From: a virus
DNA: 37,890 nucleotides
Reading direction: 5' to 3' (one strand)
IMG/VR virus record: IMGVR_UViG_3300023094_000024
Span: 1-37,890 of that record
Shown here: positions 1-37,890 of the stretch, piece by piece
How the letters are laid out: every line of letters starts with the position of its first letter
Position numbering within the stretch: the stretch's first letter is position 1
Notes under the pieces: generated by a model
The model's input: the letters and a program-made list of their open reading frames with translations, nothing else
Database searches by the model: none
What the model was told of the DNA's origin: nothing
Position numbers and translations under genes: made by a program

Positions 1-99
1 GAAGGTATAAAATACCTGTAATACTGTTCTCATAACATCTCTATTTGCCCCACAACCCTAATACTGTTCTCATAACATCTCTATTTGCCCCACAACCCT
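1..99. repeat. Terminal direct repeat, left copy (99 bp)
   Basis: Bases 1-99 are identical to 37791-37889; the next base differs (t at 100, a at 37890). The match shows that the molecule is circular or terminally redundant. A 99-bp overlap is also a common k-mer length in de Bruijn assembly, so it may be an assembly overlap rather than a biological terminal repeat. It contains two copies of a 40-bp tandem repeat and the first 11 codons of the small membrane-protein gene that is complete at 37680-37823. Confidence 0.95.
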
Positions 100-100
100 T
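21..100. repeat. 40-bp tandem repeat, two copies
   Basis: Positions 21-60 and 61-100 are the same 40-bp unit; they differ only at the last base (a or t). On the minus strand each unit carries ATGTTATGAGA, a stop codon overlapping a start codon (ATGA). The unit therefore duplicates the junction between the 91-residue gene upstream and the 47-residue membrane protein downstream. The right end carries two further a-ending copies, so the true array could hold three or more units that were collapsed in assembly. Confidence 0.92.
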
Positions 101-345
101 TCGTTCAGTATCTCTACCATAGCCCGGCGGTTGTCGGTTATCATTTGCTTTATTTCCAACACTATCAATTTAGCTGGCAGGCCGTTTTTAATACCGCCAC
201 GTATCGCACGGCTTACCATATCGGTCTTTCCGTGTACCAGCCGCTCTATGCGGTCGATAAACCCCAGGTAAGCGACAGGATTATTCTGGTTGAAGATCGC
301 ACCGGCTAAAGGGTGGAGGGGTGAGGATTGGGAGAGATGTTTCAT
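70..345 (-). CDS. Small protein of unknown function (91 aa)
   Basis: I do not recognise this family. The 91-residue product is basic and probably soluble, with no membrane segment or cysteine. A central stretch rich in Arg, Ile and Lys (IRGGIKNGLPAKLIVLEIKQ) is followed by a predicted helix, MITDNRRAMVEIL. The ATG overlaps the TGA of the preceding 47-residue gene (ATGA), which supports this start and implies translational coupling. Its own TGA lies inside the first 40-bp repeat unit, so its last residues (ERVVGQIEML) are encoded in the repeat. It is the fourth gene of the operon that starts near 1340. Confidence 0.7.
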   Translation of the reverse strand: MKHLSQSSPLHPLAGAIFNQNNPVAYLGFIDRIERLVHGKTDMVSRAIRGGIKNGLPAKLIVLEIKQMITDNRRAMVEILNERVVGQIEML

Positions 346-485
346 AGTGCGTTATCTTTAATTACTTTATCACAAAGTTTCTTTGCCTTTGGTTTGTTCT
401 TTTTTTTGCAGCTTACCGAGAATGATATTACCCGTTCGGCTTCGTTGGTTATCTCGGGGCGGCCCCTGGTTTGTTTTGCTTTCAT
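342..485 (-). CDS. Small basic protein, possibly DNA-binding (47 aa)
   Basis: A 47-codon gene starts at the ATG at 485, three bases after the methyltransferase stop, and its TGA overlaps the ATG of the next gene. The tight packing on both sides is the main evidence that it is real. The product begins MKAKQTRGRPEITNEAERVI and has a short beta-like stretch (RVISFSVS) before a Lys-rich helical tail. That layout faintly resembles ribbon-helix-helix proteins, but it is too short to assign. No cysteine cluster or membrane segment is seen beyond a single SCKKK. Confidence 0.6.
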   Translation of the reverse strand: MKAKQTRGRPEITNEAERVISFSVSCKKKNKPKAKKLCDKVIKDNAL

Positions 486-488
486 AAA

Positions 489-1133
489 TTATATTTTATC
501 TGACCATTGGGCGGCCATTGCTTTTGCAATACCGGCATACGTTTTACTTCTTAACATTGCACGGTCTTTTGTTTTAGGTAATAAATGTAATCTTTGTACA
601 CGGCCATCCACTATATTGGTGGGTATTAATTTTGGCAAATCTTGCAACCATAGACAAGTAGCCTTTGTTTCTCCGTGCCCAAACATCCACGGCTGTAAAA
701 CCTGATCTGGTTTTCTAAAAACCGTACTCATTACGCCGATAGGATTTTCAAGTGCTATCTTAGGTATTCCGCAGTTAAAAAGATCCATAAAAAACTCTAT
801 CGCTTTCTCCCGTGCATCCCTTCTTGCCTGCCCTACCAACGTGCCGCTTTTCCTTTCCGGCTGATCTTTGTACCACTTATTAGCGCTGATGGTGAGGTAT
901 GTGCAGGTCGGAAACGCAATCATTGCCGACCAATTGCTTATATGCACTTTTGTGTAAGCCTGCGTTATCAAATCACCTCCGCAGATAGCTTTAAATATGT
1001 CCATTTGTAGATGCCATTCGGGATGCCCGCCAGAGCATGGCAATAAATCGCAGCTATAAGCCTCAATACCTTGATCCCTGAAAGCGATACAAACGGCCTG
1101 ACTTTCTTCGCAACCGATTAAAACTTTTTTCAT
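489..1133 (-). CDS. C5-cytosine DNA methyltransferase-like protein
   Basis: This 214-residue protein resembles the short cytosine methyltransferase-like proteins common in phages. The N-terminus MKKVLIGCEESQ fits the SAM-binding strand and loop. A following CDLLPCSGGHPEWH segment is typical of the family. FPTCTYL at residues 74-80 sits where C5 methylases have the Pro-Cys catalytic motif IV, with Cys77 the candidate nucleophile, and ENP at 129-131 matches motif VI. The first proline of the usual PPC is replaced (PTC). No target-recognition domain is evident, as expected for this length. A likely role is self-modification of phage DNA against host restriction, but activity and target are unknown. 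It lies in the operon starting near 1340 and is followed within 3 bp by the next gene. Confidence 0.75.
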   Translation of the reverse strand: MKKVLIGCEESQAVCIAFRDQGIEAYSCDLLPCSGGHPEWHLQMDIFKAICGGDLITQAYTKVHISNWSAMIAFPTCTYLTISANKWYKDQPERKSGTLVGQARRDAREKAIEFFMDLFNCGIPKIALENPIGVMSTVFRKPDQVLQPWMFGHGETKATCLWLQDLPKLIPTNIVDGRVQRLHLLPKTKDRAMLRSKTYAGIAKAMAAQWSDKI

Positions 1134-1137
1134 AATA

Positions 1138-1317
1138 TTAAGCCGGTATAAGATTAGGTAATGATGCGCCTATAAACTTACCTATTTCAAATAGGTCTTC
1201 AGCATCAGTATAAAATATTTTTAGCTTCGATCCATCATAAATTACATCATATTTGATGACTCTTTGGTCAAGAATTGCTATTAAACCTTTTGAGTTATTT
1301 ATTATTAAACTTTTCAT
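1138..1317 (-). CDS. Small protein of unknown function (59 aa)
   Basis: First gene after the promoter at 1339-1346. The ATG at 1317 is preferred; an upstream in-frame TTG at 1341 would lie inside the promoter -7 box. The product begins MKSLIINNSKGLIAILDQRV and looks like a small alpha/beta protein, with alternating hydrophobic residues suggesting strands and an acidic helix (YTDAEDLFEIGKF). It ends 4 bp before the methyltransferase start, so the two are probably co-transcribed. The N-terminal style is reminiscent of small uncharacterised Bacteroidota proteins; no function can be given. Confidence 0.7.
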   Translation of the reverse strand: MKSLIINNSKGLIAILDQRVIKYDVIYDGSKLKIFYTDAEDLFEIGKFIGASLPNLIPA

Positions 1318-1338
1318 AAAAAGTTGTTTTTGTTCCCA

Positions 1339-1346
1339 CAAATATA
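1339..1346 (-). promoter_or_regulatory. Bacteroidota-type -7 box (TATATTTG)
   Basis: The minus strand reads TATATTTG, matching TAnnTTTG, about 21 bases before the ATG at 1317. No TTG occurs at the usual distance upstream (AGTTT is there instead), so the -33 element is weak. It follows a terminator directly, which makes it the likely promoter of the methyltransferase operon. Confidence 0.6.
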
Positions 1347-1391
1347 AAGAGCCTTATTTTAATAAACTAATTTATTTAAATATTTATCTTC

Positions 1392-1404
1392 GCAACAATG
1401 TTGC
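1392..1404. promoter_or_regulatory. 13-bp palindrome between terminator and promoter
   Basis: GCAACAATGTTGC is a perfect inverted repeat around one central base. It lies just past the terminator T-tract and about 45-60 bp upstream of the -7 box. It could be an operator for the methyltransferase operon, or a short second hairpin of the terminator. No binding protein is identified. Confidence 0.35.
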
Positions 1405-1434
1405 AAAAAGCCCCAACATAAAAATGCCGGGGCT
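1405..1434 (-). terminator. Intrinsic terminator after the endolysin gene
   Basis: The minus strand folds AGCCCCGGCAT / ATGTTGGGGCT (with two G-U pairs) around a TTTT loop and is followed by TTTTT. It ends the long accessory and lysis operon. It shares the AGCCCC/GGGGCT base with the terminators at 8718-8744 and 9125-9149. Confidence 0.85.
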
Positions 1435-1456
1435 AACCATTGTGCTATGAAAACCG

Positions 1457-2041
1457 CTATTTTATAATATCCTGCAATTTGCTATCCGCATTGATCGTAA
1501 CACCATTATCAGCAAGGTATGATACGATCGTATTCAGATATACGTTCGTGGCCCTGGCACCTGTACTGTAAATTTTAACAAACCCCGAAAGTTCTCCATT
1601 GAATAAAAACCTGTACCCCGGCACATAAGGACTAAGGCCGTAAGATGGGTTGGCTGCGATCTCTTTGGAGTAGAACGGCGGTATATTAACCACCTTACCG
1701 ATAGGGTAGGCGGATTTCCTGCCTGCAGCAACTGACTGGATAAACGCTACCTGTAATTTAATGCCATCAGCCAGCGTAGGGAGCTCAACATTACGGCCAT
1801 TATCTCCGTTGCCTATATTCCCCGGGTTATTGGTTCTGTACGACCTGGTGCCCTTCTTAAACCCTTCCATGTGTGTCATGGCGATAAGTAGCAATCCTAA
1901 GCCTTTGGGTAAGTTGAGGCTTTTTATTGCTGGGATGTATTCATTGACCATTGTTTGATTTAGTTTTACAGGGATCCTACGGTATTTATCATCAGGGAAG
2001 GTAAAACCCTGGAAGGTGATGCCTTTGTATGATTTTGCCAT
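1457..2041 (-). CDS. Probable endolysin (muramidase-like, P5-type)
   Basis: A 194-residue protein carries, at residues 53-76, the pattern AMTHMEGF...RSYRTNNPGNIGN. The combination of a Glu in an EGF context followed by R-x-NNPGNI is typical of phage lysozyme-like proteins related to structural protein P5; Glu59 is the candidate catalytic acid. There is no signal peptide or membrane segment, so release to the periplasm would need a holin. The gene is last in its operon, 19 bp after a probable spanin, and a terminator follows. Holin-like genes lie elsewhere, at 9171-10497. The exact glycosidase type is not certain. Confidence 0.65.
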   Translation of the reverse strand: MAKSYKGITFQGFTFPDDKYRRIPVKLNQTMVNEYIPAIKSLNLPKGLGLLLIAMTHMEGFKKGTRSYRTNNPGNIGNGDNGRNVELPTLADGIKLQVAFIQSVAAGRKSAYPIGKVVNIPPFYSKEIAANPSYGLSPYVPGYRFLFNGELSGFVKIYSTGARATNVYLNTIVSYLADNGVTINADSKLQDIIK

Positions 2042-2060
2042 TATATTGTTTTTTTAGTTA

Positions 2061-2798
2061 TTAAACATCTTTACTTTTCTTATACCTGGCAGCGGCAATA
2101 GCCGGGCTTATCCACTTGAACCACACGAACACTCCTGCGGGAATAAGCAACAGCCACGCAAAGTTCCATCTATTCACCTCCTTATTCTTTACATAGGTTG
2201 CTATGTGCAGGTCGGTTGATCGGTGGAGGGTGGATGTTGTAGCTGTATTGGTGCGTAGGTGGGTACTGTCTACAATAACTACCTGCTGTACCTTTACCGA
2301 CTTTGTTTTGGAAGTGGTGCGGGTGGTGATGGTCTTGATAGGTTGCCATACCATGTTAGGGTTCCCTGCCATTGTTGTAGCAGGGTAAATACCGTCAAGG
2401 ATAAGGCTATATGTTTCTGGCTTCTGGCCGCCTATACTTAAAATAACTCCTGAAATCCTGTCTATTACGGAACGCCTGCCGTTAATCATTGTATCGTAAG
2501 TTTGCGGCTTATCAAATTCCACCACCGTTTCCGTTACTGTTGAATCATCTGTAGTTATTATGTGCAGGCTGTTATCCTTCTTTACCACTACACTGTCCTT
2601 GTTGTTGGAAGTTGTAGAACTACTATCAGTACGGGTGTTGAGGTCGGTGCGGGACTTGGAAATGTTTTTGGACTTGGTAGTGGAGCAGGAGGCAAGTGCA
2701 ATTATTGAAACGATAATAAATATACCCACCAAAATATAGTAGCATATCATGTACCAATCTTTTTTACCGCCCCTCACTGGGTGTAGGTTATTTTTCAT
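2061..2798 (-). CDS. Probable unimolecular spanin (lipoprotein with C-terminal membrane anchor)
   Basis: A 245-residue protein has an N-terminal hydrophobic segment (about 17-36) ending in a lipobox, LASC, with Cys38 as the lipidation site. It also has one C-terminal transmembrane segment (about 212-232, NFAWLLLIPAGVFVWFKW) with a basic tail. Between them lies a Ser/Thr-rich linker and a long stretch of alternating Thr/Val/Ile residues, probably beta-rich. An outer-membrane lipid anchor plus an inner-membrane anchor in one chain is the defining layout of u-spanins such as phage T1 gp11, which fuse the two membranes at lysis. The adjacent endolysin supports this role. It is longer than T1 gp11. 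A cell-envelope lipoprotein with another function is the alternative. Confidence 0.6.
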   Translation of the reverse strand: MKNNLHPVRGGKKDWYMICYYILVGIFIIVSIIALASCSTTKSKNISKSRTDLNTRTDSSSTTSNNKDSVVVKKDNSLHIITTDDSTVTETVVEFDKPQTYDTMINGRRSVIDRISGVILSIGGQKPETYSLILDGIYPATTMAGNPNMVWQPIKTITTRTTSKTKSVKVQQVVIVDSTHLRTNTATTSTLHRSTDLHIATYVKNKEVNRWNFAWLLLIPAGVFVWFKWISPAIAAARYKKSKDV

Positions 2799-2808
2799 GT
2801 ATGTAAAT

Positions 2809-2997
2809 TTAATAAATTACTACAATTTTACCCTGCTTGTCATTACCATCATCGTCTATATACACCGTGTCAATCTCCGCAACCGATTCTATTGAAGAAT
2901 AAGCGGGCGGATTATCGTGTATGTAAGAACAAACAACCGACTTAGGGTCGTATTTTTTAAGAGCCTCGATAAAATCTTCTACTGTTACATTTTTCAT
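2809..2997 (-). CDS. Small acidic protein of unknown function (62 aa)
   Basis: A 62-residue acidic product begins MKNVTVEDFIEALKKYDPKS, continues with VVCSYIHDNP, and ends with an Asp-rich turn (YIDDDGNDKQG) before a hydrophobic strand IVVIY. The pattern of a helix, then Asp-Pro, then a beta strand is common in short phage accessory proteins, but I cannot name a family. It ends 10 bp before the spanin gene and belongs to the same operon. Confidence 0.65.
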   Translation of the reverse strand: MKNVTVEDFIEALKKYDPKSVVCSYIHDNPPAYSSIESVAEIDTVYIDDDGNDKQGKIVVIY

Positions 2998-3040
2998 AAT
3001 ATATTTTTTATAAGGATTAAGGCGTAAAGGTTTTTATGGT

Positions 3041-3442
3041 TCATGGTTGTATAATTTTAAATGCTTGTTCAATTGCTGCGTCTAATGCTGAATACCAATC
3101 TGTAAAACAGTGTTGGCTTTTGTCGCTTAATGAGCTAACTATATTTACAACATTATTATTTTTAAAATCGTATATAACCACATCAAAAGTTATAAAGTCG
3201 AATGTAGTTTCGATATTAATAAAATGCTTTTCTCTAAACCAGTCAACTAATTGTTGGTATAAAGGAGCGGAAATGAATCTTCCACAGTCTTCGCTGTTAT
3301 AATTCATAGGGGTACCTTGTGTATTATACCTAAACCTGTTCTCTGGAACTTCTGGATAAAAGAATTTAGCAAAACACGGATCACTAAACCCCTTCTGTTT
3401 TGCCATTGCCGCTAATTCGTATGGCACAAATAATTTATTCAT
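3041..3442 (-). CDS. Conserved Bacteroidota phage protein (133 aa)
   Basis: The product has features of a widespread uncharacterised family in Bacteroidota phages and prophages: N-terminal FVPYELA, then DPCF, a central APLYQQLVDWFREKH, and a C-terminal DWYSALDAAIEQAFKII. These modules keep their usual order and length here. No catalytic motif or membrane segment is visible. It belongs to the accessory operon and is preceded by what appears to be a degraded gene remnant. Confidence 0.75.
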   Translation of the reverse strand: MNKLFVPYELAAMAKQKGFSDPCFAKFFYPEVPENRFRYNTQGTPMNYNSEDCGRFISAPLYQQLVDWFREKHFINIETTFDFITFDVVIYDFKNNNVVNIVSSLSDKSQHCFTDWYSALDAAIEQAFKIIQP

Positions 3443-3459
3443 ACTCTTGTAAATTTACT

Positions 3460-3552
3460 TTATTTTCCTGTTATCTGTGTTGCGTTAAGTTCTGCTATAA
3501 GGGCGTCAGCTAATTTTACAGCATCCTTTCACTCCCAAGTGAGATTATTTCT
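3460..3552 (-). pseudogene. C-terminal remnant of a small phage gene
   Basis: Between two intact genes the minus strand encodes, after an in-frame TGA, the peptide KDAVKLADALIAEL followed by NATQITGK and a stop. This resembles the conserved C-terminal helix (DAV-ADALI-EL) that ends many small Bacteroidota phage proteins. Three codons before the TGA the frame reads TWE. No start codon serves the frame. I read it as the tail of a gene lost by deletion or stop mutation; chance resemblance cannot be excluded. Confidence 0.35.
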
Positions 3553-3963
3553 TTAATACCAATCATCGCCAACACCTACTTTGTTCAGCCTTTCCCTTGT
3601 TGGCATAAAAGTTTGTGTCCAATTGCTATAAAAATCTATACCATCGCCATCAAACATTTCTCCTTCCATATCGGGATCGCAATCTTTCCAATAATCTTCT
3701 CTTGAAGATATTTCTAAATGCTTGCCTTCTTCTTTTAGTCTTTCAAAATCTATCGGCTGTATAAATTCAAGCCATATTGTATCGTCACCCTCAATCACCA
3801 TCTTATAATCAAGCCCTGCGGTTAAACCTCTATAAATAGACTGAATACCCTTTTGTGCTATAAAACTATCTCGGTCTTGCCACTTAGTATGATGTACTAC
3901 AGCATCTTTACATATCTGTATCAAATCGGCTCTACTCGGTTCATTCCCTGTAATTGTATTCAT
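3553..3963 (-). CDS. Protein of unknown function (136 aa)
   Basis: A 136-residue acidic product starts MNTITGNEPSRADLIQICKD. Recognisable pieces are HHTKWQDRDSFIAQKGI near residues 29-45, a hydrophobic IEGDDTIWLEFI strand, and an Asp-rich stretch DGDGIDFYSNWT. It resembles unnamed proteins of Bacteroidota phages, but I cannot assign a role. It starts 4 bp after the previous gene ends, consistent with one operon. Confidence 0.7.
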   Translation of the reverse strand: MNTITGNEPSRADLIQICKDAVVHHTKWQDRDSFIAQKGIQSIYRGLTAGLDYKMVIEGDDTIWLEFIQPIDFERLKEEGKHLEISSREDYWKDCDPDMEGEMFDGDGIDFYSNWTQTFMPTRERLNKVGVGDDWY

Positions 3964-3967
3964 GTCC

Positions 3968-4387
3968 TTATATTTTTTTAAGTATTAAAAGATTCTTATC
4001 TCCCAGTAGTTTGGATTCTGCAATTAAATATAGTTTTTCATAACTTAAAACATCTTCTTCGTTTTCATAAGGATTCTCCCAGTACAGCCCATTGATGAAA
4101 AGAAGGGAGCGGAAAGCTTCTTCTGTATATCCTATAAGCATACCTCCATCAAGTTCAGGCTCGGTTATTTGAGGGGCTACTGTATCTCTTGTAACTAAGC
4201 CGAGGATGGAGTAAGATACTGTGTTGGTTAATTTTATCCAATATGGCTGTGTGATTTTATTTACCTCAAAAATGTAAGTAAGCCTTCCCAGGTTCTCTAT
4301 GTATTCAAAGCCTCTAGCACTTGCCGGCACCTCTACCGCCCATAGCCCTGTACTGTTACCTTCTTTTGTTTTTAGTTCGTGGATCAT
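3968..4387 (-). CDS. Protein of unknown function (139 aa)
   Basis: The 139-residue product begins MIHELKTKEGNSTGLWAVEV. It looks like a mixed alpha/beta protein with several aromatic strands, for example TYIFEVNKITQPYWIKL, and an acidic centre, EPELDGG. No catalytic motif, cysteine pair or membrane segment is present. Its ATG overlaps the stop of the preceding gene (ATGA at 4384-4387), so translation is probably coupled. Confidence 0.7.
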   Translation of the reverse strand: MIHELKTKEGNSTGLWAVEVPASARGFEYIENLGRLTYIFEVNKITQPYWIKLTNTVSYSILGLVTRDTVAPQITEPELDGGMLIGYTEEAFRSLLFINGLYWENPYENEEDVLSYEKLYLIAESKLLGDKNLLILKKI

Positions 4388-5088
4388 TGTTTTGATTTTT
4401 GGGTGTTGTTATACCATTGGATGAATTGAATTACGGCAGAATAAACTCCTTGTATTTTAGTTAATCTATCTGCATCATTAGGGTCATCATGGAAATAATT
4501 ACAATTCAAAGTATTAGCAATTACCCTTTTGCCTTGATATTTTCCTCCACCTGCATTACTTTCATTAATACCGATATAAGCACCATTGCTACCTATTGAA
4601 GCTACTATAGGAAATCCTGTATAATGCATATTTTCTATCTTCTCTACCACAGGCATTAATGTATTCCATGATTTATAATAAGCTAAATCAAATGGATCAT
4701 AAGTTTCAACCATTGCGTCCTTATGTTTTTTTACTTTATAACAATCCACCTCTTTGTTACCAAAAAAATCACCAAGCTTTAATTTAAACAAAGTAAGTTT
4801 TTCGCTTGAAACTACTGGGGCTATTACGCCGTATTGAGTATTGGCATCATACTGCTGCCATATATCTTGTTCGTAAAAGTGGTAGCCCATAAACTCCGCA
4901 ATCATTTTATTCCCTTGTATTATTTCTTCTGTTGTCATACCTTCTTTATTTTCCTTGTTATCTGTTGATGGTGGGGAGTTTTTATTTTCCAGGTTGGCGT
5001 CCATCTGAACCATTACCCCACACACTAAAAAGCATGTAATAATTATACCTACCAACACAATGCATATGTTATATATTTCCATAATCAC
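4384..5088 (-). CDS. Membrane-anchored member of a phage 'IAEFMGY...PVVEKI' family
   Basis: This 234-residue protein contains the signature of a very common uncharacterised Bacteroidota phage family: GNKMIAEFMGY, then SWNTLMPVVEKIE, then a final AVIQFIQWYN. It is a paralogue of the gene at 6154-6564. It differs by an N-terminal extension of about 50 residues holding one transmembrane segment (about 8-28, IVLVGIIITCFLVCGVMV) and a charged linker. An internal ATG at residue 51 (MTTEEIIQGNK) lies where the shorter paralogue begins. The function of the family is unknown; here it may be tethered to the inner membrane. Confidence 0.75.
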   Translation of the reverse strand: MIMEIYNICIVLVGIIITCFLVCGVMVQMDANLENKNSPPSTDNKENKEGMTTEEIIQGNKMIAEFMGYHFYEQDIWQQYDANTQYGVIAPVVSSEKLTLFKLKLGDFFGNKEVDCYKVKKHKDAMVETYDPFDLAYYKSWNTLMPVVEKIENMHYTGFPIVASIGSNGAYIGINESNAGGGKYQGKRVIANTLNCNYFHDDPNDADRLTKIQGVYSAVIQFIQWYNNTQKSKQ

Positions 5089-5090
5089 AA

Positions 5091-5726
5091 TTAAATTAAT
5101 CCGTTATTTTTAGCAGCAACATCCAGCTTCACTCCATCCATCACATCCATATAAAATGAAACATAAGGATCTTTTTTTCTTTTGCGCCTATCACCTTTAC
5201 CATCTTCTTCCGGCTTTGGTGTGGATGGTTGTTCTCCATCCGGCGCGATGGCTTTGGTATTGTGGGTAGCTAAGTATATTGGAACAAGATTGCATTTAGC
5301 AAGATTATCAAAATAAGATTTAGGAATACATTCATAGCAAGCGACATTTGCTTGTCGCCCATCCTCTATTAACTCATCAATAGTTTTACTTGCAGGGAAA
5401 ATACAAGGTATTCTACTTTCGTAAATTCCTTTTGGCAACATACGTGAATCAACAAATATTTCACCTTGCATTAGTGCTACATACTTCCTACTGATACACT
5501 CCGCACTCTGCTCTCTAACCCCTTCACTCTGTTGCTCTGCTTGCCAGGTTGCACCAGTTATAAATAATAACTGTTTTTGTTTTATATCTTCTTCGTATTG
5601 TTCATAATAATACGGCACTTCTCCCTCATCTGGATTATAATCATCCATACCTAATTTATAAAAATCATCATTACTCATTATCGGAAATCTCCTCTCTGCC
5701 TCCTGTTGTATTTGTTCAATATCCAT
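5091..5726 (-). CDS. Protein of unknown function (211 aa)
   Basis: The start at 5726 (MDIEQIQQEAERRFPIMSND) is chosen because it lies just after the stop of the upstream gene; a longer reading would overlap it. The N-terminal half contains LLFITGATWQAEQQ, a phrase typical of short unnamed phage proteins, usually as GAxWQ. The C-terminal half is distinct, with three Cys residues (ANVACYECIP, NLAKCN) and ends in a basic linker (GDRRKRKKDPY). It may be a fusion of two small modules. No function can be given. Confidence 0.68.
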   Translation of the reverse strand: MDIEQIQQEAERRFPIMSNDDFYKLGMDDYNPDEGEVPYYYEQYEEDIKQKQLLFITGATWQAEQQSEGVREQSAECISRKYVALMQGEIFVDSRMLPKGIYESRIPCIFPASKTIDELIEDGRQANVACYECIPKSYFDNLAKCNLVPIYLATHNTKAIAPDGEQPSTPKPEEDGKGDRRKRKKDPYVSFYMDVMDGVKLDVAAKNNGLI

Positions 5727-5727
5727 T

Positions 5728-5949
5728 TTATTTAGATTTATATTTTGAAAAGTCATACCCGCTACCATCAGAGAACTTACTTACTCTTAACAGTTTTGCC
5801 AAAACCTCTTTGTGTTTATTGTGCCCGTCATAATCTCCACAACATCCACACCCCTCACTTGACATATAATTAGCCAAAGCTTCACGGATTTTTTTCTTAA
5901 ATTCTTTTAGCTCCTTCTCCTCTTCCTGTTGTATTGTTAAGTTATTCAT
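5728..5949 (-). CDS. Conserved small phage protein with Cys cluster (73 aa)
   Basis: An N-terminal Glu/Lys-rich helix is followed by IREALANYMSSEGCGCCGDY and a C-terminal LAKLLRV...GSGYDFSKY. This order of modules is a common uncharacterised family in phages. The Cys cluster (CGCC, residues about 34-37) with a nearby Asp/His pair (DYDGHNKH) may bind a metal. The ATG overlaps the next upstream gene's stop by 4 bp (5946-5949), supporting the start. Confidence 0.75.
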   Translation of the reverse strand: MNNLTIQQEEEKELKEFKKKIREALANYMSSEGCGCCGDYDGHNKHKEVLAKLLRVSKFSDGSGYDFSKYKSK

Positions 5950-6161
5950 TGGTTGAGTTTTTTAATTATGTTATTTTCTTTTTCTTGTTTTGGGTAATAT
6001 TTTTCCCTATTATCACTCAATTCCATTTCATCAAAAGAGGCGATATGTTTGCACCCAACACATAAATAATGTCCATCTGTTTGACAATCTCCGCAACTAT
6101 GCGGATATGGCTTTACTTCAAATTCAGGGCAATCCATTCTTCTTTCTACCTTCTTATCCAT
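5946..6161 (-). CDS. Small Cys-rich, probably zinc-binding protein (71 aa)
   Basis: A 71-residue product has five cysteines: Cys11, then CGDC near residues 23-26, then CVGC near 34-37. Two CxxC pairs about 10 residues apart form a plausible zinc ribbon. The rest is charged and ends in a Lys/Asn-rich tail. It overlaps both neighbours by a few bases. DNA, RNA or protein binding are all possible; nothing points to one. Confidence 0.68.
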   Translation of the reverse strand: MDKKVERRMDCPEFEVKPYPHSCGDCQTDGHYLCVGCKHIASFDEMELSDNREKYYPKQEKENNIIKKLNQ

Positions 6162-6564
6162 TGTTGTTAGTGTTAAGGGTGTTATGCCATTGGATGAATT
6201 GAATTACGGCTTTGTAAACCGCATTTATTAAACTACCCTCTATTGCTACATTTGTTGTAATAGGAGGCATTGGGAAACCAGCTATTTTCACATAGCCTCT
6301 TGGGATTATTTCAATTCTGTAACCTGTCCAGTTTGGTGCAGGTGTAATGTCTATTTCAATTATCTTTTCTACCACAGGCATTAATAAATCCCAACTTAAA
6401 TCAAATTGAGGCAATCCTTGACTAACCGCTCCAGTAATATCTGTCAGCCACAGTTCATTTCTATCATCGGTTATATTGCTGGTATTTTTCACCTTTTCAT
6501 ATCCCATGAATTTTGCGATTAGTTTATTACCTGCTATTATTTCTTCATTAGTTAATTGTTGCAT
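6154..6564 (-). CDS. Soluble member of the phage 'IAKFMGY...PVVEKI' family
   Basis: This 136-residue protein carries GNKLIAKFMGY, SWDLLMPVVEKI and AVYKAVIQFIQWHN in the family's usual order and spacing. It is a clear paralogue of 4384-5088 but lacks that protein's membrane anchor. The two share their last segment almost word for word (AVIQFIQW). Biochemical role unknown. Confidence 0.78.
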   Translation of the reverse strand: MQQLTNEEIIAGNKLIAKFMGYEKVKNTSNITDDRNELWLTDITGAVSQGLPQFDLSWDLLMPVVEKIIEIDITPAPNWTGYRIEIIPRGYVKIAGFPMPPITTNVAIEGSLINAVYKAVIQFIQWHNTLNTNNNG

Positions 6565-6570
6565 GGTTGG

Positions 6571-6864
6571 TTATTTAGGTAAATAAGGTTTGTGTGGTTT
6601 TGTTTGCTTGGAACGTAGTGTGGGCTTGGGTTCGTGCAGTCCAATGTAATATTGTTTCATGTCGGTATCGTCTTGGAAATAAATTGCATCGTGAACAGGC
6701 AGCGCAAATCCAACTTGATTTAGTATTTGTTTCAAGGCGCTATAACAACCTTGCTTTCTTTCATAGCCTTGATTGCTACCTACGATATATTTGTTTCTTA
6801 CTACTAAGGCTATATCGTACTTACCTTTTAGCTTCCCTTTGGTGTGCTTAAATAAATGAATCAT
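6571..6864 (-). CDS. DUF1508/YegP-like small protein (97 aa)
   Basis: The N-terminal 55 residues have a two-strand plus helix pattern: GKYDIALVVRNKYIVGSNQG, then YERKQGCYSALKQI. That resembles the DUF1508 (YegP) repeat, in which a short sheet carrying a sample-like 'G-Y-K-G-C' turn precedes a helix. The C-terminal third is basic and Pro-rich. Such single-repeat proteins occur in Bacteroidota phages; function is unknown. Assignment is by pattern only. Confidence 0.55.
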   Translation of the reverse strand: MIHLFKHTKGKLKGKYDIALVVRNKYIVGSNQGYERKQGCYSALKQILNQVGFALPVHDAIYFQDDTDMKQYYIGLHEPKPTLRSKQTKPHKPYLPK

Positions 6865-6870
6865 GGTTGG

Positions 6871-7221
6871 TTATTGTTTATTGGTTAGTAATTCAGGATG
6901 CTCATAGATGTTGCCGATGATTTCAAGGTGCTTAGGACTGTAAAGGAAAATAGGTATATTGTTTTTACCCGTACACTTCAACTTAAATGCACCGTCAATA
7001 AATTCCACAATATTAGTAGACGGTTCTTCTTCGTAAGGCTTCTTAAATGATACCGTAATATCCCCCTCGTAAATCTCTTTACCGTTCTTGTCTTTAAGGC
7101 CTGTGTATTGCATTACATCTTCAAAAAATTGAAGAAAATGTGCGCTTTCTGAACGCAGTCCAAGTTTGGGATAAAGCATTTCATCTATACCATTCCATGC
7201 CCTGAATTTTATCTCTCTCAT
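6871..7221 (-). CDS. YopX family protein
   Basis: The 116-residue product opens MREIKFRAWN and contains MQYTGLKDKNGKEIYEGDI, the two hallmark motifs of YopX (named from phage SPbeta), at the expected ends of the N-terminal domain. The C-terminal half (LEIIGNIYEHPELL) also fits. YopX proteins are widespread in phages; they form a small beta-barrel and their function is unknown. It starts 12 bp after the previous gene. Confidence 0.92.
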   Translation of the reverse strand: MREIKFRAWNGIDEMLYPKLGLRSESAHFLQFFEDVMQYTGLKDKNGKEIYEGDITVSFKKPYEEEPSTNIVEFIDGAFKLKCTGKNNIPIFLYSPKHLEIIGNIYEHPELLTNKQ

Positions 7222-7232
7222 GTTATGTAGTT

Positions 7233-7424
7233 TTATTTTTTACTTTTAATTATTTGCTCAATAAGTTCCCTCGCCCTCTTTTCATCCCCTATAGGCTCCC
7301 CATGTAGTAATACTTCACCTTCACAAGGAACCTGCACTCGTGCACCTGTTTCATAAAAGCTTACGTAGTACGCTCCTTTAGGGCCGTAGAATTTATATTC
7401 GGTGGTGGAAAGGGTGAGGGTCAT
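7233..7424 (-). CDS. Small protein of unknown function (63 aa)
   Basis: The ATG at 7424 overlaps the TGA of the upstream gene (ATGA), so I prefer it to an earlier in-frame start. The product begins MTLTLSTTEYKFYGPKGAYY and appears as several short beta strands followed by a C-terminal helix, EKRARELIEQIIKSKK. No family is recognised. Confidence 0.65.
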   Translation of the reverse strand: MTLTLSTTEYKFYGPKGAYYVSFYETGARVQVPCEGEVLLHGEPIGDEKRARELIEQIIKSKK

Positions 7425-7840
7425 AGGGTAAAGTTTAACTCTGTTCCACATAAGCAGTAATAGAGGTTCTGTAATTGGTGGAGGTGTTTAAAAGGGTTGC
7501 ATATTGGATTAGGCACTATATTTACTCTGGGAGTAATTACCGCAAAACCATCAAATGATTGACCGAAATTATAAGCACACCATAGCCCATTTTCAGAACA
7601 ACAAATCATCAAATCAAAATCAGTATTTTCAGGATGCTGAAACTCGCCATCTTGACCTTCAAACCCACACCTTTCTAATACATCAGGGGTAAGAGGGATG
7701 GGTAGAATTACAGATAATGACAGCGGTTGCGGAAATCCATCAAGATAAACATCGTGCTGCCGTATTCCCTCTATTGTTGTAATCGTCCCATCATCATATT
7801 TTACATGATTACCCAATCTCAATTCGTTTGCTTGTACCAT
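7421..7840 (-). CDS. Conserved Bacteroidota phage protein (139 aa)
   Basis: The N-terminus ANELRLGNHVKYDDG, the middle PIPLTPDVLERCGFE and the C-terminal HLHQLQNLYYCLCGTELNF define a very frequent uncharacterised family of Bacteroidota phages and prophages. All three modules are present in normal order and length. The N-terminal part looks like a small beta-barrel and the C-terminal HQLQNLY helix is the most conserved feature of the family. Role unknown. Confidence 0.85.
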   Translation of the reverse strand: MVQANELRLGNHVKYDDGTITTIEGIRQHDVYLDGFPQPLSLSVILPIPLTPDVLERCGFEGQDGEFQHPENTDFDLMICCSENGLWCAYNFGQSFDGFAVITPRVNIVPNPICNPFKHLHQLQNLYYCLCGTELNFTL

Positions 7841-7847
7841 ACTCTTT

Positions 7848-8288
7848 TTATTTTATCCTGTTATTAATATCCTGTGATGTGGTGAGGGAGTTTTCAAGGA
7901 GGTGTATAAGCATGGATGCACGGGCTTCAGCTTCTGATTTATTAACATACCTAACTGTGGAGATGTCGCCACTTTCAGAATACACAGTATAATCAACAAT
8001 AAATCCACCATAACCATCCTTTAAGATTTCCAAAAAACATTCAATGTCTTTTACCGTAATAAAATCAGGCAACATTATTCCAAGTTCCGCTACCGTAAAG
8101 GCACTTGCAATTATTTCTGCGTACCCTGCGTCAGGATGATTGTTATCCATTACGATATAATAGTATTTTTCTCCTGTAGGATCAGGACAATACACAGTCC
8201 ATTCAAAAAGCGATACCAATTGCTCCACTCCCAATTCTTTTAATCTCTTTGCCTGTTCCAGCGTACATACTTGTTGCTCTATTTTCAT
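7848..8288 (-). CDS. Conserved Bacteroidota phage protein (146 aa)
   Basis: The product begins MKIEQQVCTLEQAKRLKELG, contains FTVAELGIMLPDF in the middle and ends with EAEARASMLIHLLEN. This is a recurrent family in Bacteroidota phages, usually a few genes from the HQLQNLY family as it is here. No catalytic motif is visible; role unknown. Confidence 0.82.
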   Translation of the reverse strand: MKIEQQVCTLEQAKRLKELGVEQLVSLFEWTVYCPDPTGEKYYYIVMDNNHPDAGYAEIIASAFTVAELGIMLPDFITVKDIECFLEILKDGYGGFIVDYTVYSESGDISTVRYVNKSEAEARASMLIHLLENSLTTSQDINNRIK

Positions 8289-8298
8289 ATTACTTAGT

Positions 8299-8472
8299 TT
8301 ACTTTTTTATAAGCCTGCGGTGGTGAGGGGTGTTGTTAATCCGATTACTTTCTTTATTCAGGATGTTTTCCATAAACTTGGTAAGGTCGCCGCCGCTTGT
8401 TTTTTTAGCCGCCTTCTTCCATTCCTGAATGTCCGCTTCTTCAAATCTTTTTGTCGTGAGTTTCTTTGCCAT
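8299..8472 (-). CDS. Small basic protein, possibly DNA-binding (57 aa)
   Basis: A 57-codon gene starts at the ATG at 8472, six bases after the previous gene ends, and stops 11 bp before the next. It begins MAKKLTTKRFEEADIQEWKK and continues AAKKTSGGDLTKFMENILNK: a short basic strand and two helices. That resembles ribbon-helix-helix or plasmid-type small regulators, but the match is only by shape. It is the second gene after the promoter at 8659-8688. Confidence 0.7.
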   Translation of the reverse strand: MAKKLTTKRFEEADIQEWKKAAKKTSGGDLTKFMENILNKESNRINNTPHHRRLIKK

Positions 8473-8477
8473 AATAT

Positions 8478-8654
8478 TTATGCTACGAATATTTGATAAT
8501 ATCCTTTGGGATGTTTTACTTTTCTTACTATTTTAAATGATGCTTTTGCTTCTTTTATTATTTCTTCGTTTTCAGCCGCAGTGTAGGCAAGGTCTGCATA
8601 GTTGGTCATTTTAACCCCTTTTATTATTCTGTAACAGTTTGATTGATGCTTCAT
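8478..8654 (-). CDS. First gene of the accessory operon, unknown function (58 aa)
   Basis: A 58-codon gene begins at the ATG at 8654, only four bases after the -7 box, so the transcript would be leaderless or nearly so. A second ATG, at residue 16 (MTNYADLAYTAAENE), would give a normal leader and a 43-residue protein. The product ends KVKHPKGYYQIFVA. No family is recognised. Confidence 0.6.
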   Translation of the reverse strand: MKHQSNCYRIIKGVKMTNYADLAYTAAENEEIIKEAKASFKIVRKVKHPKGYYQIFVA

Positions 8655-8658
8655 GTCA

Positions 8659-8688
8659 CAAATATATGTCGTAACTACGTAACTACAA
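8659..8688 (-). promoter_or_regulatory. Promoter of the accessory operon, with GTAACTAC repeat
   Basis: The minus strand has TTG (8688-8686), a 19-base spacer and TATATTTG (8666-8659), a full match to the Bacteroidota promoter. The spacer contains two directly adjacent copies of GTAACTAC on the plus strand (8671-8678, 8679-8686). The same GTAACT core is repeated at the probable origin (31479-31751). A protein bound here would cover the promoter. Confidence 0.82.
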
Positions 8689-8717
8689 AATAAAATCTTT
8701 ACGGATTTCCCGTAATT

Positions 8718-8744
8718 AAAAAAGCCCCGACCGAAGTAGGGGCT
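8718..8744 (-). terminator. Intrinsic terminator of the one-gene cassette
   Basis: Stem AGCCCC/GGGGCT, with an inner AC-TTCG-GT hairpin (a stable C(UUCG)G tetraloop), followed by six T on the minus strand. It ends the 8770-9057 transcript just before the promoter of the accessory operon. Confidence 0.88.
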
Positions 8745-8769
8745 ACGTACATAGAACTTATCAAGGAAA

Positions 8770-9057
8770 CTATGCAGTTATCTCAAATAAGTGTAGAACA
8801 AAAGTAAATTCCTCATCAAAATCCTGCGCTGTGCCTATGAATTGGTATTTGTAATTGTGTTCAAAAGGCTCTCCAGTCCTTACTAAATGCAAAGTTCTTG
8901 CCTGTATATTGTAGCTATTGACTTCGTCGAACATATACCAAACAACCAATTTTTCCCCTTGAAAATTACATGAAATAAAGTGAGCGAACAATGGAATTTG
9001 TAGTACTTGTTTTCCTTGTCCTCTAATGCCTAATTCTGCTTTGTGAATTAATTTCAT
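8770..9057 (-). CDS. DUF7352-like small protein in its own transcription unit
   Basis: The 95-residue product has the layout of the DUF7352 family found in phages: an N-terminal MKLIHKAEL strand, LQIPLFAHFISCNFQGEKLV, a TGEPF turn, then YQFIGTAQDF and a hydrophobic FTFVLHLFE end. Families of this kind are small beta-sandwich proteins of unknown role. It has its own promoter (9084-9114) and terminator (8718-8744), which is the organisation of a moron gene. Its leader is nearly identical to that of the gene at 37360-37599. Confidence 0.7.
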   Translation of the reverse strand: MKLIHKAELGIRGQGKQVLQIPLFAHFISCNFQGEKLVVWYMFDEVNSYNIQARTLHLVRTGEPFEHNYKYQFIGTAQDFDEEFTFVLHLFEITA

Positions 9058-9083
9058 TTTGATAAGTTTTTAATTGTGAACCA

Positions 9084-9114
9084 CAAACCTACAACATCAA
9101 ATCCATATTGTCAA
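9084..9114 (-). promoter_or_regulatory. Canonical promoter TTG-N20-TAGGTTTG
   Basis: The minus strand reads TTGACA beginning at 9114, a 20-base spacer after TTG, and TAGGTTTG (9091-9084). The leader of about 27 bases ends ACAATTAAAAACTTATCAAA before the ATG. No Shine-Dalgarno sequence is present. Confidence 0.88.
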
Positions 9115-9124
9115 TAGGGGGATG

Positions 9125-9149
9125 AAAAAAGCCCCTCAGTTAAGGGGCT
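9125..9149 (-). terminator. Intrinsic terminator ending the late operon
   Basis: Minus-strand stem AGCCCCT/AGGGGCT with a 6-base loop (TAACTG), then six T. It lies 22 bp after the last membrane-protein gene and just before the promoter of the one-gene cassette. Confidence 0.9.
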
Positions 9150-9170
9150 GGTATAAAGAGGTAGGTGTGG

Positions 9171-9554
9171 TTACGTTGTCGGGACGTCATCGCTACTCTT
9201 ACCATCAGCGATATTACTTTTGGCATCAATCACTGCCCTGAAATATTTTTTAGACCTGCTTAGAAACAGTTGAAAGAAGTATGAACCTGTACCACCGATC
9301 AAAGCGAAGGTGCATATCGCATAACCCTCTATTGCAGGGTACTTTGCAGCAACTTCACCAAACATTAATAACCATAAAAAAGGTGTAAGGAATGATGCTG
9401 TGATACCTAAGAAATCTTTTCCTAAATAATCTCTTCCAAATTTGAAAGGTATATTGGCTTTCTCGAAATCCTTTTTTAATGAATCTGCTTTGATTAATGA
9501 GTGGATGATAAACGCAACTTCTGCGGCTATCAAACAGGCTAATTGTGTGTTCAT
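9171..9554 (-). CDS. Holin-like membrane protein (127 aa)
   Basis: Three hydrophobic segments are visible: about residues 5-21 (LACLIAAEVAFIIHSL), 48-66 (LGITASFLTPFLWLLMFG) and 74-98 (AICTFALIGGTGSYFFQLFL), followed by a hydrophilic tail SDDVPTT. Three membrane spans with a charged C-terminus is the class I holin layout. It is last of a run of membrane proteins downstream of the tail fibres, a typical lysis position, though endolysin and spanin are elsewhere. A different membrane role cannot be excluded. Confidence 0.55.
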   Translation of the reverse strand: MNTQLACLIAAEVAFIIHSLIKADSLKKDFEKANIPFKFGRDYLGKDFLGITASFLTPFLWLLMFGEVAAKYPAIEGYAICTFALIGGTGSYFFQLFLSRSKKYFRAVIDAKSNIADGKSSDDVPTT

Positions 9555-9561
9555 TCTTTAG

Positions 9562-9816
9562 TTAGTTTTTAGTTACCAAATACTTTATCACCATCGTTAC
9601 ACCCGCACCTATTGCTAGCCATAACCATTTTATATTTCCGAGTGTGGTATCTCGTTTTAACTTATCGTCTTCCAATTCCTTGAGCCTGTTATCTATTACT
9701 CTGTTCCTTTCCTTACGCAAGTCTTTTTCGCTTTCTGCGTCCGCTACAAGGCGGTTTAATTGAACACGTATGCTCTCTAACTGAATAAGTATGGATTGTA
9801 TTTCGTGTTCTGACAA
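9562..9816 (-). CDS. Coiled-coil protein with C-terminal membrane anchor (84 aa)
   Basis: The first 60 residues are a charged heptad-rich helix (SILIQLESIRVQLNRLVADA and onward), then one transmembrane segment (about 63-80, IKWLWLAIGAGVTMVIKYL) and a short tail. This layout is like XhlA/haemolysin-type accessory holin proteins. The neighbouring gene at 9824-10060 has the reverse order, membrane segment first, and the two may form a pair. Confidence 0.6.
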   Translation of the reverse strand: MSEHEIQSILIQLESIRVQLNRLVADAESEKDLRKERNRVIDNRLKELEDDKLKRDTTLGNIKWLWLAIGAGVTMVIKYLVTKN

Positions 9817-9823
9817 AGTGCAT

Positions 9824-10060
9824 TTAGTTTGTTTTATTTTTACGATCCTCTTTTCTTTCCATTGTTATAAGTATGGTCTGCACCATAGCTTTCAGCTCTT
9901 TCATATCCTGTTTGAATTCAGTATAGTTGGCCTCCATAACATCCACACGAACCTCCATTTTTTCCACCTTGGTAGACAGGCTCCACAACCACGAAGTTAT
10001 ACCGATTATTATAGGTAAAAATGCCGCCAGTATCTGCCATAGTTTAGGTTGTGAGTTCAC
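9824..10060 (-). CDS. Membrane anchor plus coiled coil (78 aa)
   Basis: One N-terminal transmembrane segment (about 8-28, ILAAFLPIIIGITSWLW) is followed by a heptad-rich helix to the end (VEKMEVRVDVMEANYTEFKQ and onward) and a basic tail. Such proteins are common beside phage lysis genes of Bacteroidota. Its start overlaps the stop of 10057-10497 by four bases. Confidence 0.62.
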   Translation of the reverse strand: MNSQPKLWQILAAFLPIIIGITSWLWSLSTKVEKMEVRVDVMEANYTEFKQDMKELKAMVQTILITMERKEDRKNKTN

Positions 10061-10497
10061 TTATTATGTTTTAGTTTGAATAGGTAATGACAACTCATTA
10101 TCCAAAACACGCCATTCATAACCAGGTAAAGCCACTCTGTATGCCGGAATGATATTAAATAATGGATTATATCAAAGATAGATATAATAAGTGTAACGGT
10201 AAATACCCTCTCCCAAACTTTTACAAAGGATAAAAATCCCCTCGGTACAGGCGATTCTTTATTCTCTATGTAGTTCTCCACGGCACGTAATATCACCACC
10301 ACGAGCCACATTATCAACATATATGATGCCGCCTGCCCTATATCGTAAATATACCATTGCGCAGATATTCCCACCGACCTGTCTAATGGGAACGGGTGTA
10401 GTTTTTCCATTTTTACATTATTTAGTACCCTGTGAATATTGGGCAATAATGCTGCCAAAAGGAATAATACCACACTTAATATTGTAGCCCTTCTCAT
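10057..10497 (-). CDS. Four-span membrane protein, possible lysis function (146 aa)
   Basis: Hydrophobic segments lie near residues 5-20 (ILSVVLFLLAALLP), 52-72 (QAASYMLIMWLVVVILRAV), 96-115 (VFTVTLIISIFDIIHYLI) and 122-141 (LYLVMNGVFWIMSCHYLF). No motif identifies it. Its ATG overlaps the TGA of the preceding gene (ATGA). It stands at the head of the membrane-protein cluster after the fibre genes; holin or superinfection exclusion are guesses. Confidence 0.6.
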   Translation of the reverse strand: MRRATILSVVLFLLAALLPNIHRVLNNVKMEKLHPFPLDRSVGISAQWYIYDIGQAASYMLIMWLVVVILRAVENYIENKESPVPRGFLSFVKVWERVFTVTLIISIFDIIHYLISFRHTEWLYLVMNGVFWIMSCHYLFKLKHNK

Positions 10498-10724
10498 GGC
10501 TCGTCAGGCCTGCCGCCTCCTGATGGCGGGTTGGATGTACCACCGGGGCCGAAACGTGCGGGGTAAGCCGTATCTAATAGCTTGAGGTACGCATCCCTCT
10601 CTTCTTCATCCGCCCATGTAAAGGCGCTTTCTTCTGCGGTATCTGTTTCAAGACCGCCAACTGTTGTGTAGAACCTGAAGTAGGTTCCCGGTGCGCCAAG
10701 CAGGTCAATAATAAGATAGTTCAT
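10494..10724 (-). CDS. Small acidic protein after the fibre gene (76 aa)
   Basis: The 76-residue product begins MNYLIIDLLGAPGTYFRFYT, has a helical DEEERDAYLKLLDTAYP, and ends in a Gly/Pro-rich tail (GGTSNPPSGGGRPDEP). Flexible Gly/Pro tails of this type are seen on small virion-associated proteins, but I do not recognise the family. It is translationally coupled to the next gene. Confidence 0.6.
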   Translation of the reverse strand: MNYLIIDLLGAPGTYFRFYTTVGGLETDTAEESAFTWADEEERDAYLKLLDTAYPARFGPGGTSNPPSGGGRPDEP

Positions 10725-10743
10725 TGTAGTTATTTTTATTTTG

Positions 10744-12903
10744 TTATTGTTTTACCATCAATACGCCGGTGAAAGCAAATACACCTGTACCTGCACCGTT
10801 GGTTTGATATATAGCTCCTGTCGTTAGTCCCGCAATACCTGCTGCTACATCACTTGCATAAGCCGGGATGGTTGTTATTGTCACCCTACCTGTAATATTC
10901 ACCCCCGCTGTTGATTCTAATACTACTGTTCCGTCTGTCTTTGCCCCTACTTTTGCGCCTGAACTTTCATCTTCCGAATAGGCATATATATATGAGCCAT
11001 CACCCGCCTTACTGTATATTGTTGAATTGCCAAGGTTGGTACCCGTTGGGTCAAAAGAGTTAAATACAAATTTTGATCCTTCGGAAGAACCGCCATTGTT
11101 AAATGATAGCTTGTTATCAGCATTAAAACCTTCTACTAAAAACTCTTTGGTATCTCCCAATGTTCCCTTAATACCCGCTGGATTAAAAGACATACTACCC
11201 AAATTGTTTCCGCTCCCGTCCAGTGTCTCTATTTTTGCCTCGCTGGCATTTACAAAAACCCTTGATTTGAAATCGTTACTTGTTGAAATAGAAAATAATC
11301 CTGATTCCTGATCTTCGGGCGCAACATGAATAAAAGTAGAATCAGATGGTTGATCTGACCTTTTACCAACCATAAGCATATTACCACCTATTCCTGTTTG
11401 TTTTTGATTAATTCTGGTAGAATATGTGCCGTCTGTAAAGGTTGACATCAATCCCCCTACTACCTCCAGCTTTGCATTTGGCGCTGTTGTTCCCACACCT
11501 ACGTTGCCATTGGAATGATCCATTGCTAAAAAAGTATATGCTACCGCTGAACCTGCATCATTGATAGCCTCCTGTCTTGTTATGCCGTCATCTGTCCTGA
11601 ACTGGAAGTATTTGACATTACTACCCGCCCCGTTATCTGCCAGTGCAAATAACGCTCCTATAGAACCCTGTGCCAATAATCTGCCGTACCCGCTTGTTTC
11701 TTTTACATTAATTACCGCCCCCGTTATACCTGTCTGACCTGCCATAGTAGAGGGAACATTGGTTCCGATACCCACCTGCTTTTGGGTGGCATCGAAATAC
11801 AGGTTATTTGTTCCCGCTATTGTATTACTGCCACTACTATATGCTATTTGGTTTGCTGCTATTGAACCGCCAATGGTGCCGGTGCCCTTAGTGGCAATGA
11901 TGGCTCCTAAGCTGTCTCCCACTTTTTGCAGCCTAAGGAGGGTTGCAAGGTAAGCAGTGTCTGCACTAAATACATTAGATATAAGTCTTAAGCCATAGCC
12001 TGCTGAGTAGGTAGTGCCTGATGATGGAAAAGCCTTGTAACGGATCATTTTGCTTGTTGCATTCCAAGTTAACACGCTATCTGTTGTACCACCTGCGCCA
12101 ATATAAGGTAGATAAATCTGAGAGTTTAAGCGCAAAGACTGCTTACCGGGTGCTATATTTTGATACCCGTAAATTATTGAATAAGTACTATCAAAGTAAT
12201 CCATTCCGTCAGTTCTATTCAAGGAATTAATAAATAACCTATCTGATGAATCTGCAAGATAAGCGCCGGAATAAGCGCCTATCCCAATGTTGTTACTCCC
12301 GTGTAAAGACTGGGGGGACAGTGCGCTGAATCCAATAGCTGTATTGTTGTCACCATCAACGAAATTGCTTCCTGCTCCATATCCAACACCTGTATTGCCT
12401 GCGCCCGACTGATTGCTTGTTAGGGCACTAACTCCAATAGCACTATTAGTAGATCCTGTAAGATTGTTTTGCAGAGAAGATTCGCCAAAACTGGTGTTGC
12501 CTCTAATAATATCTATATACCCCACCTGTGCATTATTAGCCTTAAACATCAATCCTGTATTGTCCGTAGTCCCCAAAAAATTAGTGCCCGGGTTTGTACC
12601 TGTGTTGCCGGTGAGTGACCAGCCTGATGCACCCCCGCTAACTCCAACATGCACACTATCCCAGATAAGAGTTTTCGGATTCAATAAATAAAACCTCTTA
12701 TTACAGCTATCGTAAAACTGCATCGCCTGGCCAGAAAAAGTACCATAAGTGCCCGATGGCGTACCGCAGCCGGTAGGAAAAGAAAATGCTACCGGCACTT
12801 TAACACGTGACCCTGGTGCAGCATAAGCTACGTTAGGGTTAGGGTACACCTGCGCATGCGCACCAAAAGCCATTAGCATCAAGATAGTTATTACTATTTT
12901 CAT
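10744..12903 (-). CDS. Tail fibre/adhesin with signal peptide and YadA-like head repeats
   Basis: This 719-residue protein opens with a Sec signal peptide (MKIVITILMLMAFGAHAQ, cleavage after AHA). Residues about 135-215 hold repeats of the YadA-head type, such as NSAIGVSAL, NTGVGYGAG, NTAIGFSAL and NNIGIGAYSG. Further on, GIGTNVPS and GVGTTAPNAKLEV match the fibre-like secreted proteins abundant in Bacteroidota. The rest is Gly/Ser/Thr-rich beta structure. No C-terminal S74 chaperone domain is seen. Position after the tail-tip genes indicates a receptor-binding fibre. The signal peptide is odd for a protein assembled in the cytoplasm and suggests a gene acquired from a host secreted protein, or export of the product. 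Confidence 0.72.
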   Translation of the reverse strand: MKIVITILMLMAFGAHAQVYPNPNVAYAAPGSRVKVPVAFSFPTGCGTPSGTYGTFSGQAMQFYDSCNKRFYLLNPKTLIWDSVHVGVSGGASGWSLTGNTGTNPGTNFLGTTDNTGLMFKANNAQVGYIDIIRGNTSFGESSLQNNLTGSTNSAIGVSALTSNQSGAGNTGVGYGAGSNFVDGDNNTAIGFSALSPQSLHGSNNIGIGAYSGAYLADSSDRLFINSLNRTDGMDYFDSTYSIIYGYQNIAPGKQSLRLNSQIYLPYIGAGGTTDSVLTWNATSKMIRYKAFPSSGTTYSAGYGLRLISNVFSADTAYLATLLRLQKVGDSLGAIIATKGTGTIGGSIAANQIAYSSGSNTIAGTNNLYFDATQKQVGIGTNVPSTMAGQTGITGAVINVKETSGYGRLLAQGSIGALFALADNGAGSNVKYFQFRTDDGITRQEAINDAGSAVAYTFLAMDHSNGNVGVGTTAPNAKLEVVGGLMSTFTDGTYSTRINQKQTGIGGNMLMVGKRSDQPSDSTFIHVAPEDQESGLFSISTSNDFKSRVFVNASEAKIETLDGSGNNLGSMSFNPAGIKGTLGDTKEFLVEGFNADNKLSFNNGGSSEGSKFVFNSFDPTGTNLGNSTIYSKAGDGSYIYAYSEDESSGAKVGAKTDGTVVLESTAGVNITGRVTITTIPAYASDVAAGIAGLTTGAIYQTNGAGTGVFAFTGVLMVKQ

Positions 12904-12916
12904 AAATTAAAGTTAA

Positions 12917-14110
12917 TTAAAATCCTTTTATCTCCAATTGAAAATTTGTATCGTTTGCTGTTGAATCATCCGAGCATCTAACCTGGAATGATGTACTTGT
13001 GTAGGAATGTACACACTTAACCGTATTAAATCCTACTGCTTCGGCACCAATCCCGGTTGCCCAATAGCTTGTATTACCGATATTGTGATTGATCGTATAA
13101 AGTCCTACACCGGTACGAACAACCGATGTTACAAGCGCAGAGCCAGCCCTTTTTGTAAAGGTATTGGGGTTATTCACCACCCCGAGCCAAAGTAATGTAG
13201 GCACTACGCTCACCGCAGGATTGATAACCTTATCATCCATGATAGATGCATTCCAGTTGGTGCCGTCAAAAACCACCTCAATAGTACTTAGCAATGGCAA
13301 TTGAAGTACATTTTTAGTTGTACCACCATAAAGTAACGGTGCATTATCAAAATGCACCTCGGGCAAAGTTGTTGTACCACCTGCGCCAAAATTGGTAATG
13401 CGGAAAACATACCCCACTGGAGGCACTTCTAATGCGCCGAATGTATAAACCGCTGATGGCCCGGCAAGTCTTATCAAATGGCGCAAATGTGCAGCAGTAT
13501 AAGTAACGGCGCTGCTTACATCGAGGTACATATTCGGCCCCAATGCTGTTGCCCCGAACTGCTTGCCTACTACGCTGTCATTAACCGGCATAGTGATAAC
13601 CTGCGGCTTACGCAGTATTACCCACTGTTCGGCAGGGTCTCCACTAAAAACATCACCAGGTATCGCCAAAGAAAAACCACCATTTACAGCATCATTTATA
13701 ATATTGGTTCCTTCAAATTGTGGCTGCCCTGACCTGATGGCCACATAGTCCGCAGGCTGCAAACCTATCATATCAGGATTGGTATAGTCATCCGATCCCG
13801 CAGTCGGGGTGTTTGCACCACCATCACCAATCTCAAACCTTATATAATCATATACGTTGGTTGTATCCGTTGTTGGCTGTACCTGGTACTGGTGCAAAAG
13901 ATTAGCAGAAGGATCTGTGTATAGCCTTACCTCGTGCGTAACCTTGTCAAGTCCGTTGAATGAAATTGATTGCGGCGTGTTATGAGGTGCCGGCAATACA
14001 ATATCCATTGCAAGATCGCTCTTTGTGCCGTCAGGGTTAACCTCGTATATTTTTGCCACCATATCTTCGAGTAATGAAGGGTAGGGGCTGATATGGTAGT
14101 TTACATTCAT
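12917..14110 (-). CDS. Tail structural protein, probable fibre or tip (397 aa)
   Basis: A beta-rich 397-residue protein with few charged residues. Its C-terminal part (TNWNASIMDDK, then KRAGSALVTSVVRTGVGLYT, then SFQVRC) resembles the terminal beta domains of phage tail fibres and collars. The N-terminal part (KVTHEVRLYTDPSANLLHQY) may be a tail-attachment domain. Its ATG overlaps the upstream TAA by one base (TAATG). Its position between tail-tip and fibre genes supports a virion role. Confidence 0.6.
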   Translation of the reverse strand: MNVNYHISPYPSLLEDMVAKIYEVNPDGTKSDLAMDIVLPAPHNTPQSISFNGLDKVTHEVRLYTDPSANLLHQYQVQPTTDTTNVYDYIRFEIGDGGANTPTAGSDDYTNPDMIGLQPADYVAIRSGQPQFEGTNIINDAVNGGFSLAIPGDVFSGDPAEQWVILRKPQVITMPVNDSVVGKQFGATALGPNMYLDVSSAVTYTAAHLRHLIRLAGPSAVYTFGALEVPPVGYVFRITNFGAGGTTTLPEVHFDNAPLLYGGTTKNVLQLPLLSTIEVVFDGTNWNASIMDDKVINPAVSVVPTLLWLGVVNNPNTFTKRAGSALVTSVVRTGVGLYTINHNIGNTSYWATGIGAEAVGFNTVKCVHSYTSTSFQVRCSDDSTANDTNFQLEIKGF

Positions 14111-15048
14111 TAGCTTTGTGTATAGTCTGTTATTGGTACATTGGTTCCTGTGCCACCAAATAGATCGTTATTAATATCGTACGCCGTAACAAGTCCCGGC
14201 GCAACCGGCCCTCCCTGGTTGTATTCAAGTGATGTTGCATTAACTGCAGGGCTCACATCAATTACCCATCCCGACATTGGCCATGTTTTAATTCTTGTTG
14301 GTTCCCACTTGCTGCCACCCGGAATAGAGAAAAGCATCCCGTTAAAGCTCCACATATCGCAGCAAGTTATCCTGTTAAGAATATCCACTACGTAATCAGC
14401 TACACCCGGCGCACGTCCAACGGCTAACTGAAATTCCCGGAATGGAACCCCATCTAAAAGAGTTACGTTGTGTAATTGGTTCACATAATCCGATACTTCA
14501 CGCCCGGGCTGAAAGTTTATCATATCAGCCTCAAGCAATATTTTGAATGGTGTGCTGAGTAGTGAAGGGAAAAAGTCTTGTGTGTTTTCGGAATGGGTGT
14601 AGGTTATGGTGTTAGTACATGGGTGCGATACAGCAAGGTGAATAGGCTCACTGATTATTGAATAATCGTAACCTAATAAATGAAATCTTGTATAAATGTA
14701 ATACACTCCCACCGGCATAGGATCACTGTTACCATCTTCGTCAAGGTTTAATATCAGCTCATAAATATTACCTACATCACTTGTGCCTACCTGCGTCCAG
14801 GGAATAGTGAGTACCAGTTCTTTTGCACAGTTATATATTTCCGCATCAGCAGGCGCTACGGTACTCCATACCTGTAATGGCGTAGTTAGGCCAAACATCC
14901 ACTTTTGGTAGTAAGTCCGCTTAAGTTCCCACTCCTTTATTTGATTATAATACCAATTATTATCAAAACCCCACGCAGGATTAGCCGTATTAGGAACGAA
15001 CTTAACCGGGTTAACAAGTGGTATTTTTGTGAAGTTGGTTATGGGCAT
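14110..15048 (-). CDS. Tail structural protein (312 aa)
   Basis: The product has a Trp-rich N-terminus (NPAWGFDNNWYYNQIKEWEL) and later strands that include YIYTRFHLLGYDYSIISEPI. It carries CCDMWSFNGMLFSIPGG near residue 232. These features resemble unnamed tail-tip proteins of Bacteroidota siphoviruses. No enzymatic motif is seen. Position and one-base overlap with the next gene support a tail assembly role. Confidence 0.58.
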   Translation of the reverse strand: MPITNFTKIPLVNPVKFVPNTANPAWGFDNNWYYNQIKEWELKRTYYQKWMFGLTTPLQVWSTVAPADAEIYNCAKELVLTIPWTQVGTSDVGNIYELILNLDEDGNSDPMPVGVYYIYTRFHLLGYDYSIISEPIHLAVSHPCTNTITYTHSENTQDFFPSLLSTPFKILLEADMINFQPGREVSDYVNQLHNVTLLDGVPFREFQLAVGRAPGVADYVVDILNRITCCDMWSFNGMLFSIPGGSKWEPTRIKTWPMSGWVIDVSPAVNATSLEYNQGGPVAPGLVTAYDINNDLFGGTGTNVPITDYTQS

Positions 15049-15049
15049 T

Positions 15050-15166
15050 TTAATATAATAATTTGAATGTTACTACACCGGCGCTGAATCCTATGCATAA
15101 TCCCAATAATACGCCCCATAAAAAGCGCCTGTCTTCTTTACCCCATATTTTTATCTCCCTGGACAT
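15050..15166 (-). CDS. Tiny single-span membrane protein (38 aa)
   Basis: A 38-codon gene starts at the ATG at 15166, six bases after the preceding stop, and its TAA lies just before the next ATG. The product is a basic N-terminus (MSREIKIWGKEDRRFLWG) followed by one hydrophobic segment (VLLGLCIGFSAGVVTFKLLY). The fit between two structural genes is the main evidence. Role unknown; small membrane proteins in this position may aid lysis or envelope contact. Confidence 0.6.
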   Translation of the reverse strand: MSREIKIWGKEDRRFLWGVLLGLCIGFSAGVVTFKLLY

Positions 15167-15171
15167 AATTC

Positions 15172-17478
15172 TTAATGTATCAATTTAGTTGTATCTGTTC
15201 CCGCTTCCAAAAGTAATTTAATTTTTTGTTTTTCTTTAGTTGAAGGCATAAAACCTGCTTCAAATATCCAGCCTTTGAAAGTATAACCCCTGTAAATGAA
15301 GGTATATTTTTCGTACGGCCTTGCTTTGATCAACTGATACGTAACCTCGTCCACATCGGCAACAAAGTTAGCATACGTTCCGCAGCTTATTGCATCACCT
15401 AACCCGCCGATCGGATAATTGGCGTTCTCTGCTATCGTCACACCTGCAAGTGTGGTGCTTAACTCACTATTACGGTCACCTTTTGTAAAGTTAATGCTAT
15501 ATGCATCCATCTTGTCATGGTAGCCCCTGATCCACGGCCCGTTATTGATCAGTGCGTGCGCAGGTGTGATATCTGTATTATAAGCCTCCGCAGGGTGCAA
15601 TAAGCCAGTGATTGAACTATAAGCAGGGCGGTATAGGTGATACACATTAGCATCTGTGACATTAAGCACTCCATCCAGTGATGCATTCGTAACCGGCTCT
15701 AACACCTGTATGAAAGTGTAGCCAACTATAAGGTAGTCGGTATTGAGTACCGTGTACGTTCCGTTATTAGATGCAGCGCCGGAAAGAGTGAACTGCTGGC
15801 CATTGGTGAGTGCAAATAATTCATTAGGCACAAGAAAATAATAATTACCTGTATTTATCTGCGCTTCTAATCCTCCCCTATAATATTCGTAGGTGGTACC
15901 TTTTTCAACACTGAACATATAACCTGTATTATCCACGCTACTGTCGGTGGTATCTTTCTGGTATAATTCTATTCGTGCTGCTTCGATCTCATACATTCCT
16001 GCATGGTATTCACTCACATAATTAGCCTCTTTAACGATCCTTTTATGTGGGCTTTGGAAATTGGATGTAACGTTAAATTCATCACGGCCATTAACTTTAT
16101 CAACTTCTACATTTGGGTAGCCGAATTTGAATGAATTGTAGGTAATGTCTTCGGCAATGGTAAATTCCACGTCATCTACTACCCCAAAGCCCCCCGCAAC
16201 CGTATTTTGAAAACCGTAATTGTATTTTTCTATCACTAATTCTGTACCCTCAACTGATAATACAAGCCCAAATTGTGTTAAGCTTTGAAAGAAATCACTT
16301 ATTGATGTCTTACCCACTCCTGGTGCCAGGTATTTTCTCAATGACTGCCCCCCAGTGTATAATAATCTATCATCCATGCTATCGAGGAATGTTGAACGAA
16401 GTGTACAGGTGCCACCACTTATTTTACCTACTAATAACTGCCCTAATCTCTTGAAGGTAAGACACTCTGCAAGTGATGGCGTGAATGTAACCTCGTAAGT
16501 GGCAGCCACTGTTCCGCTTGTTATTTTACAATTAACGCTAACGCTATCACCTATCAAATGCACGTATTCGTTAGGGCCTACAGGAATTGTTTTTGCAAGG
16601 TCAACGGTATGGCTACCTATCGCCATAGCTCCGTTGAATACGTCATAATCAGTTATTACATTGGTTGATTTATTATATTTTCTGTAATATATATGCACGT
16701 TGCTGGCATCTAATGTGGCAACCGCTACCCGGGCAGTTCCTGTATAAGTTACAGGTATTGTTTTTATGGTGCTGTTAAAGTGCCAGTTATCATTATAATG
16801 AGAAGGATCCAAAGGATTATCGAACGTGCCCGCATATTGCTGATCCTGTACAATTATGCCTTGTGTTGTTCCCTCCTGCGAAACAATACCCATACCCAGG
16901 TACCTGCTTTCAACTATAGATTGATTTTCGTACAGCGTCCATTCTATAACGTTAGTAAATGGTATGCCGTCAAGATATAAAGAACGCACATCGCTATCAC
17001 CATGTATCGGTATTTCATATTGTTGATTTTCATAGGCTTTCAGGTATTTACTCAACCCGCCTTCAACCACCTGCACCGTTATACCGTCTTTTTTGTCGCT
17101 CGTTTTAGACAGATCTAATTCACCATCAAAGTACGGGCCGTATGTAGGCGGAAACGTATTGGGTAGCAGCTTCTGTATAACCTGGTACATGGTATAATCC
17201 TGCCCGTAGCGCCATATGCCGTTACGCACAATCTTACCGCCGTCTTTTACAAAGCGTACCGGCACTGTGAAATCCCGGTTAAGGCCGAGGTAACGAAGGT
17301 TTCTAATAAACTTTATCAGTACTCCCTGCCATCCATCGGGCGCATATTTCAGCGCTGCACTTGTTCCGGGCGTGATCTCAGCATTGGGCGATGTGACCAC
17401 ATTACCTGCAGCATTTAGGTATAGCGGCTTCTTATCGCTGTCAAGTAGGAAAAAACGTAATGTGGGCGCTTGGGGCAT
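15172..17478 (-). CDS. Large tail-tip/baseplate protein (768 aa)
   Basis: The 768-residue product directly follows the tape measure gene (TGATG overlap). In siphoviruses that place holds the distal tail or tail-hub proteins. The sequence begins MPQAPTLRFFLLDSDKKPLY and contains a repeat-like set of beta strands; the centre (GVGKTSISDFFQSLTQFGLV) looks like the conserved helix of hub proteins rather than a nucleotide-binding loop, because it lacks a Walker B partner. The C-terminus has RPYEKYTFIYRGYTFKGWIF. The family is characteristic of Bacteroidota phages; exact subunit identity is inferred from position. Confidence 0.65.
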   Translation of the reverse strand: MPQAPTLRFFLLDSDKKPLYLNAAGNVVTSPNAEITPGTSAALKYAPDGWQGVLIKFIRNLRYLGLNRDFTVPVRFVKDGGKIVRNGIWRYGQDYTMYQVIQKLLPNTFPPTYGPYFDGELDLSKTSDKKDGITVQVVEGGLSKYLKAYENQQYEIPIHGDSDVRSLYLDGIPFTNVIEWTLYENQSIVESRYLGMGIVSQEGTTQGIIVQDQQYAGTFDNPLDPSHYNDNWHFNSTIKTIPVTYTGTARVAVATLDASNVHIYYRKYNKSTNVITDYDVFNGAMAIGSHTVDLAKTIPVGPNEYVHLIGDSVSVNCKITSGTVAATYEVTFTPSLAECLTFKRLGQLLVGKISGGTCTLRSTFLDSMDDRLLYTGGQSLRKYLAPGVGKTSISDFFQSLTQFGLVLSVEGTELVIEKYNYGFQNTVAGGFGVVDDVEFTIAEDITYNSFKFGYPNVEVDKVNGRDEFNVTSNFQSPHKRIVKEANYVSEYHAGMYEIEAARIELYQKDTTDSSVDNTGYMFSVEKGTTYEYYRGGLEAQINTGNYYFLVPNELFALTNGQQFTLSGAASNNGTYTVLNTDYLIVGYTFIQVLEPVTNASLDGVLNVTDANVYHLYRPAYSSITGLLHPAEAYNTDITPAHALINNGPWIRGYHDKMDAYSINFTKGDRNSELSTTLAGVTIAENANYPIGGLGDAISCGTYANFVADVDEVTYQLIKARPYEKYTFIYRGYTFKGWIFEAGFMPSTKEKQKIKLLLEAGTDTTKLIH

Positions 17479-20303
17479 CAGTATTTAAAGTGTTGGTTGA
17501 ACCATACGTTATCCATGCCGTGTACATGGGTTTCCGGTACAGGTTTTTTGTTTAGTTGGCGCAGGTTCCATATGATAGTATCGTTTTGATCTTCTAACCT
17601 ACCGGCTTTCTCCACCTTCCCCTTTATCATTGCGCCTAAATTATGTTGTCCACCCATAGCTTTGGCAAGGGCCTCGAAGTTAGGGTAGACAATATCAGTA
17701 CCACCAATCAGTGTTGGCGTATTCTTGCCTTGTATCGCTTCAATAGCACCACCTTTGCTTACCTTAAATTCCTGATCACTACCATCATTCAATATACCCA
17801 CCTCAGTTACGCCGGTTGCGCCCCTGCCTTTCTTGTATTTAGGCAACGGTGTTGATATAGCCTTAGCCAACTGTAATGCACCGATTGCGCCGATAGTTGC
17901 AGCTATCGCAAAACCAATGGGCAGCCCTTTATATGTTTTCAGCGTTTCAATTATTGCTGCTGCTGTTGATGCAATAATTTGTGCTATGTTGGCAGCTTTC
18001 TCAAACTTGGCACGTTCAACCGCTAACTTTCTTTGCCTTTTTTCTATCTGTTCCCTTTGAAATTGGGCATCTTTTTCAACAGCAGCAATCTGCTTGGTTC
18101 TTTCAACTTCGCTTAATCCGAGTTGATTTATTTGGTTGATCCGTCTTGCTGTTTCTTCGTCCAGTAGCCGGGATTTCTCTTCTAAGTCCTGCTCCTGGCG
18201 GGTGATGCCGTCTAAGAAAAACTGCGACAAAGTGCTGATTAATTCCTTATATAAATCCTTTTGAAGTTTTACAAGATCTTCATTCCCTTTTTTATTTAGA
18301 TCCTTTTTTCTTTTAGCCTCATCTTCATCAGCTTTTGCAACAGCTTTATAAAAACCGTCTAATTGCTTTAAGGAAAATGCTTCATAATCCTGCTCCTGCT
18401 GTAATTCGTCAGATAAAACCTTTTCCCTTTCCGCTTTAAGTTTTTTAGTTTCCTCGATTTTAAGGCGGTTGATAGACTGTAAATCAGTAAGTGCTTTTTG
18501 CTCAATAGCTTCAATCCTTTTTGCCGATGCTTTTCTTTCGCCTAATTCAATTTCATTGATCAATTTTAAATTGGCACCTTTTGCTTTTCTTTCCTGATCT
18601 ATATTTCGTAAAGTTTCTGCCAGTTTTTCCTCTTCAATAGCTTCATTGTATGTTTTTTCAAGTTGGTTTAATTGTAGCCTGTTAAAAACATATCCATTTA
18701 ATGCGGCAAGCCTGTCCTTGTACGTTCTCGTTTCATTGTCTAAAATCCTTTTGTTGGTATCGGCTTCACGCTTCAGTATCTCTTCATCAATCGCTTTCTG
18801 CGCTTCGAGTATTTGGCGGGCGGTATCATTGCGCAAATCCTTCGGTGAACTATCGTTGCCTGTTTTTTCTTTTTTATCTTTACCCTTTTTCCCTAAAGTG
18901 TCAAGTGAAATAAATTGCCGCCCTGCTGATAATAACGCATCAAATTCCGACTGCGCATCTTTCAGTTCTTTTGCAAATTCGGGAAATGTTTGATTTACTG
19001 CGTTGCGCTGCACCGTTAGTTGTCCTAATAACTGAAAGTAGTTTGTTGCGTTCTTTGCCCTTGCCCTGTAAACAGCCGCCTCTAACTGTGCAATACTTTG
19101 CTGATCTTCAATAGTTGCATTATTTATTTTTATCTGAGCTTCAACCACTTTGCCTGCTGATTCAGTTAATTTGTTTTCAAATGCTTTAGCCAGTGCCCTT
19201 TTTTCAACCAAAGCAATTTGCCTTTCTATAAGACTATTTATCAAAGTGTTGTTATCGATCTGCTTTGCATCAATTTGGTTTCCCTCATCGGCAATGGAGT
19301 TATAAGCAACCACCGCCGCATTTCTATCTTTTAAGCTGGCACTTTGATCTGTAATAATTTCCCTTAACAAAGTTAATTGTGTAACCTGGCTACCCGCTTC
19401 TTTACCTGCTGCTGCAAATATTTCACCTAATGACTGTTGTGTTTTGGCTAGTTTTTCTGTGGCAGCCGATGCACCAAAGATGTATTTAGTAAATGATACT
19501 ATTGGGTCAATAGCTAAACCAAAAAGACCCGCCAAACCAATACCGGGCAATATATTTGCTAATGTACGAACGCCACTAAATGCTTTATTAAACGCTGATC
19601 CATAATTACCTACATTCCTTTGCGATTGTCCTACTGTTTTATCAATTTCTTTTAGCCTTGCATCCAGTATGGCAGCACTTGCAGCAGCTTTGATTGAACG
19701 GGTATCTTGTGTGCCATACGCCGCCGCTAAATCTTTAGCCAACTTTTGAGCTACTAAATACTCTTTATTTAGTATTGCGTAAGATCCACCTTGTTGCGTT
19801 ACCGTTAGCGTTTGATTTTTAATATTATTGTTGAGCTCCTTTATTTGGTTTTTATATTTCTCTACTGATATTTGACTTTCAGCAAATCTTTTATTGTATT
19901 CAGCACGGCTTATTGTACCTGCTTTCATTAGCACCAAATCTTCTTTTTGGCTTGCAAGGTAAGAGTTAAGCGAGTTTTGTACCCTACGTCTAACTTCAAT
20001 ATTATCCTGTAAAGATTTTGTGCCTTGTACTGTAGCTTGTGATAATTGTTGTTGAGATTTAACTAAATTCTGCTCAGCCGTCACCAATTGGGTAGTAGCC
20101 TGCTGCACTCCTTGTAGTGATTGCTGGTAGGCTGCATTGTTTTTGGTAAGGTCAGCCATCGATTTTGACTGCTCTCCCAATGAAAGAGTAGGAAAGTTTT
20201 TTAGTTTAGCTGCCAATCCATCCAATGACGCATCAAGCGCCTTTATTTCGGCATTGATAGCCGTCTGGTCAATTATGGAACTTATTTTATCCTCCTGCGG
20301 CAT
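17478..20303 (-). CDS. Tape measure protein
   Basis: At 941 residues this is the longest protein. It is strongly helical with long heptad-rich stretches (for example 40-230 and 480-780) typical of tape measures. Hydrophobic segments lie near 248-276 (LANILPGIGLAGLFGLAIDP) and near 800-820 (IGFAIAATIGAIGALQLAKA). At about 1.5 Angstrom per residue it predicts a tail near 140 nm. It starts 17 bp inside the end of the preceding probable chaperone gene, as is usual for this pair. The C-terminal region carries a conserved-looking GGTDIVYPNFEALAKAMGG. Confidence 0.88.
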   Translation of the reverse strand: MPQEDKISSIIDQTAINAEIKALDASLDGLAAKLKNFPTLSLGEQSKSMADLTKNNAAYQQSLQGVQQATTQLVTAEQNLVKSQQQLSQATVQGTKSLQDNIEVRRRVQNSLNSYLASQKEDLVLMKAGTISRAEYNKRFAESQISVEKYKNQIKELNNNIKNQTLTVTQQGGSYAILNKEYLVAQKLAKDLAAAYGTQDTRSIKAAASAAILDARLKEIDKTVGQSQRNVGNYGSAFNKAFSGVRTLANILPGIGLAGLFGLAIDPIVSFTKYIFGASAATEKLAKTQQSLGEIFAAAGKEAGSQVTQLTLLREIITDQSASLKDRNAAVVAYNSIADEGNQIDAKQIDNNTLINSLIERQIALVEKRALAKAFENKLTESAGKVVEAQIKINNATIEDQQSIAQLEAAVYRARAKNATNYFQLLGQLTVQRNAVNQTFPEFAKELKDAQSEFDALLSAGRQFISLDTLGKKGKDKKEKTGNDSSPKDLRNDTARQILEAQKAIDEEILKREADTNKRILDNETRTYKDRLAALNGYVFNRLQLNQLEKTYNEAIEEEKLAETLRNIDQERKAKGANLKLINEIELGERKASAKRIEAIEQKALTDLQSINRLKIEETKKLKAEREKVLSDELQQEQDYEAFSLKQLDGFYKAVAKADEDEAKRKKDLNKKGNEDLVKLQKDLYKELISTLSQFFLDGITRQEQDLEEKSRLLDEETARRINQINQLGLSEVERTKQIAAVEKDAQFQREQIEKRQRKLAVERAKFEKAANIAQIIASTAAAIIETLKTYKGLPIGFAIAATIGAIGALQLAKAISTPLPKYKKGRGATGVTEVGILNDGSDQEFKVSKGGAIEAIQGKNTPTLIGGTDIVYPNFEALAKAMGGQHNLGAMIKGKVEKAGRLEDQNDTIIWNLRQLNKKPVPETHVHGMDNVWFNQHFKY

Positions 20304-20820
20304 CTTTATTTTTTATTTCTTGGATAAAGTTATTGTAAATAGCTGCATATTCAGCAACTGTTGTGGTTTTTTTATCAATTTTCCAGCCCTGAAACTTAGC
20401 AAGATGCATAATGTCCTTGTTAAAATCCCCCTCCGTTTGCCTTTCGCCTGTGGCAGATGCGTTCAATCTTTCAGCCTCATCACTTAATATAGATAGTTCA
20501 TAAAACCGTGTTTTTACCAATGATTTTACTAACCGTAACGATTTCTCATCCCTCACATCGCACTGGTAAAGTTCGTTCAATCTTTCTTCTACAATGGCAT
20601 CAGGTGTGCGTTTTAGACGAATACACGCCCGAAAATATTTAACGCACTCTTTTACGAACCTGATGTGAACTGTTAAACGAAGTATTTTATCTGCTATCTC
20701 AAATGCTCTTTTTAAGTTACCGTTGCCCATTAATTCTGCATATTCCTGTACTATCTCGCTCCAATTCTCCGGCATCCCTACATCATTACAATAAGCATCA
20801 ATAAAGGCGTCAAGCATCAT
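20287..20820 (-). CDS. Probable tail assembly chaperone (177 aa)
   Basis: The start at 20820 (MMLDAFIDAYCNDVG) is preferred; the frame stays open another 53 codons upstream, but that stretch overlaps the 66-residue gene in another frame and looks like noise (Lys/Ser/Gln-rich). The protein is all-helical with FEIADKILRLTVHIRFVKEC and VRDEKSLRLVKSLVKTRFYE. It lies immediately upstream of the tape measure, where siphovirus tail chaperones are encoded. No sequence family is recognised; role is from position. Confidence 0.5.
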   Translation of the reverse strand: MMLDAFIDAYCNDVGMPENWSEIVQEYAELMGNGNLKRAFEIADKILRLTVHIRFVKECVKYFRACIRLKRTPDAIVEERLNELYQCDVRDEKSLRLVKSLVKTRFYELSILSDEAERLNASATGERQTEGDFNKDIMHLAKFQGWKIDKKTTTVAEYAAIYNNFIQEIKNKDAAGG

Positions 20821-21010
20821 TGTTTTGCAGGTCAGTAACGTACCAGTAGCAGGGGTCGGTTCCGGTTGAGATACAGAGCTCCCCGTATTCGTTGCGGTAA
20901 AGTCCTGTTGGCTTTCCTGTTTCTTTTGCTTTCGCTTTGGCGAGTGCCATAATTTTTTCATCCGATTGTTTTTGTTCAATGATTGCCTGGGTACAATTTG
21001 AGCATGCCAT
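20810..21010 (-). CDS. Small Cys-containing protein upstream of the chaperone (66 aa)
   Basis: The product starts MACSNCTQAIIEQKQSDEKI, with a CxxC pair, then an Ala/Lys helix and a short beta part (PTGLYRNEYGELCIST). Similar short proteins with a CxxC start and a C-terminal beta part occur near tail genes of Bacteroidota phages. It ends 11 bp inside the next gene, in a different frame. It may form a chaperone pair with that gene. Confidence 0.6.
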   Translation of the reverse strand: MACSNCTQAIIEQKQSDEKIMALAKAKAKETGKPTGLYRNEYGELCISTGTDPCYWYVTDLQNNDA

Positions 21011-21021
21011 AGAGTGCAGGT

Positions 21022-21159
21022 TTAGTCGTCAAAATGCTGTTTATCGGGGTGATCACGCTTATACTTCGCATCCATGTATTGATTAACTAACCAGCCGATA
21101 CCCATCATTGTTACCATGCCACCAATAAATAGGGCTATATGTCCGATTGTGTGCATCAT
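21022..21159 (-). CDS. Small single-span membrane protein (45 aa)
   Basis: A 45-codon gene starts at the ATG at 21159, which overlaps the TGA of the preceding gene (ATGA). The product has one hydrophobic segment (about 5-26, GHIALFIGGMVTMMGIGWLV) and a hydrophilic tail rich in Asp, Lys and His (YKRDHPDKQHFDD). It is one of several tiny membrane proteins placed among the tail genes. Function unknown. Confidence 0.62.
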   Translation of the reverse strand: MMHTIGHIALFIGGMVTMMGIGWLVNQYMDAKYKRDHPDKQHFDD

Positions 21160-21590
21160 TTTCTTAGTTGGTTTTGTATAATAAAGATAAACTCTTTTCG
21201 CAATCTTTCATTAATAACTATCACCCTTGATGCATAGCTTAACCCAAAAGGATCACCATATTTACCTATAAGCATAGCAGTTTTTTCGTCCGGGCTTTCA
21301 AATATAAAACTTGTAGATGTAACGGATAAGAAAACAGCGCTCTGGAAAGCACCTGTCAGGTTGAGATCAACATTTCCAAAACCCGCCAATGGATTTTGCT
21401 GCGCCTTCTTAGCGGCATACTTTAGGCTACGGTACTTACCTATTGGCTGGCCGTTGGCTTTCTTACCTTCAAGTAGCTGTATGCGTTGCTCCCGCAATAT
21501 CTCGGGCTCACTTAGTTCAATAGCCTCAACAGCAGCGCCTGTTACATCGATGTTGGCTAATTTGCGGCGTATATCGTTGATGGATGGCAT
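21156..21590 (-). CDS. Probable neck or tail-completion protein (144 aa)
   Basis: The product begins MPSINDIRRKLANIDVTGAA. It carries LLEGKKANGQPIGKYRSLKY and then VDLNLTGAFQSAV, a pattern of Bacteroidota phage proteins related in position to HK97 gp10-type tail components. The family usually lies between connector and tape measure genes, as it does here. A terminator lies only about 16 bp before its start. Confidence 0.55.
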   Translation of the reverse strand: MPSINDIRRKLANIDVTGAAVEAIELSEPEILREQRIQLLEGKKANGQPIGKYRSLKYAAKKAQQNPLAGFGNVDLNLTGAFQSAVFLSVTSTSFIFESPDEKTAMLIGKYGDPFGLSYASRVIVINERLRKEFIFIIQNQLRK

Positions 21591-21605
21591 GGGTGCAATA
21601 TAATT

Positions 21606-21635
21606 AAAAAAGCGCCAACGTAGATACGTAGCGCT
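21606..21635 (-). terminator. Second of two mid-operon terminators
   Basis: Minus-strand stem AGCGCTACGTA / TACGTTGGCGCT (one bulged T) with a TC loop, followed by six T. It lies 16 bp before the 21156-21590 start codon. A smaller hairpin, CCTTC/GAAGG, lies between it and the other terminator at about 21646-21666. Confidence 0.72.
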
Positions 21636-21677
21636 GCTAAATAAAGCCTTCTGCTTATATGAAGGATATAAATATAC

Positions 21678-21706
21678 AAAAAAACTCCATACAATTAAGT
21701 ACAGAG
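21678..21706 (-). terminator. First of two mid-operon terminators
   Basis: Minus-strand stem CTCTGTAC/GTATGGAG (with two G-U pairs) around TTAATT, followed by seven T. It lies about 33 bp after the 68-residue gene and divides the head and major tail genes from the remaining tail genes. Confidence 0.75.
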
Positions 21707-21738
21707 CTTTTTAATTATTACCTCAACCAATAATAAAT

Positions 21739-21945
21739 CTATTGTTTTTCGCCTTTTTCAGGCTTTGGCTTCTCTCCTGTCACAGCCTCATAAGCACCCG
21801 CTAACCATTGCGGCCATGTACTTGCATCGTAGCCATAGGCAGGAGTAGCGTGTTGTTCCGCAAACAGCTTAAAACCGCCCGCTTTAACGGAGGCAATATT
21901 AAAGTTGTGCCAGTCAACCATTACGTGTTCTTTATCCTTGTGCAT
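21739..21945 (-). CDS. Small protein after the major tail protein (68 aa)
   Basis: The product begins MHKDKEHVMVDWHNFNIASV and is rich in Trp, Ala and Gly in the middle (YDASTWPQWLAGAYEA). It ends in a Lys/Glu/Pro-rich tail. A second ATG at residue 9 is a possible start. No family is recognised. It is the last gene before a terminator. Confidence 0.6.
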   Translation of the reverse strand: MHKDKEHVMVDWHNFNIASVKAGGFKLFAEQHATPAYGYDASTWPQWLAGAYEAVTGEKPKPEKGEKQ

Positions 21946-21996
21946 AGCGTGATTTTTATAATGGAGCGACCATAAGCCGCCCCATAGGTTTGTAAA

Positions 21997-22959
21997 TTAT
22001 GCTTTTGTCATTTGCGCTGCGCCTGTACTTTCAAAGCCGTCAATACCATTTGTTTTTAATACACTTGGTATTGCAAGATTGATGTTGATCTTGTCGCCCG
22101 AAGCTAAAGCTGCGTAGGCTGTACTATCAATGGTGATCACAACCTGGTTAGGCGTTGTAGTAGCGTCCAATGTACGGCTTGTTACCGTTATTGGAGCGCC
22201 TGTCTGGGCATTGGTAGCGGTGATATTCGCAGCTACTAAAATTTCAGTAGCATATAAAGCAGCAAGATCCTTACCGCCGTCAGCAACGAAAGTAAATCTA
22301 CCTACGTTAGTGGTTTGGCTGAATAAAGATACTACTACGTTATTGATACCCGTTAGTGCGAATATACCTGCGCCCACAACCACAAATGATGCCATTGATT
22401 TGTATTCCTGGAAACTGCTTAACGTTGTTTTGAAACGGTATTGCTCTACCGCATCAGTACCTAAGAATTTAGGAACGTAAACGTAATTCTCGTAAACACT
22501 GAAACCCTGGAAATTTCCGCTTGAGTTAGTGCGGCCGTAAACCACACCCTTGCGATCAACGATCATAACATCGTACACGCCAACTTCAAGCCCCTGTAAT
22601 TTCTTCTGGTACAATTCGCCGCCGCTTACCGCAAAGGTAAAATCCGGTGTAGGATCATCAACGATACGTGTTTTTGTATCAAGATTGCCCACGCCGCCGG
22701 TAGTAGGATCAGGCGTATTATCCGTGAAATTTTTAAGGTTAGGAATAGGGAACGCCCTTACGCCACGAACCGCACGGGTTGCAGTGGTTAAAGCAGCAAG
22801 GAAACTGGCTGCAGTTGCAAGGTCAGATGGCGTAAATGATTTGCCCTGGTCAAGATAGATAGCCATTGCCGGCCTGTCTCTCAACACATCGCAAAATGGA
22901 ACGCCTGTATTAAGGGTGCTTGCTAATCCGCACTGCCCTATGTTTAAAATACTTGCCAT
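21997..22959 (-). CDS. Probable major tail (tube) protein (320 aa)
   Basis: The 320-residue product is Thr/Gly/Ala/Val-rich and beta-structured, with low charge, starting MASILNIGQCGLASTLNTGV. It has an immunoglobulin-like C-terminal third (QTGAPITVTSRTLDATTTPN). The position after connector and completion genes and before chaperone and tape measure is where siphoviruses encode the tail tube subunit. No sheath gene is seen, so this should be the sole tube protein. Confidence 0.65.
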   Translation of the reverse strand: MASILNIGQCGLASTLNTGVPFCDVLRDRPAMAIYLDQGKSFTPSDLATAASFLAALTTATRAVRGVRAFPIPNLKNFTDNTPDPTTGGVGNLDTKTRIVDDPTPDFTFAVSGGELYQKKLQGLEVGVYDVMIVDRKGVVYGRTNSSGNFQGFSVYENYVYVPKFLGTDAVEQYRFKTTLSSFQEYKSMASFVVVGAGIFALTGINNVVVSLFSQTTNVGRFTFVADGGKDLAALYATEILVAANITATNAQTGAPITVTSRTLDATTTPNQVVITIDSTAYAALASGDKININLAIPSVLKTNGIDGFESTGAAQMTKA

Positions 22960-22980
22960 GTTATAAAATTTTTAGCCCCA

Positions 22981-23499
22981 TTAGGAGCAGTTAAGATTGT
23001 TGTTAATTATTAAATTAAGTCCTGATATTTCGAGCACATCAACTTTATCAGTGATAGCGGTTTGCTGATCTTCGCCCCAATATGGCCTATCCGTCCTGCG
23101 GTGTACGATCTCGCCATCTGTTTCAAAAGAGAAAGCGTTACTGTAGCTTATTACCTTTAACAGCTGCCTGTATATAGGGTAAATAACCGGCTTGTAACTT
23201 GATTCCAGCCTGTCCTTTGTTTTACTAACGCCATCGGTATGGTGCATGATGAATATACGAACATCGGTAAACCTGCCAAAGCCAGGGCCACTACCCATGC
23301 TGATATTGAACGGCATCGCTAAAAACACCAAAGGGAATTTAATCGCATATAATGCGGGGTCTTTTTCCCACTGCGTTAAAGTCTCATTAAGCTCACGAAT
23401 GTACCCAAATTGAAAGTTGATGTTCATGGATAACGCTATACCTGTATCCTGTATAACGGTACCCATCTCATCCTGTACTATGTATTCCGGGTTATTCAT
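22981..23499 (-). CDS. Probable tail-completion/head-tail joining protein (172 aa)
   Basis: The product contains FPLVFLAMPFNISMG, then VRIFIMHHTDG, then RTDRPYWGEDQQ and ends in a strand-rich DKVDVLEISGLNLIINNN. This order of segments recurs in an unnamed Bacteroidota phage family lying between connector and tube genes. It overlaps the preceding gene by four bases (ATGA). Role is by position. Confidence 0.58.
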   Translation of the reverse strand: MNNPEYIVQDEMGTVIQDTGIALSMNINFQFGYIRELNETLTQWEKDPALYAIKFPLVFLAMPFNISMGSGPGFGRFTDVRIFIMHHTDGVSKTKDRLESSYKPVIYPIYRQLLKVISYSNAFSFETDGEIVHRRTDRPYWGEDQQTAITDKVDVLEISGLNLIINNNLNCS

Positions 23500-24032
23500 A
23501 AACCTAAAGTGTTTTTATATTTAAAAATCTCCTGGCATGCGTCCTGTGTATACCCATACTCGGTGCCGCCGTACAATAAATAATGTACACAGGCATAGCA
23601 CTGCTTAACCATTTCATTCCACGCCTTTACATTCTTATCATTAGCCGATGCATTGATAGCGTTTTGCGCCTGTACCTGCTTTTGGCCGGTACCCGTTGCA
23701 ATTGTCACCAATGACTGGCTATAATACCAGTAAACATAGTTAGCAATGGGTGATTTTTTAAGACTGCCAAAAGTGTAACGAAACCCATTCCATCTGTGCT
23801 GTACACCGTTAACAGTGTAGGTGTAGCCCGTATCGAGTTGCGTCCATTTGGCGGTAGGCGTACCCAGTCCCGCAACAAATTCCTGGTATAAAGGGTAGCC
23901 CAAAAGCTGCTGCATAAATTCCGGCTCCTTATCACTAATGAAAGCGTTAAGATCGGTTATTACACTTGTCTCACCCTTTTGGGCCACCTCTAAGGATCCG
24001 AAAAAATATGATATGTCGATCAGGTTAGGCAT
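23496..24032 (-). CDS. Head-tail connector, DUF6712-like (178 aa)
   Basis: The product has a helical N-terminal half (EPEFMQQLLGYPLYQEFVAG), a conserved-looking SPIANYVYWYYSQ and a C-terminal AWNEMVKQCYACVHYLLY. These match by eye the DUF6712 family that takes the adaptor position in Bacteroidota phages. Its ATG overlaps the upstream TAA by one base. Confidence 0.62.
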   Translation of the reverse strand: MPNLIDISYFFGSLEVAQKGETSVITDLNAFISDKEPEFMQQLLGYPLYQEFVAGLGTPTAKWTQLDTGYTYTVNGVQHRWNGFRYTFGSLKKSPIANYVYWYYSQSLVTIATGTGQKQVQAQNAINASANDKNVKAWNEMVKQCYACVHYLLYGGTEYGYTQDACQEIFKYKNTLGL

Positions 24033-24439
24033 TATGGCACATTAGGTTTTCTGCCAATAATAGTTGCATTGTTTAAGCCCGTTACTGTAGTGCCGCCCGA
24101 TCTGATTATTCGCCAGTATTTTTGTACAGGGTTGCTTTTTGTCCAGATAGTAGTATTGATAGCAGCATTCGTTAAGGTCAACGTGTCAGTATTAATATAA
24201 TTAACGCCGTCAATACTACCTGACAAAATAGCTGTACCAGCCTGTGTACCTGTAGCCCTAGTAATGTACGGCTGAATACCCACTGTAACATAATCCTTTG
24301 TTGTTGTAATGGTCAATGTGTCCACATTTGTATTAAGGATAGCACCCGTAGGGTTTGTTACAGTGTGGTTAAACGCCGTTTGCGCCTGCGTAACGGCTAC
24401 TGCCGAAATAAGGCAAAGAAATAAAATTATCTTTTTCAT
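24032..24439 (-). CDS. Secreted beta-rich protein within the capsid region (135 aa)
   Basis: The protein starts with a clear Sec signal peptide (MKKIILFLCLISAVAVTQAQ) with a predicted cut after TQA. The mature 115 residues are Thr/Ile/Asn-rich and look like an immunoglobulin-like beta-sandwich. The gene is in the packaging and capsid operon, coupled one base to the connector gene downstream. A capsid decoration role would not need export, so it may act in the periplasm or on the cell surface. No family name is given. Confidence 0.68.
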   Translation of the reverse strand: MKKIILFLCLISAVAVTQAQTAFNHTVTNPTGAILNTNVDTLTITTTKDYVTVGIQPYITRATGTQAGTAILSGSIDGVNYINTDTLTLTNAAINTTIWTKSNPVQKYWRIIRSGGTTVTGLNNATIIGRKPNVP

Positions 24440-24481
24440 TTTTATAATGATTTTTAGATGTTTTGAAATTAAAGCGGGTTT

Positions 24482-24706
24482 TTAATCCGCTTTTTTGCTG
24501 TCTTCAAATGCTTTTTTAGCTTTAGCTATTTCGCCCTTTTGGTCGAAGTCTTTAACATCGATACCTTTTGACTTTTTAGCAAGCTTTGCAGCCAAGTCTT
24601 TATGGATGGCGTGAGTAGATCCCGCCGCATAAATAACTTTACCGCTTTTAGATTTGTAAGCTTCCTTGAAGGTTACAACCTTTGTGTTGTCTAAACGATT
24701 GCTCAT
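24482..24706 (-). CDS. Small basic protein after the capsid gene (74 aa)
   Basis: The product begins MSNRLDNTKVVTFKEAYKSK and has a short beta part (GKVIYAAGSTHAIHKDLAAK) with a Lys-rich helical tail. Genes of this size directly after the major capsid gene often encode head-associated or decoration proteins. No family is recognised. It begins 6 bp after the capsid stop. Confidence 0.62.
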   Translation of the reverse strand: MSNRLDNTKVVTFKEAYKSKSGKVIYAAGSTHAIHKDLAAKLAKKSKGIDVKDFDQKGEIAKAKKAFEDSKKAD

Positions 24707-24712
24707 AATTTA

Positions 24713-26200
24713 TTATATTTCCGGTGCCGCAGTTATAGCAGCCTCGATGTTAGCAAATGTGTCGTAAAGGACACTGTTTTCTCTGTTTTCAGGGATGAAA
24801 GAAAGGAACTCTTGGTAGCCTCTGAAAGAAGTTTTGTCCTCTCTAAAGTCTTCTCCGTTCAATCCACGCTCAAACACCATGTTACCATATGCGTAGATCT
24901 TAAAACCAAGATCACGACCGATAACCAATATATGTGTGCTTGGCACATCTTCTTCATCAGCCCATACCACATGAACACCCGCAATATAAAGCTCATTCAA
25001 AGCATTTATATAAACAAGGTTGTTGTTTAACCACTTGCCGTCCGTAGCCTTGAGGTGCAAAATACGGTGGTAAACATCTGAAGAAATAAACACCATACCG
25101 GCTTCTTCTTTATTGTAAGCCATCAAAGCGATAGCCGCAATAATTTCATCGATATAATTAGGATCTTCAATTGTTTCATCATATGCAGGTGACGCTGTGT
25201 ACTGGATCGCATTTGTCTTAAGGCCCAAAGGAGCTAATGCATTAATAGCCGGGTTATTATTCAGTAAACCGTCATTAATAGACTCTCTCATTTCGTCCAT
25301 GAAATCTTCACGGATCCAGTTTTGCAAACTTGCCACGTCACGTAAAAGTTTATCTTCTACGGTACCGAAAATAGAAACTTTTTTAGCTTCAGCTTCTCCT
25401 GTGGTTACACGGAATGAACGTTTAGGCTTAGCCTGCCCGCTTAATATCCATGCTGCCCCGCCTGGATCGCCAGAAACACTGTTACTATCGCCGACTTCAA
25501 CCTTTACCAGGTAAATTAATTTAGGCACATTGATAGTACGAATATCGAACCAGTCAAGGATAAGGTTTCTTTTTCTTTTACGCTGATACAGTTTTGGATC
25601 AACATAGCGCCCTGTAAAGGCATCAATAACAGTTCCACCTGCACCTGTAAAGAAAGTAGGGTAGCCAAAGGTTTCAGCCGCTTTAATAGCTATTGCTGCA
25701 CCGTTTTGGGTTTTCTTTCCATCTTTAAATGTTTCAGCTATAAAAGCTTCTACATCTTTGGTAGTAACCAATTCTCCGGGTGTAGCTGGCCCGTTGCTGT
25801 TTTCTTTTGCTTTGGCTGCTTCTTCAGACATTTCCGCAATCTGGCGGTGGATATCTTTATTAGCATCATTGATAGCTGCAATAGCTTTACTGATAGCATC
25901 AGCCTGCATTGTAGCTATACCTTCAGATAAGGTTTTTATCTGCTCTTCCAAAGAGGTAAATTGCTCTGCATTTGCTTTTTCGCCCAAAAGGTTTTTAAAC
26001 CCGTCAACCTGGAAGCCAATGCGCTTGATGGCGTTCACTTCATCACTCAGTGCCGGATCATCTTTGTACTCATCTTTAGGGGCAGGTGCGCCATCGCTTT
26101 TATAAGCAGCACGAACACCCGCCGAGCCGAATCTACGGCTGTTAAATTTTGGTAAGTAGCTTTTTGGCTGACTTCCAAAATGTAAAAATGTTTGTTTCAT
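24713..26200 (-). CDS. Major capsid protein, HK97 fold
   Basis: The 495-residue product has an N-terminal region of about 150 residues with a strong coiled coil (GFKNLLGEKANAEQFTSLEE and onward). This resembles the delta scaffold domain of HK97-like capsid proteins, which the prohead protease removes. The remainder includes AWILSGQAKPKRSF, the helix NWIREDFMDEMRESINDGLL, MVFISSDVYHRI and TSFRGYQEFLSFIPENRENS, in the usual HK97 order. A protease gene lies just upstream, as expected. Confidence 0.88.
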   Translation of the reverse strand: MKQTFLHFGSQPKSYLPKFNSRRFGSAGVRAAYKSDGAPAPKDEYKDDPALSDEVNAIKRIGFQVDGFKNLLGEKANAEQFTSLEEQIKTLSEGIATMQADAISKAIAAINDANKDIHRQIAEMSEEAAKAKENSNGPATPGELVTTKDVEAFIAETFKDGKKTQNGAAIAIKAAETFGYPTFFTGAGGTVIDAFTGRYVDPKLYQRKRKRNLILDWFDIRTINVPKLIYLVKVEVGDSNSVSGDPGGAAWILSGQAKPKRSFRVTTGEAEAKKVSIFGTVEDKLLRDVASLQNWIREDFMDEMRESINDGLLNNNPAINALAPLGLKTNAIQYTASPAYDETIEDPNYIDEIIAAIALMAYNKEEAGMVFISSDVYHRILHLKATDGKWLNNNLVYINALNELYIAGVHVVWADEEDVPSTHILVIGRDLGFKIYAYGNMVFERGLNGEDFREDKTSFRGYQEFLSFIPENRENSVLYDTFANIEAAITAAPEI

Positions 26201-26202
26201 TT

Positions 26203-27024
26203 TTAGAATTTTTTAAGTAAATTATTTAGTTCCTGTAACATGCCGGTGCCTGCTGGCGGCCTGCTTTTATTGTCTGAAGGTGTGGCGGTGCTGCCGGCCC
26301 CTTTAGTTTCCTGTACTGATGTTGTTGGTGTAGCGAAATTACTACCACGGATAACGGCACTCCCTTCTATTATTTTTGCCTCTGTAACTGCCCAAAAATA
26401 ACCCTGTGCCTCCGCATCTTCTTTATTAGCTACCTGTGTAATGTATTTATCCCAGTTCGATTTTTCTGCCTCATATCTTTCATCATTTATACAAAACTTT
26501 AATTCTACATAACGCATACCAACAGAATGATTTTTAACCTTACCTGTCTTATATTTATCAAACATCATAGGGCTCTCTGCCTTATCTATAACGCTGTCAA
26601 AAACTAAAGCCTGCGTATTACCCTCAAAATCAAAACCTAATTCCTTCCAACTCATTTGCTTTGCAAAAGCCTTTACCTGATCACTTATTATACCGGCAAA
26701 ACAAAAATCATGTTCCTTTACCAAATAAAAATCCTTGCTTTCTTTCAAAGATTTATTCCACAATTGATCGATATGTACATCGCTATGACTGTCTAAAAGT
26801 TTTGTTGTATTGATAATAGATCGAACCTTTATTTTTGTTGCGTCCGCTGAAATAGTTTCAGCTTTACACGCTTCGCCCCTTTCATTCACCAGCGGAACTG
26901 CATAACTAAAAGCATCTGCTTGCTTTATAGCTGCTTTCTTTTGCGCCATTAATGCAGACTTATTGGTTATCAACCAATCAAACAGATCTGTTTTGTCCTG
27001 AAAAGAAGGTATCTCTATTTTCAT
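26203..27024 (-). CDS. Prohead maturation protease, S78-like
   Basis: The 273-residue protein contains DSHSDVHIDQLWNKSLKE (residues 78-95), the position of the D-x-x-D-V family motif. The candidate catalytic His is His105 in VKEHDF and the candidate catalytic Ser is Ser167 in KNHSVGMRY. The last 50 residues are a low-complexity Thr/Ser/Pro linker ending in a helix. It should process the capsid delta domain during maturation. It is coupled by ATGA to the 42-residue gene upstream. Confidence 0.78.
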   Translation of the reverse strand: MKIEIPSFQDKTDLFDWLITNKSALMAQKKAAIKQADAFSYAVPLVNERGEACKAETISADATKIKVRSIINTTKLLDSHSDVHIDQLWNKSLKESKDFYLVKEHDFCFAGIISDQVKAFAKQMSWKELGFDFEGNTQALVFDSVIDKAESPMMFDKYKTGKVKNHSVGMRYVELKFCINDERYEAEKSNWDKYITQVANKEDAEAQGYFWAVTEAKIIEGSAVIRGSNFATPTTSVQETKGAGSTATPSDNKSRPPAGTGMLQELNNLLKKF

Positions 27025-27149
27025 TTTATTTTATTATCAGGCTTTTTGGTAATAGTATCACCTTGCTTAACGCTCTTTTGTTTCTGCTCGTCTTTCTCTT
27101 TAAGCTCCTTGATTTGCTCCGGTGTTAGCGGCTGGCTTTGGTTGCTCAT
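27021..27149 (-). CDS. Small charged protein overlapping the portal gene end (42 aa)
   Basis: A 42-codon frame starts at the ATG at 27149, 50 bases inside the 3' end of the portal gene in another frame, and its TGA overlaps the protease ATG (ATGA). The product is Lys/Glu/Gln-rich and probably a single helix (PEQIKELKEKDEQKQKSVKQ). The tight coupling favours a real gene. It could be a scaffold-like or chaperone peptide; this is a guess. Confidence 0.5.
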   Translation of the reverse strand: MSNQSQPLTPEQIKELKEKDEQKQKSVKQGDTITKKPDNKIK

Positions 27150-28353
27150 AACTTGCTGTTTTAAAATCGGTGTCTAAAAATTTATTACACTCTTCCAAAG
27201 GTATATTTAATTTCAACATCATTTGCAACGTTGTGATTTTTGTTTGTTGCACCCCCGCCCTTTCTTTTTCAAAAACCTGGACAAAAGGTAAGTGATCCCA
27301 CGAAATAACAAGCTGCCTGCCATCAATGTAACTGAATTTATTTGTTAGGGCGGCCATCCATGCATCACCTTTTGGCTGCAAAGTGTAGCTTACATGGCTG
27401 GCCCGGGCTTTCTCCTGGTTCTCGTATGTACTGCTTTGGTAGGCTTCCAGCACATCACGTGGAATGCCATACATATTACCAATGACGAAATACTGCGCCA
27501 AATAATTTTCATTCAACTTCAATTGTCCCATATTCTCAACAAAACGCTTAATCTCTATCATCGATTTAACCGCATGAACTTTTTTATCTCCGTTCATCTT
27601 GCTTTCAATATCTTTCTTTTCATCCTCCCCTAACGGTAATTGCTGTACGTTATTTGGGTCTGCCTGCCCCGCTACTAGGAACTTACCGCTATATCTGGTG
27701 TTGATATTATTTGCATCTAAAGAAGCCTCGCTATTATCGATCACCTTGTACAATGCGTCTATAACACTATTACCTTTAAACCAATTACCTGTACCATTGG
27801 TCAGGTCGGGCATAAAAACCACTTTACCAAAAGGGAATTTAAACGTTGTGCCATTTTGGTACCGGTAAGTGATGATATAATTTTTGTATTCTTTTATAGC
27901 TGCGTCAGAAAAAACAAGATGATCGCTTTTTTGCTGCATCTCTGTAGGAAAATCCATTTTTCGGGGCTCAAGAAAATAAAGTTTATTCTTATCATTGGCA
28001 GCTACCTCACTATCAACATACAGGTAGGCATTTCCTATCATAGTCCAAAACATCATATCCCAAAGGAATTGCGATCCAGGCTGAAAAGGGTTAGGATTAT
28101 TAAGGCGGTAAACTAAAGGGTCGTTCTGTATCTGTGTATCTCCTTTGTACAGGTAAATTTTACCGAGGGAAAAAAGATCGCACTGCAATTTTATCACCTT
28201 CAGCATAGCCGGGTTAGTTAAAACCGCTTCCAGTTTTTTACTGTCGGCGGCGTAGTCATTAAACATCGGACTTGTGCCCCATATAGAACTCCACCATGAT
28301 GGTAGCCATGAATTGTTTTTACTGCCGCTAAACCAATCATTAAACCAGCTCAA
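27100..28353 (-). CDS. Portal protein, HK97-like
   Basis: The 417-residue product starts with a Trp-rich segment (MSWFNDWFSGSKNNSWLPSW). It carries the portal family hallmarks LVYRLNNPNPFQ, WTMIGNAYLYVDSE, VVFMPDLTNG, and later GIPRDVLEAYQSSTYEN. Length and position (after the large terminase, before protease and capsid) are standard. It forms the dodecameric DNA gate of the head. Confidence 0.9.
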   Translation of the reverse strand: MSWFNDWFSGSKNNSWLPSWWSSIWGTSPMFNDYAADSKKLEAVLTNPAMLKVIKLQCDLFSLGKIYLYKGDTQIQNDPLVYRLNNPNPFQPGSQFLWDMMFWTMIGNAYLYVDSEVAANDKNKLYFLEPRKMDFPTEMQQKSDHLVFSDAAIKEYKNYIITYRYQNGTTFKFPFGKVVFMPDLTNGTGNWFKGNSVIDALYKVIDNSEASLDANNINTRYSGKFLVAGQADPNNVQQLPLGEDEKKDIESKMNGDKKVHAVKSMIEIKRFVENMGQLKLNENYLAQYFVIGNMYGIPRDVLEAYQSSTYENQEKARASHVSYTLQPKGDAWMAALTNKFSYIDGRQLVISWDHLPFVQVFEKERAGVQQTKITTLQMMLKLNIPLEECNKFLDTDFKTASYEQPKPAANTGANQGA

Positions 28354-28410
28354 TAGTTTTTATTTTGGTGTAAATGTAGAGAAAATAATATAAAGTGCAA
28401 CATGGTTGTA

Positions 28411-29703
28411 TTAAATGTTTTTTATGACGCCAATTTCAAACAGTTTATTAACCATGTATGCAATAGCATCTATTGTGTGATTATCCTGGTCAACGGGTTT
28501 CTCCTGTAATACGCCATCAACTTTGCCATAGCAATAATTTTCCTGCTCTGCTTCAATGTTTTTGCTTGTGGAAGTGTAATAGATGTTTAGCCCGGATAAA
28601 GTGAATACACGATCTTCCAGGGTAGGCTTACCCTTTACACTAACGGCGTATTCCCAACCCGAGTGCCTTAATGACTTTATTTTATTGGGCCTGTTGCTAT
28701 CGCACACAATAACCCTGTCTTTTTTAATTGAAATTTTATTAAACAGCCAGCCGATCAAACCCTCATTCATTTGCCCGTCGCCCATATCATAATCTCCTGC
28801 TTTGATCTGGTGCAATTGCGTGACCGATAAATTACGCTCTATTTCGTTTTCGCTGGCATAGTTCAGTTCATGCACATACAGGTTGCCGTCATGGTACTTA
28901 CCTTCGATAATGGCAAAAGGATCTACCTTCCCCCAATCGCATCCATAATAAGTTTCTTTAGGAATAGCTTTATACGCATCAAGCGCAATAGGTTGCCAGG
29001 TGTAGATACGACCTTCAACCTGCCCCACTTCACCTAACCCGTACACACGCCACATATTAGCCCAATATTGATTAACTACTATTAATTCTCCCCGGTCATT
29101 TACTTCGTAGTTGCCCAAACCGTCATTCTTATAGCCTTTTGCCTTGTACCCCAAAATCTCGTACCGCTCTTCTTTGCTTAAAAATTCATTATCCTGGTAG
29201 GTGAGTTTTATAAAATCGCAGTCCGGGCGTGGCAATAGTTCCGTGTGGAACCAGAATTTTTTATTGGGGTTGAAATCGATAAACACCTGCTTTGCCCTGC
29301 TGGTTAATTCCCGGTAGGTATCAAAAATAACTTTGTTGGCTTCATTCACAAAAACCACATCGGAACGCAACCCTTTCCCCACGTCCTCCTTATCAAGTCC
29401 AATGAAACGAATAAAAGATTTATTGGGGAAAGTGCATTTAGGAGATCCTGAGGTTATGCCGGTTAATTCAACCCGTAGCGGGGTGCCGTTGATAATCTTT
29501 ACAAAGTCTTTCAGTACGGTATCACGCATTTTTGAAAGCTCTGCCGATACTACGTAAATCTCTTTATCGGGGTTGCTGCTGGCGTGATTGATCAACAGTA
29601 AAAGGATGGAGAATGTTTTACCTGCGCCCTGTCCGCCCTGTATGCCTTTGATCTTTTTGCGCAAGCCCGCAATCTTACGTAGCGCTGTCGTTGCCTGTAT
29701 CAT
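28411..29703 (-). CDS. terL: Terminase large subunit
   Basis: The 430-residue ATPase-nuclease has Walker A GGQGAGKT (23-30) and a Walker B region DVVFVNE (about 115-121). The nuclease domain shows GCDWGKVDPFA with Asp256, then VIVCDS with Asp335, and a C-terminal DQDNHTIDAIAYM with Asp407/Asp412, a full RNase H-type acidic set. Its start overlaps the small terminase gene by 29 bp. It packages phage DNA into the prohead. Confidence 0.95.
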   Translation of the reverse strand: MIQATTALRKIAGLRKKIKGIQGGQGAGKTFSILLLLINHASSNPDKEIYVVSAELSKMRDTVLKDFVKIINGTPLRVELTGITSGSPKCTFPNKSFIRFIGLDKEDVGKGLRSDVVFVNEANKVIFDTYRELTSRAKQVFIDFNPNKKFWFHTELLPRPDCDFIKLTYQDNEFLSKEERYEILGYKAKGYKNDGLGNYEVNDRGELIVVNQYWANMWRVYGLGEVGQVEGRIYTWQPIALDAYKAIPKETYYGCDWGKVDPFAIIEGKYHDGNLYVHELNYASENEIERNLSVTQLHQIKAGDYDMGDGQMNEGLIGWLFNKISIKKDRVIVCDSNRPNKIKSLRHSGWEYAVSVKGKPTLEDRVFTLSGLNIYYTSTSKNIEAEQENYCYGKVDGVLQEKPVDQDNHTIDAIAYMVNKLFEIGVIKNI

Positions 29704-30028
29704 CTGGTAAAATTAACGGATCAACGGTAAGTAACTGGAAATTAATAGGCGCATCCTTATCGCCTGCAACTGTTACCCTGGCCAATTTTGGTTTTACAAA
29801 TTCAGCCAATATGCCATAAGCAATAACGTAATTCTTTCCGGTTAGCTTTTTCATTTCAGTAACCATCTTTCCCGCTCCGTCATTTTCTATAAAATCGGTC
29901 AGGGTATTCCAGTTCTGCAAACCCATCTTTTCCTTTAGGATGGTGCGCTTGTTTTTGCTACCAGTTTGCCTTACTGGATTAGCCCCTGACTTAAACGAAG
30001 TGCTTCGTATTCCTCCTTTTCCTGCCAT
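29675..30028 (-). CDS. terS: Probable terminase small subunit (117 aa)
   Basis: The ATG at 30028 is chosen because the longer in-frame reading begins in the promoter's -7 box. The product begins MAGKGGIRSTSFKSGANPVR and has a basic GSKNKRTILKEKM followed by helices and FVKPKLARV. This resembles the small terminase proteins of Bacteroidota phages (basic GSKNK-type lead, then a helical body and a 'YAIPKL'-type end). It lies directly before terL. Confidence 0.68.
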   Translation of the reverse strand: MAGKGGIRSTSFKSGANPVRQTGSKNKRTILKEKMGLQNWNTLTDFIENDGAGKMVTEMKKLTGKNYVIAYGILAEFVKPKLARVTVAGDKDAPINFQLLTVDPLILPDDTGNDSAT

Positions 30029-30070
30029 TGTCGTAGTATAGCCGTTGTTTTTATGACAAACTGCCATACC

Positions 30071-30101
30071 CAAAACTACCCCTTTTTCATTTACCGGACA
30101 A
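30071..30101 (-). promoter_or_regulatory. Promoter of the packaging and structural operon
   Basis: The minus strand reads TTG (30101-30099), a 20-base spacer and TAGTTTTG (30078-30071), a full match to the Bacteroidota consensus. It lies between the helicase stop (30120) and the small terminase start (30028). It should drive late expression. Confidence 0.82.
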
Positions 30102-30119
30102 AATAATTTTTTGGAGGCT

Positions 30120-31499
30120 CTAACCCACTATTATACACCTGTGACTTGCCCTGGTAATTGCCGTGTACATAGATTGCGATTTAACCTTATTGGATATTGG
30201 ACCAACGCTCATAATATCTGTTTCGTCTACTATAACAGTATGATAGGTGCTGCCCTGGCATTTATGCGAAGTGATCGCATACCCGTAATCAACAGGGGCA
30301 AACAATTTCTTTAAACTCCACGCTTGACCCAAAGCGATGGATCTTTGTTCTGTACCCCACTTTAATGTTTTAGCGTAAGCAAACTTTTTACTTACATCAT
30401 CAGTATGCCTTTTTACTTCTGACTGATCAAGTGCTAATATTTTTACCGGCCTACCATCCATAATAAAGTGAAGTTGAAAGCATTTATAAATCACCTGCAT
30501 AGGTTCAACTTTATTTATCTGTATTTCGTAGGCGTTACTTATCGGCTCATCAAGTTCATCAACAGTAAAATTATCCTGGAACATCAGCATATCGCCTTTT
30601 ACAAATTGATTTTCTTTTGCATCATTACCAAAAAGGCGCCACCTGATATAACCGTTTACTTTTTTACGGGCATCATTACGGTAGGCGACGGTTTTAATAA
30701 TGTTACTATCTCCTGATTTAACAGCATTGCTATAAGCATCCATATAATTATCAATAGTATCAAAGATGTCCTTTTCAAATATCAATTCGCCATGCTCGTT
30801 TTGTTCCGTTATCTTCCACTCAGGCTTAACAGGTAATAGTACAGGATGATTTAACCTGCCGTTATCGCCATAGTAATCAGCGTATGGAAGTATTGGAGAT
30901 TGTTCTCCCTGTCTGATACGCTCAGTTAATACTATTAAATTCTTGCTGTAAAAAACGGGCGATGGCTTATCGGCGTTCTTATCATGCGATTCACGTATCG
31001 GTGGCAATTGCCTGATATCGCCCAAATAAATAACTTTAGCTGATTTTCTTTTTTCAGACATGATGAGCCGGTGCGATTCTTCATTTACCATGCTCGCCTC
31101 ATCAACAATGATGATCTGCGCTTCTTTAATAGGTGGTATCTTTTTACCCTCGGCGCCTGATGCTACGGTAAAGTTGCCTGTTTCAAGGTCCATATTCATG
31201 CCTAAAGCACCTGCAATAGATTTAGATACTATTGCCCAGTTTCCGAATGTTGCGGCCAGCTTATCAGCCAATACCAATTTTGCTTTATGAGATAAGGCAC
31301 AAATTAAAATCTGGTGGCTTTTTACAAAGGGTCGTATAATTTCCTGCACTATCGTTGTCTTACCCGTTCCCGCTTTACCAACAATAATGAACCATTCTGC
31401 AGGATCGCCATGCTTTAAAAAGTTCTGCCCGCTGATAATTGCATCTTCCTGCTCCTTGTTTTTGGGGGTTATTTGGTCTGTAACTGCTGTAACTGGCAT
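30120..31499 (-). CDS. Dda/RecD-like SF1 helicase
   Basis: The 459-residue protein has Walker A GKAGTGKT (41-48), Walker B IIIVDEASM (near 129-137) and motif III GDIRQLPP (160-167). The C-terminal helicase motifs are YAITSHKCQGSTY and MYTAITRASH. This is the layout of short RecD-like/Dda-like 5'-3' DNA helicases. Its ATG (31499) lies inside one of the TGTAACT iterons, so the origin overlaps its start. It probably unwinds DNA for replication, working with the primase upstream. Confidence 0.9.
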   Translation of the reverse strand: MPVTAVTDQITPKNKEQEDAIISGQNFLKHGDPAEWFIIVGKAGTGKTTIVQEIIRPFVKSHQILICALSHKAKLVLADKLAATFGNWAIVSKSIAGALGMNMDLETGNFTVASGAEGKKIPPIKEAQIIIVDEASMVNEESHRLIMSEKRKSAKVIYLGDIRQLPPIRESHDKNADKPSPVFYSKNLIVLTERIRQGEQSPILPYADYYGDNGRLNHPVLLPVKPEWKITEQNEHGELIFEKDIFDTIDNYMDAYSNAVKSGDSNIIKTVAYRNDARKKVNGYIRWRLFGNDAKENQFVKGDMLMFQDNFTVDELDEPISNAYEIQINKVEPMQVIYKCFQLHFIMDGRPVKILALDQSEVKRHTDDVSKKFAYAKTLKWGTEQRSIALGQAWSLKKLFAPVDYGYAITSHKCQGSTYHTVIVDETDIMSVGPISNKVKSQSMYTAITRASHRCIIVG

Positions 31500-31751
31500 G
31501 TAACTACTTTTATTTTTATAACTAATTGATTTATATATGTGTTGTAACTGCTGTAACTACTGTAACTAAAAATTAATAATATACATGAGACTATATATTA
31601 TTATGTGATGTTTATTATTAATTAATTTATTTTTATTTTACCTGTAAGGGTTTTAGCTTTTTTCAGTTACACAGTTACAGCAGTTACAATAAAATGATTT
31701 TCAATGCTTTATTACTGTAACAACTGTAACTATTAACCACTTGCTGTAACT
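31479..31751. other. Probable replication origin: TGTAACT iterons around an AT-rich core
   Basis: Twelve copies of TGTAACT or its complement lie here. Six are direct (starts 31479, 31488, 31499, 31543, 31552, 31561). Three are inverted (31665, 31673, 31682). Three are direct again (31716 with one mismatch, 31725, 31745). Neighbouring copies are mostly 8-9 bp apart. The arms at 31542-31568 and 31665-31689 are near-identical inverted triplets. They flank a 97-bp core (31568-31664) with only 16 G/C. No gene is seen in 31500-31732. Iterons next to an AT-rich core, between primase and helicase, are the usual build of a replication origin. Confidence 0.72.
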
Positions 31752-33877
31752 GCTAAGGCTGGTATTATAGCAATATCGTACCCATATTTGGCACCATTAG
31801 CCCTGCGGTTATACCCGAGCTTTTTCAATTGCGCACCGAGTTTATTAATATTTATCTTTTCTTTTGTATGTAATTCAAGGTGTAATTTTATTTCAGTAGA
31901 GGTCATAAAATCCCACGGGTTAGTTTTTTCAACAGGTAGGAAATATTTAAGTATCATTTCCTGTTCAAAAGAAACCTTGCTATATTGACCATCAGTATTA
32001 GCCTCAAGCTGTATAATTTCCTCCTCGTTGAGTTCAGGCCTTTCACCATTTTTAAAAGCCTGGTATGCCTCTGCAAGTAGCTGGTATTTATCAAGGGAAT
32101 TATACAACTTAAAATCAAATTTACCTACCGATTCCATTACTATAATCCTCCTATTGCCGGTAGCATCGTCAAGCGGGTTAGTTTCGTTACAGGTGCCACA
32201 CAAAGAAGCTATACGTACCACATCTTCGTTGCCCTTGCCATAAGGTACACGAAGTGAAAACCCAGGAGCTGCCATCAATCTTTTTTCCGTACGCTCGTCT
32301 GTTTTATTCTTTCCGCCGTATTCGTCATTAAGGATTATCAGCTTTTCACACATCAGTATCTCGTCATCTGTCCCTCGATTCAGTTGCGATCTACCAAAAT
32401 ACATCTGTAACTCATATGGTAATAACATGGTGAAAAACTTTGTTTTACCGGTATTTTTAGCCCCAACTATTATAAAATTCAATTCATTTACTACTCCGTA
32501 AACAGAGGCTATTATACCTATATACCATTTTCGCACCATCTGGCAACGCCATTCAATGGTACCTGTTTCCGAATTGATACAAGCTCCAAGATCATTAAGT
32601 CTTTCTTGGCCATCCCACTTTAAAGATTCAATAAAATCTGTGATGGGGTTATAGGATTTTGTATTATGAGAAAATATTATTTTCATAAATATTTCGCTAC
32701 TAAGTTCAGGAAACAATATTTTAGCGTCAAGGAACATGGTATTAAAATCCATTTCTTCCTGCGGCTCTCCATCAACCTCTACTTTCCTGGTTATCTTATT
32801 TCTTCTCAAGTTATAAGTATGCCGCAGCCACATTCTTACATTTTCCACAATTGACTCCCCTTCGGTAAATGACATCTTAGATTCAAACGCCTGCTGGACC
32901 ACGTCGTCAACATTTTCTATTCCTTCATGTTCTTTTAAGTTCTTTACAATGGTTTTTACATCAAGCCCCGCTTTTTTCATAGTGCTGGTCGCTGCAGTTA
33001 TCTTTGCGGTAACCTTTGATGTGGTATTAATACCGGCTTGGCGGGCAAACCAATATATGGTAGCTACTGTTATTTTATTGCCGGGCCTGCCATTACGCAA
33101 TAAGGCATGAGTATATTGCCGGTCACACATTGATTTTTCGTACTTATCAGAACAACTGCTTAAGGAATGAAAATAACCCCTTCCAGCTTCGCCAAACTGA
33201 TCAGCAAGACCGAAAGCGATATCTCGCCAATCCCTATAATCTTCAACACAGGAAACGTTGGCTTCAACCATGTCAGCTATAACCTGATCAAACTCGCTTT
33301 TTACAAAAACGGTGGCGGTTATTTTTTTTGCCTTTGGTTTAGGGAGATATTTTTTAAATTTCAGGCACTTTTCGTTTATAAAAAGGTCAGGGTCAAAAGA
33401 GACGAATCGTGCCCTTGATGGGTTAACGCCGGTTGGATCAACGATGATCTGGTATTTTTTTATAAGGTAGTCAGCGATGCCCTCAAAGGCTTCCCGATGC
33501 TTATCTCCATCAATTTTAAATATAACACAAAGGCCACTTCCCCCCACTGATGTAAAACATGAATATATATAAGGGTCCGATCTTAAGAGTTCCCGTGTAC
33601 TCTCTACCTCATTTCCCAGGTCGTCAATATCCATACCGATAAAACAACTATGAGCTTTTATATCATTATCAATACGTTTACCAAATATTCCCGAAATAGT
33701 AACATTAGGCAACTTTGTTTTTTCAGCCCTCTTTATTTCCTTGTCTTTTATCGTTCTTATTTTTATTACAGCATCCTGCCACTTACCACTTTGAACATCA
33801 TGTAAAAAATCATTAAGCAAAACAATGTCAGCGCTCTCTGTATGTTTTACATTTTTATAAATAGATATACTTGTCAT
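31733..33877 (-). CDS. VirE/BT4734-type primase-helicase
   Basis: The 714-residue protein begins with a BT4734/VirE N-terminal domain: KLPNVTISGIFGKR (55-68), then CFIGMDIDDLG (78-88), the metal-binding primase-like core. A middle helical part follows (about 200-330), then a VirE-type ATPase (about 400-640) with FNTMFLDAK, SLKWDGQERL, Walker A GAKNTGKT (472-479) and an acidic ILNDEYGG. The winged-helix-like C-terminus is TSTEIKLHLELHTKEKINI. No DNA polymerase gene is present, so the phage would depend on the host polymerase. Its stop codon lies among the iterons of the probable origin. Confidence 0.9.
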   Translation of the reverse strand: MTSISIYKNVKHTESADIVLLNDFLHDVQSGKWQDAVIKIRTIKDKEIKRAEKTKLPNVTISGIFGKRIDNDIKAHSCFIGMDIDDLGNEVESTRELLRSDPYIYSCFTSVGGSGLCVIFKIDGDKHREAFEGIADYLIKKYQIIVDPTGVNPSRARFVSFDPDLFINEKCLKFKKYLPKPKAKKITATVFVKSEFDQVIADMVEANVSCVEDYRDWRDIAFGLADQFGEAGRGYFHSLSSCSDKYEKSMCDRQYTHALLRNGRPGNKITVATIYWFARQAGINTTSKVTAKITAATSTMKKAGLDVKTIVKNLKEHEGIENVDDVVQQAFESKMSFTEGESIVENVRMWLRHTYNLRRNKITRKVEVDGEPQEEMDFNTMFLDAKILFPELSSEIFMKIIFSHNTKSYNPITDFIESLKWDGQERLNDLGACINSETGTIEWRCQMVRKWYIGIIASVYGVVNELNFIIVGAKNTGKTKFFTMLLPYELQMYFGRSQLNRGTDDEILMCEKLIILNDEYGGKNKTDERTEKRLMAAPGFSLRVPYGKGNEDVVRIASLCGTCNETNPLDDATGNRRIIVMESVGKFDFKLYNSLDKYQLLAEAYQAFKNGERPELNEEEIIQLEANTDGQYSKVSFEQEMILKYFLPVEKTNPWDFMTSTEIKLHLELHTKEKININKLGAQLKKLGYNRRANGAKYGYDIAIIPALAVTASG

Positions 33878-33897
33878 GTTTTAGGTGTTGCTGTAAA

Positions 33898-33946
33898 ATA
33901 AAAAACCTCTACGGGTTCAGGCGGGCAGGCCATTCCCCAGAGAGGT
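33898..33946 (-). terminator. Terminator or attenuator before the primase gene
   Basis: Minus-strand ACCTCT/AGAGGT stem enclosing a 30-base loop that can pair internally (GGG/CCC, GGCC-rich), then TTTTTTATTTT. It ends 21 bp before the primase ATG. Because the primase has no visible promoter after it, the hairpin may act as an attenuator. Confidence 0.6.
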
Positions 33947-33979
33947 GTAATAATTTGTATTTTGCCCTCTGCCCAGAGC

Positions 33980-34471
33980 CTACTTCAAAGATAATAAAAA
34001 ATTATCGTACCAATTTATAAATTCATCCATTGTTTTTATAAACTCATAAACTCCGCCCGCTTTCCTTTCCCTTACCTGTTCATCCTGTTGATATTGCGAT
34101 GGCTTATCCTTACCGACCTTTATTTCGATCTTAACGGATCTGCCTTTAATAGTTGCGCCAATATCAGCTGTCCCACGCCTGTTAGCCGACTTGATATATT
34201 TTTTCACCGTAAGTACATTACCGCTGTCCTGTTTCTGCGGCGCATCTACCAATCTTCCTTGTGTATTAGTTCTGTCAGCGTTATAACCGGACCAGATAAT
34301 GAATTTTATTACAGCATTTGTGAGCCCTGCTGATGTATCTACTTTGGGAAATACTGGGGGTGTCCAAAAACCATTAGCGTATGCAGTAGGGTATTCGCCT
34401 TTGCTCCATTCGTGGTGTGCTGCTACGTAGCGGTTTTTCCACTCGTCTTTGTATTTTTTGATGGTGTACAT
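33980..34471 (-). CDS. VRR-NUC domain nuclease
   Basis: The 163-residue protein carries a PD-(D/E)xK core: RRGTADIGATIKG with Asp103, then VKIEIKVGKDKPSQYQQDEQ with Glu116 and Lys118 and the family's Q-x-x-Q. The last part (GGVYEFIKTMDEFINW) also fits VRR-NUC. It probably resolves branched or flapped DNA during replication and recombination. It lies among replication genes. Confidence 0.88.
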   Translation of the reverse strand: MYTIKKYKDEWKNRYVAAHHEWSKGEYPTAYANGFWTPPVFPKVDTSAGLTNAVIKFIIWSGYNADRTNTQGRLVDAPQKQDSGNVLTVKKYIKSANRRGTADIGATIKGRSVKIEIKVGKDKPSQYQQDEQVRERKAGGVYEFIKTMDEFINWYDNFLLSLK

Positions 34472-34482
34472 AAGTTAATTTA

Positions 34483-34506
34483 AGGGGTAGCTGTTATACT
34501 ACCCCT
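34483..34506 (-). promoter_or_regulatory. Perfect 8-bp hairpin between SSB-like and nuclease genes
   Basis: Minus-strand AGGGGTAG / CTACCCCT with an 8-base loop, followed by TAAATT rather than a T-tract. It is a weak terminator or an mRNA-stability or processing element. Confidence 0.55.
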
Positions 34507-34541
34507 GTTAGATAATAGATAACTGCGTCTATGCGTTACAT

Positions 34542-34910
34542 TTAGAAGGTAAGGTCACTAACATCCTCTACCGGCGCATCATTTACTGGGCTACTTGCAA
34601 CACCAGGACTTGCCGCTGTGCCCTTGGCCTGCGCAAACTTCAGGTTGCCGATGTACTGCTTTTTTTGCTGTGCCTCTCTTTCGGTTTGCGATTGCTGCAA
34701 GGAAATTCCAGCAATGTTCTGGTACTGGTCTACTTCATCATTAACGTACACCCCAATACCGATGTAGGTTTTACCATTTTTTTGCGACTTATTAAAAGCG
34801 CCTCCTTTAAGATCATCAACGCAGATGTAACTCTTACCGTTGCTGCCTTTTACAATTTGTCCTGTGAAAATATCTTCCACGCAAACTGATCCAAAAAAAC
34901 CTTGTGCCAT
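34542..34910 (-). CDS. SSB-like single-stranded DNA-binding protein (122 aa)
   Basis: The 122-residue protein has a beta-rich N-terminal domain (VEDIFTGQIVKGSNGKSYIC, then TYIGIGVYVNDEV) and a flexible Ala/Ser/Pro linker. It ends in an acidic tip, VEDVSDLTF, like the DDDLPF tail of SSBs. The pattern SQTEREAQQKKQYIG matches small ssDNA-binding proteins of Bacteroidota phages. It lies between the Erf and VRR-NUC genes. An OB fold is not proven from sequence alone. Confidence 0.6.
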   Translation of the reverse strand: MAQGFFGSVCVEDIFTGQIVKGSNGKSYICVDDLKGGAFNKSQKNGKTYIGIGVYVNDEVDQYQNIAGISLQQSQTEREAQQKKQYIGNLKFAQAKGTAASPGVASSPVNDAPVEDVSDLTF

Positions 34911-34968
34911 AAATATAACCTGTTAACAGAGCAGGCTTGTTTTAAAGTTTCCCCGGCGGGGGTTATAA

Positions 34969-35301
34969 TTAATAAGATGGCGGCGGTGGCTTTAATCCAT
35001 GCTCCCCGCTCAGCGCATCTGCTACCTCTGCGCTGTCGTCGATGGTGGTAGGGTCGGCTTTCCATATCTTGGCAAGCTGTTCAGCAACGCCCCCGCTATC
35101 CTCCAACCCCAACACACACCAGCCTTTGTGTATCTTGTCGCCCGTGACAATACTGGTGATGGTACAGGGGCGTTGATCTCTACTACCCTCTTTGGTCAAT
35201 GTAATTTCATCCCCTACCATATACCAATCCATAGATTTAGTAATGATAAAACTTGTTGTTGCGTTGTACTCTGCTTCGGAGAGTATTAAAGTGTGGTGCA
35301 T
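34969..35301 (-). CDS. DUF3850/ASCH-like protein (110 aa)
   Basis: The first 75 residues have the length and order of the DUF3850/ASCH beta-barrel: SFIITKSMDWYMVGDEITL, then PCTITSIVTGDKIHKGWCVL, with the expected W-x-V-GD-turn and a final GL. The remainder is an acidic helix and a Pro-rich end (KPPPPSY). ASCH relatives bind RNA or modify bases; no such role is shown here. Confidence 0.5.
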   Translation of the reverse strand: MHHTLILSEAEYNATTSFIITKSMDWYMVGDEITLTKEGSRDQRPCTITSIVTGDKIHKGWCVLGLEDSGGVAEQLAKIWKADPTTIDDSAEVADALSGEHGLKPPPPSY

Positions 35302-35327
35302 TGTGGTGTTTTTATGCCGTGAGGCGG

Positions 35328-35594
35328 TTATGAATAATCCTCTACTTCCAACTTTTGCATAACAGGAGTAAAGCCTGTATTGTGTTTACCCCTTGCGGTA
35401 CGCTGTTGAATTATTGATAATACCTTTTTAGGTTTTTCAAGAACTTGGTTTTTGGTTTCGCAAACTATAGTGTCGCCTACCTCTATTAGTACATCTGGTG
35501 ATGTTACAATAATAACTTGCTGCCCCCCCCATTTTGTGTAATGAGGATAAGTTAATGGTGTTGATCCATACCCTGAAAATAAATTTCGTTCCAT
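35328..35594 (-). CDS. Small protein of unknown function (88 aa)
   Basis: The start at 35594 (MERNLFSGYGSTPLTYPHYT) is preferred because an earlier one would overlap the upstream gene by 32 bp and add a poor N-terminus. The product includes QQVIIVTSPDVLIEVGDTIV, a likely beta-barrel turn. No family is recognised. Confidence 0.6.
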   Translation of the reverse strand: MERNLFSGYGSTPLTYPHYTKWGGQQVIIVTSPDVLIEVGDTIVCETKNQVLEKPKKVLSIIQQRTARGKHNTGFTPVMQKLEVEDYS

Positions 35595-35628
35595 AATTTT
35601 ATATTTTTTAGTTATATTATTAATTGAC

Positions 35629-35820
35629 TTATCGATCATTAAAGTGAGGTGCCACCTCAAGCACTGTTACCACATTATCGATATGATAGGCTTTGATCAG
35701 TTTGTTATACAATTCTTTTCGGTGATTACAGCTCACATAAACAATACCCCGTAACATCCGCCAGTACCAATGCCCGTTTTTGGATCTTGTTAGCTGGCGT
35801 ATGTATATTTTACCTGTCAT
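35629..35820 (-). CDS. Small basic protein of unknown function (63 aa)
   Basis: The 63-residue product begins MTGKIYIRQLTRSKNGHWYW and continues RMLRGIVYVSCNHRKELYNK. It is basic and aromatic, with beta strands followed by one helix, which would suit nucleic-acid binding. It starts 6 bp after the Erf gene. No family is recognised. Confidence 0.62.
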   Translation of the reverse strand: MTGKIYIRQLTRSKNGHWYWRMLRGIVYVSCNHRKELYNKLIKAYHIDNVVTVLEVAPHFNDR

Positions 35821-35826
35821 ATCTTC

Positions 35827-36438
35827 TCAATTATCATTATCTAATTCGGTTGCGGCGGTGGTGGTAGCTAAAGTAAGCGCCTTTAAAGCCACCTTCTGCA
35901 TATCGGTTAAAGTATAAGTAGCCTCCATTTTTTCTACTAAATCTTTTTCGCCTTTCTTTATTCGCTCAATAGCTTTATCAAATGCGTCATTGCTAACGGC
36001 AGGCTTAGGTGCGAACTTAGGCGGCGCTGATGGTGCGGCAGGCTTCTTTACCGTTGCGCCGTTTGCGTCATCATCTTCTGCCCCAAGATTAACCAGGGAT
36101 TGCAAGCCGTACCTGCGAGCGTAGCTAATGCCGCTACCTTGCCTTTGCGCATCATTCGCTTTATCATTGATAATCTTCGCAAACGACCCTATCCATTCAC
36201 CGCTATCATGCAGTAATATCGTTTCTACGTAATCAATACCATCAATAACGCATATAGGTTGCAATACTGATATTTGGTTATTATTTAATGCTGGCATACA
36301 GGCTTCTAAAACAGAATTAAGATCGGCGTAATTCTTTTTAAAGAACGGGTTGACTGCATCTTTTTTGGGTGTGCTCATTTCCGATTGCGCTTTTACAAGT
36401 GCTTTGGATATTGCCCCGATAGTTGGTGATGAATGCAT
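35827..36438 (-). CDS. erf: Erf-family single-strand annealing protein
   Basis: The 203-residue protein matches the ERF superfamily (phage P22 Erf): ALVKAQSEM, FFKKNYADLNSVLEACMPAL, VETILLHDSGEW and the conserved RQGSGISYARRYGLQSLVNL (99-118), followed by AEDDDAN. The C-terminal part is a Pro/Ala linker and an acidic helical end. It anneals single strands for recombination and perhaps genome circularisation. A terminator lies just upstream with no clear promoter after it, so transcription may read through. Confidence 0.93.
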   Translation of the reverse strand: MHSSPTIGAISKALVKAQSEMSTPKKDAVNPFFKKNYADLNSVLEACMPALNNNQISVLQPICVIDGIDYVETILLHDSGEWIGSFAKIINDKANDAQRQGSGISYARRYGLQSLVNLGAEDDDANGATVKKPAAPSAPPKFAPKPAVSNDAFDKAIERIKKGEKDLVEKMEATYTLTDMQKVALKALTLATTTAATELDNDN

Positions 36439-36470
36439 TTTATATTTATTTCTGGTTGAAAAATAATTTT

Positions 36471-36495
36471 AAAAAGCCCGTGTAGAAACACAGGC
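36471..36495 (-). terminator. Terminator after the tRNA-like gene
   Basis: Minus-strand stem GCCTGTGT/ACACGGGC (8 bp with one G-U) with a TTCT loop, then TTTTT. It lies 46 bp after the tRNA-like gene and 33 bp before the Erf start. The stretch 36496-36541 holds nothing else I can identify. Confidence 0.87.
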
Positions 36496-36541
36496 CGTGT
36501 TTACCAAAACTGCTTAACGCAATTGTCCTATGAAAAAACCG

Positions 36542-36612
36542 AAGCAAGAGGGAGATTCGAACTCCCGACCTCAGGCTGATGCCTGCTCTCTGGCCAACTG
36601 AGCTACCTTGCT
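36542..36612 (-). tRNA. tRNA-like gene with a 4-nt anticodon loop (no usable anticodon)
   Basis: The 71-nt minus-strand sequence folds as a tRNA. Acceptor AGCAAGG pairs with TCTTGCT; TA follows; the D arm is GCTC-AGTTGGCCA-GAGA; then G; the anticodon stem CAGGC/GCCTG encloses only ATCA; the variable region is AGGTC; the T arm is GGGAG-TTCGAAT-CTCCC. With a normal 7-nt loop it would be 74 nt, so exactly three bases are absent, all in the anticodon loop. The 3' CCA is not encoded. An extra A36613-T36542 pair could extend the acceptor to 8 bp. All other conserved parts (T8, GG of the D loop, TTCGAAT) are intact, so decay is confined to the decoding end. Confidence 0.8.
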
Positions 36613-36688
36613 TTCCAAAAACACCATCAAGAATAACAATTATCCCAGTAACCGGTACTCCAATGTCGGGCTTAATGGCGCAGTATCT

Positions 36689-36895
36689 TTATAATTCATT
36701 CCTATGTTTATTTTTCTCCGCTTCTTCCTTAGCCTCCTCCGCAGGCTTCAACCGCTGCTGCTCGTTGAACTTATCCATCCACTTCCACGATGCCGTACGC
36801 TTCAGTTCCTTGTGCCTCTTATAATTCCCGTGCGTTAATACATCTTCGGGGTTGAGGGCTATATGCTGTCGGTATTCGATTTCCTGGGGGGTCAT
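36689..36895 (-). CDS. Small charged helical protein (68 aa)
   Basis: The ATG at 36895 overlaps the TGA of the upstream gene (ATGA), which decides the start. The product begins MTPQEIEYRQHIALNPEDVL and is almost all helix, ending in a Glu/Lys-rich tail (PAEEAKEEAEKNKHRNEL). No family is recognised. The 76 bp between its stop and the tRNA-like gene show nothing convincing. Confidence 0.65.
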   Translation of the reverse strand: MTPQEIEYRQHIALNPEDVLTHGNYKRHKELKRTASWKWMDKFNEQQRLKPAEEAKEEAEKNKHRNEL

Positions 36896-37158
36896 AATCT
36901 GTATTTTTGTAGTTCGCCATCCATAAGGGATTGTGCCCATGTTTGTAATTTATCTATCAAGAAACCGTAACAATCTGCGTGTAAAGGCGGCATTTTTATA
37001 AATTCATCATTGCCAACAGGCTTAAATTCGGCAACGGTTACACGCTCAACTTGTCGCACACTCTTAACATCGTAAGGATGTGATACGTAGTAGTTAGCAG
37101 TTATGCGCAACGTTCCGTTACTATCAGTAAACTCTGTGGTGATGTTTTCTATCAGCAT
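36892..37158 (-). CDS. Protein of unknown function (88 aa)
   Basis: The product begins MLIENITTEFTDSNGTLRIT and has beta strands up to about residue 50 (RVTVAEFKPVGNDEFIKMPP), then a helix LIDKLQTWAQSLM. No family is recognised. It overlaps the preceding gene by 7 bp and the following gene by 4 bp. Confidence 0.65.
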   Translation of the reverse strand: MLIENITTEFTDSNGTLRITANYYVSHPYDVKSVRQVERVTVAEFKPVGNDEFIKMPPLHADCYGFLIDKLQTWAQSLMDGELQKYRL

Positions 37159-37286
37159 TTTTGTTTTTCTATAAGTGAGATAATAAATTTGTTAGCCGAT
37201 TGCTTGGCTTTCTTAGCCAGTCTTACCAGCTTTTTTTTCTGCGCCTCTGTTTCAAAACGCACTATTACATTAAATGTTTTTGGCAT
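37152..37286 (-). CDS. Small ribbon-helix-helix-like protein (44 aa)
   Basis: The ATG at 37286 begins MPKTFNVIVRFETEAQKKKL, then VRLAKKAKQSANKFIISLIE. A single strand (FNVIVRF) followed by two basic helices is the layout of Arc/MetJ-type ribbon-helix-helix DNA-binding proteins, at their usual minimum length. A hairpin in the 5' leader (37307-37331) may affect its expression. It could be an early regulator; targets are unknown. Confidence 0.6.
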   Translation of the reverse strand: MPKTFNVIVRFETEAQKKKLVRLAKKAKQSANKFIISLIEKQKC

Positions 37287-37306
37287 AAAGTTCTTTTGCC
37301 TACAAT

Positions 37307-37331
37307 GCCCCGCTACTTGTGATAGCGAGGC
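37307..37331 (-). promoter_or_regulatory. 9-bp hairpin in the leader of the small RHH-like gene
   Basis: Minus strand GCCTCGCTA / TAGCGGGGC (one G-U) around TCACAAG, with no T-tract after it. It lies 20 bp before the ATG at 37286, so it may control ribosome access or stability rather than terminate transcription. Confidence 0.5.
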
Positions 37332-37354
37332 TGTAAGGTTCTGAACTTTCAAAA

Positions 37355-37362
37355 CAAAACTA
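37355..37362 (-). promoter_or_regulatory. Possible -7 box (TAGTTTTG) before the RHH-like gene
   Basis: Matches TAnnTTTG on the minus strand and overlaps the TAG stop of the previous gene, but no TTG is found at 19-21 bases upstream. A secondary promoter is possible; the match may be chance. Confidence 0.35.
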
Positions 37363-37599
37363 CATGAAACGGTTATTAAATTTACCATTCAAAACATCAT
37401 CCCTTGTGGCATCGCTTTGTGTAATACACATATTTTGGTAACTATAAGCCACGGATCTTGCTTTTACTACTGCATCACTATTGTGAGCGTATTCAATTGG
37501 TGCGTTATGCTTTTCTTCAAAAAGAATTGTTGCGCCATCTTTGGCGTATCCAGTTACATAAACTGTTGTTTCCGTAATAATAACTTTTGCTTGTGTCAT
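37360..37599 (-). CDS. First early gene, unknown function (79 aa)
   Basis: The product begins MTQAKVIITETTVYVTGYAK and is beta-rich in its first half, then helical (YAHNSDAVVKARSVAYSYQN). No family is recognised. It has a canonical promoter (37630-37659) and a leader nearly identical to that of the gene at 8770-9057. It heads the operon that runs to the tRNA-like gene. Confidence 0.68.
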   Translation of the reverse strand: MTQAKVIITETTVYVTGYAKDGATILFEEKHNAPIEYAHNSDAVVKARSVAYSYQNMCITQSDATRDDVLNGKFNNRFM

Positions 37600-37629
37600 T
37601 TTGAAAGTTTTTAATTGTTATTGATATAG

Positions 37630-37659
37630 CAAATATATGATAGCATTTTGATAGTACAA
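37630..37659 (-). promoter_or_regulatory. Canonical promoter TTG-N19-TATATTTG
   Basis: TTG at 37659-37657, a 19-base spacer and TATATTTG at 37637-37630. The spacer holds two CTATCA copies 11 bp apart, which could be an operator. The leader of about 30 bases ends ACAATTAAAAACTTTCAAA before the ATG at 37599. Confidence 0.85.
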
Positions 37660-37679
37660 AATTTTTCTTTGCAACACCG

Positions 37680-37823
37680 TTACAATTTCACATCCTCCCT
37701 CCTCCCGTTCCCGTCCGGCAGCAGACACGCACCGATATACAGCGGTATGGTAAGGAATATAGCCGCTACGATCAGGTAAGCGCCGATGAGGAAGGTATAA
37801 AATACCTGTAATACTGTTCTCAT
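37680..37823 (-). CDS. Small single-span membrane protein at the genome end (47 aa)
   Basis: The start ATG (37823-37821) lies in the 40-bp repeat and the stop is at 37680. The product begins MRTVLQVFYTFLIGAYLIVA, continues AIFLTIPLYIGACLLPDG and ends in a charged tail, RREDVKL. It has one or two membrane segments. On the circular molecule it follows the 91-residue gene, to which it would be coupled by ATGA if only one repeat unit were present. Its first 11 codons are duplicated at bases 1-33. Function unknown. Confidence 0.65.
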   Translation of the reverse strand: MRTVLQVFYTFLIGAYLIVAAIFLTIPLYIGACLLPDGNGRREDVKL

Positions 37824-37890
37824 AACATCTCTATTTGCCCCACAACCCTAATACTGTTCTCATAACATCTCTATTTGCCCCACAACCCTA
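37791..37890. repeat. Terminal direct repeat, right copy, with two 40-bp units
   Basis: 37791-37889 repeats bases 1-99. The 40-bp units are 37811-37850 and 37851-37890, both ending in a. Since the left array ends in t, the right end is compatible with reading into at least one more unit before unique sequence. Confidence 0.93.

What the first reader, a model, noticed from the sequence alone, without database searches (positions are those of the whole stretch)
36542..36612. tRNA with the anticodon loop cut to four bases
Every arm of the cloverleaf is intact, but the anticodon stem CAGGC/GCCTG closes on ATCA alone, so no triplet can be read; exactly three bases are missing against a standard 74-nt tRNA. 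Random decay would hit the acceptor and T arm too, yet these are kept. A decoy for anticodon nucleases, a charging or recombination target, or a structural RNA are possible (inference). Host anticodon nucleases such as PrrC, RloC and VapC cut in this loop (established).
Basis: partly seen in the sequence, partly recalled or inferred. Interest (0 to 1): 0.7.

Follow-up and report, generated by a model that had tools for sequence, protein, structure and literature searches.

The report
Phage tRNA gene without an anticodon
A bacterial virus carries a tRNA-shaped gene in which the part that reads the genetic code has shrunk to a four-base loop; its relatives often carry tRNA genes broken at the same spot but sound elsewhere, so it may be an RNA kept for its shape, although a recently broken gene cannot be excluded.

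Summary
On the minus strand, 36612-36542 is a 71-nt tRNA gene (Rfam RF00005, 46.8 bits; ARAGORN 'tRNA-???') with full acceptor stem and T arm, and an anticodon stem CAGGC/GCCTG closed by ATCA: no anticodon. Its shell is elongator tRNA-Met-like; a 3-base loss from a CAU loop (ATCATAA to ATCA) is the simplest origin (inferred). It lies in the second-largest intergenic gap, followed by a terminator-like hairpin before an ERF recombinase gene. The phage has no detected integrase.

It is not a one-off. In related phages (Bacteroidota type), 8 of 11 distinct tRNA-like genes have an abnormal anticodon region, against 7 of 618 in a tRNA-rich control set; one relative has ACCG-GAAA-CGGT. All 8 keep 12/12 acceptor and T-stem pairs, and no half-decayed shells were found. 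Short-anticodon-arm tRNAs recur across IMG/VR (51 distinct), but only 29 of 51 keep a perfect acceptor, so part of that class is decaying.

Best reading: a non-decoding tRNA-like RNA kept for its body (confidence 0.5). A recently broken tRNA-Met is a close rival. A decoy for anticodon-loop nucleases is unlikely, because their target loop is gone.

The parts
36542..36612 (-). 71-nt tRNA-like gene, elongator tRNA-Met-like shell, no anticodon
   Evidence: ARAGORN tRNA-???; RF00005 46.8 bits; shell similarity to tRNA-Met
36606..36612 (-). 5' strand of acceptor stem AGCAAGG, pairs with 36543-36549
   Evidence: 7/7 pairs, one G-U
36543..36549 (-). 3' strand of acceptor stem TCTTGCT; 36542 is discriminator U73; no CCA encoded
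   Evidence: sequence; pairing
36587..36603 (-). D arm GCTC-AGTTGGCCA-GAGA (3/4 pairs; alternative register 4/4 with GAGC)
   Evidence: sequence; covariance-model alignment
36572..36585 (-). shortened anticodon arm CAGGC-ATCA-GCCTG; the four-base loop is 36577-36580
   Evidence: sequence; ARAGORN and Rfam alignment
36550..36566 (-). T arm GGGAG-TTCGAAT-CTCCC
   Evidence: 5/5 pairs
36471..36496 (-). terminator-like hairpin GGCCTGTGT-TTCT-ACACGGGCT followed by a T run, between the tRNA-like gene and ERF
   Evidence: -14.2 kcal/mol, z -3.9, 0 of 200 shuffles as good. The consensus scan did not list it, apparently because its T count falls after the longest stem.
35827..36438 (-). ERF-family ssDNA-annealing protein gene, next gene downstream (context)
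   Evidence: Pfam PF04404 3.6e-25; PHROG 2324
36689..36940 (-). 83-aa ORF of unknown function, next gene upstream (context)
   Evidence: no Pfam match

Best explanation
The element is a non-decoding tRNA-like RNA of a virulent-looking Bacteroidota-type phage. It is a tRNA-Met-type shell whose anticodon loop was lost, most simply ATCATAA to ATCA, and which is kept for its tRNA body (acceptor stem, T arm, elbow) rather than for decoding. Expected course: transcription ends at the hairpin at 36471-36496, RNase P and RNase Z trim the RNA, the CCA enzyme adds CCA, and the product is a stable L-shaped RNA that cannot enter decoding but can occupy host proteins that read the tRNA body. The most plausible use is as a sponge or competitor for such proteins, for example tRNA-body-directed defence enzymes. 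Shown here: the sequence, the model match, intact acceptor and T stems, the terminator-like hairpin, and the recurrence of anticodon-region defects with perfect shells in the lineage. Inferred: expression, processing, selection on this copy, and the sponge role, which alone I would put at about 0.15-0.2.
For: 8 of 11 distinct tRNA-like genes in the lineage have an abnormal anticodon region (window, G005b, G040, G026 short or small loops; G002, G010, G025, G029 long inserts) against 7 of 618 in control viral contigs; Fisher tests on slightly different lineage denominators (7/9, 8/12) give p below 1e-10. All 8 keep 12/12 acceptor and T-stem pairs, and about 83% of single substitutions in those sites would break a pair. 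A lax RF00005 search (E up to 1) of 31 records found no half-decayed shells beyond these elements and one attP-like tRNA half. G005b, in a relative with 64% terminase identity, ends in a GAAA tetraloop, ACCG-GAAA-CGGT. The gene sits in the second-largest intergenic gap (250 nt) with a terminator-like hairpin. In other phages short-arm tRNAs persist through divergence: L145/L152/L183 differ at 4 of 70 sites, 3 of them in the loop; L149/L157 hold three paralogues with a shared shell, two with four-base loops; L144 and L173 share only this element, with a compensatory T-stem change.
Against: No orthologue of this copy was found, so selection on it is unproven. One recent deletion would leave the same picture. 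In IMG/VR the short-arm class keeps a 7/7 acceptor in 29 of 51 cases against 65 of 72 for normal-arm controls, p 2.6e-05, so many such genes are decaying. The lineage excess mixes short loops with long inserts, and the long ones may be intron-bearing tRNAs that decode after splicing. Exactly-four-base loops alone are only 2-3 of about 12 against 1 of 618 (p 1e-3 to 2e-5). The control contigs were chosen for holding a normal tRNA and come from tRNA-rich phages, and my finder requires near-intact shells (at least 6/7 and 4/5 pairs), so intactness is partly built in. No clear promoter was seen: the upstream TATTCTTG is a one-mismatch hit of a kind that occurs about 10 times per kb. U73 and the missing CCA give no charging identity.
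Confidence: 0.5

Rival explanations
1. Recently broken tRNA gene: a phage tRNA-Met(CAU) lost three bases of its loop (ATCATAA to ATCA) and is now a pseudogene on its way out; nothing acts through it.
For: The shell matches tRNA-Met: in 84,980 species genomes the shell pattern gave 105 hits, and every one checked was tRNA-Met(CAT). A single 3-base deletion from a CAU loop explains the loop. Decay is visible in the wider short-arm class (29/51 against 65/72 intact acceptors), and fragments without a T arm exist (L417, L419).
Against: Every stem is still paired. No half-decayed shells were found in the lineage at E up to 1, although broken forms outnumber normal ones, which neutral decay in compact phage genomes should not produce. 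Position 32 is A rather than the usual pyrimidine, so an intact parent loop would itself have been unusual.
Confidence: 0.35
2. Decoy for anticodon nucleases (PrrC, RloC, VapC, AriB): the RNA binds the enzyme but cannot be cut.
For: Phage tRNAs do counter tRNA-targeting defences: van den Berg 2023 (PMC10264068), T5 tRNAs against PARIS (PMC12409363), tRNA-Tyr against retron-Eco7 (PMC11555353).
Against: In those cases the phage tRNA stays a working tRNA; changing the anticodon or mutating the stem-loop of phage tRNA-Tyr abolished rescue (PMC11555353), and T5 tRNAs carry substitutions at or near the cut site. A four-base loop removes the cut and recognition site of loop nucleases. [quoted passage not shown] No host defence gene could be linked to this phage.
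Confidence: 0.07
3. Attachment-site relic: the element is, or derives from, an att site for integration into a host tRNA gene.
For: tRNA genes are common att sites. G019 of the lineage has a 3' tRNA-Val half near an integrase, and G005 has its two tRNA genes next to an integrase.
Against: No tyrosine or serine recombinase was found in the window, no relative of its terminase was found in 84,980 species genomes, and attP normally carries only a 3' half, not a complete cloverleaf.
Confidence: 0.03
4. Sequencing or assembly error that removed three bases from a normal tRNA-Met gene.
For: A metagenomic record; reads were not available.
Against: Short-read errors rarely remove three bases cleanly; similar loops occur in many independent contigs and samples.
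Confidence: 0.05

Closest known systems
Phage-encoded tRNA (Rfam RF00005)
   Same: Acceptor stem, T arm, D-loop GG, overall cloverleaf; tRNA-Met-like shell
   Different: No anticodon: four-base loop instead of seven, 71 nt instead of 74
Phage tRNAs that resist anticodon nucleases (van den Berg 2023, PMC10264068; T5 tRNAs against PARIS, PMC12409363)
   Same: Phage-borne tRNA genes altered in the anticodon arm
   Different: Those keep a decoding loop with point changes; here decoding is impossible
Lak megaphage tRNAs with introns (PMC6784885)
   Same: Phage tRNA genes altered in the anticodon region; possibly the same kind as the long elements in G002, G010, G025 and G029
   Different: Those have an insert that could be spliced out; the window has a deletion
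tmRNA tRNA-like domain
   Same: tRNA-like body without an anticodon (PMC3985003 abstract)
   Different: tmRNA has an mRNA-like part and a tag reading frame; none here (ARAGORN found no tmRNA)
Irregular tRNA and allo-tRNA-like genes of soil metagenomes (Mukai 2017, reviewed in PMC7609411)
   Same: tRNA-like genes that cannot be used in translation in E. coli
   Different: Those have 8/4 or 9/3 acceptor domains and still show anticodons; here the acceptor/T domain is a normal 7/5
Plant-virus tRNA-like structures (reviewed in PMC4810234, PMC4810235)
   Same: Viral RNA that mimics the tRNA elbow to engage host proteins
   Different: Those form part of a genomic RNA 3' end; this is a gene in a dsDNA phage, with no function shown

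Membership tests
tRNA (RF00005), structural sense | match above the curated covariance-model score | tested here: met
   46.8 bits against 29
tRNA (RF00005), structural sense | 7-bp acceptor stem and 5-bp T arm with TTCRANY loop | tested here: met
   7/7 and 5/5 pairs, TTCGAAT
decoding tRNA | seven-base anticodon loop with a readable triplet | tested here: not met
   four-base loop ATCA; ARAGORN tRNA-???
decoding tRNA | aminoacylation | not testable with these tools
   The Met-like shell would lack its CAU determinant; discriminator is U73
anticodon-nuclease-resistant phage tRNA | retains decoding while the cut site is changed | tested here: not met
   no anticodon
phage attP in a tRNA gene | integrase in the phage | tested here: not met
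   no PF00589 or PF00239 match in G000
tmRNA | tRNA-like domain plus tag reading frame | tested here: not met
   ARAGORN reports no tmRNA in the window; no Rfam tmRNA match
intron-bearing phage tRNA (Lak type) | insert in the anticodon region whose removal restores a normal arm | tested here: not met
   element is 3 nt short, no insert
tRNA pseudogene | loss of selection on the whole gene | tested here: inconclusive
   all stems paired; no orthologue to measure selection

The most novel reading that the evidence does not exclude
Some phages, this one included, carry a class of small RNAs made of a tRNA shell with the anticodon loop deliberately removed (often capped by a tetraloop), drawn repeatedly from different tRNA isotypes and selected as body-only tRNA mimics that occupy host tRNA-binding proteins, for instance defence enzymes that read the acceptor and T arm.
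Probability: 0.25. Interest if true: 0.8.

Novelty: new variant of a known kind. Interest (0 to 1): 0.5.

Why it matters
Why phages carry tRNA genes has been debated for decades, and nearly all answers assume that the tRNA decodes. A gene that cannot decode, in a lineage where most tRNA-like genes are broken in the same region and sound elsewhere, offers a clean test of whether phages use tRNAs for their body alone. Current tools call such genes 'undetermined' or miss them, so the class may be under-counted. If the genes prove to be debris, they still show how phage tRNAs die.

Tried and rejected
Exact shell search in IMG/VR: no copy. BLAST in INPHARED: only normal tRNAs, best a tRNA-Met of Salicola phage SCTP-2 at 79%. 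Sequence relatives at the same locus: none; the nearest terminase is 67% identical and the tRNA-like genes of relatives lie elsewhere. Rfam families other than tRNA: none convincing, also not in the long inserts of relatives. Sigma-70 promoter scan: nothing above chance; a Bacteroidota-type -7 box upstream is only a one-mismatch hit. Complementary IMG/VR pattern with non-G52 T stems returned nothing, although the same letters matched the window; I do not lean on it. Tetraloop pattern GGC-NNNN-GCC: four hits, mostly fragments, not a clean class. Genome scan for prophages by terminase: none. Att site, tmRNA, intron and anticodon-nuclease decoy: see rivals and membership. Papers searched: no report of phage tRNAs with a four-base anticodon loop was seen in the open-access library; subscription papers were not searchable. 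One paper search was malformed and returned nothing.

Full report
What is there. The element is on the minus strand, 36612 to 36542, 71 nt. ARAGORN reports tRNA-??? and Rfam RF00005 at 46.8 bits with the missing positions exactly in the anticodon loop. The anticodon stem CAGGC/GCCTG closes on ATCA. Acceptor 7/7 and T stem 5/5 pairs hold. Folding energy alone is not better than shuffles, so the identification rests on the covariance model. G+C is 56% against 40% for the window.

Origin of the shell. In 84,980 species genomes, the pattern GCAAGGTAGCTCAGTTGG...TTCGAATCNCNNNCTTGC gave 105 hits; all that were checked are tRNA-Met(CAT). The nearest annotated-phage match is a tRNA-Met of Salicola phage SCTP-2, 79%. 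The genome hits were drawn with the shell itself, so they inform the isotype, not the donor species. A tRNA-Met loop of the form ATCATAA minus TAA gives ATCA; this is inference.

Context. The record is a 37,890-base virus record with a direct terminal repeat of about 100 bases. All main genes run on the minus strand: terminase and portal, a primase with a VapE-like domain and ERF, and a DNA methyltransferase. Terminase relatives by tblastn are phages of Bacteroides, Flavobacterium and others at under 60% identity. No relative of the terminase was found in bacterial genomes, and neither a tyrosine nor a serine recombinase was found in the window, so the phage looks virulent. The tRNA-like gene lies in a 250-nt gap, the second largest of the window, and is followed by a 9-bp hairpin with a T run (-14.2 kcal/mol, z -3.9) before ERF. 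The upstream region has no convincing promoter.

Relatives. Terminase and ERF searches gave 71 loci, and an alignment query added more. The tRNA model on whole records and my own shell finder gave 11 distinct tRNA-like genes. Three look normal: tRNA-Met in G011, tRNA-Cys in G005, and the tRNA in L424/L425. Eight are abnormal in the anticodon region: the window; G005b (68 nt, ACCG-GAAA-CGGT); G040 (90 nt, weak stem TTAC-ATCG-GTAA); G026 (90 nt, GCTGC-ATCGTA-GCAGC with a large D loop); and long forms in G002 (126 nt), G010 (111), G025 (104) and G029 (147). All 8 keep 12/12 acceptor and T-stem pairs. A lax search found no half-decayed shells apart from a 3' tRNA-Val half near the integrase of G019, a typical attP. 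In a control of 120 viral loci, ARAGORN finds 781 tRNAs and my finder 618 hits, of which 7 are abnormal. The Fisher tests used lineage counts of 7/9 and 8/12; the final recount is 8/11, and all give p far below 1e-9. Caveats: the control contigs were picked for a normal tRNA, the finder demands near-intact shells, and the long forms may be intron-bearing tRNAs that decode after splicing. Counting only exact four-base loops, the excess is 2-3 of about 12 against 1 of 618 (p 1e-3 to 2e-5).

Wider class. A pattern for tRNAs with a shortened anticodon arm gave 58 stretches in IMG/VR, 51 distinct. Stems with three- to six-base loops are common, including TTGCA-GAAA-TGCAA and GCAG-GAAA-CTGT. Acceptors are 7/7 in 29 of 51 against 65 of 72 normal-arm controls (p 2.6e-5), so the class is a mixture of sound and decaying genes. 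Some are kept through divergence. L145/L152/L183 (contigs 92-93% identical) differ at 4 of 70 sites, 3 of them in the loop. L149/L157 carry three paralogues with a shared shell and loops of 7, 4 and 4 bases. L144 and L173 share only this element, at 88%, with a compensatory T-stem change. L142/L153/L180 (contigs 74-80% identical) hold it inside a larger conserved structure with a covarying hairpin, though there the acceptor has only 5 standard pairs.

Mechanism. Shown: an anticodon-free tRNA body with all other stems, a terminator-like hairpin, and recurrence in the lineage. Established: RNase P, RNase Z, the CCA enzyme and many other factors read the acceptor, T arm and elbow (PMC4810234), so such a body should be processed. 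Inferred: selection and function. The shells come from different isotypes (Met-like, Leu-like, Glu-like), which argues against a role that needs a particular amino acid and for a role of the body. Loop nucleases are a poor target because their site is gone, and rescue from retron-Eco7 by phage tRNA-Tyr failed when the anticodon was changed (PMC11555353). [quoted passage not shown] A sponge for such proteins is the most plausible use, with low confidence.

Verdict. Confirmed observation, plausible but unproven function. I give 0.5 to a non-decoding RNA kept for its body, 0.35 to a recently broken tRNA-Met, and the rest to decoy of loop nucleases, att relic and artefact. It is a new variant of a known kind (phage tRNA). 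The open-access papers searched did not report four-base anticodon loops in phage tRNAs; that is a limit of the search, not proof of novelty.

Noticed in passing
L133:4860-4977(-), L133:4612-4724(-), L174:4591-4715(-), L174:5102-5226(-): Arrays of tRNA genes with inserts of about 45 nt in the anticodon region. In L133:4860 and L174:4591, removing an insert between stem positions 29 and 30 would restore a perfect tRNA-Thr(GGT) or tRNA-Asn(GTT); several inserts share a hairpin followed by ACAGCAA or CTGCAA. They look like small tRNA introns.
   Followed up: partly
L142:4920(-), L153:3165(+), L180:401(-): A tRNA-like domain with a 5-6 base anticodon-arm loop lies inside a larger conserved region with a covarying hairpin just downstream, in phage contigs 74-80% identical. 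Candidate structured ncRNA.
   Followed up: partly
L149:4041-4111, 4701-4770, 5322-5388 (same in L157): Three tRNA-like paralogues 620-660 nt apart with nearly the same acceptor and T arm but different anticodon arms (loops of 7, 4 and 4 bases), two with repeated upstream sequence.
   Followed up: partly
L075 (G025), L242:4798(-), L264:12169(-) and 12363(-), L148:5375(-): Nearly the same Leu-like shell AGTCAGGTGGCGGAAT...CAGGTTCAAATCCTGTCCTGACTA carries quite different inserts in place of the anticodon and variable arms.
   Followed up: no
window 36577-36580, L455 (G040), L076 (G026), L003:17768 (G002): Four abnormal tRNA-like genes of the lineage have an anticodon-arm loop starting ATC plus A or G (ATCA, ATCG, ATCGTA, ATCGCTAA...). 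May be chance; seen after the fact.
   Followed up: no
L003:17768-17893 (G002): The 18-base loop of the long anticodon hairpin (TCGCTAA) can pair with TTGGCGA downstream, a possible 7-bp pseudoknot (by eye).
   Followed up: no
G005:40032-40250 (-) and 40561-41070 (-): In G005 a tRNA-Cys and the GAAA-loop tRNA-like gene sit next to a tyrosine integrase gene.
   Followed up: no
L458 (G019:1716-1774): A 3' half of a tRNA-Val near an integrase gene, a typical attP.
   Followed up: partly
L091:8076-8186(-) (G010): The 111-nt tRNA-like gene has TATATTTG (Bacteroidota-type -7 box) two bases upstream and a terminator-like hairpin just downstream, so it looks like its own transcription unit.
   Followed up: partly
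window 1-99 and 37791-37889: Direct terminal repeat of about 100 bases that itself contains a 40-base tandem unit; the record is probably circular or terminally redundant.
   Followed up: no
window 8289-8769: Largest intergenic gap (481 nt) in an otherwise tightly packed genome; no Rfam family matched.
   Followed up: no
window 4407-4668 and 6180-6393: Two stretches 82-88% alike and about 1.75 kb apart suggest a duplicated gene segment.
   Followed up: no
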